Source of the DNA: Burkholderiaceae bacterium
GTDB lineage: Bacteria; Pseudomonadota; Gammaproteobacteria; Burkholderiales; Burkholderiaceae_E
Assembly (NCBI GenBank): GCA_024637155.1
Contig: JAGXFR010000028.1
Location: 1 to 64,000 of the forward strand
DNA length: 64,000 nt
Reading direction: 5' to 3'
In this document: positions 1 to 64,000 of the stretch, piece after piece
Numbering within the stretch: the first letter of the stretch is position 1
Layout: the number at the start of each line of letters is the position of its first letter
Translations under genes and position numbers: made by a program
Notes under the pieces: generated by a model
Databases searched by the model: none
Seen by the model: the letters and a program-made list of their open reading frames with translations, nothing else
What the model was told of the DNA's origin: nothing

Positions 1-2807
<2,807 letters not shown>

Positions 2808-2896
2808 GGTGCGCCTCCCTCAGTGTTCCCCGAAACCCGTGCGCGGGTTCACTCACCACCGCCGGGGCGAATCGGCCCGCGCGAGGGCAATCGATT

Positions 2897-2902
2897 ACTA
2901 TA
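2897..2902 (-). promoter_or_regulatory. Candidate -10 element for uvrA
   Basis: On the minus strand this reads TATAGT, about 90 nt upstream of the uvrA start. On the plus strand the overlapping TACTAT (2896-2901) could serve the divergent MFS gene. No convincing -35 hexamer was found for either direction. The rest of the 143-nt divergent gap holds a small hairpin with arms AACCCG/CGGGTT near 2833-2850. Confidence 0.3.
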
Positions 2903-2950
2903 CCTGCCAGCCGTCACCGGCGCACACCCCCTTCCCCGCACGAACACCTG

Positions 2951-4174
2951 ATGTCCGAAGCCTCCCCCTCGATGACCCCGCGCGAGTTGCGCGCCAGCCT
3001 CTCGCTTGCGTCGATCTTCGCGCTGCGCATGCTGGGGCTGTTCCTGATCCTGCCGGTGTTCGCGGAGCATGCGCGCTTGCTCCCGGGCGGCGCCGACGCA
3101 ATGATGATTGGCCTGGTGCTGGGCATTTACGGACTCACGCAGGGGGTGCTCCAGCTCCCCGCGGGAATTGCCTCCGATCGATTCGGGCGCAAACCGGTGA
3201 TCGTCGTCGGACTGGTCATCTTCGCGATCGGCAGTTTCGTGGCGGCCTCGGCGACCGACATCTGGATCACCGTGATCGGTCGCGCGCTGCAGGGCGCGGG
3301 GGCGATCTCTGCGGCGGTCACCGCGCTGGTCGCCGACAGCACGCGCGAGTCGCAGCGCACCAAGGCGATGGCGATGATCGGAGGCTCGATCGCGCTGATG
3401 TTCGCCGTTTCGCTGGTCGGCGCGCCGGTGCTCTATGGCTGGATCGGCATGGGCGGGCTGTTCGCGGTCACCGGCGTGCTCGCGGTCATGGCGATCTGGG
3501 TGACCCTGCGCGTCGTTCCCGATGTGCCGCTCCCGGTCGATCATGCGCCCGACGCGCGTTCGCTGCGCCGGGTGGTGCTCGACGCAGACCTGCTGCGGCT
3601 GAACTTTGGCATCTTCTGCCTGCATGCGGTGCAGATGGCGATGTTCATCGTGATCCCGCGCTGGCTCGTCGAACGCGGCGGGCTGGCGCTCCCGGAGCAC
3701 TGGAAGGTCTACCTGCCCGTCGTGCTCGTGTCGCTGGCGCTGATGATGCCGGCGATTCGTCGCAGCGAGCGTGCCGGCACCACGCGCGGGCTCTTTCTCT
3801 TTGCGATCGCGCTGGTGCTCGCCGCGCAGGCGGGCTTCTCGACCGAACCATCCGGCCTAGTCGTTTCCGCGGTCTTGCTCACGGTATTCTTTACGGGGTT
3901 CAATATCCTCGAAGCGAGCCTCCCGTCGCTGGTGTCGAAACTGGCGCCGGTGAGCGCGAAGGGGGCCGCGATGGGGGTCTACAACACGACGCAGTCGCTG
4001 GGGTTGTTTGCAGGGGGTGCGCTGGGCGGATGGGCGATGGGGCGTTTCGGCGGACTCGCGGTGCTGGCGATCAACGCGGCGGCGCTGGGGGTGTGGCTGG
4101 TGGTCGCGGCGGGACAGCGGCGCTGGCGGGGCAGCGAGCCGGTTGCTGCCGTCGAGCCTGCTGTGCACCCGTAG
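2951..4174 (+). CDS. MFS transporter (drug/metabolite efflux type)
   Basis: Inner-membrane major facilitator superfamily protein of 407 aa, with the usual 12-helix hydrophobic pattern. The loop between helices 2 and 3 carries the family motif as SDRFGRKPVI near residue 75, and helix 5 contains a glycine-rich stretch (GGSIALMFAVSLVGAPV) resembling the antiporter motif C. There is no C-terminal cytoplasmic domain beyond a short tail. The start is ATG 2951; a longer in-frame extension from 2798 would overlap the uvrA start and encodes no recognisable sequence. An MFS gene between divergent uvrA and ssb is a common arrangement in betaproteobacteria. The substrate cannot be deduced. Confidence 0.9.
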   Translation: MSEASPSMTPRELRASLSLASIFALRMLGLFLILPVFAEHARLLPGGADAMMIGLVLGIYGLTQGVLQLPAGIASDRFGRKPVIVVGLVIFAIGSFVAASATDIWITVIGRALQGAGAISAAVTALVADSTRESQRTKAMAMIGGSIALMFAVSLVGAPVLYGWIGMGGLFAVTGVLAVMAIWVTLRVVPDVPLPVDHAPDARSLRRVVLDADLLRLNFGIFCLHAVQMAMFIVIPRWLVERGGLALPEHWKVYLPVVLVSLALMMPAIRRSERAGTTRGLFLFAIALVLAAQAGFSTEPSGLVVSAVLLTVFFTGFNILEASLPSLVSKLAPVSAKGAAMGVYNTTQSLGLFAGGALGGWAMGRFGGLAVLAINAAALGVWLVVAAGQRRWRGSEPVAAVEPAVHP

Positions 4175-4216
4175 GCGGGACAGGGATCAGGGAACGAATC
4201 GCAAGGAGAAAGGCAC

Positions 4217-4702
4217 ATGGCATCGGTCAACAAAGTCATCATCGTCGGCAACCTGGGTCGCGACCCGGAAATGCGCTACATGCCCAGCGGCGGGGCGGTC
4301 TGCAACGTCTCGATCGCCACCTCGCGCAACTGGAAGGACAAGGCCAGCGGCGAACGCAAGGAGGAAACCGAGTGGCACCGGGTGGTCTTTTTCGACCGCC
4401 TCGCCGAGATCGCCGGCGAGTACCTGAAGAAGGGTCGCTCCGTCTACATCGAGGGTCGCCTGCAGACGCGCAAGTACACGGACAAGGACGGGGTCGAGAA
4501 GTACAGCACCGAAGTCATCGCGCAGGAGATGCAGATGCTCGGCGGGCGTGAAGGCGGCGGGGACGACCACGAGCGCGCTCCCGCGCAGGAACGCAGCGGT
4601 GGCGGGCACGGGCGCAGCGCACCCGCAGCCGGCTCGGGCAGCTCGGGCGGGAAGACCGCCTCGACCGAGTTCGACAAGCTCGACGACGACATCCCGTTCT
4701 GA
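4217..4702 (+). CDS. ssb: Single-stranded DNA-binding protein
   Basis: SSB of 161 aa, which coats single-stranded DNA in replication, recombination and repair. The OB fold spans about residues 1-112 (start [36 protein letters not shown]). A Gly/Ser/Ala-rich linker follows, and the acidic tip DDDIPF, the docking peptide for SSB-partner proteins, is intact. The start is supported by AAGGAGAAAGGCAC just upstream. It lies 42 nt after the MFS gene and close to uvrA, a classical repair-gene pairing. A strong GC-rich hairpin follows the stop codon. Confidence 0.98.
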
Positions 4703-4715
4703 GACAGGGCTTCGC

Positions 4716-4740
4716 GCGTCGCCGGCCCTCCCGGCGACGC
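4716..4740 (+). terminator. GC-rich hairpin after ssb, probable terminator
   Basis: Perfect 10-bp stem GCGTCGCCGG/CCGGCGACGC with a 5-nt loop, 14 nt after the ssb stop. There is no U-tract, so intrinsic termination is uncertain. An mRNA 3'-end stabilising role is the alternative. Confidence 0.5.
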
Positions 4741-4880
4741 CCCGCGCAGCATCGCCTGCGAGCCGGCGCACGCTCCGGCGCCTGCGCGGCGCCGCGCTCC
4801 CTTGTGGCGCCCCCGGACGAACCCGGAAACGATGCCCCCGACGGCACGCGGATTTCCCGCGTAGCCTGCCCCTTTTCGCT

Positions 4881-4886
4881 TATAAT
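4881..4886 (+). promoter_or_regulatory. Consensus -10 TATAAT upstream of the fmdB-like gene
   Basis: A perfect TATAAT sits 45 nt before the ATG at 4931 in otherwise very GC-rich DNA. No good -35 hexamer lies 16-18 nt upstream. It probably drives the FmdB-DUF502-aspS run. The rest of the 228-nt gap after ssb shows only the hairpin at 4716-4740. Confidence 0.55.
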
Positions 4887-4930
4887 TCAAGGTTTTCCAT
4901 CACTTTCGCGCGCGAGCGCCGGAATGCACC

Positions 4931-5221
4931 ATGCCGATCTACGTCTATCGATGCGACGATTGCGGCTTCGACCACGAAGCGCTGCAAAAACTCTCTGCCC
5001 CGTTGCTGCGCACCTGCCCGCAGTGCGGCAAAGACGCACTGAGCAAGCAGGTGAGCGCGGCTGCCTTCCAGCTCAAAGGCAACGGCTGGTACGCCACCGA
5101 CTTCCGCGGCGCAGGCAAGCCGGCCGCAGCGAATACCGGTGAGGCCGCGGCTTCGCCGTGTGCGGCCTGCCCGGCCGCCGCAGCCGCTGGCGGAGGCGCG
5201 GCCAGCTGCGGGACCGACTGA
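4931..5221 (+). CDS. FmdB/CxxC_CxxC-type zinc-ribbon protein
   Basis: Small protein of 96 aa. The N-terminal 45 residues form a four-cysteine zinc ribbon (YRCDDCGFDHE and LRTCPQCGKDAL), matching the FmdB family of putative regulatory proteins. A conserved FQLKGNGWYATDF segment follows. The Ala/Gly-rich tail contains three further cysteines (CAAC and a terminal SCGTD). The molecular role of the family is not established. It is typically found next to a DUF502 gene and aspS in betaproteobacteria, as here, and is probably cotranscribed with them. Confidence 0.88.
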   Translation: MPIYVYRCDDCGFDHEALQKLSAPLLRTCPQCGKDALSKQVSAAAFQLKGNGWYATDFRGAGKPAAANTGEAAASPCAACPAAAAAGGGAASCGTD

Positions 5222-5258
5222 GATCGTGGACGATCGCCCCTTTCGCGGTGAGGCCGAC

Positions 5259-5912
5259 ATGAACCAGGAACGCCCGACGCTGCGCGCCTACTTCGTCACC
5301 GGACTGCTGATCTGGGTTCCGCTGGCGATCACCATCTGGGTGCTGAGCCTGATCGTGGGGATGATGGACCACAGCCTGGCCTGGCTGCCGGATCGGTGGC
5401 AGTCCAAGGCCCTCCTGGGGATGGAAGTGCCGGGTCTGGGCGTGGTGCTTACCGTCGTGGTCGTCTTTGTCACCGGATTGCTCGCCACCAACTTCGTCGG
5501 GGCGGGCCTGATTCGCGTGTGGGAGCGTCTGCTGCAGCGCATCCCCATCGTGCGCACCATCTACTCGAGCGTGAAGCAGGTCAGCGACACGCTCTTCTCG
5601 ACCGGCGGGCAGGCGTTCCGCCAGGCGGTGCTGGTCCAGTATCCGCGCTCCGGGTCCTGGACGATCGCCTTTCAGACGGGTACCCCGGTTCCGGAAATCC
5701 TGGCGAAGGTTTCGCCCCACATGATTTCCGTCTACGTCCCGACGACGCCCAACCCGACCTCGGGTTTCTTCCTGATGATGCCGCGCAGCGATGTGATCGA
5801 GCTCTCGATGAGTGTGGACGAGGCGCTCAAGTACGTGATCTCGATGGGGGTGGTCGGGCCGGGCGTCCCGGCCGGCGCTGCCGAAGCGAACCGGACACAA
5901 CGGAAAGACTGA
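5259..5912 (+). CDS. DUF502 family membrane protein
   Basis: Integral membrane protein of 217 aa. Two hydrophobic segments occupy about residues 10-35 and 55-82; the soluble C-terminal part contains the conserved [23 protein letters not shown] and [13 protein letters not shown] patches of the DUF502 family. Function is unknown. ATG 5259 was chosen because family members begin close to this point; an in-frame GTG at 5226 would add 11 residues. It lies 37 nt after the FmdB gene and 73 nt before aspS. Confidence 0.88.
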
Positions 5913-5985
5913 ATCCAGCGCGCGGCTCGTTGCCCGGGGAGAACTCCCGGCGAGCGGCCGCAGACCTTTGGGAGAATCGATCATC

Positions 5986-7782
5986 ATGCGCACTTGCTAC
6001 ACCGGGATGCTCTCGGCCGAGCACCTCGACCAGACCGTCAACCTCTTCGGATGGGTCCAGCGCCGGCGCGATCATGGTGGGGTGATCTTCATCGACCTGC
6101 GCGACCGGGAAGGGCTGGCGCAGATCGTCTGCGACCCGGACCGCGCGGAAACTTTTGCCGTGGCCGAGCGGTTGCGCAACGAGTTCTGCGTGCGGGTGCG
6201 CGGCCGCGTGAGGCGCCGTCCGGAAGGCACGGTGAACGCGAACCTCAAGAGCGGTGCGGTCGAGGTGCTGTGCGAGGAGATCGAGATCCTCAATCCGTCG
6301 GTGACGCCGCCCTTTCAGCTCGACGACGACAATCTTTCCGAGACCACCCGGCTCACGCATCGCGTGCTGGACCTGCGACGCCCGCAGATGCAGCGCAACA
6401 TGATGCTGCGCTACCGGGTGACGATGGCCGTGCGTCGCTATTTCGATGCGCACGGCTTCGTCGACATCGAGACGCCGATGCTCACCAAGTCGACTCCGGA
6501 GGGAGCGCGCGACTACCTCGTGCCCTCACGGGTCAACGCGGGGCAGTTCTTCGCGCTGCCGCAGTCGCCGCAGCTCTTCAAGCAGCTGCTGATGGTGGCC
6601 GGGTTCGACCGCTACTACCAGATCACCAAGTGCTTCCGCGACGAGGACCTGCGCTCGGATCGCCAGCCCGAGTTCACGCAGATCGACTGCGAGACCTCGT
6701 TTCTCGGCGAGGTGGAAATCCGCGCCATCTTCGAAGACATGATTCGCACGGTCTTCTCTCAGGTGCAGGACGTCGATCTGCCGCAGCCCTTTCCGTCGAT
6801 GACCTACGGTGAGGCGATGCGGCGCTTCGGTTCCGACAAGCCCGATCTGCGCGTGAAGCTGGAGTTTGCCGACCTGACCGACGTGATGCACGACGTCGAG
6901 TTCAAGGTGTTCGCGGCGGCCGCGGCGCTTGCCGACGGCCGGGTCGTGGGCCTGTGCATCCCCGGCGGCGCCCAGATGAGCCGCAGCGAGATCGACGCGT
7001 ACGCGGAGTTCGTCGCGATCTACGGCGCCCGCGGGCTGGCGTACATCAAGGTGAACGAAGCCGCGAAAGGGCGCGAGGGGCTGCAGTCGCCGATCGTCAA
7101 GAACCTCCACGACGCGGCGCTCGCGGCGATCGTCGAGCGCACGGGTGCGCGTGACGGCGACCTGATTTTCTTCGGGGCCGACCGTGCCAAGGTGGTGAAC
7201 GACGCCATCGGCGCGCTGCGTGGCCGCATCGGACTCTCCGACTTCGGTCGCCGCAGCGGATTGTTCGAAGCTGGCTGGAAACCGCTGTGGGTGACCGATT
7301 TCCCGATGTTCGAATACGATGAGGCAGACTCGCGCTGGGTGGCGTGCCACCATCCGTTCACGGCGCCCAAGGACGGCCACGAGGATTTCCTGGGCACCGA
7401 TCCTGGCAAGTGTCTCGCCAAGGCCTACGACATGGTGCTCAACGGCTGGGAGATCGGCGGCGGATCGGTTCGGATACATCGTGAGGAAGTGCAGAGCAAG
7501 GTGTTCCGCGCACTCGCCATCGGCCCCGAGGAGGCGCAGCTGAAATTCGGATTCCTGCTCGACGCGCTGCAGTACGGAGCGCCGCCGCACGGGGGCATCG
7601 CCTTCGGGCTGGATCGGATCGTCACGATGATGGCCGGCGCCGATTCGATCCGTGACGTGATTGCGTTCCCGAAGACGCAGCGTGCGCAGTGCCTGTTGAC
7701 GCAGGCGCCATCCGGGGTCGACGAGAAGCAGTTGCGCGAGTTGCACATCCGGCTGCGCAAGGTGGAGCCGCAGGCGGGCTGA
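5986..7782 (+). CDS. aspS: Aspartyl-tRNA synthetase
   Basis: Class IIb aminoacyl-tRNA synthetase of 598 aa that charges tRNA-Asp; the bacterial type may also charge tRNA-Asn if the strain lacks AsnRS. The N-terminal OB-fold anticodon-binding domain ([20 protein letters not shown]) spans about residues 15-110. Motif 2 is [16 protein letters not shown] and motif 3 is [13 protein letters not shown] near the C-terminus. The bacterial GAD insertion domain lies about residues 290-420. The start is ATG 5986, giving MRTCYTGML; an upstream in-frame TTG at 5968 is less likely because TTTGGGAGAATC resembles the Shine-Dalgarno region. Confidence 0.98.
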
Positions 7783-7791
7783 GGCGCGGTG

Positions 7792-7812
7792 ATGCCCGGT
7801 GCCGCCGGGCAT
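7792..7812 (+). terminator. Hairpin between aspS and nudB
   Basis: Perfect 8-bp stem ATGCCCGG/CCGGGCAT with a 5-nt loop, immediately after the aspS stop. With no U-tract it is more likely an mRNA processing or partial-termination hairpin than a full terminator. It argues against starting nudB at GTG 7789, which lies at its foot. Confidence 0.35.
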
Positions 7813-7827
7813 GGAGAGTGGGGGGCC

Positions 7828-8322
7828 ATGGAACAGAGCGCGAGGCAGCCGGAACACCGGTACAAGATTCCCGAGTCCGTGCTGGTCGTGATCCATACCC
7901 TCGACCTGCAGGTGCTGCTGCTCGAACGCGCGGATCATCCGGGGTTCTGGCAGTCGGTTACCGGCAGCCGTGTGAGCCCCGACGAGCCGCTGGCGCAGAC
8001 CTGCTGGCGCGAAGTGGGCGAAGAAACCGGACTCGATGCGCGCGCCGGTGCGCTCTCGGACTGGCAGCTCGAGAACGAGTTCGAGATCTACGCGCACTGG
8101 CGCGAGCGCTACTCGCCCGGCGTGACGCGCAATATCGAGCATGTCTTCGGGCTGCTGCTCCCCGCGCCGGTTCCCGTGCGCATCGCCGCGCGCGAGCACC
8201 TGCGTTCATTGTGGCTGCCGTGGCGCGAAGCGGCGGAGCGCTGTTTTTCCTGGAGCAACGTAGAGGCCATCCGGCAGCTGCCGCAGCGCACGCCGGCGCC
8301 TGTGCCGCCGCCCGGGGCTTGA
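7828..8322 (+). CDS. nudB: NudB-like Nudix hydrolase (dihydroneopterin triphosphate diphosphatase)
   Basis: Nudix hydrolase of 164 aa. NudB removes pyrophosphate from dihydroneopterin triphosphate early in folate synthesis. The Nudix helix reads REVGEETGL after GSRVSPDE, with one extra residue in the first spacer compared with the classical GX5E pattern. FWQSVTGS and the early YKIPESVLVVIHT segment are typical of NudB. The start is ATG 7828, preceded by GGAGAGTGGGG. An aspS-nudB-phosphatase order is common in betaproteobacteria. The substrate is inferred from family and context only. Confidence 0.85.
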   Translation: MEQSARQPEHRYKIPESVLVVIHTLDLQVLLLERADHPGFWQSVTGSRVSPDEPLAQTCWREVGEETGLDARAGALSDWQLENEFEIYAHWRERYSPGVTRNIEHVFGLLLPAPVPVRIAAREHLRSLWLPWREAAERCFSWSNVEAIRQLPQRTPAPVPPPGA

Positions 8323-8332
8323 GGCGCGCGTG

Positions 8333-9250
8333 ATGAAAGCGAACACCAAGCTGCGCGTCGCCACCTACAACATTCATAAAGGGGTGCTGCGCGACTTCCT
8401 GGGTGTGCGCAGGATCTCCCGGATTCACGACCTGCGCGCGCGGCTCCATGAACTCGACGCGGATCTGATCCTGCTCCAGGAGGTGCAGGGACGCAACGAG
8501 CGTCATGTGCGCAGCATCGACGCCTGGCCTGCGGAGCCGCAGGACGTGTTTCTCTCGCGCACGCCGGCGCTCAAGCGGATCTTCGAGACGGCTTACGGCA
8601 GCAGCGCCCAATACCTGCACGGCCACCACGGCAACGCGCTGCTGTCGCGTTTCCCGATCGTGCGCCAGGAGCATCGTGACGTCTCCGATCACGTGCTCGA
8701 GAAGCGCGGCGTGCTGCATTGCGTGCTCTCGGTCGCCGGAATCGAGGTGCACTGCTTTATCGTGCACTTCGGTCTGCTCGCGCGCAGCCGAATGCGCCAG
8801 ACCGAGGCCCTGATCGACTGGATCGGCCGTGCCGTTCCGCCCCAGGCACCGCTGATCATCGGCGGGGACTTCAACGACTGGCGCAACCGGCTCTCGAACC
8901 TGCTGCACGACGAGCTCGGCGTTGCCGAGGTGTTCGACGCAGCGAAGCCCGCGCTGCGCACCACGCGCCGGGTGGTCTATTACGTGCGCGACCGGCTCGA
9001 GAAGATGGGGATGACGCTGCAGGAAGAGCCCGCCTGGATCGCGCGTCGCGTGCGTTCGGCGCGGACCTATCCGGCGATCGCGCCATGGTTGCGCATGGAC
9101 CGGATCTACCAGCGGGGCTTCGTGGTGCAGGACGCCCGCGTGTTGCGCGGGCCGGAATGGGCGCGGCTCTCGGACCACAGCCCGCTGGTCGCCGATCTGG
9201 TCGTGGGGACCCCGCACAGGCGAGGCCGCAAGCCGACGAAACAGGGCTGA
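8333..9250 (+). CDS. Endonuclease/exonuclease/phosphatase (EEP) family protein, YbhP-like
   Basis: EEP-fold metal-dependent phosphodiesterase of 305 aa. Hallmarks in order are ATYNIHKG (Asn metal ligand), ILLQEVQG (Glu), HGNALLSR, GGDFNDW (Asp/Asn) and the terminal SDHSPLVADL (Asp-His pair). There is no signal peptide or membrane segment. It lies 4 nt upstream of a clsB-like cardiolipin synthase, the same pairing as ybhP-clsB in E. coli, suggesting a shared role in lipid or membrane metabolism; the substrate is unknown. The start is ATG 8333, with GTG 8330 one codon earlier. Confidence 0.88.
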   Translation: MKANTKLRVATYNIHKGVLRDFLGVRRISRIHDLRARLHELDADLILLQEVQGRNERHVRSIDAWPAEPQDVFLSRTPALKRIFETAYGSSAQYLHGHHGNALLSRFPIVRQEHRDVSDHVLEKRGVLHCVLSVAGIEVHCFIVHFGLLARSRMRQTEALIDWIGRAVPPQAPLIIGGDFNDWRNRLSNLLHDELGVAEVFDAAKPALRTTRRVVYYVRDRLEKMGMTLQEEPAWIARRVRSARTYPAIAPWLRMDRIYQRGFVVQDARVLRGPEWARLSDHSPLVADLVVGTPHRRGRKPTKQG

Positions 9251-9254
9251 GGGG

Positions 9255-10502
9255 ATGGCCCGCAATCGCGACGTCGTGAAGGTGCCCTGGTTCGAGAGCC
9301 TCGGGCCGCGCATGAGCGACGGCAACGAGGTCCTGCTCCTCGAATCCGGGGCCGAGTATTTTCCTGCCCTGGGCGCGGCCATCGACGAAGCGGCCAAGGC
9401 GATCTTCCTGGAAACGTACATCTTCGCCGACGATGCGAGCGGTCGCGCGATCGCCGGGCGCCTGGGCGCGGCGGCGGCGCGCGGGGTGCAGGTGCACCTG
9501 ATGGTCGACGGATACGGGACCCCGTCCCTGCGCGGCGAGGTGGCCCGGCTGCTCGAGGGCGCCGGCATCGCGATCGAGACATTCCGACCCGAGCGCGGCC
9601 GCTTACTGCCCGACCGGCAGCGACTGCGGCGCATGCATCGCAAGATGGCGGTGATCGACGGCGCCACCCTCTTCGTCGGCGGCATCAACCTGCTTGACGA
9701 CTACGAGGATTCCAATCACGGCCGGCAGCAGTTTGCACGACTTGACTATGCGGTCCGGGTGCGGGGACCGGTCGTCGCGGCCGCGCATCTCGCCGCGCAG
9801 CGGCTGTGGTGGGAAACCATCCTGGTCAACCGCTCGCTGCGCAAGGTGCGGCGCAACGCGGGCGAGGCCAGCGTGCCGCTGCAGCTTCCCGAGGCGGTGC
9901 GTAGTGACGAGACCCGCGTGGGGACGATGCGTGCGATGTTCGTGCTGCGCGACAATTTTCGCTTTCGGCGCAAGATCGAGCGCTGGTACCTGCGCGCGAT
10001 TGGCCGGGCGCATCACGAAATCCTGATTGCCAATGCCTACTTCTTTCCCGGGGTGCGATTTCGGCGGGCGCTGGTGCTCGCCGTGGGGCGCGGGGTGCGC
10101 GTGCGGATACTGTTGCAGGGTCGCGCCGAATACCGGCTGCAGCATTATGCGTCGCAGTCGCTCTACGACGAGTTGCTGCGCGCCGGGGTGGAGATCATCG
10201 AGTACCGCAAGTGCTTTCTCCACGCCAAGGCGGCGGTGATCGACGACGAGGCGACGGTGGGTTCGTCGAACATCGATCCCTTCTCGCTGCTGCTCGCGCG
10301 TGAAGCGAACGTGGTGGTGCGCAACGCAGCATTCGCCGCCGATCTGCGTGCGCGACTGGACACCGCCATCCTGGATGGCGGCGTCCCGGTTGAACTCGTC
10401 CACCATCGTCGCCGCCCGTGGCCGATCCGCATCCTCAACTGGTTCGCGTTCGCGATCCTGCGCATCGGTGTGTCGCTCAGCGGTGTGTCGGGGCGCTACT
10501 GA
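9255..10502 (+). CDS. clsB: Cardiolipin synthase, ClsB-like phospholipase D family
   Basis: Phospholipase D superfamily protein of 415 aa. It has both catalytic HKD motifs: MHRKMAVIDGATLFVGGIN near residue 127 and FLHAKAAVIDDEATVGSSN near 323. ClsB-type enzymes make cardiolipin from phosphatidylglycerol and a second phospholipid at the inner membrane. Unlike ClsA, no N-terminal transmembrane pair is seen; a hydrophobic stretch near the C-terminus (LNWFAFAILRIGVSL) may anchor it. It overlaps nothing and starts 4 nt after the EEP gene, so the two are almost certainly cotranscribed. Confidence 0.92.
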   Translation: MARNRDVVKVPWFESLGPRMSDGNEVLLLESGAEYFPALGAAIDEAAKAIFLETYIFADDASGRAIAGRLGAAAARGVQVHLMVDGYGTPSLRGEVARLLEGAGIAIETFRPERGRLLPDRQRLRRMHRKMAVIDGATLFVGGINLLDDYEDSNHGRQQFARLDYAVRVRGPVVAAAHLAAQRLWWETILVNRSLRKVRRNAGEASVPLQLPEAVRSDETRVGTMRAMFVLRDNFRFRRKIERWYLRAIGRAHHEILIANAYFFPGVRFRRALVLAVGRGVRVRILLQGRAEYRLQHYASQSLYDELLRAGVEIIEYRKCFLHAKAAVIDDEATVGSSNIDPFSLLLAREANVVVRNAAFAADLRARLDTAILDGGVPVELVHHRRRPWPIRILNWFAFAILRIGVSLSGVSGRY

Positions 10503-10511
10503 GGGCATGTC

Positions 10512-11351
10512 GTGCGCCTGTTAGGAATCGGTTTTCATCCCGCACCGTCGTCGCGACGGCCGATTCAGATCGCGTACGCTTCGCCGACCGCCGCCGGGGC
10601 GCGCCTCGACGGTTTCGAGGAATGCATGCAACTGCAGCGCTTCGAGTCGATGCTCACGCGACCGGGTCCGTGGCTGGGCGTGTTCGATTTCCCGTTCGGG
10701 CTCGCGCGCGAACTCGTCGCGGCGCGCGCGTGGCCGCTGCACTGGGACGAACTCGCCGCGCATCTCGCCAGCCTCGATGCGGCCGAGCTTCGCGCCGCGT
10801 TGCGGGCGTTCTGCGCGGTGCGGCCGCGGCGCAGTCGTCTGGTGTTGCGTGTCACCGAGCGCGCGGCCGGGGCGCCGGCGATGATGGGCCGCAAAGGAGA
10901 GCCGCTGGCGCTGCGCTTCCACGCCGGGGCCCCGCTGCTGGGCCGCGCCAACCTGACGATTCCGGGGATCCGCGCGGGCGACCCGTTGCGCATCGCGCTC
11001 GAGGGCAGCCCGGCGCTGCTGGCGGCGAGTGTCACGCGCGGGGTGTGGCGCAGCGGTGTGCGCCGCGGCCGGGGCGACGTGCGCGAGCTCGAGCGCGAGC
11101 GCCTGGTCGACGCGCTCGAGCGCGGTCACACGGCGTTGGGCGTGCGCATCCGGATGGCTCGCGCCGAGCGCGCGGCAGTCGTCGCCGACGATCGGGGCGA
11201 ACGGCTCGCGGCGCTGCTGTGCGTCGCCCAGGCAGCCTGGGCGGCGCCACGAACGGACTTCGGTCTCGCGGCGGCGATCGATCCGCTCGAGGGCTGGATC
11301 GTCCCCGCGCATTTGCCGCCCGCCGGGGGGCGTCCTAAAATGGTCCGTTGA
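10512..11351 (+). CDS. DUF429 domain protein
   Basis: Predicted cytoplasmic protein of 279 aa. It resembles the DUF429 family: an early GIGFHPAPSSRR segment, GVFDFPFGL near residue 57, and a conserved RVTERAAG region. Family members have a RNase H-like fold without an assigned reaction. It starts at GTG 10512, 9 nt after clsB, so it is likely the last gene of that operon. Its last codons reach 11351, only 19 nt before ald. Function unknown. Confidence 0.75.
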   Translation: MRLLGIGFHPAPSSRRPIQIAYASPTAAGARLDGFEECMQLQRFESMLTRPGPWLGVFDFPFGLARELVAARAWPLHWDELAAHLASLDAAELRAALRAFCAVRPRRSRLVLRVTERAAGAPAMMGRKGEPLALRFHAGAPLLGRANLTIPGIRAGDPLRIALEGSPALLAASVTRGVWRSGVRRGRGDVRELERERLVDALERGHTALGVRIRMARAERAAVVADDRGERLAALLCVAQAAWAAPRTDFGLAAAIDPLEGWIVPAHLPPAGGRPKMVR

Positions 11352-11370
11352 CCATTAAGGAGCAGTGAAA

Positions 11371-12486
<1,116 letters not shown>

Positions 12487-12510
12487 ATTGTCGGCACAGG
12501 GGTTGCGTGG

Positions 12511-12533
12511 ATCCGCCCGGATCCGGGGCGGAT
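12511..12533 (+). terminator. Hairpin after ald
   Basis: Perfect 8-bp stem ATCCGCCC/GGGCGGAT with a 7-nt loop. It could terminate or attenuate ald transcription before the aminotransferase gene. No U-tract follows. A second small hairpin, arms GGAGGA/TCCTCC, lies closer to the aminotransferase start (12594-12608). Confidence 0.4.
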
Positions 12534-12630
12534 TCCTGAATCCCGGATTTTCGGTCGAGGGACCCATCCCGGGTTACTCGACCACCCCCCGCGGAGGAGC
12601 CTCCTCCTGCGCACCGTTGAGGATGCAACG

Positions 12631-13980
12631 ATGGACAGCACCGTGCAAGAACCGGCGAGTTCCCAGACCCTGAACCTCGACCCGTACTGGATGCCGTTCA
12701 CGGCAAACCGGCATTTCAAGCGCAACCCGACGATCCTCGTGTCGGCAAAGGGGGCGTACTTCCGCATGTCCGACGGGACGGAACTCTTCGACTGTCTGAG
12801 CGGCTTGTGGTGCTGCCCGCTGGGACACGCCCAGCCGAAGATCGTCGAGGCGGTCCGGCGCCAGGCCGAGACGCTCGACTATTGCACCGCCTTCGGGCTG
12901 GGCAACCCGGCGACCTTCCGGCTCGCCGAGCGGGTCGCCAACCTGGCCCCGGCGGGGCTGGATCACGTGTTCTTCACCAACTCCGGCTCCGAGTCGGTCG
13001 ACACGGCGCTCAAGATCGCGATCGCCTATCACCGCGCCTGCGGCAACGCCACGCGCACCCGACTCATTGGGCGCGAGCGCGGTTACCACGGCGTGGGCAT
13101 CGGTGGCATCTCGGTCGGCGGCATGATGAACAACCGCAAGGCCTTCGCTGCGCTGATGGTTCCCGGCGTCGATCATCTGCCACACACCTGGGATCCGAGC
13201 CAGATGGCATTTTCCCGCGGCCAGCCCGCATGGGGCGCGCATCTCGCCGACGAACTGCAGCGCTTGGTCGGGCTGCACGACGCCTCCACGATTGCCGCGG
13301 TCATCGTCGAACCGATGCAGGGCTCGACCGGCGTGATCGTCCCGCCCGTCGGCTATCTGCAGAAACTGCGCGAGATCTGCACCAAGCACGGCATCCTGCT
13401 GATCTTCGACGAAGTGATCACGGGCTTCGGGCGGATGGGGACCAACTTTGGTGCGGATCGCTTCGGCGTCGTGCCCGACCTGCTCTGCTTCGCCAAGGGG
13501 ATCACCAACGGCGTGATCCCGATGGGCGGGGTGATCGCCTCGGGCGAGATTTACCAGGCCTTCATGGCGGGACCCGAGCGCGCCGTCGAGTTGTTCCACG
13601 GCTATACCTATTCCGGCCACCCAATGGCCGCGGCTGCGGGCCACGCGGCGCTCGACATCCTGGAGCAGGAGGGAATGTTCGATCGCGCGCGCGCGCTCGA
13701 GCCGGTGCTCGAGGATGCCATGCACGCGCTGCAGGGCGAGTCGGGGGTAATCGACATCCGCAACATCGGACTCGCGGCGGCGGTGGACCTGGAGCCGGTC
13801 CCCGGGCAACCCGGGCTGCGGGCGTCAACGGTCTGGGAAAACGGCATCCGCGAAGGCCTGCTGTTGCGTTACACGGGCGACACGATCGCGGTGGGCCCGC
13901 CCTTTATTTCGACTCCCGAAGAAATCGGGCGCATGGCCGAGGGCCTGCGCAAGGCCATCCGCGCCGCGTTCCAGGGCTGA
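12631..13980 (+). CDS. Omega-amino acid (beta-alanine):pyruvate aminotransferase
   Basis: Class III PLP-dependent aminotransferase of 449 aa. It is closest in pattern to beta-alanine:pyruvate transaminases, which form malonate semialdehyde and L-alanine. The sequence shows the N-terminal [12 protein letters not shown] signature, [28 protein letters not shown] for phosphate binding, [14 protein letters not shown] with the PLP-binding Asp, and the Schiff-base lysine at about 289 in CFAKGITNG. It is followed 82 nt later by the semialdehyde dehydrogenase gene and preceded by ald. Substrate choice is inferred from these signatures and neighbours. Confidence 0.93.
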
Positions 13981-14062
13981 GGGCAGCCGGGCGCGTCGCC
14001 GCGCCCGCTCTTCGGGAAAGCAACCGGGCGGCGCTGCCGGCCACCGAACAGGAAGACAAGAA

Positions 14063-15562
14063 ATGAGTCGCTACGAAGTCACCCACTACATCGCCGGCCA
14101 GCGGATTCCCACCAGCTCGGGGAACCATTGCGACATCTACAATCCCGCCAAGGGCGAGGTCGCCGGTCGGCTCCATCTGGCCAACCAGGTCGAGGTGGAC
14201 GCTGCCGTGGCGGCGGCGGCAACTGCCTTTCCGGCCTGGTCGCAGCAACCCCCGCTGCTGCGCGCGCGGGTGATGTTCCGCTTTCTCGCGCTCCTTCAGG
14301 AGAAGCGGGAAGAACTCGCCGAGCACCTCGTGCGCGAGCACGGCAAGGTGTTGCCGGATGCGCTCGGTGAGGTGGCCCGCGGCATCGACGTGGTCGAGTT
14401 CGCCACCGGTATCCCGCAACTTCTCAAGGGCGAATACACCGAGCAGGTGTCACGCGGCATGGACGCGTGGTCGATGCGCCAGCCGCTGGGCGTGTGCGTC
14501 GGAATCACGCCGTTCAACTTCCCGGCGATGGTGCCGATGTGGATGTACCCGATCGCCATCGCCTGCGGCAACAGCTTCGTGCTGAAGCCCTCGGAGCGGG
14601 ATCCGTCGGCCAGCCTGCTGATGGCCGACCTGCTCAAGGAAGCGGGCCTGCCCGACGGCGTCTTCAACGTCGTGCAGGGCGACAAGCTCGCGGTCGACGC
14701 GTTGCTCGTGCACCCCGATGTGGCGGCGGTGAGTTTCGTCGGTTCAACGGCCGTGGCGCAGCACATCTACTCGACCGGGACGGCCCACGGCAAGCGCGTG
14801 CAGGCGCTCGGGGGCGCCAAGAACCACATGGTGGTCATGCCCGACGCCGACATGGAGCAGGCGGTGGACGCGCTGATCGGCGCGGCCTACGGTTCCGCCG
14901 GCGAGCGCTGCATGGCGATTTCGGTGGCGGTGGCGGTGGGCGACATTGCCGATGCGCTGGTCGAGAACCTCGCCGCGCGCGCACGCAAACTGCGCATCGG
15001 CGAAGGCCATCAGGACGGCGTCGAGATGGGGCCGATCGTCACGGGCGTGGCGCGCGATCGCATCGAGATGCTGATCGGCAAGGGAGTCGAGGAGGGCGCG
15101 ACGCTCGTCGTCGACGGCCGCAAGACCAAGGTGCCCGGTTTCGAGAAGGGCTTCTTCACGGGCGGGTCGCTCTTCGATCATGTCACCCCGGCGATGACGA
15201 TTTACCGTGAGGAAATCTTCGGCCCCGTGCTCTGCGTGGTGCGCGTGCCCGATCTCGCGGCCGCGGTGCAGCTGGTCGATGGCCACGAATACGGCAACGG
15301 CGTGGCGATTTTCACGCGCGACGGTGGCGTGGCGCGCGAGTTCGTGCGCAACATTCAGGTCGGCATGGTCGGCGTCAATGTGCCGATTCCGGTGCCGATG
15401 GCGTTCAACAGCTTTGGCGGCTGGAAGCGCAGCCTGTTCGGCGACCAGCATGCCTACGGCCCCGAGGGAGTGCGCTTCTACACGCGCCACAAGGCGGTGA
15501 TGCAGCGCTGGCCCGACAGCATCGCCAAGGGCGCCGAGTTCGCCTTCCCGCAGACGCACTGA
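14063..15562 (+). CDS. mmsA: Malonate/methylmalonate semialdehyde dehydrogenase (CoA-acylating)
   Basis: Aldehyde dehydrogenase family protein of 499 aa in the MmsA/IolA branch, which oxidises malonate or methylmalonate semialdehyde with CoA and NAD to acetyl- or propionyl-CoA plus CO2. The catalytic cysteine is residue 283 in [14 protein letters not shown]. Other marks are [39 protein letters not shown] and the MmsA-type ending region [21 protein letters not shown]. Downstream of the aminotransferase, it would dispose of the malonate semialdehyde formed from beta-alanine. A hairpin terminator follows. Confidence 0.95.
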
Positions 15563-15589
15563 GCAGTCCCGGGCGCGCCTCGGGCGGGG

Positions 15590-15608
15590 ACCCCGCGGCG
15601 CGGGGTTT
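15590..15608 (+). terminator. Terminator after mmsA
   Basis: Perfect 7-bp stem ACCCCGC/GCGGGGT with a 3-nt loop, followed by only a short T run, 28 nt after the mmsA stop. The rest of the 317-nt gap to the permease holds a -10 candidate at 15706 and nothing else recognisable. Confidence 0.5.
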
Positions 15609-15705
15609 CGCCTCGTCCACGCCCCGGCGGCGGTGACTCCCGGGGGCCGCGCGCCGAGGTGTTCCGCGCGCCCGGAAAAGCCCACAACGGGAACGCGGAA
15701 TCCCC

Positions 15706-15711
15706 TAGAAT
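15706..15711 (+). promoter_or_regulatory. Candidate -10 TAGAAT for the permease gene
   Basis: TAGAAT in GC-rich DNA, 169 nt upstream of the permease ATG, implying a long leader of about 160 nt. No clear -35 hexamer. The leader was scanned by eye for a riboswitch-like fold and none was recognised. Confidence 0.35.
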
Positions 15712-15879
15712 TGCGGCAGCCTTAACGGCACCCGTCGCAAGCCAACCGATCGACGATGGTGCCGTCCACGAAGAGGGGCGCCGGACCCCTGTCGATCCGG
15801 TCACCGGCCGCCTCGTCTGGAACCGCTGCGGGCGAACGGTCTTCCTGAAGAAAACAAGCAGATCAACAGGAGTGACAGA

Positions 15880-17130
15880 ATGACCGAAGTGAGTCGTTCG
15901 CTGCCCCGGCAGATGCTCGCCGGGGCGCAGATGCTGTTCGTCGCGTTCGGGGCGACCGTGCTGGTCCCGATCCTCACCGGACTCGACCCGGCGATGACGC
16001 TGCTGGGGGTCGGCATCGGAACGCTGCTGTTCCAGTGGATCACCGCGCGCAAGGTGCCGATCTTCCTCGGCTCCTCGTTCGCCTTCATCGGTGCGATCAT
16101 CCTGAGCATCAAGACTTACGGCCTGGCGGCGACGCTGCCCGCGATGGCCGCCACCAGCGTGATGTACTTCGTGCTGGCGATCATCGTCGCGAAGCGCGGC
16201 GCCGCCTTCGTGCACAAGTACGTGCCCCCGGTGGTCGTGGGCCCGGTGATCATGGTGATCGGGCTGGGGCTTGCCGCCGTGGCCGTGAACATGGCGATGG
16301 GCAAGAGCGGCGACGGCGCCATCGAGATCGTCCCCTACGGCACGGCGATGGTCGTGGCGGCGATCTCGCTGATCACGACAATGCTGGTGGCCACCCGCGC
16401 CAAGGGGCTGATGCGGGTGATTCCGATCATGGCCGGCGTGGTCGTCGGCTACCTCGTCTCGCTCGCGCTGGGACTGGTCGATTTCACGAAGGTGACCCAG
16501 GCCGTGTGGCTCGGCGTGCCGGCGTGGCCGGGCTGGGAGTTTCGCTGGGAGGCGATCCTCGTGATGCTGCCGGTGGCGATCGCGCCGGCGATCGAGCACG
16601 TCGGCGACATTCTCGCGGTCGGCAACGTCACCGGCAAGGACTTCGCCGAAGACCCCGGGCTGCATCGCACCCTGGCCGGTGACGGCGCTGCCGTGCTGGT
16701 CGCGGGCCTGCTCGGCGCACCCCCGGTCACCACGTACTCGGAAGTGACCGGGGCGGTGATGCTCACCCGCAACTACGATCCGAAGATCATGACCTGGGCA
16801 GCGGTGTTCGCCATCATCCTCGCCTTTGTCGCCAAGCTCGGCGCGGTGTTGCAGACCATCCCCGTGCCGGTGATGGGCGGGATCCTGCTGCTGCTCTTTG
16901 GCGCGATCGCCAGCGTCGGGATGAAGACGATGATCGACGCGAAGGTCGATCTGGGCGCGCCGCGCAACCTGATCATCGTTTCGGTAACCCTGGTGATCGG
17001 GATCGGCGGACTGGTGGTGGATGGCGGTGGGCTGAGCCTCAAGGGCGTCAGCCTGTGCGGGATCACGGCGATCCTGCTCAATCTGCTCCTGCCACGTGAG
17101 GCGAGCGCCGCGGCGGCCGCCGGCAAGTAG
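15880..17130 (+). CDS. Uracil/xanthine-type nucleobase permease (NCS2 family)
   Basis: Inner-membrane nucleobase:cation symporter-2 protein of 416 aa with about 14 hydrophobic segments. The family signature regions are visible: FLGSSFAFIGAI in the first repeat, and PAIEHVGDILAVGNVTGKDF followed by APPVTTYSEVTGAV in the second, containing the Glu residues used for substrate and proton binding. The HVGD and TTYSE pattern is nearer UraA (uracil) than the xanthine branch, but substrate assignment is uncertain. Placement after a beta-alanine degradation set fits pyrimidine use, since uracil catabolism yields beta-alanine. Confidence 0.9.
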   Translation: MTEVSRSLPRQMLAGAQMLFVAFGATVLVPILTGLDPAMTLLGVGIGTLLFQWITARKVPIFLGSSFAFIGAIILSIKTYGLAATLPAMAATSVMYFVLAIIVAKRGAAFVHKYVPPVVVGPVIMVIGLGLAAVAVNMAMGKSGDGAIEIVPYGTAMVVAAISLITTMLVATRAKGLMRVIPIMAGVVVGYLVSLALGLVDFTKVTQAVWLGVPAWPGWEFRWEAILVMLPVAIAPAIEHVGDILAVGNVTGKDFAEDPGLHRTLAGDGAAVLVAGLLGAPPVTTYSEVTGAVMLTRNYDPKIMTWAAVFAIILAFVAKLGAVLQTIPVPVMGGILLLLFGAIASVGMKTMIDAKVDLGAPRNLIIVSVTLVIGIGGLVVDGGGLSLKGVSLCGITAILLNLLLPREASAAAAAGK

Positions 17131-17152
17131 TCGTCTCCCTTCGGGAGGACTC

Positions 17153-17180
17153 GCGGGGGCGCACGCAAGTGCGCCCCCGC
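17153..17180 (+). terminator. Strong bidirectional hairpin between convergent genes
   Basis: Perfect 12-bp stem GCGGGGGCGCAC/GTGCGCCCCCGC closed by a GCAA tetraloop. It lies between the permease stop and the stop of the minus-strand MscS-type gene, so it can end both transcripts. Confidence 0.7.
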
Positions 17181-17234
17181 TTCACATGGCGACCCGCACG
17201 CCGGCACGACACAGCGGGTTCATCGGCTGGCGCG

Positions 17235-18695
17235 CTATTTCTCGCGGCGCAGTTTCGAGAGCCAGTAGTCGAGCAACTTGCCCGCGGCTTCGCGGCCGCC
17301 CAGTCCGAACGACAGGGCGACGGCGACGGCCACCGCGCCGAGCGTCAGGCCGAACGCCAGGTCGACGATCGTGTCGGCGATGCCCATCGCACGCAGCCCC
17401 ATGGCGACCACCAGCCCGACGATGACGACGCGCACCAGTCCGGAGAGCCAGTTCGAGCCGCTCCGATCGCCCTTCTTGACCGCGTCGGAGACCAGATTCG
17501 CGAGCCAGAACCCGACCAGCAGGATCAGGGCGCCGAGCAGCACATCCGCGCCGAAGCGGATGAAGTTGGTGACCAGATCGCGCACCTGCCCAAAGTCGAG
17601 CCGGTTTGCCGACTCGACTACCGCGAAGAGCATCGCGAAGAGCATCACCAGGCGCCCCACCACTTCGGAGAGCTTGATTTCGCCGAACACCTGCTGCACG
17701 CCGACCTTCTCGGGGAGCGCGTCGACGCCGATGCCCGCCAGCAGGGTGCTGACCAGCGCGGCGACGAAGCGCGCGACATAGAAGGTGATCGCCAGGATCA
17801 GGGCGGCGGCCAGCACATGCGGCAGCGACTCGACCAGATCGTTGAGCAGGTTGGTGGCCGGACCTGAAATCGCCTCGATGCGCAGCGCGTCCAGCGCCGA
17901 AATCAGCGCCGGCACGAAGATCAGCAGAAAGACCACCGTCCCCGCCACCTGGGGAAGGTTCATCTGATCGCTGATCCCCAGGCTCTGGGCCGCCGACTGG
18001 AATCGCGTGGCCTGCAGCAGGTTGACCACGATGCCGCGCACGATGCGCGCGACGAAGTAGCCGACGATGCCGATCACCGCCGCGCCGAACAGGTTGGGCA
18101 GGAACGCGAGCAGCGTCGCGACCAGCGTTTCCACCGGTCCCAGCAGCCCCTGCAGGTTGAGCGCCGCCAGCACGAGCGGCAGGAAGAGCAGCAGGATCAC
18201 CCAGTAGGCGACCTGTCCGATGCTGTCGCTCAGCGGCGCGGTTCCCGCCGCCGTGCTCAGCTTCTCGTCGAGGGTGGTCTTGGCCAGAACGCGGCCGAGC
18301 GCCGCGCGCACCAGCACCGCAAGCAGCCAGCCGACGACCGCCAGCGCCAGCCCGGCGCCAAGACGCGGCAGGTAGGCGAGAACCTCGTTGATCAGGTTGG
18401 CGAATGGCGCCGAGACCACCTGCAGGTCGAGGCTGTTGAACGCCGCCACCAGCGCGATCAGCAGGATGAACCAGAAAATCAGCCGCGAAAGCCCCAGTTC
18501 GAGCCGGGTCGGCTGGCCCAGGAGCGTCTCGAATTTCTGGTCGATCCCGAAGGCCGACAGGATCCGGCGCACGGCCGCGGCCGCGACCAGCGCCACCACC
18601 CAGCCCGCAAGCAGCAACAGCACGGCACCCATGATCGCCGGCACCTCTCCGCCGAGCGAACGCTGCAACGATGCGAAAAATCCCTGCGGATCCAT
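17235..18695 (-). CDS. MscS-type protein made of repeated TM-helix units
   Basis: Integral membrane protein of 486 aa with about ten to eleven hydrophobic helices. It is built from about five repeats of 80-90 residues. Each has a pore-helix-like segment (for example LPRLGAGLALAVVGWLLA at 109-126, LPNLFGAAVIGIVGYFVA at 199-216, LPHVLAAALILAITFYVA at 291-308) followed by a second helix ending in a Leu/Asn-Leu motif. This matches the conserved TM-helix repeat (PF05552) found in mechanosensitive-channel relatives. The C-terminus has LSFGLGGREAAG as in MscS, but the MscS beta domain is absent. ATG 18695 follows CAGGAGGAAGAACC; a longer frame to 18824 looks non-coding. An osmotic role is an inference. 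Confidence 0.85.
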   Translation of the reverse strand: MDPQGFFASLQRSLGGEVPAIMGAVLLLLAGWVVALVAAAAVRRILSAFGIDQKFETLLGQPTRLELGLSRLIFWFILLIALVAAFNSLDLQVVSAPFANLINEVLAYLPRLGAGLALAVVGWLLAVLVRAALGRVLAKTTLDEKLSTAAGTAPLSDSIGQVAYWVILLLFLPLVLAALNLQGLLGPVETLVATLLAFLPNLFGAAVIGIVGYFVARIVRGIVVNLLQATRFQSAAQSLGISDQMNLPQVAGTVVFLLIFVPALISALDALRIEAISGPATNLLNDLVESLPHVLAAALILAITFYVARFVAALVSTLLAGIGVDALPEKVGVQQVFGEIKLSEVVGRLVMLFAMLFAVVESANRLDFGQVRDLVTNFIRFGADVLLGALILLVGFWLANLVSDAVKKGDRSGSNWLSGLVRVVIVGLVVAMGLRAMGIADTIVDLAFGLTLGAVAVAVALSFGLGGREAAGKLLDYWLSKLRREK

Positions 18696-18813
18696 GGTTC
18701 TTCCTCCTGGGTCACGCCTGTGCCCGTCTGGCACTGGTCTGCACCGCCTAATGTAGTGCCAGCGTCGGAGGATTGCCAGCTTTGAGCGGCCCGGCGCACC
18801 GCAGCGCACCAAT

Positions 18814-18823
18814 AGAACGTTCA
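18814..18823 (+). promoter_or_regulatory. Candidate TetR operator, distal half-conserved copy
   Basis: AGAACGTTCA shares the central eight bases GAACGTTC with the perfect palindrome at 19564. It lies in the 234-nt gap between the MscS-type gene and tetR, closer to the MscS-type gene. Confidence 0.35.
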
Positions 18824-18855
18824 CTCTAAAACGCCCTCTCCAGCCGGCGCCCGCC

Positions 18856-18884
18856 TTGACAAGCGGGGCTCCGGCAAATAATAG
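18856..18884 (+). promoter_or_regulatory. Sigma-70 promoter of tetR
   Basis: Perfect -35 TTGACA (18856-18861), a 17-bp spacer and TAATAG (18879-18884). Transcription would begin near 18891, inside the palindrome at 18887-18896, which would suit autorepression. Confidence 0.6.
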
Positions 18885-18886
18885 TA

Positions 18887-18896
18887 CGACCGTTCG
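18887..18896 (+). promoter_or_regulatory. Candidate TetR operator at the tetR start site
   Basis: CGACCGTTCG differs by one base from the perfect palindrome CGAACGTTCG found after tetR. It directly follows the -10 element, a typical repressor position. Confidence 0.5.
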
Positions 18897-18929
18897 AAAT
18901 TAATAAATCATTCTGGAGACGCTCGAACC

Positions 18930-19556
18930 GTGCGCAAGGGTGAACAGACGCGCGCCGCGATCATTGACGCTGCGCTTGAACTCGCGGCCCGCCAGGGCCT
19001 CGAAGGACTGACCATCGGCTCGCTGGCCGAGCGGATGCGCATGTCCAAGAGCGGAGTGTTCGCTCACTTCGGGTCGCGCGAGGATCTGCAGATCGCCGTG
19101 CTCAAGGAATACGAGCGCCGTTTCGTCGATGAGGTGCTCGTGCCCAGTCTGCGCGAGCGCCGCGGGATGGCCCGCCTGGGGGCGATCTTCTCGCGCTGGC
19201 TCGAGCGCACCACCGTCGAGGCCGCGCAGGGCTGCATCTGGATTTCGGGGGCGGCCGAGTATGACGATCGCCCCGGCGCGGTGCGCGACGAACTGGTCGC
19301 GATGGTGCGTTCCTGGCATCGTGAACTCGCGCGCGCCGTGCAGCAGGCGCTCGACGCCGGCGAACTGCAGCCGGACGCCGACATCTCGGAACTGATTTTC
19401 GAGCTGTACGGTGTGATTCTGGTGCTGCACCACGACGTGCGCCTGCTGCAGAACCCGGGCGCGATCGACCGGGCTCGACGCGCCTTCGAGCGAATCATTC
19501 ACGCGCGCCAGGGCGCATCCGTACCGGCGCCGCACGCAGCGGCCGTCGATCCCTGA
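18930..19556 (+). CDS. TetR-family regulator, probably of the fatty-acid oxidation operon
   Basis: TetR-type transcription factor of 208 aa. The N-terminal helix-turn-helix lies about residues 20-50 (GLEGLTIGSLAERMRMSKSGVFAHF), with the YerO/PsrA-like ending FGSREDLQIAVL. The C-terminal ligand domain begins near 75. GTG 18930 is the start. It lies 73 nt upstream of an acyl-CoA dehydrogenase gene, and near-identical palindromes flank it on both sides, so repression relieved by an acyl-CoA or fatty-acid ligand is likely. The ligand is inferred only from the neighbouring genes. Confidence 0.9.
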   Translation: MRKGEQTRAAIIDAALELAARQGLEGLTIGSLAERMRMSKSGVFAHFGSREDLQIAVLKEYERRFVDEVLVPSLRERRGMARLGAIFSRWLERTTVEAAQGCIWISGAAEYDDRPGAVRDELVAMVRSWHRELARAVQQALDAGELQPDADISELIFELYGVILVLHHDVRLLQNPGAIDRARRAFERIIHARQGASVPAPHAAAVDP

Positions 19557-19563
19557 AAACGAA

Positions 19564-19573
19564 CGAACGTTCG
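19564..19573 (+). promoter_or_regulatory. Candidate TetR operator upstream of the beta-oxidation operon
   Basis: Perfect 10-bp palindrome CGAACGTTCG, 8 nt after the tetR stop and about 57 nt before the acyl-CoA dehydrogenase ATG. Related sites are at 18887 and 18814. Confidence 0.55.
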
Positions 19574-19629
19574 AACCATTTCCGTAGCGCCGATTTCCCT
19601 TACCTATCCAGCATTCGAAGGAGCCCGCC

Positions 19630-21417
19630 ATGCCGCAATTCCTGCCCCCGTACCGGGATATCCAGTTCGTCTTGCACGAACTGCTCGAGGTCGAAACCCG
19701 CCTCGGTGCGCTCGAGCGCCACGCAGAAGTGAACCGGGAACTGATCGACCAGGTCGTGGAAGAAGCCGGGAAGTTCTGCTCCGAGGTGCTGGCGCCGACC
19801 AATCTCAGCGGTGACCACGAGGGATGCCGGTACGCCGGCGACGGCGTGGTCACGACGCCCGTGGGCTTCAAGGCGGCGTGGGAGCAGTTCCGTGACGCCG
19901 GCTGGCCTTCGCTGTCATGCCACACGGAGTACGGTGGACAGGGCCTGCCGCACGTCGTGCAGACCGTGGTCCAGGAGATGCTCAACTCCGCGAATCTCGC
20001 CTGGACGATGTACCCGGGGCTCACGCACGGCGCCTACGCCTGCCTGTTCCACTACGGCACCCCGGAACTGCAGCAACTCTACCTGCCGCGCCTGGTGTCG
20101 GGCGACTGGATGGGCACGATGTGCCTGACCGAGCCCCACGCGGGCACCGACCTCGGCTTGTTGCGCAGCCGCGCCGAACCGCAGGCCGACGGCAGCTACG
20201 CGATCAGCGGCACCAAGATCTTCATTTCGGCGGGGGAGCATGATCTCTCCGAGAACATCGTCCAGCTCGTTCTCGCGCGCCTGCCCGACGCCCCGGAGGG
20301 GGTGCGCGGGATCTCGCTCTTCGTCGTGCCCAAGTTCATCCCCAACGCCGACGGATCGCTGGGTGCGCGCAACGGCTACCAGTGCGCGCGGATCGAGGAA
20401 AAGATGGGCATCCACGGCAACTCCACGTGCGTGCTCGATTTCGAGGGTGCCAGCGGGTGGCTCGTGGGCGAGCCCAACAAGGGCCTGAACGCGATGTTCC
20501 TGATGATGAACGCAGCGCGGCTCGGCGTGGCGCTGCAGGGGCTGGGCCTCACCGAGGTCGCCTACCAGAACTCGGCGACGTACGCGAAGGAGCGCCTGCA
20601 GGGACGGGCGCTGACCGGCCCGAAGAACCCGGAAGCGAGCGCCGACCCGATCATCGTCCACCCCGACGTGCGCCGGATGTTGCTCACGCAGCGCGCCTAC
20701 CTCGAGGGCTCGCGCGCCTTCGTCTACTGGACGGCGCTGATGATCGACGAACAGGAGTGCACGAGCGACGATGCGGTGCGGGCCGACCGTGCCGATCTGG
20801 TGGCGTTGGTGACGCCGGTTGCGAAGGCCTTCATCACCGACAACGCCTTTCTGACCACCAACCTCGGGTTGCAGGTCTTCGGCGGGTCCGGCTACATCCA
20901 GGAGACCGGCGTCGAGCAGTACGCGCGCGACGCCCGCATCACGATGATCTACGAGGGCACCAACGGCATTCAGGCGCTCGACCTGATCGGGCGCAAGATC
21001 CTGATGGATCAGGGTGCGAAGCTGCGCCGCTTCGGCGCGCTGGTGCGCGAACTCGTCGAATCGGAAGGCACGAACGAGGAAATGGCCGAGTTCATCAACC
21101 CGCTGGCCGAACTGGGCGGCAAGGTCGAGAAGCTGACGATGGAAATCGGCATGAAGGCGCTGCAGAATCCGGATGAGGCGGGCGCGGCGTCGGTCGACTA
21201 CCTGCGCGTGATCGGCCACTTCGTACTTTCCTATTTCTGGGCGAAGATGGCAAAGGTCGCACTGGACAAAGCGGATTCCGGCGACCCGTTCTATACGGCC
21301 AAGCTGGCCACGGCGCGCTTCTACTTCGCGCGGGTCTACCCCGAGACCGCGGGATTGATCCGTACGACCCGTGCCGGCGCGGCGACGCTGATGGTCCTCG
21401 ACGAAAACCTCTTCTGA
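19630..21417 (+). CDS. Acyl-CoA dehydrogenase (long 595-aa type)
   Basis: FAD-dependent acyl-CoA dehydrogenase catalysing the first step of beta-oxidation. It is longer than the classical 380-aa enzymes; the extra C-terminal domain (about residues 460-595) is typical of the FadE12-like branch. Visible features are CLTEPHAGTDLG near 163 for FAD binding, the catalytic base Glu442 in ITMIYEGTNGIQALDL, and QVFGGSGYIQETGVEQ just before it. The N-terminal YRDIQFVLHELLEV segment is characteristic of the branch. It is the first enzyme gene of the TetR-linked operon and overlaps the next gene's upstream ATG by one base. Confidence 0.95.
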   Translation: MPQFLPPYRDIQFVLHELLEVETRLGALERHAEVNRELIDQVVEEAGKFCSEVLAPTNLSGDHEGCRYAGDGVVTTPVGFKAAWEQFRDAGWPSLSCHTEYGGQGLPHVVQTVVQEMLNSANLAWTMYPGLTHGAYACLFHYGTPELQQLYLPRLVSGDWMGTMCLTEPHAGTDLGLLRSRAEPQADGSYAISGTKIFISAGEHDLSENIVQLVLARLPDAPEGVRGISLFVVPKFIPNADGSLGARNGYQCARIEEKMGIHGNSTCVLDFEGASGWLVGEPNKGLNAMFLMMNAARLGVALQGLGLTEVAYQNSATYAKERLQGRALTGPKNPEASADPIIVHPDVRRMLLTQRAYLEGSRAFVYWTALMIDEQECTSDDAVRADRADLVALVTPVAKAFITDNAFLTTNLGLQVFGGSGYIQETGVEQYARDARITMIYEGTNGIQALDLIGRKILMDQGAKLRRFGALVRELVESEGTNEEMAEFINPLAELGGKVEKLTMEIGMKALQNPDEAGAASVDYLRVIGHFVLSYFWAKMAKVALDKADSGDPFYTAKLATARFYFARVYPETAGLIRTTRAGAATLMVLDENLF

Positions 21418-21428
21418 TGGAGAAGACC

Positions 21429-21914
21429 ATGACATTTTCCCCGCAGCGCAGCAGCCGGATTCGCGCCCTGCCGATCGCCGTCGCCACGGCGATCGCGCTG
21501 GCCGCCTGCGGCGCGCAGGCGCAGACAGCGGCCGCATCGAGCTCGTCCCCGGTCGGGCTGTGGAAAACGATCGACGACGACACGGGTCAGGCGAAATCGC
21601 TGGTGCGCATCGTTGAAGTCAACGGCGCGCTCAGCGGGCGCATCGAGAAGCTCCTCACCCCGGGCAAGGAAAGCCAGGTGTGCGACAAGTGCGAGGGCGC
21701 GCTCAAGGATCAGCCCGTGCTCGGGATGGAAATCCTGCAGGGGCTGCGCAAGGGCGATGGCGTCTGGGAAGGCGGGACGATTCTCGACCCGAACAACGGC
21801 AAGACCTACCGCAGTCAGCTCAAGCTCGTCGACGGCGGGAAGAAGATGGAACTGCGCGGCTACATCGGCATTCCATTGCTCGGGCGCAGCCAGAACTGGC
21901 TGCGCGAGCAGTAG
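21429..21914 (+). CDS. DUF2147 family exported protein
   Basis: Secreted or lipid-anchored protein of 161 aa. The N-terminus is a signal peptide (ALPIAVATAIALAACGAQAQ). It contains both a lipobox-like LAAC and an AQA-Q signal peptidase I site, so the mature form is unclear. The DUF2147 domain begins with PVGLWKTIDDDTGQAKSLVRI and includes CDKCEGALKDQPVLGMEIL and GGTILDPNNGKTYRS. Function unknown; in Burkholderiales the family recurs inside fatty-acid oxidation operons. ATG 21429 has GGAGA 6 nt upstream; ATG 21417, overlapping the preceding stop, is an alternative. Confidence 0.85.
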   Translation: MTFSPQRSSRIRALPIAVATAIALAACGAQAQTAAASSSSPVGLWKTIDDDTGQAKSLVRIVEVNGALSGRIEKLLTPGKESQVCDKCEGALKDQPVLGMEILQGLRKGDGVWEGGTILDPNNGKTYRSQLKLVDGGKKMELRGYIGIPLLGRSQNWLREQ

Positions 21915-21945
21915 GCGCGCGAATCAACGACAACGGAGGACGCAA

Positions 21946-24357
21946 GTGTCCAAGTTCATAGTGAGAAAGGTTGCGGTGCTCGGCGCCGGCGTGATGGGGG
22001 CGCAGATCGCCGCGCACCTCGTGAATGCGAAAGTCGACGTGATGCTCTTCGATCTGCCCGCGAAGGGCGACGGCCCCCGCAGCGGCATTGCCATCAAGGC
22101 GATCGAGGCACTGCGCAAGCTCAACCCGGCCGCGCTGGGGCATCCTGATCTGGCCGCATTCATCCAGCCCGCCAACTACGATGAGGACCTCGCGGCGCTG
22201 GCCGGTTGCGACCTCGTCATCGAGGCGATCGCCGAGCGGATGGACTGGAAGCACGACCTGTATGCCAAGGTCGCGCCGCATCTCGCGGCGCACGCGATCT
22301 TCGCGACCAACACCTCCGGGCTGTCGATCGCGAAACTCTCCGAGGGCTTCGACAAGGCCACGCGGGGTCGCTTCTGCGGGGTGCACTTCTTCAATCCTCC
22401 GCGCTACATGCACCTCGTCGAACTGATTGCCACGCCGGAAACGCGTCCCGCGATTCTCGACGATCTCGAGACTTTCCTGACGAGTGTGCTGGGCAAGGGA
22501 TGCGTGCGCGCGAAAGACACCCCGAACTTCATCGCCAATCGAGTCGGCACCTTCGGCATGCTCGCGACGATCCATGAGGCGGAGAAATTCGGACTTTCCT
22601 ACGACGTCGTCGACGACCTGACCGGCGAGAAGATGGGGCGTGCGAAATCGGGAACCTTCCGCACCGCCGACATCGTGGGCATCGACACGCTGGCGCACGT
22701 GATCGGCACCATGCAGAAGACGCTGACCGACGATCCCTTCGCCGCCGTCTACGCGACGCCAGCCGTCATCAAGGGGCTGGTGGAGAAGGGTGCGCTCGGC
22801 CAGAAGGCGGGCGGGGGCTTCTACCGCAAGGAAGGCAAGAACATTCTGCGGCTCGATCCGGCCAGCGGCAGCTACGTCGCGGCCGGTGGCAAGGCCGACG
22901 AAACCGTGGCGCGGATCCTCAAGATCAAGGTGCCGGGCGAGCGGCTCGCGAAGCTGCGCGAGTCCACGAACCCGCAGGCGCAGTTCGTCTGGTCGATCAT
23001 CCGCGACAGCCTGCACTATGCGGCGGTCAAGCTTGCCGATATCGCGGACAACGCCCGCGACCTGGACCAGGCGCTGTGCTTCGGCTTCGGGCAAAAGCAG
23101 GGTCCGTTCGAAATCTGGCAGCAGGCGGGCTGGACACAGGTGGCCGGGTGGATCGCCGAGGACATCGCTGCGGGCAAGGCGCTGGCCGACGTGCCGCTGC
23201 CGGCCTGGGTGCTCGAGGGCGCGGTCGCCGAGCGCGGCGGCGTGCATCAGGCCGAGGGTTCCTATGCGCCGGCGACCAAGAGCTTTGTCGGACGCACCGA
23301 TCTGCCCGTTTACCGGCGTCAGGTCTTCCGCTCGCCGATCCACGGCGAAGCCGCCGACGAACCGAAAACGGCGGGCACGACACTCTTCGAGGACGATTCG
23401 ATCCGGCTCTGGACGCTCGCCGAGCGCGGGCTCGACGACGTGGTGATCGCGTCCCTCAAGAGCAAGATGCATACGATCGGACCGGGCGTCACGGCGGGCT
23501 TGCTCAAGGGCCTCGAGATCGCCGAGCGCGAACATCAGGGCCTGGTGATCTGGTCGTCCGACGATCCGTTCTCGGCCGGCGCCGATCTGCAGGCGATGCT
23601 TCCGGTGTTCATGTCCGGTGGCGCCAAGGCGATCGGTCCCGAGGAGAAGAAGCTTCAGGACGCGATGCTGCGGCTGCGCTACGCGCAGGTGCCCACCGTC
23701 GCTGCGGTCTCGGGAATGGCGCTGGGCGGCGGTTGCGAGCTTGCCGTGTACTGCGCGCGTCGCGTCGCCAGCCTCGAGAGCTACATCGGGCTCGTCGAAG
23801 TCGGGGTGGGTCTGATCCCGGGCGGGGGCGGTCTCGCGTACGGTGCGCGCCGCGCTGCCGAGGAACAGGCGCTCGCCCCGGACGCGAACCTGTTCGACTT
23901 CCTCAAGAAGTACTTCATGGCCGCCGGCATGGCGCAGGTTTCCAAGTCGGCGGTCGAGGCGCAGGCGATGGGCTATCTGCTCGCCGACGACAAGATCGTG
24001 TTCAACCGCTACGAGCTGCTCTACACGGCGGTGCGCGAGGCCAAGGCGATGCATGACGCCGGCTATCGTCCGCCCCGGCCGGCGCGTTTCAAGGTGGCGG
24101 GCCGCACCGGGATCGCGACGATCAGCGCGCAGCTCATGAACATGCGCGAAGGAGGATTCATCTCGGCGCACGACTATCACCTCGGGCGCACGATCGCCCA
24201 CGTGATGTGCGGCGGCGACGTCGAACCCGGTTCAATGGTCGATGAGGCCTGGATGATGGCGCTTGAGCGCGAGGGCTTCGTCGGACTGCTGACGCACCCG
24301 AAGACGCAGGAGCGGATCATGGGAATGATGCAGACCGGCAAGCCGGTTCGCAATTGA
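21946..24357 (+). CDS. Fused 3-hydroxyacyl-CoA dehydrogenase/enoyl-CoA hydratase
   Basis: Bifunctional beta-oxidation enzyme of 803 aa carrying out hydration and NAD-linked oxidation of acyl-CoA. The dehydrogenase comes first (Rossmann loop GAGVMG at 13-18; GVHFFNPPRYMHLVELI near 145; NFIANRVGTFGM near 190) and the crotonase domain follows (from about 505: SAGADLQAM, MALGGGCELAVYC, LIPGGGGLAYGARR). This order is the reverse of E. coli FadB and matches the FadN-like branch. The start is GTG 21946 after CGGAGGA; the longer reading frame upstream belongs to the DUF2147 gene on another frame. Thiolase follows 11 nt later. Confidence 0.95.
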   Translation: MSKFIVRKVAVLGAGVMGAQIAAHLVNAKVDVMLFDLPAKGDGPRSGIAIKAIEALRKLNPAALGHPDLAAFIQPANYDEDLAALAGCDLVIEAIAERMDWKHDLYAKVAPHLAAHAIFATNTSGLSIAKLSEGFDKATRGRFCGVHFFNPPRYMHLVELIATPETRPAILDDLETFLTSVLGKGCVRAKDTPNFIANRVGTFGMLATIHEAEKFGLSYDVVDDLTGEKMGRAKSGTFRTADIVGIDTLAHVIGTMQKTLTDDPFAAVYATPAVIKGLVEKGALGQKAGGGFYRKEGKNILRLDPASGSYVAAGGKADETVARILKIKVPGERLAKLRESTNPQAQFVWSIIRDSLHYAAVKLADIADNARDLDQALCFGFGQKQGPFEIWQQAGWTQVAGWIAEDIAAGKALADVPLPAWVLEGAVAERGGVHQAEGSYAPATKSFVGRTDLPVYRRQVFRSPIHGEAADEPKTAGTTLFEDDSIRLWTLAERGLDDVVIASLKSKMHTIGPGVTAGLLKGLEIAEREHQGLVIWSSDDPFSAGADLQAMLPVFMSGGAKAIGPEEKKLQDAMLRLRYAQVPTVAAVSGMALGGGCELAVYCARRVASLESYIGLVEVGVGLIPGGGGLAYGARRAAEEQALAPDANLFDFLKKYFMAAGMAQVSKSAVEAQAMGYLLADDKIVFNRYELLYTAVREAKAMHDAGYRPPRPARFKVAGRTGIATISAQLMNMREGGFISAHDYHLGRTIAHVMCGGDVEPGSMVDEAWMMALEREGFVGLLTHPKTQERIMGMMQTGKPVRN

Positions 24358-24368
24358 GGAGAGCGCCA

Positions 24369-25568
24369 ATGAGTAAGCAAGTGCAGGATGCCTACATCGT
24401 CGCCGCCACGCGCACGCCGATCGGCAAGGCGCCAAAAGGGGCGTTTCGCAACGTGCGGCCGGACGATCTGCTGGTGCACGCGATTCGCAGTGCCATGGCT
24501 CAGGTGCCGACCCTGGACCCCGCCACCATCGAGGACGCCATCATCGGCTGCGCGATGCCCGAGGCGGAACAGGGGCTGAACGTCGCCCGTATCGCGGTGC
24601 TGCTGGCCGGTCTGCCCAATACGGTCGGCGGCGTCACCGTGAACCGCTTCTGCGCATCGGGGCTGACCGCGGTGGCGATGGCGGCGGATCGGATCCGCGT
24701 CGGCGAGTCGGATGTGATCATCGCCGGCGGCGCCGAATCGATGAGCATGGTGCCGATGATGGGCAACAAGCCGTCGATCAACGCGCGCGTGTTCGACGGT
24801 GACGAGAACGTCGGGATCGCGTACGGGATGGGACTGACCGCCGAGCGTGTCGCGCAAAAGTGGAAGGTGGGGCGCGAGGCGCAGGATGCCTTCGCGCTGG
24901 AATCGCACCGTCGGGCGATCGCCGCACAGCAGGCGGGGCACTTCGCCGCGGAGATCAGTCCCTACGAGTTCGTCGAGAAGTTCCCGAATCTGGCGAGCGG
25001 CGAGATCAGCTCGACCAGCCGTCGCGTGGAACTCGACGAGGGTCCGCGCGCGGATTCGAATGCCGAGGCGCTGGCGAAGCTGCGCCCGGTGTTCGCCGCC
25101 AAGGGCAGCGTCACGGCTGCAAACAGCTCGCAGATGTCGGATGGCGCCGGCGCGCTGATCCTGGTGAGTGAGCGCATTCTCAAGCAGTTCAACCTGACTC
25201 CGCTCGCGCGCTTCGTCTCGTTCGCGGTGCGCGGCGTGCCGCCCGAGATCATGGGAATCGGCCCGAAGGAGGCGATCCCCGCGGCGCTGCGCAGCGCCGG
25301 CCTGAAGCAGGAAGATCTGGGCTGGATCGAGTTGAACGAGGCTTTCGCGGCGCAGGCGCTGGCGGTGATCGGCGACTTGGGGCTGAACCCCGAGTTGGTC
25401 AATCCGATGGGCGGCGCGATCGCGCTCGGGCACCCGCTGGGCGCCACGGGAGCCATCCGCTCCGCGACGCTGCTGCACGCGATGCAGCGCCAGAAGCTGC
25501 GCTACGGAATGGTCACGATGTGCGTCGGCACCGGAATGGGTGCCGCCGGGATCTTCGAGCGCCTCTAG
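24369..25568 (+). CDS. Acetyl-CoA C-acyltransferase (thiolase, FadA-like)
   Basis: Degradative thiolase of 399 aa that cleaves 3-ketoacyl-CoA. The catalytic set is complete: nucleophile Cys95 in NRFCASGL, His355 in GGAIALGHPLGATG and Cys385 in CVGTGMGAAG. The start ATG 24369 follows GAGGAGAGCGCCA. It is 11 nt after the dehydrogenase/hydratase gene, the partner with which it would form the trifunctional complex. The stop codon is embedded in a 6-bp hairpin that encloses the next gene's putative start. Confidence 0.96.
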   Translation: MSKQVQDAYIVAATRTPIGKAPKGAFRNVRPDDLLVHAIRSAMAQVPTLDPATIEDAIIGCAMPEAEQGLNVARIAVLLAGLPNTVGGVTVNRFCASGLTAVAMAADRIRVGESDVIIAGGAESMSMVPMMGNKPSINARVFDGDENVGIAYGMGLTAERVAQKWKVGREAQDAFALESHRRAIAAQQAGHFAAEISPYEFVEKFPNLASGEISSTSRRVELDEGPRADSNAEALAKLRPVFAAKGSVTAANSSQMSDGAGALILVSERILKQFNLTPLARFVSFAVRGVPPEIMGIGPKEAIPAALRSAGLKQEDLGWIELNEAFAAQALAVIGDLGLNPELVNPMGGAIALGHPLGATGAIRSATLLHAMQRQKLRYGMVTMCVGTGMGAAGIFERL

Positions 25569-25573
25569 CCGCC

Positions 25574-26464
25574 GTGTCGGCGGCACATGGCGAGGCCGTG
25601 CGATTGCGCACGGCCGACGGGGCCGAGATCGCCGCGTACTGGCACGAAGCACCGGGAACGGTGCGCGCGGTGGTGGTGGTGGCCGCGGCGATGGGCGTGC
25701 GTCAGGACTTCTACGCCGCGTTCGGGCGCTGGATGGCCGAGCGTGGCATCGCCGTGCTGACCTTCGACTTCCGGGGCATCGGCGACTCCGCCCCGCGCAG
25801 GATGCGCGGCTTCTCCGCCGACCTGTTCGACTGGGCACGGCGCGACGCGGCGGCGGCACTGGCGGCCGCGGAATCGCGCCACCCCGACGTGCCCGTGCAC
25901 TGGTTTGGCCACAGCCTGGGCAGCCAGATCTTCGGGCTGATTCCAGGTCATGAGCGCGTCGCCTCGATGATCACGGTTGGCACCGGCAGCGGCTACTGGC
26001 GCACACACGCGCCGCGGCTGCGCATTCCGGCGCTGTTGCTCTGGTACGTGATCGCGCCGCTCGCGATCGCCATCGCCGGCTACTTTCCCGGCGCCCGGCT
26101 GCGCGTGATCGGCGATGTGCCGGCCGGCGCAATGTGGGGCTGGCGGCGCTGGTGCCTGCATCCGCTCTATCTCGGCGGGGAGGGCGCGGCGTTGCGAGCG
26201 GAACTCGCCGGGGTCACGCAGCCTGTTGCCGCGCTGCTGTTTCGCGACGATGAGATGATGACGCTCGAGAGCCTGCACCGGCTGTTCGCGCTATATTCGT
26301 CGGCGCGTGTCGCGTTTCGGGTGTTCGCGCCGTCGCGCTTCGGACTGTCCGGCGTCGGGCACTTCGGGTTCTTCCGGCAGCGCAACGGAGATTCGCTCTG
26401 GCCAATCGTGCTCGACTGGGTCGACCGGGGAGAACTCCCGGATGAGAATAAAGGAGACAGGTAA
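25574..26464 (+). CDS. Alpha/beta hydrolase (COG4757-like)
   Basis: Serine hydrolase-fold protein of about 296 aa. The nucleophile elbow is GHSLGSQ near residue 118, with the GIGDSAPRRMRGFSADLFDWARRD segment before it and a late Asp (FRDDEMM) and His (GVGHFGFF) completing a possible triad. One hydrophobic stretch (LLLWYVIAPLAIAIAGYF) is present. The substrate is unknown; position in the operon suggests an ester or thioester. The start is uncertain: GTG 25574 lies in the loop of a hairpin (25568-25584) without a Shine-Dalgarno, while in-frame GTG 25598 is an alternative. The stop overlaps the next ATG (TAATG). Confidence 0.8.
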   Translation: MSAAHGEAVRLRTADGAEIAAYWHEAPGTVRAVVVVAAAMGVRQDFYAAFGRWMAERGIAVLTFDFRGIGDSAPRRMRGFSADLFDWARRDAAAALAAAESRHPDVPVHWFGHSLGSQIFGLIPGHERVASMITVGTGSGYWRTHAPRLRIPALLLWYVIAPLAIAIAGYFPGARLRVIGDVPAGAMWGWRRWCLHPLYLGGEGAALRAELAGVTQPVAALLFRDDEMMTLESLHRLFALYSSARVAFRVFAPSRFGLSGVGHFGFFRQRNGDSLWPIVLDWVDRGELPDENKGDR

Positions 26465-27225
26465 TGGGGATCGGCAGGGAACGCGAAGGGGCGGTGCTGG
26501 TATTGCGCTTCGAGAGACTGGATCGCAAGAATGCGCTGACCGCGCCGATGTACGCGGATCTGGCCGACGCGCTGGAGGAGGCCGCGGCAGACGACGGAAC
26601 ACGGGTGGTCGTTTTCGCGGGGGACCCGAGCGTATTCACGGCGGGCAACGACCTGGGCGACTTCCTCGCCAATCCGCCCCACGACGAGGACGCGCCGGTG
26701 TTTCGCTTCCTGCGCGAGATCGCATCCTTTCCCAAGCCACTGGTGGCGGCCGTGTGCGGCCCGGCGGTGGGCGTGGGTACCACGCTGCTGCTGCACTGTG
26801 AACTGGTCTACGCGGGCGAGAACGCGCAATTCATTCTTCCCTTCGTCAACCTCGGCGTCTGCCCGGAGGCTGCGTCGACCCTGCTGCTGCCGGCGCTCGC
26901 GGGCTACGTGCGGGCGGCCGAAAAGCTGCTGCTGGGAGAACTGTTCAGCGCGCTCGAGGCGTACGAGATGGGCCTGGTGAACCGGGTCCTGCCGCCGGAC
27001 GAGGTCGAGGGCTTCGCCCGCGCGCAGGCCCAGAAGCTCGCGGCCAAGCCGCTCGCTTCGGTGCTCGAGACCAAGCGCCTGATGAAGCGCGCCCAGGGCG
27101 CGCTGGTGGCCGAGACCATGGCCGAGGAGGGCGCCGTGTTCAGCCGCATGCTCACCGAACCGGCCGCGCGCGAGGCCTTCATGGCCTTCATGCAGAAGCG
27201 CAAGCCCGACTTCTCGCAGCTCTGA
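26464..27225 (+). CDS. Enoyl-CoA hydratase/isomerase family protein
   Basis: Crotonase-fold protein of 253 aa, second hydratase of the operon. Oxyanion-hole regions are FTAGNDLGDFL and AVCGPAVGVGTTLLLHC; the usual catalytic Glu region reads FVNLGVCPEAASTLLLP, with a Glu in CPEA. The N-terminal RLDRKNALTAPMYADL matches enoyl-CoA isomerase-like members, so it may act on unsaturated fatty acids. It is translationally coupled to the hydrolase through TAATG, with AAAGGAGA just upstream. It is the last gene of the operon, convergent with the nitronate monooxygenase gene. Confidence 0.9.
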   Translation: MGIGREREGAVLVLRFERLDRKNALTAPMYADLADALEEAAADDGTRVVVFAGDPSVFTAGNDLGDFLANPPHDEDAPVFRFLREIASFPKPLVAAVCGPAVGVGTTLLLHCELVYAGENAQFILPFVNLGVCPEAASTLLLPALAGYVRAAEKLLLGELFSALEAYEMGLVNRVLPPDEVEGFARAQAQKLAAKPLASVLETKRLMKRAQGALVAETMAEEGAVFSRMLTEPAAREAFMAFMQKRKPDFSQL

Positions 27226-27248
27226 GCGGGCGCGAACGTGTTGCCCGC
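27226..27248 (+). terminator. Hairpin at the end of the beta-oxidation operon
   Basis: Six-bp stem GCGGGC/GCCCGC with an 11-nt loop directly after the stop codon, between convergent genes. Weak, without a T-tract. Confidence 0.3.
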
Positions 27249-27285
27249 AGCGATCGACTCGCCGCGGGTGTGCCGCCGCCGATCC

Positions 27286-28239
27286 CTATGCCGCGACCCG
27301 CTGCCGCGCGGCCTGGTACTGGGCGAAGAGCCTCGCGATGAACTGCGCGGCGCCGGGCACTTCGTGAATCGCACCGATTCCCTGGCCGGATCCCCAGACG
27401 TCGCGCCACGCCTTCTTGTCGCCGCCCGACGAAAAACTCATCTTGCTCGGGTCGCTTTCGGGCAGATGCTCGGGGTCGAGCCCGATGTTGACGATCGAAG
27501 GCCGCAGGTAGTTGCCGTGCACCCCGGTGAACAGATTGGTGTAGATGATGTCTTCGGCGCCGCACTCGACGAGCGCCTGCTTGTATGCCGCGCTCGCGTT
27601 GGCTTCCTGCGTCGCGATGAAGGCCGAGCCGATGTAGGCGAAGTCCGCGCCCATCGCCCGGGCGGCGAGCACGCCTTCCCCGGTGGCGATCGACCCGGCC
27701 AGCACCAGCGGTCCGTCGAACCACTGGCGGGTTTCCTCGACCAGGGCGAAGGGCGAGGTCGTACCCGCATGGCCACCGGCGCCGGCGGCCACGAGAATGA
27801 GTCCGTCGGCGCCCTTCTCGATCGCCTTGCGGGCGAACTTCTGGTTGATCACGTCGTGCAGCACGACGCCGCCGTAGGAATGGATCGCGTCGTTCACGTC
27901 GGTGCGCGCGCCCAGCGAGGTGATGACGATCGGCACCTTGTACTTCACGCACATCGCCAGATCGTGCTCGAGGCGGTCGTTGGACTTGTGGACGATCTGG
28001 TTGACGGCGAACGGGGCGGCGGGCCGATCGGGATGCGCCCGGTTCCACGCGTCGAGCTCGCCGGTGATGCGGATCAGCCACTGCTCCAGGACTTCCGCAG
28101 GCCGCGCGTTGAGCGCCGGGAACGAGCCGATGACGCCCGCCGTGCATTGGGCGATCACCAGGTCCGGGTTCGAGATGATGAACAGCGGCGACCCGATGAC
28201 CGGCATCGGGAGTTCATTGGCGAGCGTCTGAAGGTTCAT
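27286..28239 (-). CDS. Nitronate monooxygenase (2-nitropropane dioxygenase-like)
   Basis: FMN-dependent TIM-barrel protein of 317 aa in the nitronate monooxygenase family, oxidising nitroalkanes/nitronates. It starts MNLQTLANELPMPVIGSPLFIIS; FMN-binding regions include GADGLILVAAGAGGHAGTTS and GPLVLAGSIATGEGVLAARAMGADFAYIGSAF. The physiological substrate is not known and may be propionate-3-nitronate or another nitronate. It is a single minus-strand gene between the fatty-acid operon and a divergent SGNH hydrolase gene, 50 nt away; TACTAT at 28270-28275 in that gap could serve either direction. Confidence 0.9.
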   Translation of the reverse strand: MNLQTLANELPMPVIGSPLFIISNPDLVIAQCTAGVIGSFPALNARPAEVLEQWLIRITGELDAWNRAHPDRPAAPFAVNQIVHKSNDRLEHDLAMCVKYKVPIVITSLGARTDVNDAIHSYGGVVLHDVINQKFARKAIEKGADGLILVAAGAGGHAGTTSPFALVEETRQWFDGPLVLAGSIATGEGVLAARAMGADFAYIGSAFIATQEANASAAYKQALVECGAEDIIYTNLFTGVHGNYLRPSIVNIGLDPEHLPESDPSKMSFSSGGDKKAWRDVWGSGQGIGAIHEVPGAAQFIARLFAQYQAARQRVAA

Positions 28240-28289
28240 GGTCGACTCTGCAATAGGGACATCGAAGAATACTATGGGCGGGGCGCGCC

Positions 28290-29024
28290 GTGATCGAGGA
28301 CTGGGTCGCGCTCGTGCTCGCCCCGCTGCTCATTGCGCAGGGGCGCGCTGCGCGACGCGCGGCGCTGGTTCTTTCCGAGGCTGCGGGGCCGCGGGCCGGA
28401 CGACAGGGCGGCGGAAATACCGCTCTGCGCGTGCTTGTGCTCGGCGATTCGGCGGCGGCGGGCGTCGGTGTGACGACGCAGGACGAGGCGCTCGCCGGGC
28501 AGCTGGTGCGTGCCCTGCACGCCGCGTTGCCGGGAACGATGATCGAGTGGCGACTGGTGGCGCGCACCGGGGTGAACACGCGCGCGGCACTTGCGATGCT
28601 GCGCCAGGAATCCCCGGAACGCTTCGATCTGGCCGTCGTCGCGTTGGGCGTCAATGACGTGACCGCCGGGGCCCGCATCGCCCGCTGGCTCGGGGCGATG
28701 GCGGCGCTGGTGGCGGAGCTGCGCGCGAACTGGGGCGTGCGCGAGGTGTTCCTCTCGGGCCTGCCGCCGATGCGCCGCTTTCCCCTGCTCCCGCAGCCGC
28801 TGCGCTGGTACCTCGGCGCGCGCGCGCGTCGCTTCGACGCGGCGCTTGCCGCCTGGGCGCAGGAGCGCGAAGGGCTGCATCACGTGGCCCTGCCCGACGG
28901 TTCGCCCGCGATGATCGCGCCCGACGGCTTCCACCCGGGCCCCGCAGCCTGCGCACTCTGGGCGCGCGAACTGGCTCGGAACATCGTCGCCGCCCAAGGC
29001 GTCTCAATGACTGGAAAAACCTAG
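28290..29024 (+). CDS. SGNH/GDSL hydrolase
   Basis: Esterase-fold protein of 244 aa with all four SGNH blocks: block I VLGDSAAAGVG (nucleophile Ser), Gly in the VARTGVNTRA region, block III ALGVNDV, and block V DGFHPG with the Asp-His pair. The N-terminal hydrophobic segment WVALVLAPLLIAQG may be a membrane anchor, with the catalytic domain facing the periplasm. GTG 28290 is the start. Substrate unknown. It is convergent with nrdJ; the shared terminator lies 17 nt past its stop. Confidence 0.87.
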   Translation: MIEDWVALVLAPLLIAQGRAARRAALVLSEAAGPRAGRQGGGNTALRVLVLGDSAAAGVGVTTQDEALAGQLVRALHAALPGTMIEWRLVARTGVNTRAALAMLRQESPERFDLAVVALGVNDVTAGARIARWLGAMAALVAELRANWGVREVFLSGLPPMRRFPLLPQPLRWYLGARARRFDAALAAWAQEREGLHHVALPDGSPAMIAPDGFHPGPAACALWARELARNIVAAQGVSMTGKT

Positions 29025-29040
29025 GCCAGGCAAGAAAAAA

Positions 29041-29064
29041 GGCCCGCCAAGAAAATGGCGGGCC
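29041..29064 (-). terminator. Rho-independent terminator of nrdJ
   Basis: Nine-bp stem GGCCCGCCA/TGGCGGGCC with a 6-nt loop. Read on the minus strand it is followed by a run of T (the A-rich tract at 29034-29040 of the plus strand), making a textbook terminator 65 nt after the nrdJ stop. Confidence 0.85.
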
Positions 29065-29128
29065 CGATGAGCAGGTCGCAGTTTATGGGGTAACGCACAC
29101 GGGGGATTCCCCCCGCCCCGCCTCGTTG

Positions 29129-32100
29129 CTAGCCGCAGGCCCCCACGTGGCCGCAGGCAGTGCAGAAATCGCAGCCGTCCTTGCGGATCATCGTCTTGTT
29201 GTGGCACTCGGGGCAGCGCTTGCCGGCGATCGGCTTGATCGAAGCCTCGGTGGCGGTCGCTTCGCTCGAGGGCACCGCGAGGATTCCCGCGTTGGCGGTC
29301 GGGTAGCCCTCCTCGTTGAGGATGCCGAGCATCGCGTAGCGGTGGATCACCAGTTGCGCGAGGTACGCGACCGTCGAGGGCCAGCTGCGCGACTTTTCGG
29401 AACCGGGAATCCGGGCAAAGAAGTCGCCGTTGGGCTCGGTGTACTTGAGCAGCTTGCGCAGCTTCATTCCCACCCACGCCGGATCGTAGACCCGCATGTC
29501 CAGCGAGAGCAGCTTGCACAGTCCGTCGAGCACCCGCGGGTACTCGCCCGAGAGCCACATCGAATAGGGCCGGCGCTGCCCGCCGGGCATCACCAGTTCC
29601 TTGAGGAACAGCACGAAGTCGTCGCCGGTGCTCGAGTTGAGCACGTCGACGGTCCAGCTCAGCGTTCCGTTCGGGCCGGCCTTGGGCTCCTTGAGTCCGA
29701 TGAGCGCGTCGATCACCGGCGTGTCGCCAGCCTCGGTCTCGTCGAAGGCGCCGAGCTCGTTGCAGCGGTAGCGCACCAGGCGGGCGAAGCCGGCCACCAG
29801 GCTGGGCACGGGGACCATTTCGCCACTGGGCGGCATCGCCAGTTCGAAAGCGTCATCTCCCGAGGCCTTCTCGAGGGCCGCGAGCTTGACGTCGAGCCAG
29901 CGCCGGTCGGCGGCCCGCATGTCCATCGACAGCGTCTTGGCGACCGCGCCCAACCCGCGGGGCTGCTCGGCGCCGTTGACCCAGACTTCGAAGGGGTAGG
30001 GCTTGCCGTTTTCGATGTGTCCGATGAAGACCGCGAACTTGCCGTGCGGATGATCGATCGCGTAGGTGCGCGACGGATTGCCGTCGGCCAGCTTCGGGCG
30101 GCCGGGCCAGCGCAGGCTGGCGAGCGGCGGGGACGGGGCCTTCTCGAGGATCAGTCGCCGGTCCGGGTCGAGGAACTCCACGTCGGGCTTCTCGGCGGTC
30201 GCCGTCGACGGGGCAACTTCGAGCACCGAACCCAGCACCGAGTTGGGGCGATAGGTCGTGATGCCCTTCAGGCCGGCCCGCCAGGCTTCGAGATAGAGGT
30301 TCTCGAAGAGCTCGAAGGGATAGTCCTCGGGGACGTTGACGGTCTTGCTGATCGCCGCGTCGATAAAGGGCTGCACCACCGCACTCATGCGCATGTGGTC
30401 CATTGCCTGCATCTCGAGCGCCGAGACGAAGGCCGGGGTGAGCATTGCACAGCGCGCGCCATCCTCGGCGAGGAACACCTTGCCGGGCGCGAGCTTGCGT
30501 GCCGGGTCGAAGGGCACCATCCGGATGTCGTCACCCAGCCCGCAATGGTGGCGAAACACCCGGTAGGCGTGATCCTCGACCAGATAGGTCTGCAGGCTGT
30601 TGTCGGCCATGCGCTTCTTGCGGCTGTAGAACCAGCTGAACGCCGGTTCGATGCCGTTGGAGGCGTTGTCGGCGAACGCCAACGAGATCGTGCCGGTCGG
30701 CGCGATGGCCAGCAGATGGCTGTTGCGGATTCCGTGCTCACGGATCGCCGCCTTGATCGAATCCGGCAGGCGCGACGCGAAGGACGGCGCCGCCAGATAC
30801 TTCTCGGCGTCGAACAGCGGGAAGGCGCCCTTTTCCCTGGCCAGATCCACCGAGGCCAGATAGGCGGAGTCACGCATCTGCGCCGAAATGCGGCTCGCCA
30901 GCAGGCGGCCGGCGTCCGAGTCATAGCGCAGGTTGAGCATCACCAGCACGTCGCCCAGCCCCGTGAAGCCCAGGCCGATGCGGCGCTTGGCCTGCGCCTC
31001 CTTCAATTGCTGATCCAGCGGCCAGACGGTGGCGTCGAGCACGTTGTCGAGCATGCGCACCGCAACCGCGCAGTTGGCGCCGAAGCGCTCGAAGTCAAAA
31101 CTTGCGCCCGGCTCGAATGCGTCGTCGACGAAACGCGTCAGGTCGACGCTCCCCAGGTCGCAGCAGCCGTAGGCGGGCAGTGCCTGCTCGCCGCAGGGAT
31201 TGGTCGCGTCGATTCTCTCGCAGTAGCGCAGGTTGTTGTCGCGGTTGATCATGTCGATGAACAGCACGCCCGGCTCGGCGTGGTCATAGGTGCTGCTCAT
31301 GATCTGGCGCCACAGGTCTCGTGCCGGCACCGTCCGATAGACCCACTTGCCCTCGGCGTTGCACACGGGTTCCGGCTCGCCGTCACGCGTGCTGGGCCGG
31401 GATTCGTGGACCAGTTCCCACGGACCGTCGGCCTCGAGCGCGCGCATGAAGGAATCAGTCACCGCGACCGACATGTTGAAGTTGCGCAGGTCGCCGGTGG
31501 CTTTCGCGTGAATGAACTCTTCGACGTCGGGATGGTCGCAGCGCAGCACACCCATCTGCGCGCCGCGGCGCGATCCCGCCGATTCGACCGTCTCGCACGA
31601 GCGATCGAACACGTTCATGTATGACACCGGGCCGCTGGCGCGGCTGTTGGTGCCCTTCACCCAGGCGCCGCGCGGACGGATCCGCGAAAAGTCGTAACCG
31701 ACTCCGCCGCCGCGGCGCATCGTTTCGGCCGCTTGCGCGAGCGCGTCGTAGATCCCGACCCGCTCCCCGTCGCCACAGATGCAGTCGTCGATCGGCTGGA
31801 CGAAGCAGTTGATCAGCGTCGCCACCAGGTCGGTGCCCGCCGCCGAGTTGATCCGGCCGCCGGGAATGAAGCCGTCGGTCATCGCGCGGTGGAAGACCTC
31901 CTCCCACTCGAGACGGCAGTCCGGGACCTCGACCGCGGCGAGCGCGCGCGCCACGCGCTGACGAACTTCGTCGACGCTGGTCTCGCCCGCTTTCGCGTAT
32001 TTTTCGAGGAGTACGTCCGCCGAGATGTCCTGCGGAGGGAGTTCAGGGCCGCCGTGACGGCGGAGAGAGAGCGCGTCTTCGAGTTTCAAGAAGGACTCCA

Positions 32101-32137
32101 AGTCTGGCGGAATTGCGAAACGACTACGCGTCTGCAC
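29129..32137 (-). CDS. nrdJ: Adenosylcobalamin-dependent ribonucleotide reductase (class II)
   Basis: Class II reductase of about 1002 aa making deoxyribonucleotides with B12 and no oxygen requirement. It has the ATP-cone-free start [17 protein letters not shown], the first redox cysteine in [11 protein letters not shown], the active site [17 protein letters not shown], and [10 protein letters not shown]. The C-terminal part contains two tandem copies of a TSCPD-type unit ([19 protein letters not shown] and [19 protein letters not shown]) and ends in a CPEC...CTAC zinc ribbon. GTG 32137 is the preferred start; sequence upstream in frame is unlike the family. No B12 riboswitch or NrdR box was recognised in the 262-nt divergent gap upstream. 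Confidence 0.95.
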
Positions 32138-32399
32138 CGAGGATCCGTCTGCCGATTGACAGCCGGATGTGCCGATCCAGTTTCGAACGGCACGGGGTGA
32201 AACTTTAACAAATTCAGTCGGATTTCCCCAAGGTTTTTTTGCGCGCGCGCGGGTTGTCGACTTGGCATTGCGGTCAAGCCTTGACCCATGCGGGCTGCGC
32301 GCCGCCCTGCGTTTGGAATTCCGCCTCGTGAAACGAAATCGCGCTGTGGATTTCCCTCGTTGCGTTGGGGATACACTGTTGCAAACCGGAGAAAACAAC

Positions 32400-33233
32400 A
32401 TGGATGCAGCGCTTAAGGGGAAGACCCTGTTCATCAGCGGCGGGTCACGCGGAATCGGGTTGGCGATCGCGCGCCGCGCCGCCCAGGACGGAGCCAACGT
32501 GATTATTGCAGCCAAGACCGACAAACCCAATCCGAAGCTGCCCGGGACCATATTCAGCGCAGCCAAGGAGATCGAGGCGGCGGGCGGACGCTGCCTGCCG
32601 ATCCTGTGCGACATCCGGGAAGAGGGTCAGGTGAAGGAAGCGGTGCTGCAGGGCGCGGAGGCGTTCGACGGCATCGATATCCTCGTAAACAACGCGAGCG
32701 CGATCAACCTTACCCCGACCGAGGGGACGCCGATCCGGCGCTTCGATCTGATGTTCGGCGTCAACGTGCGCGGCACCTTCCTGTGCACCCAGGCCGTGCT
32801 GCCCCACCTGAAGCGCTCGGCGGAACGCGGGCGCAACCCGCACGTGCTCACGCTCTCGCCGCCGCTCAACATGGAGCCGCGCTGGTTCGCGCCGCATCTT
32901 GCCTACACGATGGCCAAGTACGGGATGAGCATGTGCGTGCTCGGCCACGCGGAAGAGTTTCGTCCCTACGGGATCGCAGTGAACGCGCTGTGGCCGCGCA
33001 CGGTAATTCAGACTGCGGCGCTGCAGATGATTCCCGGCATCACCCCCGAGCACTGCCGCACGCCCCAGATCATGGCCGACGCGGCGCACTGCATCCTCTC
33101 GAGCGACGGCCGTGAACACACCGGCAACTTCTACATCGATGACGAAGTCCTCACCGCGAGCGGGGTCGAGGATCTGGGCCAGTACGCGGTGGTGCCGGGC
33201 AGCAAGGAGTTGTTGCCCGACCTGTTCCTGTAA
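32400..33233 (+). CDS. Short-chain dehydrogenase/reductase, HSDL2-like
   Basis: Classical-fold SDR of 277 aa. It has NAD(P)-binding GGSRGIGLA near residue 15, NNAS at about 95, and the active-site pair [10 protein letters not shown] (Tyr-x3-Lys near 170). The [23 protein letters not shown] block and the INALWPRT-like [14 protein letters not shown] are diagnostic of the bacterial relatives of human HSDL2, linked to lipid metabolism. The sterol carrier domain of the human protein is absent. The start ATG 32400 follows CCGGAGAAAACAAC. It is divergent from nrdJ and 44 nt before a glycerophosphodiesterase gene. Substrate unknown. Confidence 0.9.
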
Positions 33234-33277
33234 GGCCCGCGTGCGGACACGCAGGTTGCAACGAGGAGCGGGCGATC

Positions 33278-34249
33278 ATGATCATGAGATGGGGAACGGG
33301 GCTTCGCGGGTGTGCATTGCTGGTGATGGCGGCGGTTGCGTTGCCGGCGCTGGCCTTCGACCTGCAGGGTCATCGCGGCGCACGGGGTCTGGCACCCGAG
33401 AACACCATCGCCGCATTCACGCGCGCGGTCGGGATCGGTGTCAGCACGCTGGAGACCGACATCGCCGTTACGCGCGATGGCGTGCTGGTGCTGTCGCACG
33501 ATCCGCACCTCAACGCGGATCTGGTGCGCGGGCCCGACGGTCGCTGGCTTGCGGGCACGGGGCCGGCGATCCACTCGCTCTCCTTCGAGGATCTGCGCCG
33601 CTACGACATCGGCCGGGTGAATCCGGAGAGCCGCTACGGGCGCCAATGGCCGGAGCAGAAGGCGGCCGACGGCGAGCGCTTCCCGCGCCTGGATGAACTG
33701 TTCACTCTGGCGCGTGCGAGCGGACCCGCACTGCGGCTCAACCTCGAGATCAAGATCACGCCGCAGAGCGATGCCGAGACCCCGGACCCCGAACGCTTTG
33801 CGGCACTCGTCGTGGAGGCCGTGCGTGCGGCCGGGTTCGCGAACCGGGTGACGATTCAATCCTTCGACTGGCGCCCGCTGCTCGTGGTGCGCCGCATCGC
33901 GCCGGAGATCCCCATTGCGTGCCTGACGATCGAGTCGGCGAACTTCAACACGATCGGCGCCGCCGACCCGTCGCCCTGGCACGCGCAGCTGCGTCGGGCC
34001 GATTACGGTGGCTCGATCCCGCGTCTGGTGCAGGCCGCCGGCTGCACGACCTGGTCGATGTTCTGGCGCAACCTGACCCCCGAGCTATTGGCCGAGTCGA
34101 AGGCGCTGGGCCTGAAAGTGCTGCCCTGGACGGTGAACGATCCGCTCGAAATGCGCCGCCTGATTGGCATGGGCGTGGACGGCCTGATCACCGACTATCC
34201 CGATCGGCTGCGCCAGGTGATGAGCGAACGCGGGATGCCTTTGCCCTGA
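33278..34249 (+). CDS. Periplasmic glycerophosphodiester phosphodiesterase
   Basis: GDPD-family enzyme of 323 aa releasing glycerol 3-phosphate from glycerophosphodiesters. A signal peptide (LLVMAAVALPALA, cleavage near residue 26) puts it in the periplasm. Catalytic motifs are HRGARGLAPENT, ETDIAVTRDGVLVLSHDP, LEIKI and the final GVDGLITDYPDRL. Two in-frame ATGs (33278, 33284) follow GAGGAG. It is convergent with yciA. Substrate head group is not predictable. Confidence 0.92.
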   Translation: MIMRWGTGLRGCALLVMAAVALPALAFDLQGHRGARGLAPENTIAAFTRAVGIGVSTLETDIAVTRDGVLVLSHDPHLNADLVRGPDGRWLAGTGPAIHSLSFEDLRRYDIGRVNPESRYGRQWPEQKAADGERFPRLDELFTLARASGPALRLNLEIKITPQSDAETPDPERFAALVVEAVRAAGFANRVTIQSFDWRPLLVVRRIAPEIPIACLTIESANFNTIGAADPSPWHAQLRRADYGGSIPRLVQAAGCTTWSMFWRNLTPELLAESKALGLKVLPWTVNDPLEMRRLIGMGVDGLITDYPDRLRQVMSERGMPLP

Positions 34250-34315
34250 GCCGCGGCAGCGCGACGCAGGCCGGCTGGCCTTGCGCAGATGCGTGGGTCG
34301 GCCCCGGCGCGCGCC

Positions 34316-34723
34316 TCAGCCTTTCTGGGCCGGCACCGGACGCGGTCGGCGCTGCGCGTCCGTGGCGACATAGGTGAGCGTCGCCTCGGTGACCTTGACG
34401 ACGTGGTCGTCGACCCGGTTGCGCTGTGAATACACCTCGACCCGCACCGTCAGCGAGGTCGTGCCCACCCGCACGATGTCGGCATAGAAGGTCAGCAGGT
34501 CGCCGACGAACACCGGTTGCTCGAACACGAAGGAGTTGACCGCCACGGTCGCGATGCGGCCGTTGGCGCGCCGCACCGCCGGCACGGATCCGGCGATGTC
34601 GACGTGCGACATGATCCAGCCGCCGAATACGTCGCCGTGGATGTTCGCGTCCGCCGGCCTCGGCATCACGCGCAGTGCCGGGATCTTGCCCGCGGGAAGT
34701 TCGACCGGGTTTTCGGTGGGCAC
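34316..34723 (-). CDS. yciA: YciA-like acyl-CoA thioesterase
   Basis: Hotdog-fold thioesterase of 135 aa hydrolysing acyl-CoAs. The family core is clear: RVMPRPADANIHGDVFGGWIMSHVDIA with the catalytic Asp region, AVNSFVFEQPVFVGDLL, and VTEATLTYVA. GTG 34723 is chosen because GAGGAA lies 6 nt upstream and the resulting length matches YciA; ATG 34780 would add 19 residues. The gene is single and convergent with the glycerophosphodiesterase gene. Upstream of it lies an 870-nt gene-free stretch holding a structured repeat. Confidence 0.9.
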   Translation of the reverse strand: MPTENPVELPAGKIPALRVMPRPADANIHGDVFGGWIMSHVDIAGSVPAVRRANGRIATVAVNSFVFEQPVFVGDLLTFYADIVRVGTTSLTVRVEVYSQRNRVDDHVVKVTEATLTYVATDAQRRPRPVPAQKG

Positions 34724-34876
34724 GGAGTGTTCCTCGCGTTCGGGCAGCGTCGCCGCGGCGCGACGGACGCGAACGAGCATAGCGCCATTCGCGCGGCTTT
34801 CATAGTTGCCGCGGCGCGTGGGGCGGTCGGATTCCTGCGTTGCTCTGCGCGCCGGGGTTCTCGCGTGGCGCGCCGC

Positions 34877-34929
34877 GGTCAGGCGCCCGCAGTCGCGGCA
34901 CGTGATCCGCTTTGTGCGGACGCCTGACC
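34877..34929 (+). repeat. Hairpin A, left end of copy 1
   Basis: Outer stem GGTCAGGCG/CGCCTGACC (9 bp), middle stem CCGCA/TGCGG, inner stem GCGG/CCGC, loop CACGTGAT. Same 53-nt length and architecture as the hairpin at 60132-60184, where the middle stem is CCGCG/CGCGG, a compensated change. Confidence 0.8.
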
Positions 34930-35024
34930 ACACCGCGCTACGTTGCGTTTCGGCTCGCAAGCAGATCGCTGCGATGTCGCGACACGGCTCATGCTCCACG
35001 CGTGCGGCAACGACGGCGCAGCGT

Positions 35025-35071
35025 CTCGCGGCGGGCGCCCGGCTCGTTACCCGGGCGCCACGCGCCGCGAG
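35025..35071 (+). repeat. Hairpin B1 of copy 1
   Basis: Outer stem CTCGCGGCG/CGCCGCGAG (9 bp) and inner stem GGCGCCCGG/CCGGGCGCC (9 bp), loop CTCGTTAC. Almost identical, in inverted orientation, to 59990-60036. Confidence 0.85.
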
Positions 35072-35198
35072 CCCGCCCGCCGGTGAGAGCGTGGGTCTGC
35101 AAGCAAGACACATGAGGCCCCTGCGCAGTAATCACGGACGAACCGCTTGCTCAAGCATGCATGCCACTGCACTGCCCAGCGCGCCGCTGGCGGACGCG

Positions 35199-35228
35199 CA
35201 CCCGATCGGATAACGGGCCGATCGGGTG
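35199..35228 (-). repeat. Hairpin B2 of copy 1
   Basis: Eleven-bp stem CACCCGATCGG/CCGATCGGGTG with loop CCCGTTAT on the minus strand. Counterpart at 59812-59835 keeps the CCGATCGG core, but its terminal pairs differ. Confidence 0.8.
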
Positions 35229-35369
35229 TGCGGGAGCGCGGTGCGCCGCTCCCATGTTCGCGGGAGACCTGAGCGTGCCAGTCGCATGGCAAGTGCGGCG
35301 GTCGTTCGCATGAGGGCTGTGCTTGCCGACTTGCTGAACCGTGTGCAGACACGCCTCAAAGCGTGATGT

Positions 35370-35422
35370 GGTCAGGCGTCCTGACCAAGCGGATCCCGTG
35401 CCGCGACTCAAGGACGCCTGAC
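35370..35422 (-). repeat. Hairpin A, right inverted end of copy 1
   Basis: GGTCAGGCG at 35370 and CGCCTGAC ending 35422 enclose, on the minus strand, GCGG-CACGGGAT-CCGC. Its interior matches the 34877-34929 hairpin in inverted orientation (shared AGTCGCGGCACG and GATCCGCTT), so the element has inverted terminal repeats. Confidence 0.8.
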
Positions 35423-35468
35423 GACAGCACGCCATGACGAAAGACCCGCGAGCGACGACAGCACGCCA
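35420..35468 (+). repeat. 15-nt direct repeat at the right edge of copy 1
   Basis: GACGACAGCACGCCA occurs at 35420-35434 and again at 35454-35468, offset by 34 nt. It starts within the last bases of hairpin A. Not seen at the edges of copy 2. Confidence 0.6.
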
Positions 35469-35595
35469 CGCCGCCCGCGGCCCGCCGGCAATCGCGGTAG
35501 ACTCCCGCAGACCCGCGCACAGCAGGACAAGAGCGCCGGCCATGGGGCGCCGCGCACGCGCAGCGGCGACGGAACGGAACGGGGAGAGCAGGAAA

Positions 35596-36657
35596 ATGAC
35601 AAGTCACCGCATCGCGGTAATTCCGGGCGACGGGATCGGCAACGAAGTGGTGCCCGCAGGGCTGCAGGTTCTCGAAGCGGCGGCGAGCCGCTTCGACATC
35701 CAACTCGCCTTCGATCACTTCGACTTCGCCTGCTGCGACTACTACGTCAAGCACGGCAAGATGATGCCCGACGACTGGAAGGAGCGAATCGGCGGCCACG
35801 ACGCAATCTACTACGGCGCGGTCGGCTGGCCCGCGACGGTGCCCGACCACATCTCCCTGTGGGGTTCGCTGCTGCTGTTCCGGCGCGAGTTCGACCAGTA
35901 CATCAATTTGCGCCCGGTCCGCCTGATGCCGGGCGTGCCCTGTCCGCTGGCCAATCGCGTGCCTGGCGACATCGACTTCTACGTGGTCCGCGAGAACACC
36001 GAGGGCGAGTATTCGTCGCTGGGCGGCAAGATGTTCGCCGGCACCGCGCGCGAGTTCGTCATCCAGGAGTCGGTGTTCACGCGCGTGGGCGTGGATCGGG
36101 TGCTGCGCTATGCCTTCGAGCTGGCGATGAAGCGCAAGAAGCGCCTGACCTCGGCCACCAAGTCCAACGGCATTTTCATCTCGATGCCCTACTGGGACGA
36201 GCGCGTCGCCGACGTGGCCACCGAGTACCCGGAAGTGAGCGTCGAGAAGTTCCACATCGACATCCTGACCGCGCACTTCGTGCGCAATCCGCACTGGTTC
36301 GACGTGGTCGTGGCCTCGAACCTCTTCGGCGACATCCTCTCGGACCTCGGCCCGGCATGCACCGGAACGATCGCCATCGCCCCGTCGGCAAACATCAACC
36401 CCGAGCGCAACTTCCCGTCGCTCTTCGAGCCCGTGCACGGGTCGGCGCCCGACATCACGGGCAAGGGGATCGCCAACCCGATCGGACAGATCTGGTGCGG
36501 CGCGATGATGCTCGATCATCTGGGCCATCCGCAGGCGCACGATGCGATCCTCGCGGCCATCCAGAAGGTGACGGCCGAGGGGCCGCGCACGCCTGACATG
36601 GGCGGGAAGGCGACGACCGGGGACGTCGCGCGGGCGATCGTCGCGGCGCTGGGCTGA
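35596..36657 (+). CDS. ttuC: Tartrate dehydrogenase/D-malate decarboxylase type enzyme
   Basis: Isocitrate/isopropylmalate dehydrogenase-family enzyme of 353 aa, NAD- and metal-dependent, acting on D-malate or tartrate. Marks are IAVIPGDGIGNEVVPAG at the N-terminus, YYGAVGWPATVPDHISLWG, LRPVRLMPG for substrate binding, ENTEGEYSSLGG, VVASNLFGDILSDLG for the metal-binding Asp pair and LFEPVHGSAPDI. The WGSLLLFRREFDQYINLRP block points to the TtuC branch and away from LeuB. ATG 35596 follows GGAGAGCAGGAAA. A glycerate kinase gene follows 63 nt later, as in tartrate/hydroxypyruvate utilisation loci. Confidence 0.92.
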   Translation: MTSHRIAVIPGDGIGNEVVPAGLQVLEAAASRFDIQLAFDHFDFACCDYYVKHGKMMPDDWKERIGGHDAIYYGAVGWPATVPDHISLWGSLLLFRREFDQYINLRPVRLMPGVPCPLANRVPGDIDFYVVRENTEGEYSSLGGKMFAGTAREFVIQESVFTRVGVDRVLRYAFELAMKRKKRLTSATKSNGIFISMPYWDERVADVATEYPEVSVEKFHIDILTAHFVRNPHWFDVVVASNLFGDILSDLGPACTGTIAIAPSANINPERNFPSLFEPVHGSAPDITGKGIANPIGQIWCGAMMLDHLGHPQAHDAILAAIQKVTAEGPRTPDMGGKATTGDVARAIVAALG

Positions 36658-36720
36658 GCCGGATTGCGGTGGCGGACTCGGGACGCGGCACGCAGCGCAG
36701 TTCGCGGGAGTGATGCAAGC

Positions 36721-38031
36721 ATGGCAACGATGAACCCCAGATCGATGCTGATCGAGAGTTTCCGGGCAGCGGTTTCCGCGGCGGATCCCGCCCGGGTGCT
36801 GGCGGCGCACCTGCCGGACGCGCAGGCCATCGCCGGGTTCGGCCGAACCTGCGTGGTCGGGGCGGGCAAGGCGGCGGCGAGCATGGCGGCCGCGGTGGAG
36901 GCCCACTGGCCGGCGGACGCCGCGCTCGACGGCCTGGTGGTCACCCGCTACGGGCACGGCCTGGCCTGCCGGCGCATCGAGGTGCTCGAGGCTGGGCATC
37001 CGGTGCCCGACGAGGCGGGCGAGCAGGCGGCACGCTCGATTCTCGCGCGCTGCGCGGAGCTGGCCGCGTCGGACCTGCTGATCGTGCTGATCTCGGGCGG
37101 AGCATCCAGCCTGCTCGCGCTGCCGGTCGATGCGGTCCCGATGGCAGACCTCAAGGCGGTGACGCGGGCGTTGCTCGCGAGCGGCGCGCCGATCCAGGAC
37201 ATCAACGTGGTGCGCAAGCACCTCTCCCGGATCCAGGGGGGGCGGCTCGCGCAGGCAACCCGCGCACGGGTGCTCGCCCTCGTGATCTCGGACGTCGCCG
37301 GAGACGAGATCTCGGCGATCGGATCGGGGCCCTGCGCGCCCGACCCGAGCACCTACGAGGAGGCACGAGCCGTCCTGCGGCGTTGGCGGGTCGAGCCGCC
37401 GGAGTCGGTCGCCGAGCACCTGCGGCGCGGCGAGAGCGGGGACGTCGACGAAACGCCCAAGCCAGGCGAGCCTTTCTTCGAGCGGGTGGAAAACCGCCTG
37501 GTCGCCACCGCACAGGCAAGCCTCGCCGCCGCGGCTGCGTTCTTCGCTGACGCGGGCGTGCGGCCCGTCGTGCTGGGCGATGCGATCGCCGGGGAAGCGC
37601 GCGATGTCGCCCAGGTGCACGCCGCGATTGCCGGGGAACTCGATGCCCGCGGCGAGCGCTCCTTCGGCGCCGGTTTTCGCCGGCCGCTGGCGCTGATCTC
37701 CGGCGGCGAGTGCACGGTGACCATCGGGCCACCGGGCGGTGGACGGGGCGGTCGCTGCAGCGAGTTCCTGCTCGCGTTCGCGCTCGCGGTCCGTGCCGGC
37801 GAGGTGTGGGCGCTCGCCGCCGACACCGATGGGATCGACGGGTCGGAGAGCAATGCCGGCGCGCTGCTGACCCCCGCCACGCTGCGCCGCGCCCGGGAAG
37901 CCGGAATCGATGCGCCGGCCTTTCTCGAGCGCCACGACAGCTATTCCTTCTTCGACGCGCTGGGCGACCTGGTGGTCACCGGCCCCACGCGGACCAACGT
38001 CAACGACTACCGCGCGGTGTTGCTGCCATGA
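36721..38031 (+). CDS. ttuD: Glycerate 2-kinase (TtuD/GckA family)
   Basis: MOFRL-type glycerate kinase of 436 aa, formerly annotated hydroxypyruvate reductase. It feeds glycerate into glycolysis as 2-phosphoglycerate. Visible landmarks are VVGAGKAAASMAAAVE, EAGHPVPDEAG, LISGGASSLLALP, DINVVRKHLSRIQGGRLA, ISDVAGDEISAIGSGPCAPD, ISGGECTVT and the C-terminal MOFRL-like AADTDGIDGSESNAGA...TNVNDYRAVLL. ATG 36721 is preferred; ATG 36730 is possible. It is coupled to ttuC and its stop overlaps the pyrC ATG (ATGA). Confidence 0.92.
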   Translation: MATMNPRSMLIESFRAAVSAADPARVLAAHLPDAQAIAGFGRTCVVGAGKAAASMAAAVEAHWPADAALDGLVVTRYGHGLACRRIEVLEAGHPVPDEAGEQAARSILARCAELAASDLLIVLISGGASSLLALPVDAVPMADLKAVTRALLASGAPIQDINVVRKHLSRIQGGRLAQATRARVLALVISDVAGDEISAIGSGPCAPDPSTYEEARAVLRRWRVEPPESVAEHLRRGESGDVDETPKPGEPFFERVENRLVATAQASLAAAAAFFADAGVRPVVLGDAIAGEARDVAQVHAAIAGELDARGERSFGAGFRRPLALISGGECTVTIGPPGGGRGGRCSEFLLAFALAVRAGEVWALAADTDGIDGSESNAGALLTPATLRRAREAGIDAPAFLERHDSYSFFDALGDLVVTGPTRTNVNDYRAVLLP

Positions 38032-39071
38032 ACGAACTGAGCATCCTGCAGCCCGACGACTGGCACCTGCATCTGCGCGACGGGTCGGCGCTCGGCGCCG
38101 TGGTCGGCGCTTCGGGGGCGCAATTCGCGCGTGCCATCGTGATGCCCAACCTCAAGGCGCCGGTGGTGACGGTGGCGCAGGCGCTGGCCTATCGCGAGCG
38201 GATTCTCGCCGCCTTGCCCGCCGGCAGCCGTTTCGAACCGCTGATGACGCTCTACCTGACCGAGACCACGGTGCCGGCGGAAGTGCGTGCGGCGCGGGCC
38301 AGCGCTTTCGTGCATGCGGTCAAGCTCTACCCGGCGGGCGCCACCACGCATTCCGAGGCCGGGGTCGGTGACTGGCGCCGGGTCCGTGCGACGCTCGCGG
38401 CGATGCAGGAAGTGGATCTGCCCCTGCTGGTGCACGGTGAGGTCACCGAGCGCGACGTCGACGTGTTCGATCGGGAGGAGGCATTCATCGAGCGCGTGCT
38501 CGTGCCGCTGCGTGGCGAGTTCCCGGAACTGCGCGTGGTATTCGAGCACGTGACCACGCGCCAGGCGGTCGACTATGTGCGCGAGGCCCCCGGCCGGATT
38601 GCCGCGACGATCACGCCGCAGCACCTTCTCTACAATCGCAACGCGATCTTCTCGGGCGGTTTGCGCCCGCACTGGTACTGCCTGCCCGTGCTCAAGCGCG
38701 AGGAACATCGGCTCGCGCTGGTCGCGGCGGCCACCAGCGGCAACCCGCGCTTCTTCCTGGGCACCGACAGCGCGCCCCACGCGGCACGGCTCAAGGAGCA
38801 CGCGGCGGCATGCGCCGGCTGCTACACCGCGCCCCACGCGCTCGAGCTCTATGCGTGTGCGTTCGAAACGGCCGGAGCGCTCGCGCGACTGGAAGGCTTC
38901 GCAAGTCTGTACGGGCCGGATTTCTACGGCTTGGCGCGCAATCGGGGCCGCGTGTTGCTGCGCCGCGCTCCCTGGCAGATCCCGGCTACGCTGCCCTTCG
39001 GCGCCGAGGGCATCGTGCCGCTGGCCGCCGGCGAGACGCTCGACTGGAAATTCGTCGGGCCGACGCCCTAG
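38028..39071 (+). CDS. pyrC: Dihydroorotase (PyrC type)
   Basis: Zinc amidohydrolase of 347 aa closing carbamoyl-aspartate to dihydroorotate in pyrimidine synthesis. It has the HxH metal pair in DDWHLHLRDG, the bridging lysine in AVKLYPAGATTHSE, His ligands in LLVHGEV and VFEHVTT, and Asp in FLGTDSAPHAA. These fit the homodimeric class II enzyme. It overlaps the glycerate kinase stop by 4 nt, so it is expressed from the same message. Its 3' end overlaps the convergent FimV-like gene by 4 nt. Confidence 0.97.
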   Translation: MNELSILQPDDWHLHLRDGSALGAVVGASGAQFARAIVMPNLKAPVVTVAQALAYRERILAALPAGSRFEPLMTLYLTETTVPAEVRAARASAFVHAVKLYPAGATTHSEAGVGDWRRVRATLAAMQEVDLPLLVHGEVTERDVDVFDREEAFIERVLVPLRGEFPELRVVFEHVTTRQAVDYVREAPGRIAATITPQHLLYNRNAIFSGGLRPHWYCLPVLKREEHRLALVAAATSGNPRFFLGTDSAPHAARLKEHAAACAGCYTAPHALELYACAFETAGALARLEGFASLYGPDFYGLARNRGRVLLRRAPWQIPATLPFGAEGIVPLAAGETLDWKFVGPTP

Positions 39072-39604
39072 CGCGTGGCACGACCCTTGCCGCGATGGCG
39101 CGCGCCGCGCCGCGGAGGCGGCGCCGCGGGGACCTCCATCGCGTCCGTCAGAATCTCGACCGGCGTGGCACGGAACGGTGGAATCCGCAGCGCATAGGTC
39201 GCGCGTGTTTCTGCGCCATCGTCGACCTGGACGGTCAGCCGCAGCGTGGAACCGGTGAACGGTTCCAACGTCGCGAAGAACACGACGTTGCGCTGCGCGG
39301 GCGTGGAAATCAGAAACGAGGATGGAACAGGCGACGCGTGACCGGGTTCTGCCTCGGCGGCGACAACGGAGAAGCGCGTCACCGAAATCCGCTCGCCGGG
39401 CACCGATCCGAAGGGAATCGCCAGGCGCAGCCGCTGCTCCTGCTGCGAGAGAACGCTGGCGTCGCCGAAGTCGATGGCGTGGGCCGGGCCGGCGAGTAAC
39501 CCGGAAATTCCGAAGCCGGCGAGGACGAGCCAGCGCTGGACGCAGTGCAGCGTGCGGGGCCTCGCCGCGCCTTCCCTGCGGTGCGTTCGGGCGAATGGTT
39601 CCAA
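39068..39604 (-). CDS. Exported protein with FimV N-terminal-like domain
   Basis: Protein of 178 aa with a signal peptide (WLVLAGFGISGLLAGPAHA, mature end IDFGDAS). The following segment, FGDASVLSQQEQRLRLAIPFG and the later RNVVFFATLEPFTGSTLRLTVQVDD, resembles the FimV N-terminal beta domain found in peptidoglycan-associated proteins, without the LysM and TPR parts. The C-terminus is Arg/Pro-rich. TTG 39604 is the start, 6 nt after AGGAGG. The resemblance is by pattern only; the function is unknown. It is a lone minus-strand gene between pyrC and rnpB. Confidence 0.65.
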   Translation of the reverse strand: MEPFARTHRREGAARPRTLHCVQRWLVLAGFGISGLLAGPAHAIDFGDASVLSQQEQRLRLAIPFGSVPGERISVTRFSVVAAEAEPGHASPVPSSFLISTPAQRNVVFFATLEPFTGSTLRLTVQVDDGAETRATYALRIPPFRATPVEILTDAMEVPAAPPPRRGARHRGKGRATR

Positions 39605-39696
39605 GTTCTTCCTCCTGAGACGGATCGGCGTCGAGTCGCGGGCGAAATGGTAGCGTTTTCGGGTGAGTCTCGCGCGCAGCGGCGGCGCCGAACCCG

Positions 39697-39702
39697 TAGA
39701 AT
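39697..39702 (+). promoter_or_regulatory. -10 element of rnpB
   Basis: TAGAAT ends 6 nt before the 5' end of the P1 helix (39709), exactly where a -10 box should lie for a mature or near-mature RNA start. No consensus -35 is visible. Confidence 0.6.
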
Positions 39703-39708
39703 GGGTCC

Positions 39709-40144
39709 GGGAGCAGGTCGGGCGGTCGCCGGCCGGGTTGTACGCAACCCGGCGGGAGGAAGGTCCGGACTCCGCAGGACGGGATGCTGGCTAACGGCCA
39801 GGCGCAGCAAGCCGCAAGGCCCAGGGCGACGGAAAGTGGCACAGAAAACATACCGCCCACGGCGGCGCCAGCGTGCTTTGCCGGTCTTCGGACCGACACC
39901 GCAGACGTCGCCAGGCAAGGGTGAAAAGGCGAGGTAAGAGCTCACCGCGGGCATGGCGACGTGTCCGGCAGGCCAAACCCCATCCGGAGCAACACCAAAT
40001 AGGCACGCGCGCGGTTCGCCGCACGGGGTGGTCCGCCCCGGCGTGCGGGTAGGTGGCTGGAGCGCACGGGCAACCGTGCGCCTAGAGGAATGATCGTCAG
40101 GTCGCGCGAGCGACTCACAGAATCCGGCCTACAGACCTGCTCCC
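39709..40144 (+). ncRNA. rnpB: RNase P RNA, bacterial type A
   Basis: Catalytic RNA of RNase P, which trims tRNA 5' leaders. The ends pair as helix P1 (GGGAGCAGGTC at 39709-39719 with GACCTGCTCCC at 40134-40144). Conserved core blocks are in order: GAGGAAGGTCCGGACTCC near 39757, GGGTGAAAAGGCGAGGTAAG near 39918, GAGCTCACCG, and the 3' ACAGAATCCGGCCTA near 40117. The fourth base of the usual GGAAAGTCC is G here. It is located just upstream of mraZ, an order shared with pseudomonads. No clear U-tract terminator follows. Confidence 0.95.
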
Positions 40145-40288
40145 ACTTCTTCTGTCTCGTTTCGAGATGTTCAGACACTACTTCACCAATCCGCGCCAAG
40201 TCATTCATTTCCCTTGAAATCACGCGAAAAAGCGCTTGAGGTTGCGCGTCTAAGTCCTTGTCCCGATTGAAAAAAAAGTAACGATCAC

Positions 40289-40317
40289 TTGTCAGGGCCG
40301 AAACTTTTCCCTAAAGT
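40289..40317 (+). promoter_or_regulatory. Promoter of the dcw cluster
   Basis: TTGTCA (40289-40294), a 17-bp spacer and TAAAGT (40312-40317), about 94 nt before the mraZ ATG. Its -10 overlaps the first repeat of the MraZ operator. The preceding 40145-40288 stretch shows only an A-tract (40269-40277). Confidence 0.6.
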
Positions 40318-40355
40318 GGGGCCCTGTGTAAGAAAGTGGTGATTTGTGGGGTGTT
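40316..40355 (+). promoter_or_regulatory. MraZ operator: four GTG-led repeats with 10-bp period
   Basis: Successive 10-mers begin GTGGG (40316), GTGTA (40326), GTGGT (40336) and GTGGG (40346). MraZ is known to bind tandem TGGG-type repeats spaced by one helical turn upstream of its own gene. The array starts inside the -10 box and covers the transcription start, consistent with autorepression. Confidence 0.65.
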
Positions 40356-40410
40356 CGGTAACTCGAACCGGCGCCCCGTGTTTTTGCCACTGCATTATCG
40401 GGGAAGGACC

Positions 40411-40839
40411 ATGTTTCAGGGCAGTTCAGGACTCGCGCTCGACGCGAAGGGTCGCATGACGGTGCCGGTACGGCACCGCGACACCCTTGCACAGGAGTGC
40501 CAGGGCCGCCTGACCGTGACCCGTCACCCCGACGGCTGCCTGTTGTTGTTCCCGCAGCCGACCTGGGAACTCCAGCGCGAGAAGTTCGCCGCGCTTCCGG
40601 TCAATGCCCGCGCCTGGGCGCGAATCTTTCTGGGCAGCGCCACCGACGTCGAGATGGACGGCGCCGGGCGCATCCTGATCAGCCCGGAACTGCGCAGTGC
40701 GGCGGGCCTGAATCGGGATCTGATGCTGCTGGGCATGGGAAGTCACTTCGAGATCTGGGATGCGGAGACCCTGGCGGCTCATGAGCGTGCCGTGATTGCC
40801 GGTGGCATGCCGGAATCCGTGGCAAACCTGTCGTTCTAG
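40411..40839 (+). CDS. mraZ: Transcriptional regulator MraZ
   Basis: DNA-binding repressor of 142 aa, first gene of the division and cell-wall cluster. It has the two AbrB-like half domains each with a DxxxR motif: [13 protein letters not shown] near residue 13 and [15 protein letters not shown] near 80. The start is ATG 40411, giving [15 protein letters not shown], after GGGAAGGACC. It lies downstream of a matching tandem-repeat operator. Confidence 0.97.
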
Positions 40840-40847
40840 GATTCGCG

Positions 40848-41825
40848 TTGACTCGAGGGGGACCGGATGCGCGCAACAAGCCGCGGCGCGACGATGAACA
40901 CCGGCCCGTACTGCGCGAGTCGGTGCTGCGCTGCCTCGCACCCGCTGCCAACGACACTTGCGTGGATGCAACCTTCGGCCGCGGCGGGCACAGCGCGGCG
41001 CTCCTTGCCTGTCTCGGCCCCGACGGTCGACTCATCGCGCTCGATCGCGACCCCGCCGCCGTGTCGGTTGGTCGCACCTGGTCGGACGCGCGCTTCACGA
41101 TCGAGCACGCGCGCTTCTCGCAACTCGCGGAAGTGCTCGCTCGGCACGACATCGAGGCGATCGACGTCATCCTGTTCGACCTGGGCGTTTCCTCCCCGCA
41201 ACTCGACAACCCCGAGCGTGGCTTCAGTTTTCGCGAAGACGGCCCGCTCGACATGCGCATGGACCCTTCCAGCGGTGTTTCCGCGCGGGAGTGGCTGATG
41301 CAGGCCTCCGAAACCCGTATTGCAGAGGTGCTCAAAGACTATGGGGAAGAACGGTTTGCTGTTTCGATTGCAAAGGCGATTGTTGCTCGCCGCCGGGACG
41401 TCGGCGAAGCCGCGTTCGCCACTACCGGCGATCTTGCCCGCGTCGTGGCGGGTGTCGTCCGCAGCCGCCAGAGGGGGGCGCAGATGGCCAAGGACCCGGC
41501 TACCCGCTCCTTTCAGGCTCTACGGATTCTCGTCAATCAAGAGCTTGAAGAGCTCGCGCTCGGCCTAGATGCCGCGGTGCGTTGCCTGCGTCCGGGAGGC
41601 CGACTGGCGGTGATCAGCTTCCACTCGCTCGAGGACCGGATCGTCAAGCAGTTCATCGCCCAGGAGTCCGGGCGCAACGCGCCCCGAGACCCGATCCGCG
41701 GAACCGTCATGGCGGGGGCACCGGTGCGACTGCGCAGCCTGGGCCGGACCCTGCCGGACGCCGCCGACGTGGCGGCCAACCCGCGCTCGCGCTCAGCGGT
41801 GCTGCGCGCCGCGCAGCGGGTCTAG
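40848..41825 (+). CDS. rsmH: 16S rRNA m4C1402 methyltransferase RsmH
   Basis: SAM-dependent methyltransferase of 325 aa modifying N4 of C1402 in 16S rRNA. The SAM-binding VDATFGRGGHSAALL lies near residue 39; VILFDLGVSSPQLDNPERGF and the C-terminal RPGGRLAVISFHSLEDRIVK are diagnostic. The start is TTG 40848, preceded by AGGA; no ATG or GTG is available before the conserved HRPVLRESVL. It follows mraZ by 8 nt. Confidence 0.96.
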   Translation: MTRGGPDARNKPRRDDEHRPVLRESVLRCLAPAANDTCVDATFGRGGHSAALLACLGPDGRLIALDRDPAAVSVGRTWSDARFTIEHARFSQLAEVLARHDIEAIDVILFDLGVSSPQLDNPERGFSFREDGPLDMRMDPSSGVSAREWLMQASETRIAEVLKDYGEERFAVSIAKAIVARRRDVGEAAFATTGDLARVVAGVVRSRQRGAQMAKDPATRSFQALRILVNQELEELALGLDAAVRCLRPGGRLAVISFHSLEDRIVKQFIAQESGRNAPRDPIRGTVMAGAPVRLRSLGRTLPDAADVAANPRSRSAVLRAAQRV

Positions 41826-41833
41826 GGGCGGAC

Positions 41834-42265
41834 ATGGCGCGCCTGAACATCCTCCTGACGGCCGTCCTCGTGTTGTGCGCGCTCGCGCTCGTGAACGCGC
41901 AACACCGCTCGCGCTCGCTGTTCATCGATCTCGAGACGGCTCGGGCGCGGACGGCCCAGCTCGAAACCCGGTGGAGCGAGCTGCAGGTTGAACAGCGCCA
42001 GTTTGCCCGGAACTCGCTGATCGACGCCAAGGCGCGCTCGGAACTGGCCATGCGCGCGGTGGCCCCGGAGCGCATGCTGCTGCTCACGATGCGCGCCGAC
42101 GGGCCGCAGCTCGCGGAGGTGTCCGGCACACCGGCTCGGGGGGCCGCGAAGGCGAGCGTGCCCGCGGCGGCGAGCGCCGGGTCGATCCGCAGCGCTTCGG
42201 CACTCGGGACGCGTGGGTTCCCCGCGGCGAGCGCGGGCGCAGCCGTCGTGCGTGGTACCCGCTGA
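41834..42265 (+). CDS. ftsL: Cell division protein FtsL
   Basis: Bitopic divisome protein of 143 aa that bridges FtsB/FtsQ to FtsWI. A short cytoplasmic start is followed by one transmembrane segment (LNILLTAVLVLCALALV, residues 4-20). A periplasmic coiled-coil region follows (about 30-75, with SLFIDLETARARTAQLETRW). The Ala/Ser-rich tail after residue 90 is longer than in E. coli FtsL. Identified mainly by position, size and topology. TGATG overlap with ftsI. Confidence 0.9.
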   Translation: MARLNILLTAVLVLCALALVNAQHRSRSLFIDLETARARTAQLETRWSELQVEQRQFARNSLIDAKARSELAMRAVAPERMLLLTMRADGPQLAEVSGTPARGAAKASVPAAASAGSIRSASALGTRGFPAASAGAAVVRGTR

Positions 42266-44013
42266 TGGCACGTCGGGCCGCGGCGCGCACCGTGGGCTTC
42301 GGAGCCAATCCGCTGCTCGCGGTCCGTCTGCCCGCCTATCGCTCGCGGCTGATGCTCGGGTGCGTCGCGCTCGCCTTTGCGGCACTGGCGCTGCGCGCCA
42401 CCTACCTGCAGGTGTTCACGGACGACTTCCTGCGCGAGCAGGGCGAGGCGCGCTACGCCCGCACGCTGATTCTCTCGCCCTCGCGCGGCAAGATTCTGGA
42501 TCGCAACGGCACGGTGCTCGCCGCGAGCCTGCCGGCCCAGGCCGTGTGGGCCATTCCCGGGCAGACCGAGGCGTCGCCCGAGCAGTTCAAGCGTCTCGGC
42601 AAGCTGATCAACGTCGAGCCACGCGAGATTCGCAAGAAGCTCGAGGAGACCGAGCGCAATCTGGTCTACCTGCGCCGGCAGCTTGATCCGGCGGTGGCCG
42701 AGAAGGTGCGGGAACTCCAGATCAACGGGGTGCACCTGCAGCAGGAGTACAAGCGCCACTATCCCGAGGGGGAGACCGTCGCCCACATCGTCGGCTTCAC
42801 CAATGTCGACGATGCCGGTCAGGAAGGCATCGAACTGGCCCGCAACCGGCTGCTCGCCGGGCAGGCCGGCAGTCGCCGGGTGATCAAGGATCGGCTGGGC
42901 CGCGTCATCGAGGACCTGCGCGCGGTGCGCGCACCGTTGAATGGCGCCGACATCACGCTGTCGATCGACTCGAGGATGCAGTTCCTCGCCTTCAACGCGC
43001 TGCGCGACACGGTCCGCGAGCACCGCGCCAAGGCGGGTGCGGCGGTGGTGCTCGACGTGGTGACCGGAGAGATCCTGGCGCTCGCCAACTGGCCCAGCTA
43101 CAACCCGAACCAGCGCGCCAATCTGAGCGGCGCCCAGCTGCGCAACCGGGTGATCACCGACACCTTCGAGCCCGGTTCGACGCTCAAGCCATTCACGGCG
43201 GCACTGGCGCTCGAGCTGGGGATCGCCACGCCGCGCACCATGATCGAGACCGCTCCGGGCCGGATCACGGTCGGCTCGGCGACGATCAGCGACGTGCACT
43301 CGTACGGGGCGCTGACCCTCGAACAGGTGATTCAGAAGTCATCCAACGTCGGGGTGACGAAACTCGCGCTGCAGATGAAGCCGCAGCAAGTCTGGGAGTT
43401 CTACACGGCCCTCGGGCTCGGGCAGGTCCCGCAGCTCGCCTTCCCGGGAGCGGTGGCCGGACGGGTGCGCCCGTACCGAAACTGGCGCCCGATCGAGCAG
43501 GCGACGATGTCCTTCGGCCACGGACTCTCGGGTTCGCTGATCCAGCTGGCGCGCGCCTATCTCGTCTTCGCCCGCGACGGGGAACTGCTGCCGCTGTCGA
43601 TCACGCGCAGCGACGCGCCGGCAGGCGGGCGCCAGGTCATCCAGCCGCGCACCGCGCAGGCGGTGCGCCACATGCTCGAGATGGCCGCCGGCCCTGGCGG
43701 CACCGCTCCCCTGGCGCAGGTTGCCGGCTACCGGGTGGCGGGCAAGACCGGGACGGCCCGCAAGCTCGAAAACGGGCAGTACGTGAAGAAATACATCGCT
43801 TCCTTCGTTGGATTTGCGCCGGTCTCGGCGCCCCGGGTGGTCGTCGCGGTGATGATCGACGAGCCCGACGCGGGCAAGTACTACGGCGGCCAGGTTGCGG
43901 CGCCGCTGTTCTCGCGCATTACCGCGGAGAGTCTGCGGGCGATGGGCGTGGAGCCGGACGCGCCCGGCGTGCCGGTGGTGATCCCGCCGACCTCCGTCAC
44001 GGAGAGCATGTGA
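42265..44013 (+). CDS. ftsI: Septal peptidoglycan transpeptidase FtsI (PBP3)
   Basis: Class B penicillin-binding protein of 582 aa that cross-links septal peptidoglycan. It has one N-terminal membrane anchor (about residues 29-50), the pedestal domain with SRGKILDRNG near 73, and the transpeptidase domain with Ser305 of STLK, SSN at 359-361 and KTG at 494-496. Translationally coupled to ftsL (TGATG) and overlapping murE by 4 nt. Confidence 0.97.
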   Translation: MARRAAARTVGFGANPLLAVRLPAYRSRLMLGCVALAFAALALRATYLQVFTDDFLREQGEARYARTLILSPSRGKILDRNGTVLAASLPAQAVWAIPGQTEASPEQFKRLGKLINVEPREIRKKLEETERNLVYLRRQLDPAVAEKVRELQINGVHLQQEYKRHYPEGETVAHIVGFTNVDDAGQEGIELARNRLLAGQAGSRRVIKDRLGRVIEDLRAVRAPLNGADITLSIDSRMQFLAFNALRDTVREHRAKAGAAVVLDVVTGEILALANWPSYNPNQRANLSGAQLRNRVITDTFEPGSTLKPFTAALALELGIATPRTMIETAPGRITVGSATISDVHSYGALTLEQVIQKSSNVGVTKLALQMKPQQVWEFYTALGLGQVPQLAFPGAVAGRVRPYRNWRPIEQATMSFGHGLSGSLIQLARAYLVFARDGELLPLSITRSDAPAGGRQVIQPRTAQAVRHMLEMAAGPGGTAPLAQVAGYRVAGKTGTARKLENGQYVKKYIASFVGFAPVSAPRVVVAVMIDEPDAGKYYGGQVAAPLFSRITAESLRAMGVEPDAPGVPVVIPPTSVTESM

Positions 44014-45572
44014 GCACGCTGAGCCTCGAATCGCGCAACGCGGCGCAGCGCACCGGCGTCTGGCTGCGCTCGGTGCTCGCGTCCGGCGCGCACCTGCGGA
44101 TGGACAGCCGCGAGGTCGAAACCGGTGACGCGTTCATTGCCGTGCTCGGCGATCGGGAAGACGGGCGGCACTACATCGTGGACGCGATCGCACGGGGCGC
44201 GGCCGCAGTTGTTTTCGAGGCGCAGCCGACAGACGCTCCAGCGACCTCGCCCACGAACACCACCATGGCCGCGATCCCGGTTCCCAATGTCGGGGTGGCG
44301 GGACTGCGCCGGGTCGTGGGTCACCTCGGCGCGGAGTTCTATGGCAATCCGGGCGCGCGTCTGCGCGTCGTCGCGGTGACCGGGACCAACGGCAAGACCA
44401 GCTGTGCGCACTGGATCGCCCGCGGTCTTGCGGAGCCGGGACAGCCGACCGGCGTCATCGGGACGCTGGGCAGCGGCATCGTCGTGGACCCGGCCGCCGA
44501 GGGCTGCGCCCCGTTCGGGCTGACCACTCCCGATGCGATTTCGCTCCAGCGCATGCTGCTGCGCTTCGTCGACGCGGGCGTGCGGGTGGTGGCGATGGAG
44601 GCCTCGTCGATCGGGCTGCACCAGGGGCGTCTGGCGGGGGTGCCCATCGAGGCGGCGCTGTTCACCAACCTCACGCGCGACCATCTCGACTATCACGGAG
44701 ACATGGATTCGTACGCGGCGGCCAAGCGCATCCTGTTCGAAACGCCGGACCTGCGCGCGGCGATCGTCAACGGCGACGATCTGGCTGCCGCGCTCATGCT
44801 TGAGGCCGCGCCGCGCGAGGCGCTGCGCATCGCCTACGGTATTTCGCCACCGGCGGAAATCGGCCGCCACACCCTGCCGCGACTCGCGATCGGCCGCGTC
44901 CGTGAAGGCGCCGGCATCACCGAGGTGGCGGTTCGCGGCGAGCTCGGTTCCGCCGACGTGCCGCTGGCGCTGCTGGGGCGCTTCAATGTCGTCAACGCGC
45001 TGGGCGTGGCGGCCACCTGGATCGCCCTGGGCATGTCCTTTGCCGAGGCGATGCAGCGACTCGAGCGCCTGCGGCCCGTGCCGGGGCGCATGCACCGGGT
45101 CGAACTTCCCGGCGCGCCGATGGCGGTGATCGACTACGCGCATACGCCCGACGCGCTGGCCAATGTTCTCGGGGCGCTGCGTCCGGTCGCCGCGGCGCGT
45201 GGCGGGCGGCTGTGGTGCGTGTTCGGAGCGGGCGGCGATCGGGACGCGGGAAAGCGACCGCTGATGGGCTTCACCGCCGAGCAGATCGCCGACCGGGTGG
45301 TGCTGACCAGCGACAATCCCCGCTCCGAGGAGCCGTTCCGGATCATTGCCGACATCCGCTCCGGATTGAGCCGCGAACCGGCGCTCACGGAACTCGATCG
45401 TGCCACGGCGATCCGTGGCGCACTCGAGTCGGCCTCGCCCGCCGACGTCGTGCTCATCGCCGGGAAGGGGCACGAGACCTATCAGGAAGTGGGCAACGAG
45501 CGCATTCCGTTCGACGACGTCGAAGTGGCGCGCGCGCAGTTGCAGGAAATCGCGCGAGGCGAACATGTTTGA
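44010..45572 (+). CDS. murE: UDP-MurNAc-tripeptide ligase MurE (meso-diaminopimelate adding)
   Basis: Mur ligase of 520 aa adding the third residue to the cytoplasmic peptidoglycan precursor. ATP-binding [15 protein letters not shown] lies near 127. The DNPRSEEP motif at 435-442 specifies meso-DAP over lysine, in line with a Gram-negative wall. GTG 44010 overlaps the ftsI stop. An 8-nt overlap joins it to murF. Confidence 0.97.
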   Translation: MSTLSLESRNAAQRTGVWLRSVLASGAHLRMDSREVETGDAFIAVLGDREDGRHYIVDAIARGAAAVVFEAQPTDAPATSPTNTTMAAIPVPNVGVAGLRRVVGHLGAEFYGNPGARLRVVAVTGTNGKTSCAHWIARGLAEPGQPTGVIGTLGSGIVVDPAAEGCAPFGLTTPDAISLQRMLLRFVDAGVRVVAMEASSIGLHQGRLAGVPIEAALFTNLTRDHLDYHGDMDSYAAAKRILFETPDLRAAIVNGDDLAAALMLEAAPREALRIAYGISPPAEIGRHTLPRLAIGRVREGAGITEVAVRGELGSADVPLALLGRFNVVNALGVAATWIALGMSFAEAMQRLERLRPVPGRMHRVELPGAPMAVIDYAHTPDALANVLGALRPVAAARGGRLWCVFGAGGDRDAGKRPLMGFTAEQIADRVVLTSDNPRSEEPFRIIADIRSGLSREPALTELDRATAIRGALESASPADVVLIAGKGHETYQEVGNERIPFDDVEVARAQLQEIARGEHV

Positions 45573-46935
45573 GCTTCGCGAAGCGTGCGAGTGGCTCGAG
45601 GAAGCCGTGCTGCACGGCGACGGCGCGCAACGCGTGCACAGCGTCTCGACGGACACGCGCACGATCGAAGCCGGCGCACTGTATGTCGCGCTGCGCGGCG
45701 AGCGCTTCGACGGTCACGAATTCGTCGCGCAGGCGCGCGCCGCGGGCGCGGCGGCGGTGCTCGTCGAAGACTGGCGTGTCGAATACGGCGAGCCGGCGCT
45801 GGCTGTCGCCGACACCCGGCACGCGCTCGGCGAACTCGCGCGCAACTGGCGCGCGCGCTTCGCGATTCCCGTGATCACGGTCGCGGGAGCCAACGGCAAG
45901 ACGACGGTCAAGGAGATGATCGCGGCGATCCTTGCCGAACACTTCGGGGCGCATGCGCGGCTCGCGACCGCCGGGAACCTGAACAACGACATCGGGGTGC
46001 CGCTCTCGACGCTGCGCCTGCGCGACGTGCACCGCGCCGCGGTCATCGAACTGGGCACCAACCAGCCGGGCGAGATCGCCGCACTCGCCGGGATCGTCCG
46101 CGCGGACGTGGCGGTGCTCACCAACGCACAGCGCGAGCATCAGGAGTTCCTGCACGGCGTCGAGGCCAGCGCCCGCGAGAATGGTGCGGCGCTCACGGCG
46201 CTCGCGCCCGTCGGCGTGGCGATCTTCCCGGGAGATGACCCGTGCGCGCCGATCTGGCGCCAGATCGCGGGTGTGCGCCGTTGCCTCGAGTTCGGTCTCG
46301 GGTCGCCCGACGCGGGTTTTGCCGTGTCGGCGCCGCGCGACGCGCGTCCGCGCGAGTTCGACCTGCAGGTTGGCGGGCAGATGGTTTCCGTCTCCCTGGC
46401 GATCGACGGACAACACAATGTGCGCAATGCGCTCGCCGCGGCAGCGTGCGCGCATGCGATCGGGATTCCGGTCGAGACCATCGCGCGGGGGCTCGAACAG
46501 TTCCGGCCGGTAGCGGGCCGTCTGGTGCGCACCCGCAGCCTGGGCGGCGCGACGCTGATCGACGACAGCTACAACGCCAACCCCGACTCGGTGCGTGCCG
46601 CCATCGATGTGCTCGCCGGCGAACCAAAGCCGGGCGTGCTGGTGCTCGGCGACATGGGCGAGGTCGGCGAGGACGGGCCGGCCTACCACCGCGAGGTGGG
46701 CGGCTACGCCCGCGAGCGCGGCGTGGCCCGTCTGCTTGCCCTGGGGCCGGCCTGTGCGCAGGCGGTCGCGGCGTTCGGCGACGGCGCCGAGCACTTCGCA
46801 GACGTCTCGGCGCTCACCGCGTGCGCGCGTGAGCTGGACGCACCGGGCACCACGCTGCTGGTCAAGGGTTCGCGTTTCATGCGCATGGAGCGCGTGGTCG
46901 CCGCGCTGACCGGCCAGAGCACGGGAGGGCACTGA
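45565..46935 (+). CDS. murF: UDP-MurNAc-pentapeptide synthetase MurF
   Basis: Mur ligase of 456 aa that attaches D-Ala-D-Ala to the tripeptide precursor. The ATP loop is [16 protein letters not shown] near 108. Other marks are [28 protein letters not shown] and [17 protein letters not shown], all typical of MurF. ATG 45565 lies within the end of murE; its stop overlaps the mraY start (TGATG). Confidence 0.97.
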
Positions 46936-48104
46936 TGCTGCTCGAACTCACCCAGTGGCTGGCCCAGGACATCCGGGCCTTCTCGGTGTTCAACTACATC
47001 ACGCTGCGTGCCGTGCTTGCCGCGCTCACCGCACTGATCGTCGGGCTGGCGCTCGGCCCCGCCGTGATCCGCAAGCTCGCAGAACTGAAGATCGGGCAGG
47101 CGGTGCGCCAGGACGGGCCCGAGACGCATCTGATCAAGACCGGCACGCCAACGATGGGCGGCGCGCTGATTCTGATCTCGATCGTGCTCTCGACGCTGCT
47201 GTGGGCCGACCTGGGAAATCGCTTCGTGTGGGTGGTGCTGATCGTCACGCTGGGCTTCGGCCTGATCGGCTGGGTCGACGATTACCGCAAGGTCGTCCAC
47301 CGCAACCCCAAGGGAATGCGGGCCGCCGAGAAGTACGCGTGGCAGTCGGCGCTGGGACTCGGCGCGGCCGTCTATCTGGCTTTCTCGGTTCCTTCGCAGA
47401 GCAACGCGCAGGCCATCGACCTGTTCATCCGCTGGATCGGCAGCGGGCTGAGCGCCGAGTTGCCGCCGCGCGCGGACCTGCTGGTCCCGTTCTTCAAGCA
47501 CATGGCCTATCCGCTGGGCGTGTTCGGCTTCATCGTGATGAGCTACTTCGTGATCGTCGGCACGAGCAACGCGGTCAATCTCACCGACGGTGCCGACGGG
47601 CTGGCGATCCTGCCCTCGGTGCTGGTGGGCGGCGCGCTCGGGATTTTCGCCTACGTCACCGGCAACACGGTCTTCGCGCGCTACCTGCTGATTCCCTATA
47701 TACCCGGGGCGGGCGAACTGACGGTGATCTGCGGGGCGATCGCCGGCGCGGGACTCGCATTCCTGTGGTTCAACACCTACCCGGCGCAGGTGTTCATGGG
47801 AGACGTGGGGGCGCTGGCGATCGGCGGCGCGCTCGGGACCATCGCGATCGTCGTGCGCCAGGAGATCGTGCTCTTCATCATGGGCGGGATCTTCGTCGTC
47901 GAGACGCTCTCGGTGATGTTGCAGGTGGGCTACTTCAAGTACTCGCGCTGGCGCACCGGCACCGGTCAGCGCGTCTTTCGGATGGCGCCGCTGCACCACC
48001 ACTTCGAGGTGGGTGGGGTCAAGGAATCGCAGGTCGTCGTGCGTTTCTGGATCGTGACGATGATGCTGGTGCTGGTGGGTCTCTCGACGCTCAAGATCAG
48101 ATGA
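46935..48104 (+). CDS. mraY: Phospho-MurNAc-pentapeptide translocase MraY
   Basis: Polytopic membrane enzyme of 389 aa transferring phospho-MurNAc-pentapeptide to undecaprenyl phosphate to make lipid I. Conserved cytoplasmic-loop residues are visible in [19 protein letters not shown] (catalytic Asp pair), [25 protein letters not shown] and [11 protein letters not shown]. It overlaps murF and murD by a few nucleotides. Confidence 0.97.
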
Positions 48105-49669
48105 CGCCCGCACGCCCCGTCCCGCCCGCAAGCGCCCGCTCCCCCGGACGGCGAGCGAGTGATGCGCCCGCACCGGTGCCTGCCGGGCAGCTCGAGCTCT
48201 TCGAGCTGCGCGACCGCAGCGTGCTGGTGTTCGGGCTCGGCGTGTCGGGTCTCGCGATGGCGCGTTGGGCGGCGGCCAAGGGTGCGCGGGTGCGCGTCGC
48301 CGACACCCGCGCCGAGCCGCCGTGTCTGGCGCAGCTGCGCGAGCACCTGCCCACGGCGGAATTCATCACCGGGGCGCCCGCGCAGGCCTGGCTCGAGGGC
48401 ATCGACCTGGTTGCGTGGAGCCCCGGCCTGTCGATCGAAATCGGCGCGAGCGGCAAATTTCATGCGCTCGCGCTCGCCGCTGCAGTGCCTGTGGCCGGCG
48501 AACTCGAACTCTTCGCGCAGGCGCTCGCCGTGCTGCGCGAGCACGGCTACCAGCCGTCGGTGATCGCGGTGACGGGAACCAACGGCAAGACCACGGTCAC
48601 GGCGCTCGTCGCGCACCTGTGCCGCGCCGCGGGCTTCGCGACCCGCGCGGCGGGCAACATCGGCACGGCGCTGCTCGATGGACTGCGCGAGGCCCTGGCC
48701 GAGGACGATCTCCCCGAAGTCTGGGCACTCGAGCTCTCGAGCTTCCAGCTGGCGCTCTCGGGCAGTTTCGTCGCCGACGCGGCAACCGTGCTTAACATCA
48801 GCGAGGACCACCTCGACTGGCACGCGTCGCTGGCTTCCTACGTGGCCGCCAAGCAGCGCGTCTACACCCCGGGTTGCGTCGCGGTGGTCAACCGCGCCGA
48901 CACCGCGAGTGCCGCGCCGCGCTGCGCGGCCGAAGTGAGCTTCGGGCTCGACGCGCCGGTCCGTGCGGGAGACCTCGGAACCGTGCGGGACGGCGCGCTC
49001 GTGTGGCTTGCCGAGGCAGTTGCCGCCGAAGCCGTGCGCACCGGGCGGCTCTCGCCCGCCGGCAATGCGACGGTGCGCCGGCTGATGCCCGCCGACGCAC
49101 TGCGCATCCGCGGCAGCCACAACCATGCCAACGCGCTGGCGGCGCTCGGGCTGTGCCGCGCCATCGGCGTACCGATGGCGAAGATGCTGCACGCCTTGCA
49201 CACCTACGCCGGCGAACCGCACCGTTGCCAGCTCGTGGGCGTGATCGACGACGTCGAGTTCTACAACGACAGCAAGGGCACCAACGTCAGCGCAACGGTC
49301 GCCGCGATCGCCGGGCTGGGCCGGCGCTGCTGGCTGATCGCCGGAGGCGAGGGCAAGGGACAGGACTTCTCGCCGCTCGTCGACCCGGTGCGCCGGCATG
49401 CCGCCGGTGTCGTGCTGATCGGTCGCGACGCCGCGCTGCTGCGCCGTGCGCTCTCCCGGACCGGTGTGGCGCTCGTCGACTGCGATTCGCTCGAGCAGGC
49501 GCTCGAGCACGCCGGCGAGAACGCCCGCAGCGGAGAAGCGGTGCTGCTGTCGCCGGCCTGCGCGAGCTTCGACATGTTCCGCAACTACGGCCATCGCGGC
49601 GAAGTATTCGTCGCTGCCGTGCGCGCGCTCGCGGCGCGCCGGGGCATCGCGCTGGAGCTCCCATGCTGA
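48101..49669 (+). CDS. murD: UDP-MurNAc-L-Ala:D-Glu ligase MurD
   Basis: Mur ligase of 522 aa, longer than E. coli MurD mainly because of a Pro/Ala-rich N-terminal extension of about 25 residues before [20 protein letters not shown]. The ATP loop is [16 protein letters not shown] near 158, with [19 protein letters not shown] and the C-terminal [13 protein letters not shown] and [22 protein letters not shown] 48101 overlaps the mraY stop; a downstream start removing the extension is possible. Confidence 0.95.
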
Positions 49670-50868
49670 GCCTGCGCCTGCCCTGGTCGGGACGCCGCGC
49701 CGAGCGCGTCCGCCGCGCCTCCTCGCCGGCCATCCCCACTCAGGCGGTGGATGGTGCGATGCTGTGGGTGGTCGCGGCGCTGATTCTGACCGGCGTCGTG
49801 ATGGTCTATTCGGCCTCGATCGCGTTGCCCGATTCGCCGCGTTTCGCCAGCTACAAGCCGACCCATTTCCTGCTGCGCCACGTGATCTCGCTGTCGATCG
49901 CGCTGGCCTTCGGGCTGGTCCTGTTCACCGTGCCCATGCGCCGCTGGCAGGCACTCTCGCCGTGGCTCTTCCTGGCGGGGATCGTGCTGCTGATCGCCGT
50001 GCTGATTCCCGGCGTCGGCAAGACCGTCTACGGCGCGCGCCGCTGGCTCTCGCTCTTCGTGATCAACCTGCAGCCATCGGAGCTGATGAAGCTCTTCGTC
50101 GTGCTCTACGTCGCCGACTACACCGTGCGCAAGCAGGACTACATGCAGCAGTTTCGCAAGGGCTTCCTGCCCATGGGCTTCGTGGTCTCCCTGATCGGGG
50201 TGCTGCTGCTGCTCGAACCCGACCTCGGCGCCTTCGTGGTGATCAGCGCGATCGCCATGGGCCTGCTGTTCCTGGGCGGGGTCAACGGCCGGCTCTTCGC
50301 CAGCCTGGTGGTGATCGCGCTGTCGACCTTCGCGACGATCATCTGGGCGTCGTCATGGCGCAGCGAACGGATCTTCGCCTACCTCAACCCCTTTGCCCCC
50401 GAGAACGCGCTGGGCAAGGGCTATCAGCTCTCCCACGCGCTCATTGCATTCGGGCGCGGACAGATTACCGGTGTCGGACTGGGCGGATCCGTCGAGAAGC
50501 TGCACTACCTGCCCGAGGCGCACACCGATTTCCTGCTCGCGGTGATCGGCGAGGAACTCGGCCTGGTGGCGGTGCTCGCGCTGATCGCGGCGTTCTTCTG
50601 GATCACCCGGCGCGCCTTCCTGATCGGGCGTCAGGCGATCGCGATGGAACGCACCTACGCCGGACTCGTCGCAAAGGGCGTGGGCCTGTGGATCGGGCTG
50701 CAGGCCTTCATCAACATGGGCGTGAACCTCGGCCTGCTGCCAACCAAGGGGCTGACGCTGCCGCTGATGAGTTTCGGCGGCACGGGCCTGCTGGTGAACT
50801 GCGCCGCGATTGCGCTGCTGCTGCGGGTCGACTTCGAGAATCGTCGCTTGATGCGGGGGTCGGCGTGA
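49663..50868 (+). CDS. ftsW: Septal peptidoglycan glycosyltransferase FtsW
   Basis: SEDS-family membrane protein of 401 aa that polymerises septal glycan strands with FtsI. About ten transmembrane segments are present. SEDS signatures include [40 protein letters not shown], the catalytic Asp region in [15 protein letters not shown], and [18 protein letters not shown] near the C-terminus. Overlaps murD by 7 nt and murG by 4 nt. Confidence 0.97.
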
Positions 50869-51956
50869 GCGTCGCGCGCAACGGCGCACTGCTGCGCACC
50901 GTGCTGATCATGGCGGGCGGCACCGGCGGGCACGTGATGCCGGGGCTGGCGGTTGGTGCCGAGATGGCGCGGCGCGGCTGGCATGTGATGTGGCTCGGCA
51001 GCCCGGGATCGATGGAGGCGAAGCTGGTGCCGCTGCACGGCATCCCGATGCGCTGGGTGCGCTTCGGCGGATTGCGCGGCAAGGGCTTGCTCACCATGGC
51101 GCTGCTGCCCTTCAACCTGCTGCGCGCCTTCTGGCAGAGCCTGCGGGTGCTGCGCGAAGTGCGCCCGGCGGTGGTGCTGGGCATGGGCGGATACGTGGCG
51201 TTTCCAGGCGGGATGATGGCCTCGCTGCTGGGCCGGCCGCTGGTGATCCACGAGCAGAATTCAGTCGCCGGTCTCACCAACCGGGTGCTCGCCCGGTTGG
51301 CCGAGAGCGCGCTGGTCGCCTTCCCCGACACGTTGCCCGGCGCGCGCTGGTGCGGGAATCCGGTGCGCACGGCCGTGCTCGAAATCGACGCGCCCGCCGA
51401 ACGCTTCGCGGATCGCTCCGGGCCGCTGCACCTGCTCGTCGTCGGGGGCAGCCTGGGCGCTGCGGCGCTCAACGAGGCCGTCCCGGACGCGCTCGCGCTG
51501 CTCGCGACGAGCGAGCGGCCCGAGGTCGTGCACCAGTGCGGTCGCGACCGCCTCGAGCAGGTGGAGCGACGCTATCGCGATGCCGGCGTCACGGCCCAGG
51601 TGATCGAGTTCATCGACGACATGGCCGAGGCGTATGCACGGGCGGATCTGGTCGTCTGCCGGGCCGGCGCGATGACGATTGCCGAACTTGCGGCCGTGGG
51701 CGTGGGCAGTGTGCTCGTTCCCTTCCCGCACGCCGTCGACGACCACCAGACCGGCAACGCGCGCTTCCTCGCCGACGCCGGGGCGGCGATGCTCATCGAC
51801 CAGAAGGACCTGACTCCCGCGCGACTCGCGGCCGAGCTGCGCGCGCGCTCACGTGGCGAGCTGTTGCGGATGGCCGAGCTGGCCCGGTCGCTGGCGCGTC
51901 GCGATGCGACGGATTGCGTCGCCGACGCCTGCGAAGCGGTGGCCCGGAAACGATGA
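50865..51956 (+). CDS. murG: Lipid II synthase MurG
   Basis: GT28 glycosyltransferase of 363 aa adding GlcNAc to lipid I at the inner face of the membrane. The N-domain carries [16 protein letters not shown] near residue 15 and [11 protein letters not shown]; the C-domain has [30 protein letters not shown] and [12 protein letters not shown] for the UDP-GlcNAc site. GTG 50865 overlaps the ftsW stop (GTGA). MurC follows after 13 nt. Confidence 0.97.
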
Positions 51957-51969
51957 TGGTGCACGCGCG

Positions 51970-53361
51970 ATGAAACACAAGGTCAGGCACATCCACTTCG
52001 TCGGGATCGGCGGCTCGGGAATGAGCGGAATTGCCGAGGTGCTGCTCAACCTCGGTTACCGGATCAGCGGTTCCGACATGGGCACGAGCGCCGTCACGCG
52101 ACGCCTCGCGTCGCTGGGCGCGACGGTGATGCTCGGGCACGCGGCGGCCTACGTCGAGGGCGCCGACTGCGTGGTCACGTCCACCGCGGTGCGCGGCGAC
52201 AACCCGGAGGTGATCGCGGCACGCGCCCGGCGCATCCCGGTGGTGCCGCGTGCGCTGATGCTCGACGAATTGATGAAGCTCAAAAAGGGCATCGCAATCG
52301 CGGGCACGCACGGCAAGACCACGACCACCAGCCTGGTGGCGTCGGTCCTTGCGCAGGGCGGGCTGGATCCCACCTTCGTGATCGGCGGGCGCCTGAACAG
52401 CGCGGGTGCCAATGCGCGACTGGGCACCGGCGAGTTCATCGTCGTCGAGGCCGACGAGTCCGACGCGTCCTTCCTGAACCTCTCCCCGATGATCGCGGTG
52501 ATCACCAACATCGACGCCGATCACATGGAGACCTACGGCCACGATTTCGCGCGGCTCAAGCAGGCGTTCATCGAGTTCACCCGGCGCCTGCCCTTCTACG
52601 GCGCCGCGGTGCTGTGCGTAGACGACCGCCATGTCCGCGAGATCCTGCCGTTCATCTCGAAGCCGGTGCTCACCTACGGGCTCGAGCCCGGCGCGCAGTT
52701 TCGCGCCGTCGACCTGCGGGCCGACGCAGCGCGCATGCACTTCACCGTGCAGCGCGAGGAAGGTGCGCCGCTCGCGATCGAACTCAACGCGCCGGGCCTG
52801 CACAACGTGCGCAACGCGCTCGCCGCCGTCGCCGTGGCCGACGAACTTGGCGTCGCCGACGAGGCGATTCGCACCGCGCTCGCGGAATTCACCGGCGTCG
52901 CCCGGCGCTTCCAGCCGCATGGCGAGGTCGCGCTGCCGGGCGGAGGCGCATTCACGCTGATCGACGACTACGGTCATCACCCCGTCGAGATGGCGGTGAC
53001 GCTCGAGGCCGCGCGCGGAGCGTTTCCGGGTCGGCGCATCGTGCTGGTGTTCCAGCCGCACCGCTACACGCGCACCCGTGACCTGTTCGAGGACTTCGTG
53101 AAAGTGCTCTCGACCGCCGACGCGGTGGTGCTTGCGGAGGTGTACGCGGCGGGCGAGGCGCCGATCGTCGCCGCCGACGGGCGCGCGCTCGCGCGGGCGC
53201 TGCGCGTCGCGGGCAAGGTCGAACCGGTCTTCGTCGAGGACATCGCGGCGCTGCCGGGCGCGATCCTGGACACGGTCCGCGACGGCGACGTGGTGATCAC
53301 GATGGGGGCGGGCTCGATGGGCAACGTCCCCGCGCAGTTGAAGGGGGAAGACGGTGGTTGA
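51970..53361 (+). CDS. murC: UDP-MurNAc:L-Ala ligase MurC
   Basis: First Mur ligase of the peptide stem, 463 aa. The N-terminal UDP-binding loop [17 protein letters not shown] is followed by [15 protein letters not shown] (ATP loop near 117), [14 protein letters not shown] and [18 protein letters not shown], with [12 protein letters not shown] in the C-domain. The start is ATG 51970. The 3' end overlaps ddl by 8 nt. Confidence 0.97.
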
Positions 53362-54397
53362 GCGCAAGACTCCCGAGGCGCGCGGCGCGCTTGCGCGGGT
53401 TGCCGCGCCCGCGCGCGCCACACCCGGAGACCCGGCGAGTTTCGGCAGGGTCGCCGTGCTGATGGGTGGCAACTCCGCCGAGCGCGAGATATCGCTGCGT
53501 TCCGGGTCGATGGTGCTCGCCGGCTTGCAGCGCAAGGGAATCGACGCGAACGCGTTCGACCCGGCCGAGCGTTCGCTGCAGGAACTCGTCACGGGTGGCT
53601 TCGCGCGCGCCTTCATCGCGCTGCACGGACGCTACGGCGAGGACGGGACGATTCAGGGGGCGCTCGAACTGCTGCGCGTTGCGTACACGGGCTCGGGTGT
53701 GCTCGCCTCCGCGACGGCGATCGAGAAGGTGCGCACCAAGGCCATCTGGCGCGCGGCGGGGCTCGCGACGCCGCCGTGGCGGGTTCTCGAGCCCGGATTC
53801 GAACCGGCGCGCATCGCCAGCGAACTTGGCTTCCCGCTGGCGGTCAAGCCCGCCTGCGAAGGATCGACCCTCGGCTTCAGCAAGGTGCTCGCGTCGGAGG
53901 AGTTGAGCGCCGCGTGGGAACTCGCGGCCGCCTACGACGATGTGGTGCTGGTCGAGCGCTTCATCGCCGGGCGCGAGCTCACGATCACCGTGCTGGGCAC
54001 CGGCGCGGCCGCCCGGGCGCTGCCGGTCATCGAGATCCAGGCGCCCGGCGGGAACTACGACTACCAGAACAAGTACTTCGGCGACGCCACACGTTACCTG
54101 TGCCCGGCGCCGCTTTCCGCCGAGCTGACCGCGGCGGTCCAGGCGCTGTCGCTGGCCGCCTTCCGGGAGATCGGGTGCAGCGGCTGGGGGCGCGTGGACG
54201 TGATGCTCGACGCGTCGGATCAGCCCTGGCTGCTCGAGGTGAACACCTCGCCGGGGATGACCGACCATTCGCTGGTGCCGATGTCGGCGCGCGCCGAAGG
54301 AATCGGCTACGACGATCTCGTCGAGCTGCTCCTCGCCGACGCGTCGCTCAAGATCCGTGCGGCGCCCCGGCGCGATGCAGCGGAGGCGCAACGATGA
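53354..54397 (+). CDS. ddl: D-alanine:D-alanine ligase
   Basis: ATP-grasp enzyme of 347 aa supplying D-Ala-D-Ala for MurF. A non-conserved N-terminal extension of about 30 residues precedes [20 protein letters not shown]. Other landmarks are [61 protein letters not shown] and [20 protein letters not shown] 53354 lies in the end of murC. The next gene, ftsQ, overlaps by 4 nt. Confidence 0.96.
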
Positions 54398-55200
54398 ATC
54401 CCTGGCATGACGTGCGCGTGCTGCGCGCGATCACGCGCGCGCTGCTCGTGCTCGTCGGGCTAGCGGTGCTCGTCACTGCCGCCTCGTGGACGATGCGCCG
54501 CGAGGCCTTCTTGCTGCGCGCCGTGCGCGTCGAGGCGGCGCCCGGGCACACGCTGCGCCAGACGTCGGAATCGCTGCTGCGCCGCACGATCGGCCAGCGG
54601 GTGCGCGGCAATTTCTTCACCGTCGAGCTCGACGCTGCGCGCTCCGTTGTCGAGACGATTCCATGGGTGCGCAGCGCGCTGGTGCGCCGCGTCTGGCCCA
54701 ATCGTCTCGTCGTCTCGATCGAAGAGCACCGGGCGCTCGGGCTGTGGGAAGACGGCAGGCTCGTCAACACCTACGGCGAGCTCTTCAGCGCCAACCTCGA
54801 CGAGGCCGAGGAAGACGGCGCGCTGCCGCAGTTTGCCGGACCCAAAGGCTCCGAGACCGCCGTGGTGCGCCGCTACGCGGAACTGCGCGAACTCGTCGCC
54901 CCGCTCGGCGTGGTGCCGGTGGGCGTCAGCCTCTCGTCGCGCCACGCCTGGGCCGCGCAGCTCGACGACGGCACCCGGCTCGTGATCGGGCGCGAACAGG
55001 GCGTCGCGCTCGCCGAACGCGTCAGTCGCTGGGTCGCTGCCTACCCGGCGGTGAAGGAACGGCTCAACCGGCGGGCCGAAGTGGTCGATCTGCGTTATCC
55101 GAACGGCTTCGCGCTGCGCTCGCTGAGCCAGCTCGTGGACGTCGCGCCGCCGTCGACCGGCGCATCCACTCATCCGGCAAGCAACAGGACCGTTGAATGA
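54394..55200 (+). CDS. ftsQ: Cell division protein FtsQ
   Basis: Bitopic divisome scaffold of 268 aa linking early and late division proteins. It has a cytoplasmic N-terminus, one membrane helix (about residues 15-32, ALLVLVGLAVLVTAAS) and a periplasmic POTRA domain (LRAVRVEAAPGHTLRQTSES). The FtsQ beta domain follows, with IPWVRSALVRRVWPNRLVVSIEEHR and GELFSANLDEAEE. Overlaps ddl and ftsA by 4 nt each. Confidence 0.95.
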   Translation: MNPWHDVRVLRAITRALLVLVGLAVLVTAASWTMRREAFLLRAVRVEAAPGHTLRQTSESLLRRTIGQRVRGNFFTVELDAARSVVETIPWVRSALVRRVWPNRLVVSIEEHRALGLWEDGRLVNTYGELFSANLDEAEEDGALPQFAGPKGSETAVVRRYAELRELVAPLGVVPVGVSLSSRHAWAAQLDDGTRLVIGREQGVALAERVSRWVAAYPAVKERLNRRAEVVDLRYPNGFALRSLSQLVDVAPPSTGASTHPASNRTVE

Positions 55201-56429
55201 CCAGAGAAAGCAAGGACCTGATCGTCGGACTCGACATCGGCACATCGAAGGTGGTGGCGATCGTCGCCGAGATCCTCGGCAACGGCCAATTCGAGATCAT
55301 CGGGCTCGGCCAGAGCGAGTCGCGCGGACTCAAGAAGGGCGTCGTCGTCAACATCGAGGGAACCGTCAACTCGATCCAAAGCGCGCTCGAAGAGGCCGAA
55401 CTGATGGCCGACTGCAAGATCCGCACCGTTTTCACGGGAATTGCGGGCAGCCACATCCGCAGCTTCAACTCCAGCGGCATGGTCGCGATCAAGGACAAGG
55501 AGGTTACCGAGACCGACGTGGCGCGGGTGATCGAGACGGCCAAGGCGGTCAACATCCCCACCGATCAGCAGGTGCTGCACGTCCTGCCGCAGGAATTCAT
55601 GGTCGACGGCCAGGAAGACATCCGCGAGCCGATCGGGATGAGCGGCGTGCGACTCGAAGTGAAGGTGCACATCGTCACCGGCGCAGTGTCGGCCGCGCAG
55701 AACATCGTCAAGTGCGTGCGCCGCTGCGGCCTCGAGGTGCAGGACCTCGTATTGCAGCCGCTCGCCTCGAGCAACGCGGTGCTCACCGAGGACGAGAAGG
55801 AGCTCGGTGTGGCGCTCGTGGACATCGGCGGCGGGACCACCGACATCGCGATCTTCACCGGCGGCGCGATCCGCCACACCGCGGTGATTCCCATCGCCGG
55901 CGATCAGATCACCAACGACATCGCGATGGCGCTGCGCACGCCCACCGCCGAGGCCGAGGAGATCAAGCTGCGCTACGGGATCGCCAAGCAGGCGCTTGCC
56001 GACGCGAGCGACAAGCTGGAGGTGCCCGGACTGGGCGACCGGCCGCCGCGGATGATGTCGCGCCAGGCGCTCTCGGCAGTGATCGAGCCGCGCGTGGAGG
56101 AACTCTTCTCGCTGGTGCATCAGGTGATCCGCGAATCCGGCTACGAGGAACTACTGTCTTCGGGTCTGGTGTTCACCGGCGGAACCTCGCTGCTGCCCGG
56201 CACCGTCGAACTGGCCGAGGACATCTTCCTGAAGCCGGTTCGCATCGGACTTCCCGCCTACGCGGGCGGGCTCTCGGACGTCGTGCGCTCGCCGCGCTAC
56301 GCGACCGCCGTCGGGCTGCTCGAAGAGGCACGTACACAACATCTGCGCGGCCGCCGTGTGGCCGAGCAGTCGGGATCGATCCGCGAAACCATCCGAACGG
56401 TGAAGGAATGGTTCCTCGGGAATTTTTGA
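55197..56429 (+). CDS. ftsA: Cell division protein FtsA
   Basis: Actin-like ATPase of 410 aa that tethers FtsZ to the membrane. The sequence shows phosphate-1 VGLDIGTSKVVAIVAE, the 1C domain with GIAGSHIRSFNSSGMVAI, and phosphate-2 ALVDIGGGTTDIAIFTGG. The C-terminal amphipathic membrane-targeting helix (IRTVKEWFLGNF) is intact. The 109-nt gap before ftsZ has no clear promoter. Confidence 0.97.
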   Translation: MTRESKDLIVGLDIGTSKVVAIVAEILGNGQFEIIGLGQSESRGLKKGVVVNIEGTVNSIQSALEEAELMADCKIRTVFTGIAGSHIRSFNSSGMVAIKDKEVTETDVARVIETAKAVNIPTDQQVLHVLPQEFMVDGQEDIREPIGMSGVRLEVKVHIVTGAVSAAQNIVKCVRRCGLEVQDLVLQPLASSNAVLTEDEKELGVALVDIGGGTTDIAIFTGGAIRHTAVIPIAGDQITNDIAMALRTPTAEAEEIKLRYGIAKQALADASDKLEVPGLGDRPPRMMSRQALSAVIEPRVEELFSLVHQVIRESGYEELLSSGLVFTGGTSLLPGTVELAEDIFLKPVRIGLPAYAGGLSDVVRSPRYATAVGLLEEARTQHLRGRRVAEQSGSIRETIRTVKEWFLGNF

Positions 56430-56538
56430 ACCGGCGCCGCAACCGGCGTCATTTTGCAACGGAGGGGGCGAGGGGAGAGGTGCAGCAGGTGTGCCCAGCT
56501 TCTCCCGTCTCTCTTTCCAGCTTTCAGGAGGCAACACC

Positions 56539-57732
56539 ATGGGCAAGAACATGATGAATTTTGAAATGATTGAAAACGAAGTCGAAGGTGCCGTCATCAA
56601 GGTGATCGGCGTGGGCGGGGCGGGAGGCAACGCGGTCAACCACATGATCAGCCGCGGCGTCCAGGGGGTCGACTTCATCGCGATGAATACGGATCGCCAG
56701 GCGCTGCGTCGCTCAATGTCCGAGCACGCGCTCCAGCTCGGCGACAGTGGACTGGGCGCGGGCGCGCGTCCGGAGATGGGCCGCGCTGCGGCCGAAGCGA
56801 TGCGCGACGCAATTCGCTCGACGCTTGACGGCGCGCACATGGTGTTTCTCACCGCGGGCATGGGCAAGGGCACCGGCACCGGCGCGACCCCGATCGTGGC
56901 CGAGATCGCGCGCGAACTGAACATCCTGACCGTCGGGGTCGTCACCAAGCCCTTCGAGTTCGAGGGCGTGAAGAAGATGCGCATCGCCGAGGAGGGCATC
57001 GACGAACTGGTCGGGTTGGTGGACTCGCTGATCGTGGTCCTGAACCAGAAGCTCTTCGAGGTGATGGACGAGGACGCCAGCCTCGAGGACGCCTTCAAGC
57101 GCGCAGACGACGTGCTGCACAATGCCGTCGCCGGGATCGCCGAGATCATCAACGTGCCCGGCCTGGTCAACGTCGACTTCGCCGACGTGAAGACGGTGAT
57201 GGGCGAGCAGGGCAAGGCGATGATGGGCATCGGCGAGGCGGCCGGACTCGACCGGGCGCGGCTCGCTGCCGAGCAGGCGGTGGCCTCCCCGCTGCTCGAC
57301 GGTGTCGACCTTTCGGGCGCGCGCGGCGTGATCGTCAACATCACGGCGACGCGCAGCCTGCGGCTCAAGGAAACCAATGACGTGATCCACACGATCAAGG
57401 AGTTCTGCGCCGACGACGCGACGATCATCCACGGCACGGTGTTTGACGAGAACATGGGGGATTCGCTGCGGGTCACCGTGGTGGCCACCGGCATCGGCAA
57501 ACGCAGTTCCCGGCCGGTGCTCGTCCCGCAGACGCGCCTGCGCACCGGAACCGACGGCGGACCCGCCCATGAGCCGGCCTCTGCCGTGGCGAACACCAAC
57601 TACGAAGGCCTCGATCAACCGGCGGTGTGGCGCAATCCCCGTGGCTCCGCGGCGGCACAGGTGCAGGCCCTCGAGGAAAGCGGCGTAGAGCGCTTCGACA
57701 TTCCCGCGTTTCTGCGCAAGCAGGCGGACTGA
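56539..57732 (+). CDS. ftsZ: Cell division GTPase FtsZ
   Basis: Tubulin-like GTPase of 397 aa forming the division ring. It has GVGGAGGNAVNHM (T1), MNTDRQAL (T2), the T4 signature loop TAGMGKGTGTGATP, KPFEFEG (T5), NVDFADVKTVM (T7) and a C-terminal peptide ending FDIPAFLRKQAD. The T4 loop has Lys110 where the canonical GGGTGTG has Gly, and Thr for Ala two positions after the loop. ATG 56539 follows CAGGAGGCAACACC. Last gene of the dcw run, followed by a hairpin. Confidence 0.97.
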   Translation: MGKNMMNFEMIENEVEGAVIKVIGVGGAGGNAVNHMISRGVQGVDFIAMNTDRQALRRSMSEHALQLGDSGLGAGARPEMGRAAAEAMRDAIRSTLDGAHMVFLTAGMGKGTGTGATPIVAEIARELNILTVGVVTKPFEFEGVKKMRIAEEGIDELVGLVDSLIVVLNQKLFEVMDEDASLEDAFKRADDVLHNAVAGIAEIINVPGLVNVDFADVKTVMGEQGKAMMGIGEAAGLDRARLAAEQAVASPLLDGVDLSGARGVIVNITATRSLRLKETNDVIHTIKEFCADDATIIHGTVFDENMGDSLRVTVVATGIGKRSSRPVLVPQTRLRTGTDGGPAHEPASAVANTNYEGLDQPAVWRNPRGSAAAQVQALEESGVERFDIPAFLRKQAD

Positions 57733-57747
57733 GCGTGATCCTGCACG

Positions 57748-57772
57748 GGGGGCCGTCGCCCATGCGGCCCCC
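57748..57772 (+). terminator. Terminator hairpin after ftsZ
   Basis: Eight-bp stem GGGGGCCG/CGGCCCCC with a 9-nt loop, 16 nt after the ftsZ stop. Short T content follows, so efficiency is uncertain. Confidence 0.55.
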
Positions 57773-57823
57773 TCTGCTCGTCCCGCAAGCCCGGCACTTG
57801 CGGCGGGTTATCCGGCCCCAGCC

Positions 57824-57829
57824 TAAAAT
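57824..57829 (+). promoter_or_regulatory. Candidate -10 TAAAAT of the peroxiredoxin gene
   Basis: TAAAAT lies 33 nt before the peroxiredoxin ATG. The nearest -35-like hexamer, TTGCGG at 57798-57803, is 20 bp away, longer than optimal. Confidence 0.4.
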
Positions 57830-57862
57830 AGAGGGTTGGGTAGAGTGAACCGGGAGAAGAAG

Positions 57863-58369
57863 ATGACGATCAAGGTGGGCGAGCGCGTGCCTGACGCGAC
57901 GCTGTATGAGTACCATGAGACCGAAGGCGGGGGCTGCTCGATCGGTCCCAACAAGTTCAAGGTGGCGGACCTGGTCAAGGGCCGCAAGATCGTGATCTTT
58001 GGACTGCCGGGCGCCTTCACGCCGACCTGCTCGGCCAAGCACGTCCCGGGCTACATCCAGCAATACGACGCGCTGCGTGCCAAGGGCGTCGATGAGATCT
58101 GGTGCCTGTCGGTGAACGACGCCTGGGTGATGGGCGCGTGGGCGCGCGATCAGGGCACGGGCGACAAGATCCGGATGATGGGCGATGGAAACGTGGAGTT
58201 CACGCGCGCGATCGGCGTGGATGTCAACATGGATGCGCCCGGATACGGAATCCGTTCGCGGCGCTATTCGATGCTGGTCGAGGACGGCGTGGTGACGCGA
58301 TTCAACCTCGAGACGCCGGGCAAGTTCGAGGTGTCCGGCGCGGACACAATGCTTGCGCAGCTCGACTGA
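57863..58369 (+). CDS. Peroxiredoxin (Prx5 type)
   Basis: Thiol peroxidase of 168 aa reducing peroxides in the cytoplasm. The peroxidatic Cys56 lies in [17 protein letters not shown], the Prx5 signature. Further cysteines are Cys25 and one in IWCLSVND, so the resolving residue is uncertain. There is no fused glutaredoxin domain. ATG 57863 follows GGGAGAAGAAG. A peroxiredoxin between ftsZ and lpxC is a recurring betaproteobacterial arrangement; a functional link with division is not established. Confidence 0.93.
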
Positions 58370-58386
58370 GTTGCAGGAGAGGGGCG

Positions 58387-59316
58387 ATGCTGCGGCAACG
58401 GACGATCAAGTCGCTGGTGCGCACCACCGGGGTGGGGCTGCACTCCGGGCGGCGCGTCGAGCTGACGCTGCGTCCCGCGGCGGCCAACACCGGGATCGTC
58501 TTTCGCCGCATTGATCTCGAGCCGCCGGTGGAGATCAACGCCGCCGCCGAGCGGGTCACCGACACGCGGATGGCCTCGACCCTGAGCACCGGAACCGACG
58601 GCCACGACGCCGCCGCGCAGGTGGCGACCGTCGAGCACCTGATGGCCGCGCTGGCCGGTCTGGGTATCGATAACCTGTACGTGGATGTCACCGCGGCCGA
58701 GATTCCGATCCTCGACGGGTCGGCGGGCTCCTTCGTGTTCCTGATCCAGTCGGCGGGCGTTCTCGAGCAGGGCGCAGCCAAGCGCTTCATCGCGGTGCGC
58801 AAGGCCGTCGAGGTCCGCGATGGCGACAAGTGGGCTCGCCTGGAGCCGCATTTCGGCTTCCGGCTGCGCTTTTCGATCGACTTCGCGCACCCCGCGATCG
58901 ACGCAACCACCCAGCAGGTCGAGGTTGACTTCGCGACGGACTCGTTCGTGCACGATGTGGCGCGCGCGCGCACCTTCGGGTTCATGCAGGACGTCGAGGC
59001 GCTGCGCGCGAGCGGACTGGCGCAGGGCGGCAGTCTGGGAAATGCCATCGTGATGGACGAGTACCGGGTCCTCAATGCCGAGGGGCTGCGCTCGGCCGAC
59101 GAGTTCGTCAAGCACAAGATTCTCGACGCGATCGGCGACCTCTATCTGGTCGGCCACCCGCTGCTCGCCGCGTACTCGGCGCACAAGTCCGGTCACGCGC
59201 TGAACAACACGCTGTTGCGGGCCTTGCTCGCGGACGCGGAAAGCCACGAGGTCATCAGTTTCGCCGAGCGCAAGGCCGCACCCCGGCTCTTCGCTCTCGA
59301 CTGGAGCCTCGCCTGA
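58387..59316 (+). CDS. lpxC: UDP-3-O-acyl-GlcNAc deacetylase LpxC
   Basis: Zinc deacetylase of 309 aa catalysing the committed step of lipid A synthesis. It starts [24 protein letters not shown]; zinc and catalytic residues lie in [32 protein letters not shown] and [15 protein letters not shown] in the first half is also typical. It follows the peroxiredoxin gene by 17 nt with AGGAGAGGGGCG as ribosome-binding site. Confidence 0.97.
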
Positions 59317-59353
59317 GCCGCCTGGCTCCGGCGCGTGCGGCAGGTTCGCCGAC

Positions 59354-59536
59354 GTGATCATCGTCCTGCGCATCGTCTTCGCCCTTGGCCTGATCGTGGC
59401 GCTGTGGTGCGGCGTCGCGTATCTGATGAGCGGTGAACGCCGCTACCTGCGCCTCGCGCTGCGCACGCTGCTGGGTACCTGCGTGCTGGGGCTGCTGTTC
59501 TTCGCCGGCCTGATCGCGGAGCGGCTGCTGTCGTAG
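59354..59536 (+). CDS. Small two-helix membrane protein
   Basis: Predicted 60-aa inner-membrane protein with two hydrophobic helices (MIIVLRIVFALGLIVALWCGVAYLM split around residue 20, and TCVLGLLFFAGLIAERL) separated by a basic loop GERRYLRLALRT. GTG 59354 is the start; no strong ribosome-binding site. It follows lpxC by 37 nt, so is probably in the same transcript. I do not recognise a family; coding is supported by the consistent membrane topology. Confidence 0.6.
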   Translation: MIIVLRIVFALGLIVALWCGVAYLMSGERRYLRLALRTLLGTCVLGLLFFAGLIAERLLS

Positions 59537-59610
59537 CGCTTTGCGCTGTTCCGTTCGCGCGATGCCTGCCGTTCTCGCCTGCCCTCGGTCGCGGGGCAGT
59601 GGCGCGGCGC

Positions 59611-59673
59611 GCTGTGCTCAGGTACCCGCGTTCGCCGCTCGTTACCGGCTCGGCGCGGCCACCTGAGCACAGC
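59611..59673 (+). repeat. Hairpin A, left end of copy 2
   Basis: Thirteen-bp outer stem GCTGTGCTCAGGT/ACCTGAGCACAGC, middle CCGCG/CGCGG, inner GCCG/CGGC, loop CTCGTTAC. Relative to 60132-60184 both the outer (GGTCAGGCG type) and inner (GCGG/CCGC) stems have changed with matching changes on the other arm. Confidence 0.85.
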
Positions 59674-59811
59674 ACGCTCCGGGGCATCCCCGCGCACGGT
59701 TCACCAAGTCGAACCCCACCCGCCCGCGCGCAACTGCAAGCCATCCGGCCCGCCGGGCGCGCACCGGTCGCGCTCGCGTGCGCCAGCGCGGCGCGCCGCG
59801 CTCCCGTGCGC

Positions 59812-59835
59812 GCGATCGGCTCGTTACCCGATCGC
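59812..59835 (+). repeat. Hairpin B2 of copy 2
   Basis: Eight-bp stem GCGATCGG/CCGATCGC with loop CTCGTTAC, followed by the block GTCCGCCAGCGGCGCGCTG that is also found, inverted, next to the copy 1 hairpin. Confidence 0.8.
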
Positions 59836-59989
59836 ACACACGTCCGCCAGCGGCGCGCTGCGTGACACCCCCACATACGTATTCGGACAACGCAGCAGCC
59901 CGTGGAGTCAAGAACGCCTGCGGTTCCGCTGGATGCAGTCAAACGGCAGCGAGAGGTACACACATGCGGATGCGCAGCCGGCGGGCAGG

Positions 59990-60036
59990 CTCGCGGCGGA
60001 TGGCGCCCGGGTAACGAGCCGGGCGCTCGCCGCGAG
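59990..60036 (-). repeat. Hairpin B1 of copy 2
   Basis: Outer stem CTCGCGGCG/CGCCGCGAG, inner stem GGCGCCCGG/CCGGGCGC, loop GTAACGAG on the plus strand (CTCGTTAC on the minus). Nearly the same sequence as 35025-35071. Confidence 0.85.
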
Positions 60037-60131
60037 ACGGGCGCCGTCACCGGCGCAGGCATGAGACGCGTGTCGTGTGGATTCATCGCAGCGACGGCTA
60101 CGCGTGCGCAAGCTGCTACCCGGCGCGATGT

Positions 60132-60184
60132 GGTCAGGCGGCCGCGCCGAGCGGGTAACGAGCCGCGAACGCGGACGCCTGACC
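60132..60184 (-). repeat. Hairpin A, right end of copy 2
   Basis: Outer stem GGTCAGGCG/CGCCTGACC, middle CCGCG/CGCGG, inner GCGG/CCGC, loop GTAACGAG on the plus strand. Outer stem identical to copy 1, interior changed with pairing kept. Confidence 0.85.
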
Positions 60185-60223
60185 GCAGCGCGCACCAACG
60201 AATGAGCGCGTCCCTCGCCCGCC

Positions 60224-60679
60224 CTACTTTGCTCCACGCCGGTGCCGCCGCACCAGCCGCGCAAGCGCCTGCTGCAGTGGAGTAAGTGCTCGCTTGCCGG
60301 GCCCGGAGGGGGTTCCGATGGCTTCGAAGGCGGCCAGCGCGCTCTCCGGAATGTGCCGCGGCGTCCAGGCGGGCGCGGGGGGCGGGCGAATCGAGCGTTG
60401 CGGCCGGAATCGGATTCGATTAACCTGTAGCGAGGTTCCCTGGAGCGCAACGAGCAGCGAGGGCTCGAGTTGACGGCATTTGGCCGCCGCGCCCGACGAT
60501 CGTGTCGCCACGGTCAGCGTGTCGCCTTCGATCGCGACAACGGCCAGCCCCAGTTCTGGCGCGGCGCGCTGCAATGCGGCTTCGAGTCGCAGCAGCGTAT
60601 CGACCCGTTGCGCGGCATCACGATAGCTCGGGTCGGTGCCGAGCCAGTCCAGGACCTGTTTGGGAACGCTTCGTTGCAT
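60224..60679 (-). CDS. dciA: DciA (DUF721), replicative helicase loader
   Basis: Protein of 151 aa of the DUF721 family; DciA loads the DnaB helicase in most bacteria lacking DnaC. The conserved core includes LDWLGTDPSYRDAAQRVDTLLRLEAALQ and LTVATRSSGAAAKCRQLEPSLLVAL, where the KCRQLEPSLL part is typical of the DUF721 domain. The C-terminal tail is basic. The start is ATG 60679; longer in-frame sequence upstream overlaps the divergent peptidase gene. Its position between lpxC and secA, opposite in strand, is conserved in many proteobacteria. Confidence 0.85.
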   Translation of the reverse strand: MQRSVPKQVLDWLGTDPSYRDAAQRVDTLLRLEAALQRAAPELGLAVVAIEGDTLTVATRSSGAAAKCRQLEPSLLVALQGTSLQVNRIRFRPQRSIRPPPAPAWTPRHIPESALAAFEAIGTPSGPGKRALTPLQQALARLVRRHRRGAK

Positions 60680-60734
60680 CGGGAATTCACGACTCCTGAG
60701 CGAACAACGATAACAGAGTGGGAGCGGTAACGGC

Positions 60735-61766
60735 TTGCAGATCATCCTGGTCCATCCGCGTCTGAGCAAGGCGCGGACCATCACGGTTTCCCGCGGGATG
60801 CTTGCCGCCGGAGTCGCCGCACTGGTTCTGATTCTCGCGGTGGGTTCCGGGTTGCTCTCCTGGGCGACGCTGCGCCATGCTGATGAACTGCGGGCGCGTC
60901 TGGCAGGTTCCTGGCTTGGCGCGACCGTTGCGGTGCCGGCACCGGGCGCCGATCCCAACTACGTGCGCCAGAACATCGACGCGCTTGCGGTCCGACTCGG
61001 CCAGATTCAGGCGCAGCTCGCCGGACTGGATGCGCTCGGCGATCGCCTCGTCGCGACGATCGGGTGGAAGGTGCCCGATCCCCTGCGCTCCGGTGGCGGG
61101 GCGGGCATTGTCAAGGGCCGCGCGGGTGCGGATGCACACAGGCCGGCGCCCGCAACGTCGATGCCGGGCAAACCGTTGCCGGGTCAGGGCGGCCCCTACG
61201 CTCCGCTGCTTCCGGAACGATCCCTGATCGGACTGGCGCTGGAGATCGAGCGCGTCTCCGGTGATCTGGATCGGCGCCTCGACCAGTGGAGTCTCCTCGA
61301 GGCCGACCTCCTGTATCAGAGCGTCGCCACCAAACTGGTCCCGACCCGGGATCCGGTGCGTGAGCCTGCGCTCGGTTCCGCGTACGGGTGGCGTTCGGAT
61401 CCGTTCACGGGCAAGGCGGCGCTGCACGAGGGGCTCGATTTCAACGCCCCCGAGGGCACGCCGATCCTCGCCGCGGGGGCGGGGAGTGTCGCGAGCGTCG
61501 GCACCCATCCGGCCTACGGCCGGATGGTCGATCTGGACCATGGCGGGGGAGTCAGCACGCGCTACGCGCACGCGTCCCGGATCCATGTGCGCCAGGGGGA
61601 CATCGTGCGCCAGGACCAGTTGATCGCCGAGGTGGGCACCACCGGACGTTCGACCGGGCCGCACCTGCACTTCGAGGTCCGCGTCAACGGCGAGTCCCGC
61701 AATCCGCTGCCCTTCCTGGGGGAGGCAGGGCGCGGCAACGCGCTGGCGCTGGCGCCGCGGCGTTAG
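60735..61766 (+). CDS. M23 family (LytM-type) peptidase
   Basis: Membrane-anchored periplasmic protein of 343 aa. It has a short basic N-terminus, one membrane helix (about residues 22-45) and a coiled-coil-prone region with a Pro/Gly linker. A C-terminal M23 domain follows with zinc ligands in HEGLDFNAPEG and GPHLHFEVR, and YGWRSDPFTG before it. These residues suggest an active peptidoglycan endopeptidase rather than a degenerate EnvC-like factor. TTG 60735 gives MQIILVHPRLSKARTITVSR, which fits related proteins; ATG 60798 would cut into the helix. It precedes secA, where E. coli has secM. Confidence 0.9.
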   Translation: MQIILVHPRLSKARTITVSRGMLAAGVAALVLILAVGSGLLSWATLRHADELRARLAGSWLGATVAVPAPGADPNYVRQNIDALAVRLGQIQAQLAGLDALGDRLVATIGWKVPDPLRSGGGAGIVKGRAGADAHRPAPATSMPGKPLPGQGGPYAPLLPERSLIGLALEIERVSGDLDRRLDQWSLLEADLLYQSVATKLVPTRDPVREPALGSAYGWRSDPFTGKAALHEGLDFNAPEGTPILAAGAGSVASVGTHPAYGRMVDLDHGGGVSTRYAHASRIHVRQGDIVRQDQLIAEVGTTGRSTGPHLHFEVRVNGESRNPLPFLGEAGRGNALALAPRR

Positions 61767-61783
61767 CTTCGCGGTGCACATGG

Positions 61784-61789
61784 TAAAAT
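61784..61789 (+). promoter_or_regulatory. Candidate -10 TAAAAT upstream of secA
   Basis: TAAAAT, 67 nt before the secA ATG, in GC-rich surroundings. No clear -35 hexamer at the right distance. Confidence 0.45.
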
Positions 61790-61835
61790 CCCGCGCTTGC
61801 CCAACTGAGACAGGGGCCCGCCAGGCGCCTTGAGC

Positions 61836-61856
61836 GTGGGGGTTCCTGCGCCCCAC
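61836..61856 (+). promoter_or_regulatory. Hairpin abutting the secA start codon
   Basis: Stem GTGGGG/CCCCAC with a 9-nt loop; the 3' arm ends one base before the ATG at 61857. The only purine-rich Shine-Dalgarno-like run (GGGGG, 61838-61842) lies mostly in the 5' arm, so folding would mask it. This would suit translational control of secA, but no arrest peptide like SecM is visible upstream. Confidence 0.4.
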
Positions 61857-64000
61857 ATGATCCAGAAATTTCTCACCCGTTTCTTCGGCAGCCGCAACGA
61901 GCGGCTGTTGGCGGCCCAGCGCAAGACGGTTGAGCGAATCAACGCGCTCGAACCGGCGATGGCCGCGCTCTCCGACGAGCAGCTTGCCGCCAAGACGGTC
62001 GAATTCAGGGAGCGTCACGCCCAGGGTGAAACGCTCGACGCCTTGCTGACGGAAGCCTTCGCCGTTTGCCGGGAGGCCTCGAAGCGCTCGCTGCGCATGC
62101 GCCACTTCGACGTGCAGCTGGTCGGCGGGATCATGCTGCACAACGGGAAGATCGCCGAGATGCGCACCGGCGAGGGCAAGACCCTCACCGCGACGCTTGC
62201 CATCTATCTCAATGCGATCGCCGGCAAGGGTGCGCACATCGTCACGGTCAACGACTACCTCGCGGCCCGCGACGCGGCTTGGATGGGCAAGCTCTACCGC
62301 TTCCTCGGTCTGACCGTCGGCACGATCGTGTCGCAGCAACCCACCGACGAGAAGCGCCTCGCCTACCAGGCGGACGTGACCTACGGAACGAACAACGAGT
62401 TCGGCTTCGATTACCTGCGCGACAACATGGAGTACGCGGGCACGGACCGGCGCCAGCGCGGGCTTCACTACGCGATCGTCGACGAGGTCGATTCGATCCT
62501 GATCGACGAGGCGCGCACGCCGCTGATCATCTCGGGGCAGGCGGAAGACCACACCGAGATGTACCAGCGCATGAACTCGATTCCGGCGCTTCTCGACGAG
62601 ATGAGCGTCGAACCCAAGGTGGGCGAGCCCGACGAGCCCGGTGACTACTGGATCGATCGCAAGAGCAACCAGGTGCAGCTCTCGGAGGCTGGCCACGAAA
62701 AGGCCGAACTTCTGCTGGCCGAGAACGGCATGCTCGCTGCCGGCGCAAGTCTCTACGACACGGCGAACATCTCGCTGTTCCACCACTTGATGGCCGCACT
62801 GCGGGCACACACGCTGTTTCACCGCGACCAGCAATACGTGGTGACCAACGGCGAAGTGGTGATCGTCGACGAATTCACCGGACGGATGATGGTGGGTCGG
62901 CGCTGGTCAGACGGGCTGCACCAGGCCGTCGAGGCCAAGGAAGGCGTCGCGATTCAGGCCGAGAACCAGACGCTCGCCTCGATCACCTTCCAGAATTTCT
63001 TCCGGATGTACAAGAAGCTGGCGGGCATGACCGGGACGGCCGACACCGAGGCCTACGAATTCCAGGAGATCTACACGCTCGAGACGGTGGTGATTCCGAC
63101 GCACATGAACATGATCCGGGACGACCGCCAGGATCAGGTGTTCCGGACGGCGCGCGAGAAGTACAACGCGATCCTCGCCGACATCCGCGACTGTTACGAG
63201 CGAGTGCAACCGGTGCTGGTCGGCACCACGTCCATCGAGAATTCCGAGCTGCTCTCGGGCATGCTCGAAAAGGACGGCCTCCCGCACAACGTGCTCAACG
63301 CCAAGCAGCACGCGCGCGAGGCCGAGATTGTCGCCGAGGCCGGCCGCCCGAAGATGATCACCATCGCCACCAACATGGCGGGTCGCGGCACGGACATCGT
63401 GCTCGGGGGCAACATTTCCAAGCAGATCGAAGCGATCGAGGTCGATGAGTCGCTCGATCCGGCGCAGATCGAGGAACGGACTGCCCAGTTGCGCGCCCAG
63501 TGGCAGCAGTTACACGAGCAGGTGGTGGCCGCCGGCGGCCTGCACATCGTCGGCACCGAGCGGCACGAGTCGCGCCGGATCGACAACCAGTTGCGCGGAC
63601 GCTCCGGGCGCCAGGGTGACCCCGGCTCGTCACGCTTCTATCTGTCGATGGAAGACTCGCTGCTCAAGATCTTCGCCGGCGATCGTCTCAAGGCGATCAT
63701 GGACCGGCTCAAGCTGCCCGATGGCGAGGCGATCGAGGCGGGCATGGTGACGCGTTCGATCGAGAGCGCACAGCGCAAGGTCGAGAGCCGCAACTTCGAC
63801 ATCCGCAAGCAGCTGCTCGAATACGACGATGTCGCCAACGACCAGCGCAAGATCGTCTACGCGGATCGCAACGCGCTGCTCGACTCGGAGGATTTCTCCG
63901 AGCGAATCGCCGACCTGCGCCGGCGCGTCTTCATCGACCTGGTGCGCGAGTACGTCCCGGAGGAAAGCGTCGAGGAGCAGTGGAACGTTCCCGGGCTCGA
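61857..64000 (+). CDS. secA: Protein translocase ATPase SecA (3' end outside window)
   Basis: Motor ATPase driving preproteins through SecYEG. The first 714 codons are present, lacking roughly the last 200 residues (C-terminal helical part and zinc-binding tail). It has [18 protein letters not shown] at the N-terminus, Walker [11 protein letters not shown] near 103, and [20 protein letters not shown] near 208. The preprotein cross-linking domain follows, then [33 protein letters not shown] and [21 protein letters not shown] in the second nucleotide-binding fold. ATG 61857 lies directly behind a GC hairpin. Confidence 0.98.

Follow-up and report, generated by a model that had tools for sequence, protein, structure and literature searches.

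A candidate family of palindromic DNA hairpins with a conserved apical core in a Burkholderiaceae bacterium and its relatives

Two copies of a four-hairpin repeat

The window, i.e. the whole stretch of 64,000 nucleotides analyzed here, contains two copies of one four-hairpin repeat, elements A and B, which are located 24 kb apart. Element A is bordered on one side by lpxC (58384–59316) and a small ORF (approximately 59354–59536) and on the other side by a convergent minus-strand ORF (approximately 60224–60700). Element B directly precedes an Iso_dh gene and has a GDPD gene on its upstream side. The window also harbors a gene for bacterial class A RNase P RNA (39710–40147, 262 bits). The components of the two elements are as follows:

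59602–60198, plus strand: element A, four-hairpin interspersed repeat
59602–59681, plus strand: A-H1, outer hairpin (R1 match 87 bits; core 59630–59654; loop CTCGTTAC at 59638–59645)
59786–59865, plus strand: A-H2, inner hairpin (stem CCGATCGG; loop CTCGTTAC at 59820–59827)
59976–60055, minus strand: A-H3, inner hairpin in inverse orientation (stem GCGCCCGG; loop CTCGTTAC at 60011–60018)
60119–60198, minus strand: A-H4, outer hairpin, inverse of H1 (core 60146–60170; loop CTCGTTAC at 60155–60162)
34863–35437, minus strand: element B, second four-hairpin copy
35357–35437, minus strand: B-H1, outer hairpin (core 35384–35408; loop CACGGGAT at 35393–35400)
35174–35253, minus strand: B-H2 (loop CCCGTTAT at 35210–35217)
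35007–35086, plus strand: B-H3, inverse (loop CTCGTTAC at 35043–35050)
34863–34942, plus strand: B-H4, outer hairpin, inverse (core 34891–34915; loop CACGTGAT at 34899–34906)

H1 and H2 thus share one orientation and H3 and H4 the opposite one. In element A, H1 and H4 are mutually inverted copies over 71 nt with 85% complementarity, i.e. terminal inverted repeats are present. An earlier note on this DNA had described eight hairpins with 8-nt loops across both elements, and all eight were found as listed; the interval to which it assigned them (59611–60184) holds for element A, but the other four reside in element B. Its observation that the stems differ and are nevertheless complementary was confirmed for GCCG, GCGG, CCGATCGG and GCGCCCGG of the inner hairpins.

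The loop sequence CTCGTTAC occurs five times in the window compared to 0.5 expected occurrences, a number reached in none of 100 shuffles. A background-level frequency of the octamer in unpaired contexts had been named beforehand as an argument against a special role of the loop. In the window as a whole, the degenerate octamer is at background level (73 occurrences vs. 93 expected), yet four of the nine hairpins with a perfect stem of at least 8 bp and an 8-nt loop carry it, as opposed to none in 20 Markov windows; it hence stands out in hairpins only. When folded as single-stranded DNA, all eight 80-nt hairpin segments were better than their shuffles (z −2.7 to −6.1). Kissing between complementary loops (H1/H2, H3/H4) was considered and rejected: H1 and H4 have the same oriented loop in 6 of 22 copies (3.3 expected, p 0.07), with all other pairs at chance.

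Dispersed copies and their gene context

A blastn search of the 3.2-Mb genome revealed 23 full or partial dispersed elements of approximately 570 bp, and the covariance model of the outer hairpin (R1) detected 46 outer hairpins. Among the readable loops of the 23 copies, 84 of 89 fit CNCGNKAY, with 14 different loop sequences in total. Genome-wide, position 5 is therefore freer than the K of the previously proposed consensus CNCGKKAY.

All 23 copies adjoin the 3' end of a gene, typically at a distance of 28–126 bp. Thirteen are flanked by convergent genes and none by a divergent pair, which compares to 5 convergent, 5 divergent and 16 tandem arrangements in the gene calls of the window (P ~8e-5 and 0.007, respectively; both values are approximate, as the background stems from a simple codon-usage gene caller). 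Relative to tandem genes, the orientation of the copies is mixed. Ten proteins, most of them encoded next to copies, were examined; ordinary housekeeping enzymes are represented, as is a transporter, but not a transposase. Target-site duplications are lacking, since flank matches of the copies equal those of shuffled pairings. Many elements of this genome are flanked by short direct repeats of the CGTGGCGYGC type, arranged in tandem 70 bp outside of H1 and H4 (e.g. at loci L007 and L022), which may represent eroded outer ends or binding sites.

A conserved apical core on covarying stems

The unit conserved in the outer hairpins is an apical core of approximately 25 nt, A-KTC-GCNN-[CNCGNKAY]-NNGC-TYKG-T, that consists of the octaloop, a short stem and an asymmetric 3-by-4 nt internal loop. 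The loop had initially been put forward as the conserved unit; its conservation stands, but in the outer hairpins it is part of this larger core. The inner hairpins H2 and H3 have the octaloop in common with the outer ones, but not the internal loop. Around the core, stems of 20–36 bp differ in sequence. Thirty-five outer hairpins could be aligned without gaps, with T, C and G on the 5' side, C--CG--A with the octaloop, as well as C and G on the 3' side being invariant. The second positions of the internal loop covary without Watson-Crick pairing (G/T 45, T/C 13, mixed 0); these counts are not phylogenetically independent, but both states are present not only in this genome but also in g8.

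In the stems, 90% of the cells are paired and double changes were observed for 23 of 24 pairs, comprising 20/20 outer and 3/4 inner pairs. The covariation score of 0.759 compares to 0.188 for shuffled and at most 0.166 for slid alignments, which bears out the stem covariation suspected earlier and provides strong evidence for folded DNA. The outer-stem cells comprise 644 Watson-Crick, 2 G·T and 20 A·C combinations. In hairpins from genera g3 and g8, pairwise identity amounts to 94% in the core, but only 47% in the arms.

Distribution in congeners and other genera

R1 matched one to four hairpins in each of three congeners, numbers that are lower bounds owing to the fragmented assemblies. These matches are orthologous to two neighboring copies of this genome beside guaC (lig–guaC–CMD region). 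Here, a full element is found on either side of guaC, while congener G002 carries one full but shorter element, G001 a two-hairpin element and G003 a solo outer hairpin, each together with an empty site. Between genes resembling carboxymuconolactone decarboxylase and metallo-hydrolase genes, approximately 300 bp are present at locus L119 (11901–12216) and missing from two congeners; this stretch could be a small minus-strand gene.

R1 also matched three hairpins in other genera that exhibit the same tip on unrelated stems. With the core as a search pattern and R2 as a second model, the outer-hairpin family was detected in genera g1, g3, g5 and g8, which corresponds to 13 of 74 genomes within the bacterial family, and the core is common to relatives in g3, g5 and g8 on unrelated stems. 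Both being models of the outer hairpin, they may miss members without the internal loop. Elsewhere in the order, only background-level matches were obtained, and in a sample of 398 genomes from the phylum, R2 with strict filters matched only this genome. Sister-genus hairpins are located between tandem genes such as dnaK–dnaJ, infB–truB and ilvN–ilvC. Two core hairpins, L350 (G094 C34, between apparent ilvN and ilvC) and L343 (G007 C16), feature an ATTC/TCGG variant of the internal loop. Neither the element nor the core was matched in plasmids, phages or viral contigs; four viral contigs carry an arm 17-mer without a hairpin. Likewise, in a degenerate scan of genome contigs, the loci checked among the matches listed were arm matches without a hairpin.

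Stem turnover at orthologous sites

Five sites are orthologous between g8 species, namely dnaK–dnaJ, DUF3501, alaA–hom, infB–truB and a uvrA linker (gene names were assigned by reading the translated ends instead of by a family search). Nine comparisons, each covering 22 pairs, yielded 58 pairs with both partners altered and no pair with a single altered partner, while 23–25 of the 25 core positions remained identical. At the DUF3501 site, G022 carries the core in the opposite direction to that of G010 and G083, although the 600-bp flanks are 93–97% identical. Template switching between inverted repeats is known to yield both arm homogenization and spacer inversion (Abraham and Hazkani-Covo, PMC8604942; Monttinen and Löytynoja, PMC8794818). 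The two-sided changes without intermediates and the inverted core fit this process, and covariation alone is no proof of selection for pairing. The earlier note had taken loop conservation with stem covariation to suggest recognition; the covariation is strong, but as template switching gives the same pattern, recognition has to be argued from the core alone, which stays while the stems change.

Taken to the extreme, the palindromes could arise and stay perfect by replication template switching without any recognition, the octamer being inherited from one ancestor. The 58 double vs. zero single changes and the core inversion are the very signatures of this process (PMC8604942, PMC8794818). We give this scenario very little credence, as it leaves the conservation of a 25-nt core within and between genera amid stem turnover without explanation and accounts neither for the covariation in the internal loop nor for the same octaloop on inner hairpins with unrelated stems.

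The same data bear on the nature of the folded strand, for which both RNA and DNA had been envisaged. Hairpins in 3'-UTRs or intercistronic regions that serve as terminators or in processing or stability and are read by an RNA-binding protein would agree with the gene 3' ends adjoining 23/23 copies, mostly in convergent pairs, and with the sister-genus hairpins between tandem genes. Such a structured RNA is nonetheless quite improbable given that the hairpins point either way with respect to transcription, that close relatives differ by an inversion at one site and that G–T pairs are almost missing. Moreover, the element contains no terminator-like site and no T run, and no Rfam family credibly matched it above the gathering score, microRNA-like hits all being sub-threshold. 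DNA is favored over RNA because of both transcription-relative orientations, the near absence of G–T pairs and the core inversion.

In G022 and G096, hairpins are found in frame inside a long uvrA gene that are missing from congeners. One stretch of G022 (L274, 1501–1816; C1:22781–23096) contains two inverted core hairpins in frame in uvrA, corresponding to approximately 100 extra residues compared to congeners, and the same long ORF has a further hairpin in a linker. At a second uvrA site, E2, the empty places in G094 and G030 resemble footprints left by deletion of an older hairpin. The uvrA footprints are more suggestive of the loss of old hairpins than of fresh insertion. Inverted duplication of host target DNA as the source of stems was hinted at by uvrA site E1, but E2 did not bear this out and the idea was rejected.

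Relation to known repeat classes

What defines repetitive extragenic palindromes (REP) is a foot tag, either GTAG or CGTC, together with short, conserved stems of 5–13 bp.PMC3733652 The hairpins described here are reminiscent of REP/BIME systems with their RAYT enzymes in that these are dispersed short palindromes, often after genes or between convergent genes, in inverted pairs and sometimes intragenic,PMC3733652 but here the apex is conserved, the stems are longer with free sequence and RAYT is absent. Neither tag is common to the feet of the four outer hairpins of the window; CGTC stands ahead of the stem in many copies of H1, which is not the case for H4. The earlier view that the hairpins are unlike classical REP is thus upheld by the lack of foot conservation. 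The search for HUH enzymes covered the Y1_Tnp family only: no Y1_Tnp/RAYT gene (PF01797) is encoded in this genome, and in hairpin-bearing genomes PF01797 is restricted to a 71-aa fragment in G003, for which reason a RAYT partner was rejected. CGTC repeats including the Rickettsia palindromic element have likewise been reported to lack a dedicated transposase and to occur inside genes,PMC3733652 but display 8–9 bp stems, 4–5 nt loops and the CGTC tag instead of an octaloop with an internal loop.

With a non-coding composition, a length of approximately 0.6 kb, inverted outer ends and multiple copies, the element resembles a MITE, from which it differs by the lack of target-site duplication and by hairpin ends whose tip is conserved. 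A classical REP/BIME or MITE moved by a RAYT or DDE transposase would be in line with the roughly 70-nt inverted outer hairpins, which are similar to terminal inverted repeats or to a REP pair in inverted arrangement, and with the intergenic position after genes. This origin is highly doubtful and already largely refuted by the Y1_Tnp search, the missing common foot, the non-conserved stems and the absent target-site duplication. Integron attC boxes (RYYYAAC and GTTRRRY) were found neither in element A nor in element B. Mitochondrial double-hairpin and repetitive hairpin elements (DHE and RHE; e.g. PMC2800124) are comparable in type, as mobile-looking hairpin repeats without a known enzyme, but are organellar. 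The inverted repeats evolving by template switchingPMC8604942, PMC8794818 share arm homogenization and spacer inversion at orthologous hairpins; what is described there is a mutation process, and here this process operates on a family whose core is conserved. In our best reading, the family is REP-like, but foot-less and RAYT-less.

A putative address at the tip of folded DNA

Taken together, we lean, with some reservation, toward a lineage-specific family of palindromic DNA hairpins, formed as cruciform or single strand, whose core is the address of a putative protein, whose stems are rewritten by template switching and which has spread as a composite in this genome. The outer-hairpin core with its octaloop, short stem and 3-by-4 internal loop would be read by a putative trans-acting protein, while complementarity would suffice for the stem below, whose sequence could be freely rewritten. 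This rewriting would largely result from replication template switching, in which one arm is copied onto the other and the core is sometimes inverted. Two outer plus two inner hairpins may constitute a non-autonomous mobile composite that reached 23 sites in this genome, most likely with a hairpin-recognizing recombinase or replication protein other than a Y1 (RAYT) transposase. The placement after genes probably reflects where insertion is tolerated. Against this proposal, the inner hairpins H2 and H3, possessing the octaloop only, fall outside the outer-core rule, which hence does not describe all four hairpins. The missing target-site duplication and the loss-like uvrA footprints also count against it.

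In a more specific and decidedly tentative version, the hairpins make up an address system in which a putative enzyme or replication protein reads the octaloop and the asymmetric internal loop whatever the stem, and mobilizes or uses the sites. Core conservation at orthologous sites could, conversely, reflect a host function instead of mobility. The sites would then be immobile and beneficial, with the core binding a chromosomal cruciform-recognizing protein of the nucleoid, replication or repair and copies being kept through use. The identity of 23–25 of 25 core positions at orthologous sites, where stem pairs change at about one third of positions, speaks for this explanation. We consider it unlikely, however, in view of outer-hairpin numbers that range from 0 to 46 among related species, positions that are not common to different genera, congeners that are empty at the same place and hairpins within the uvrA coding sequence.

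Known bacterial palindromic repeats are recognized by a tag at their foot; the family of lineage-specific DNA hairpins favored here is tagged at its tip. If it is true that a protein reads this tip, folded DNA would be addressed in vivo in a novel manner. The family is furthermore a clean natural record of hairpin-stem renewal, with its paired changes, absence of single ones and core inversion, and this record tests the origin of compensatory change, i.e. selection through wobble intermediates versus template switching.
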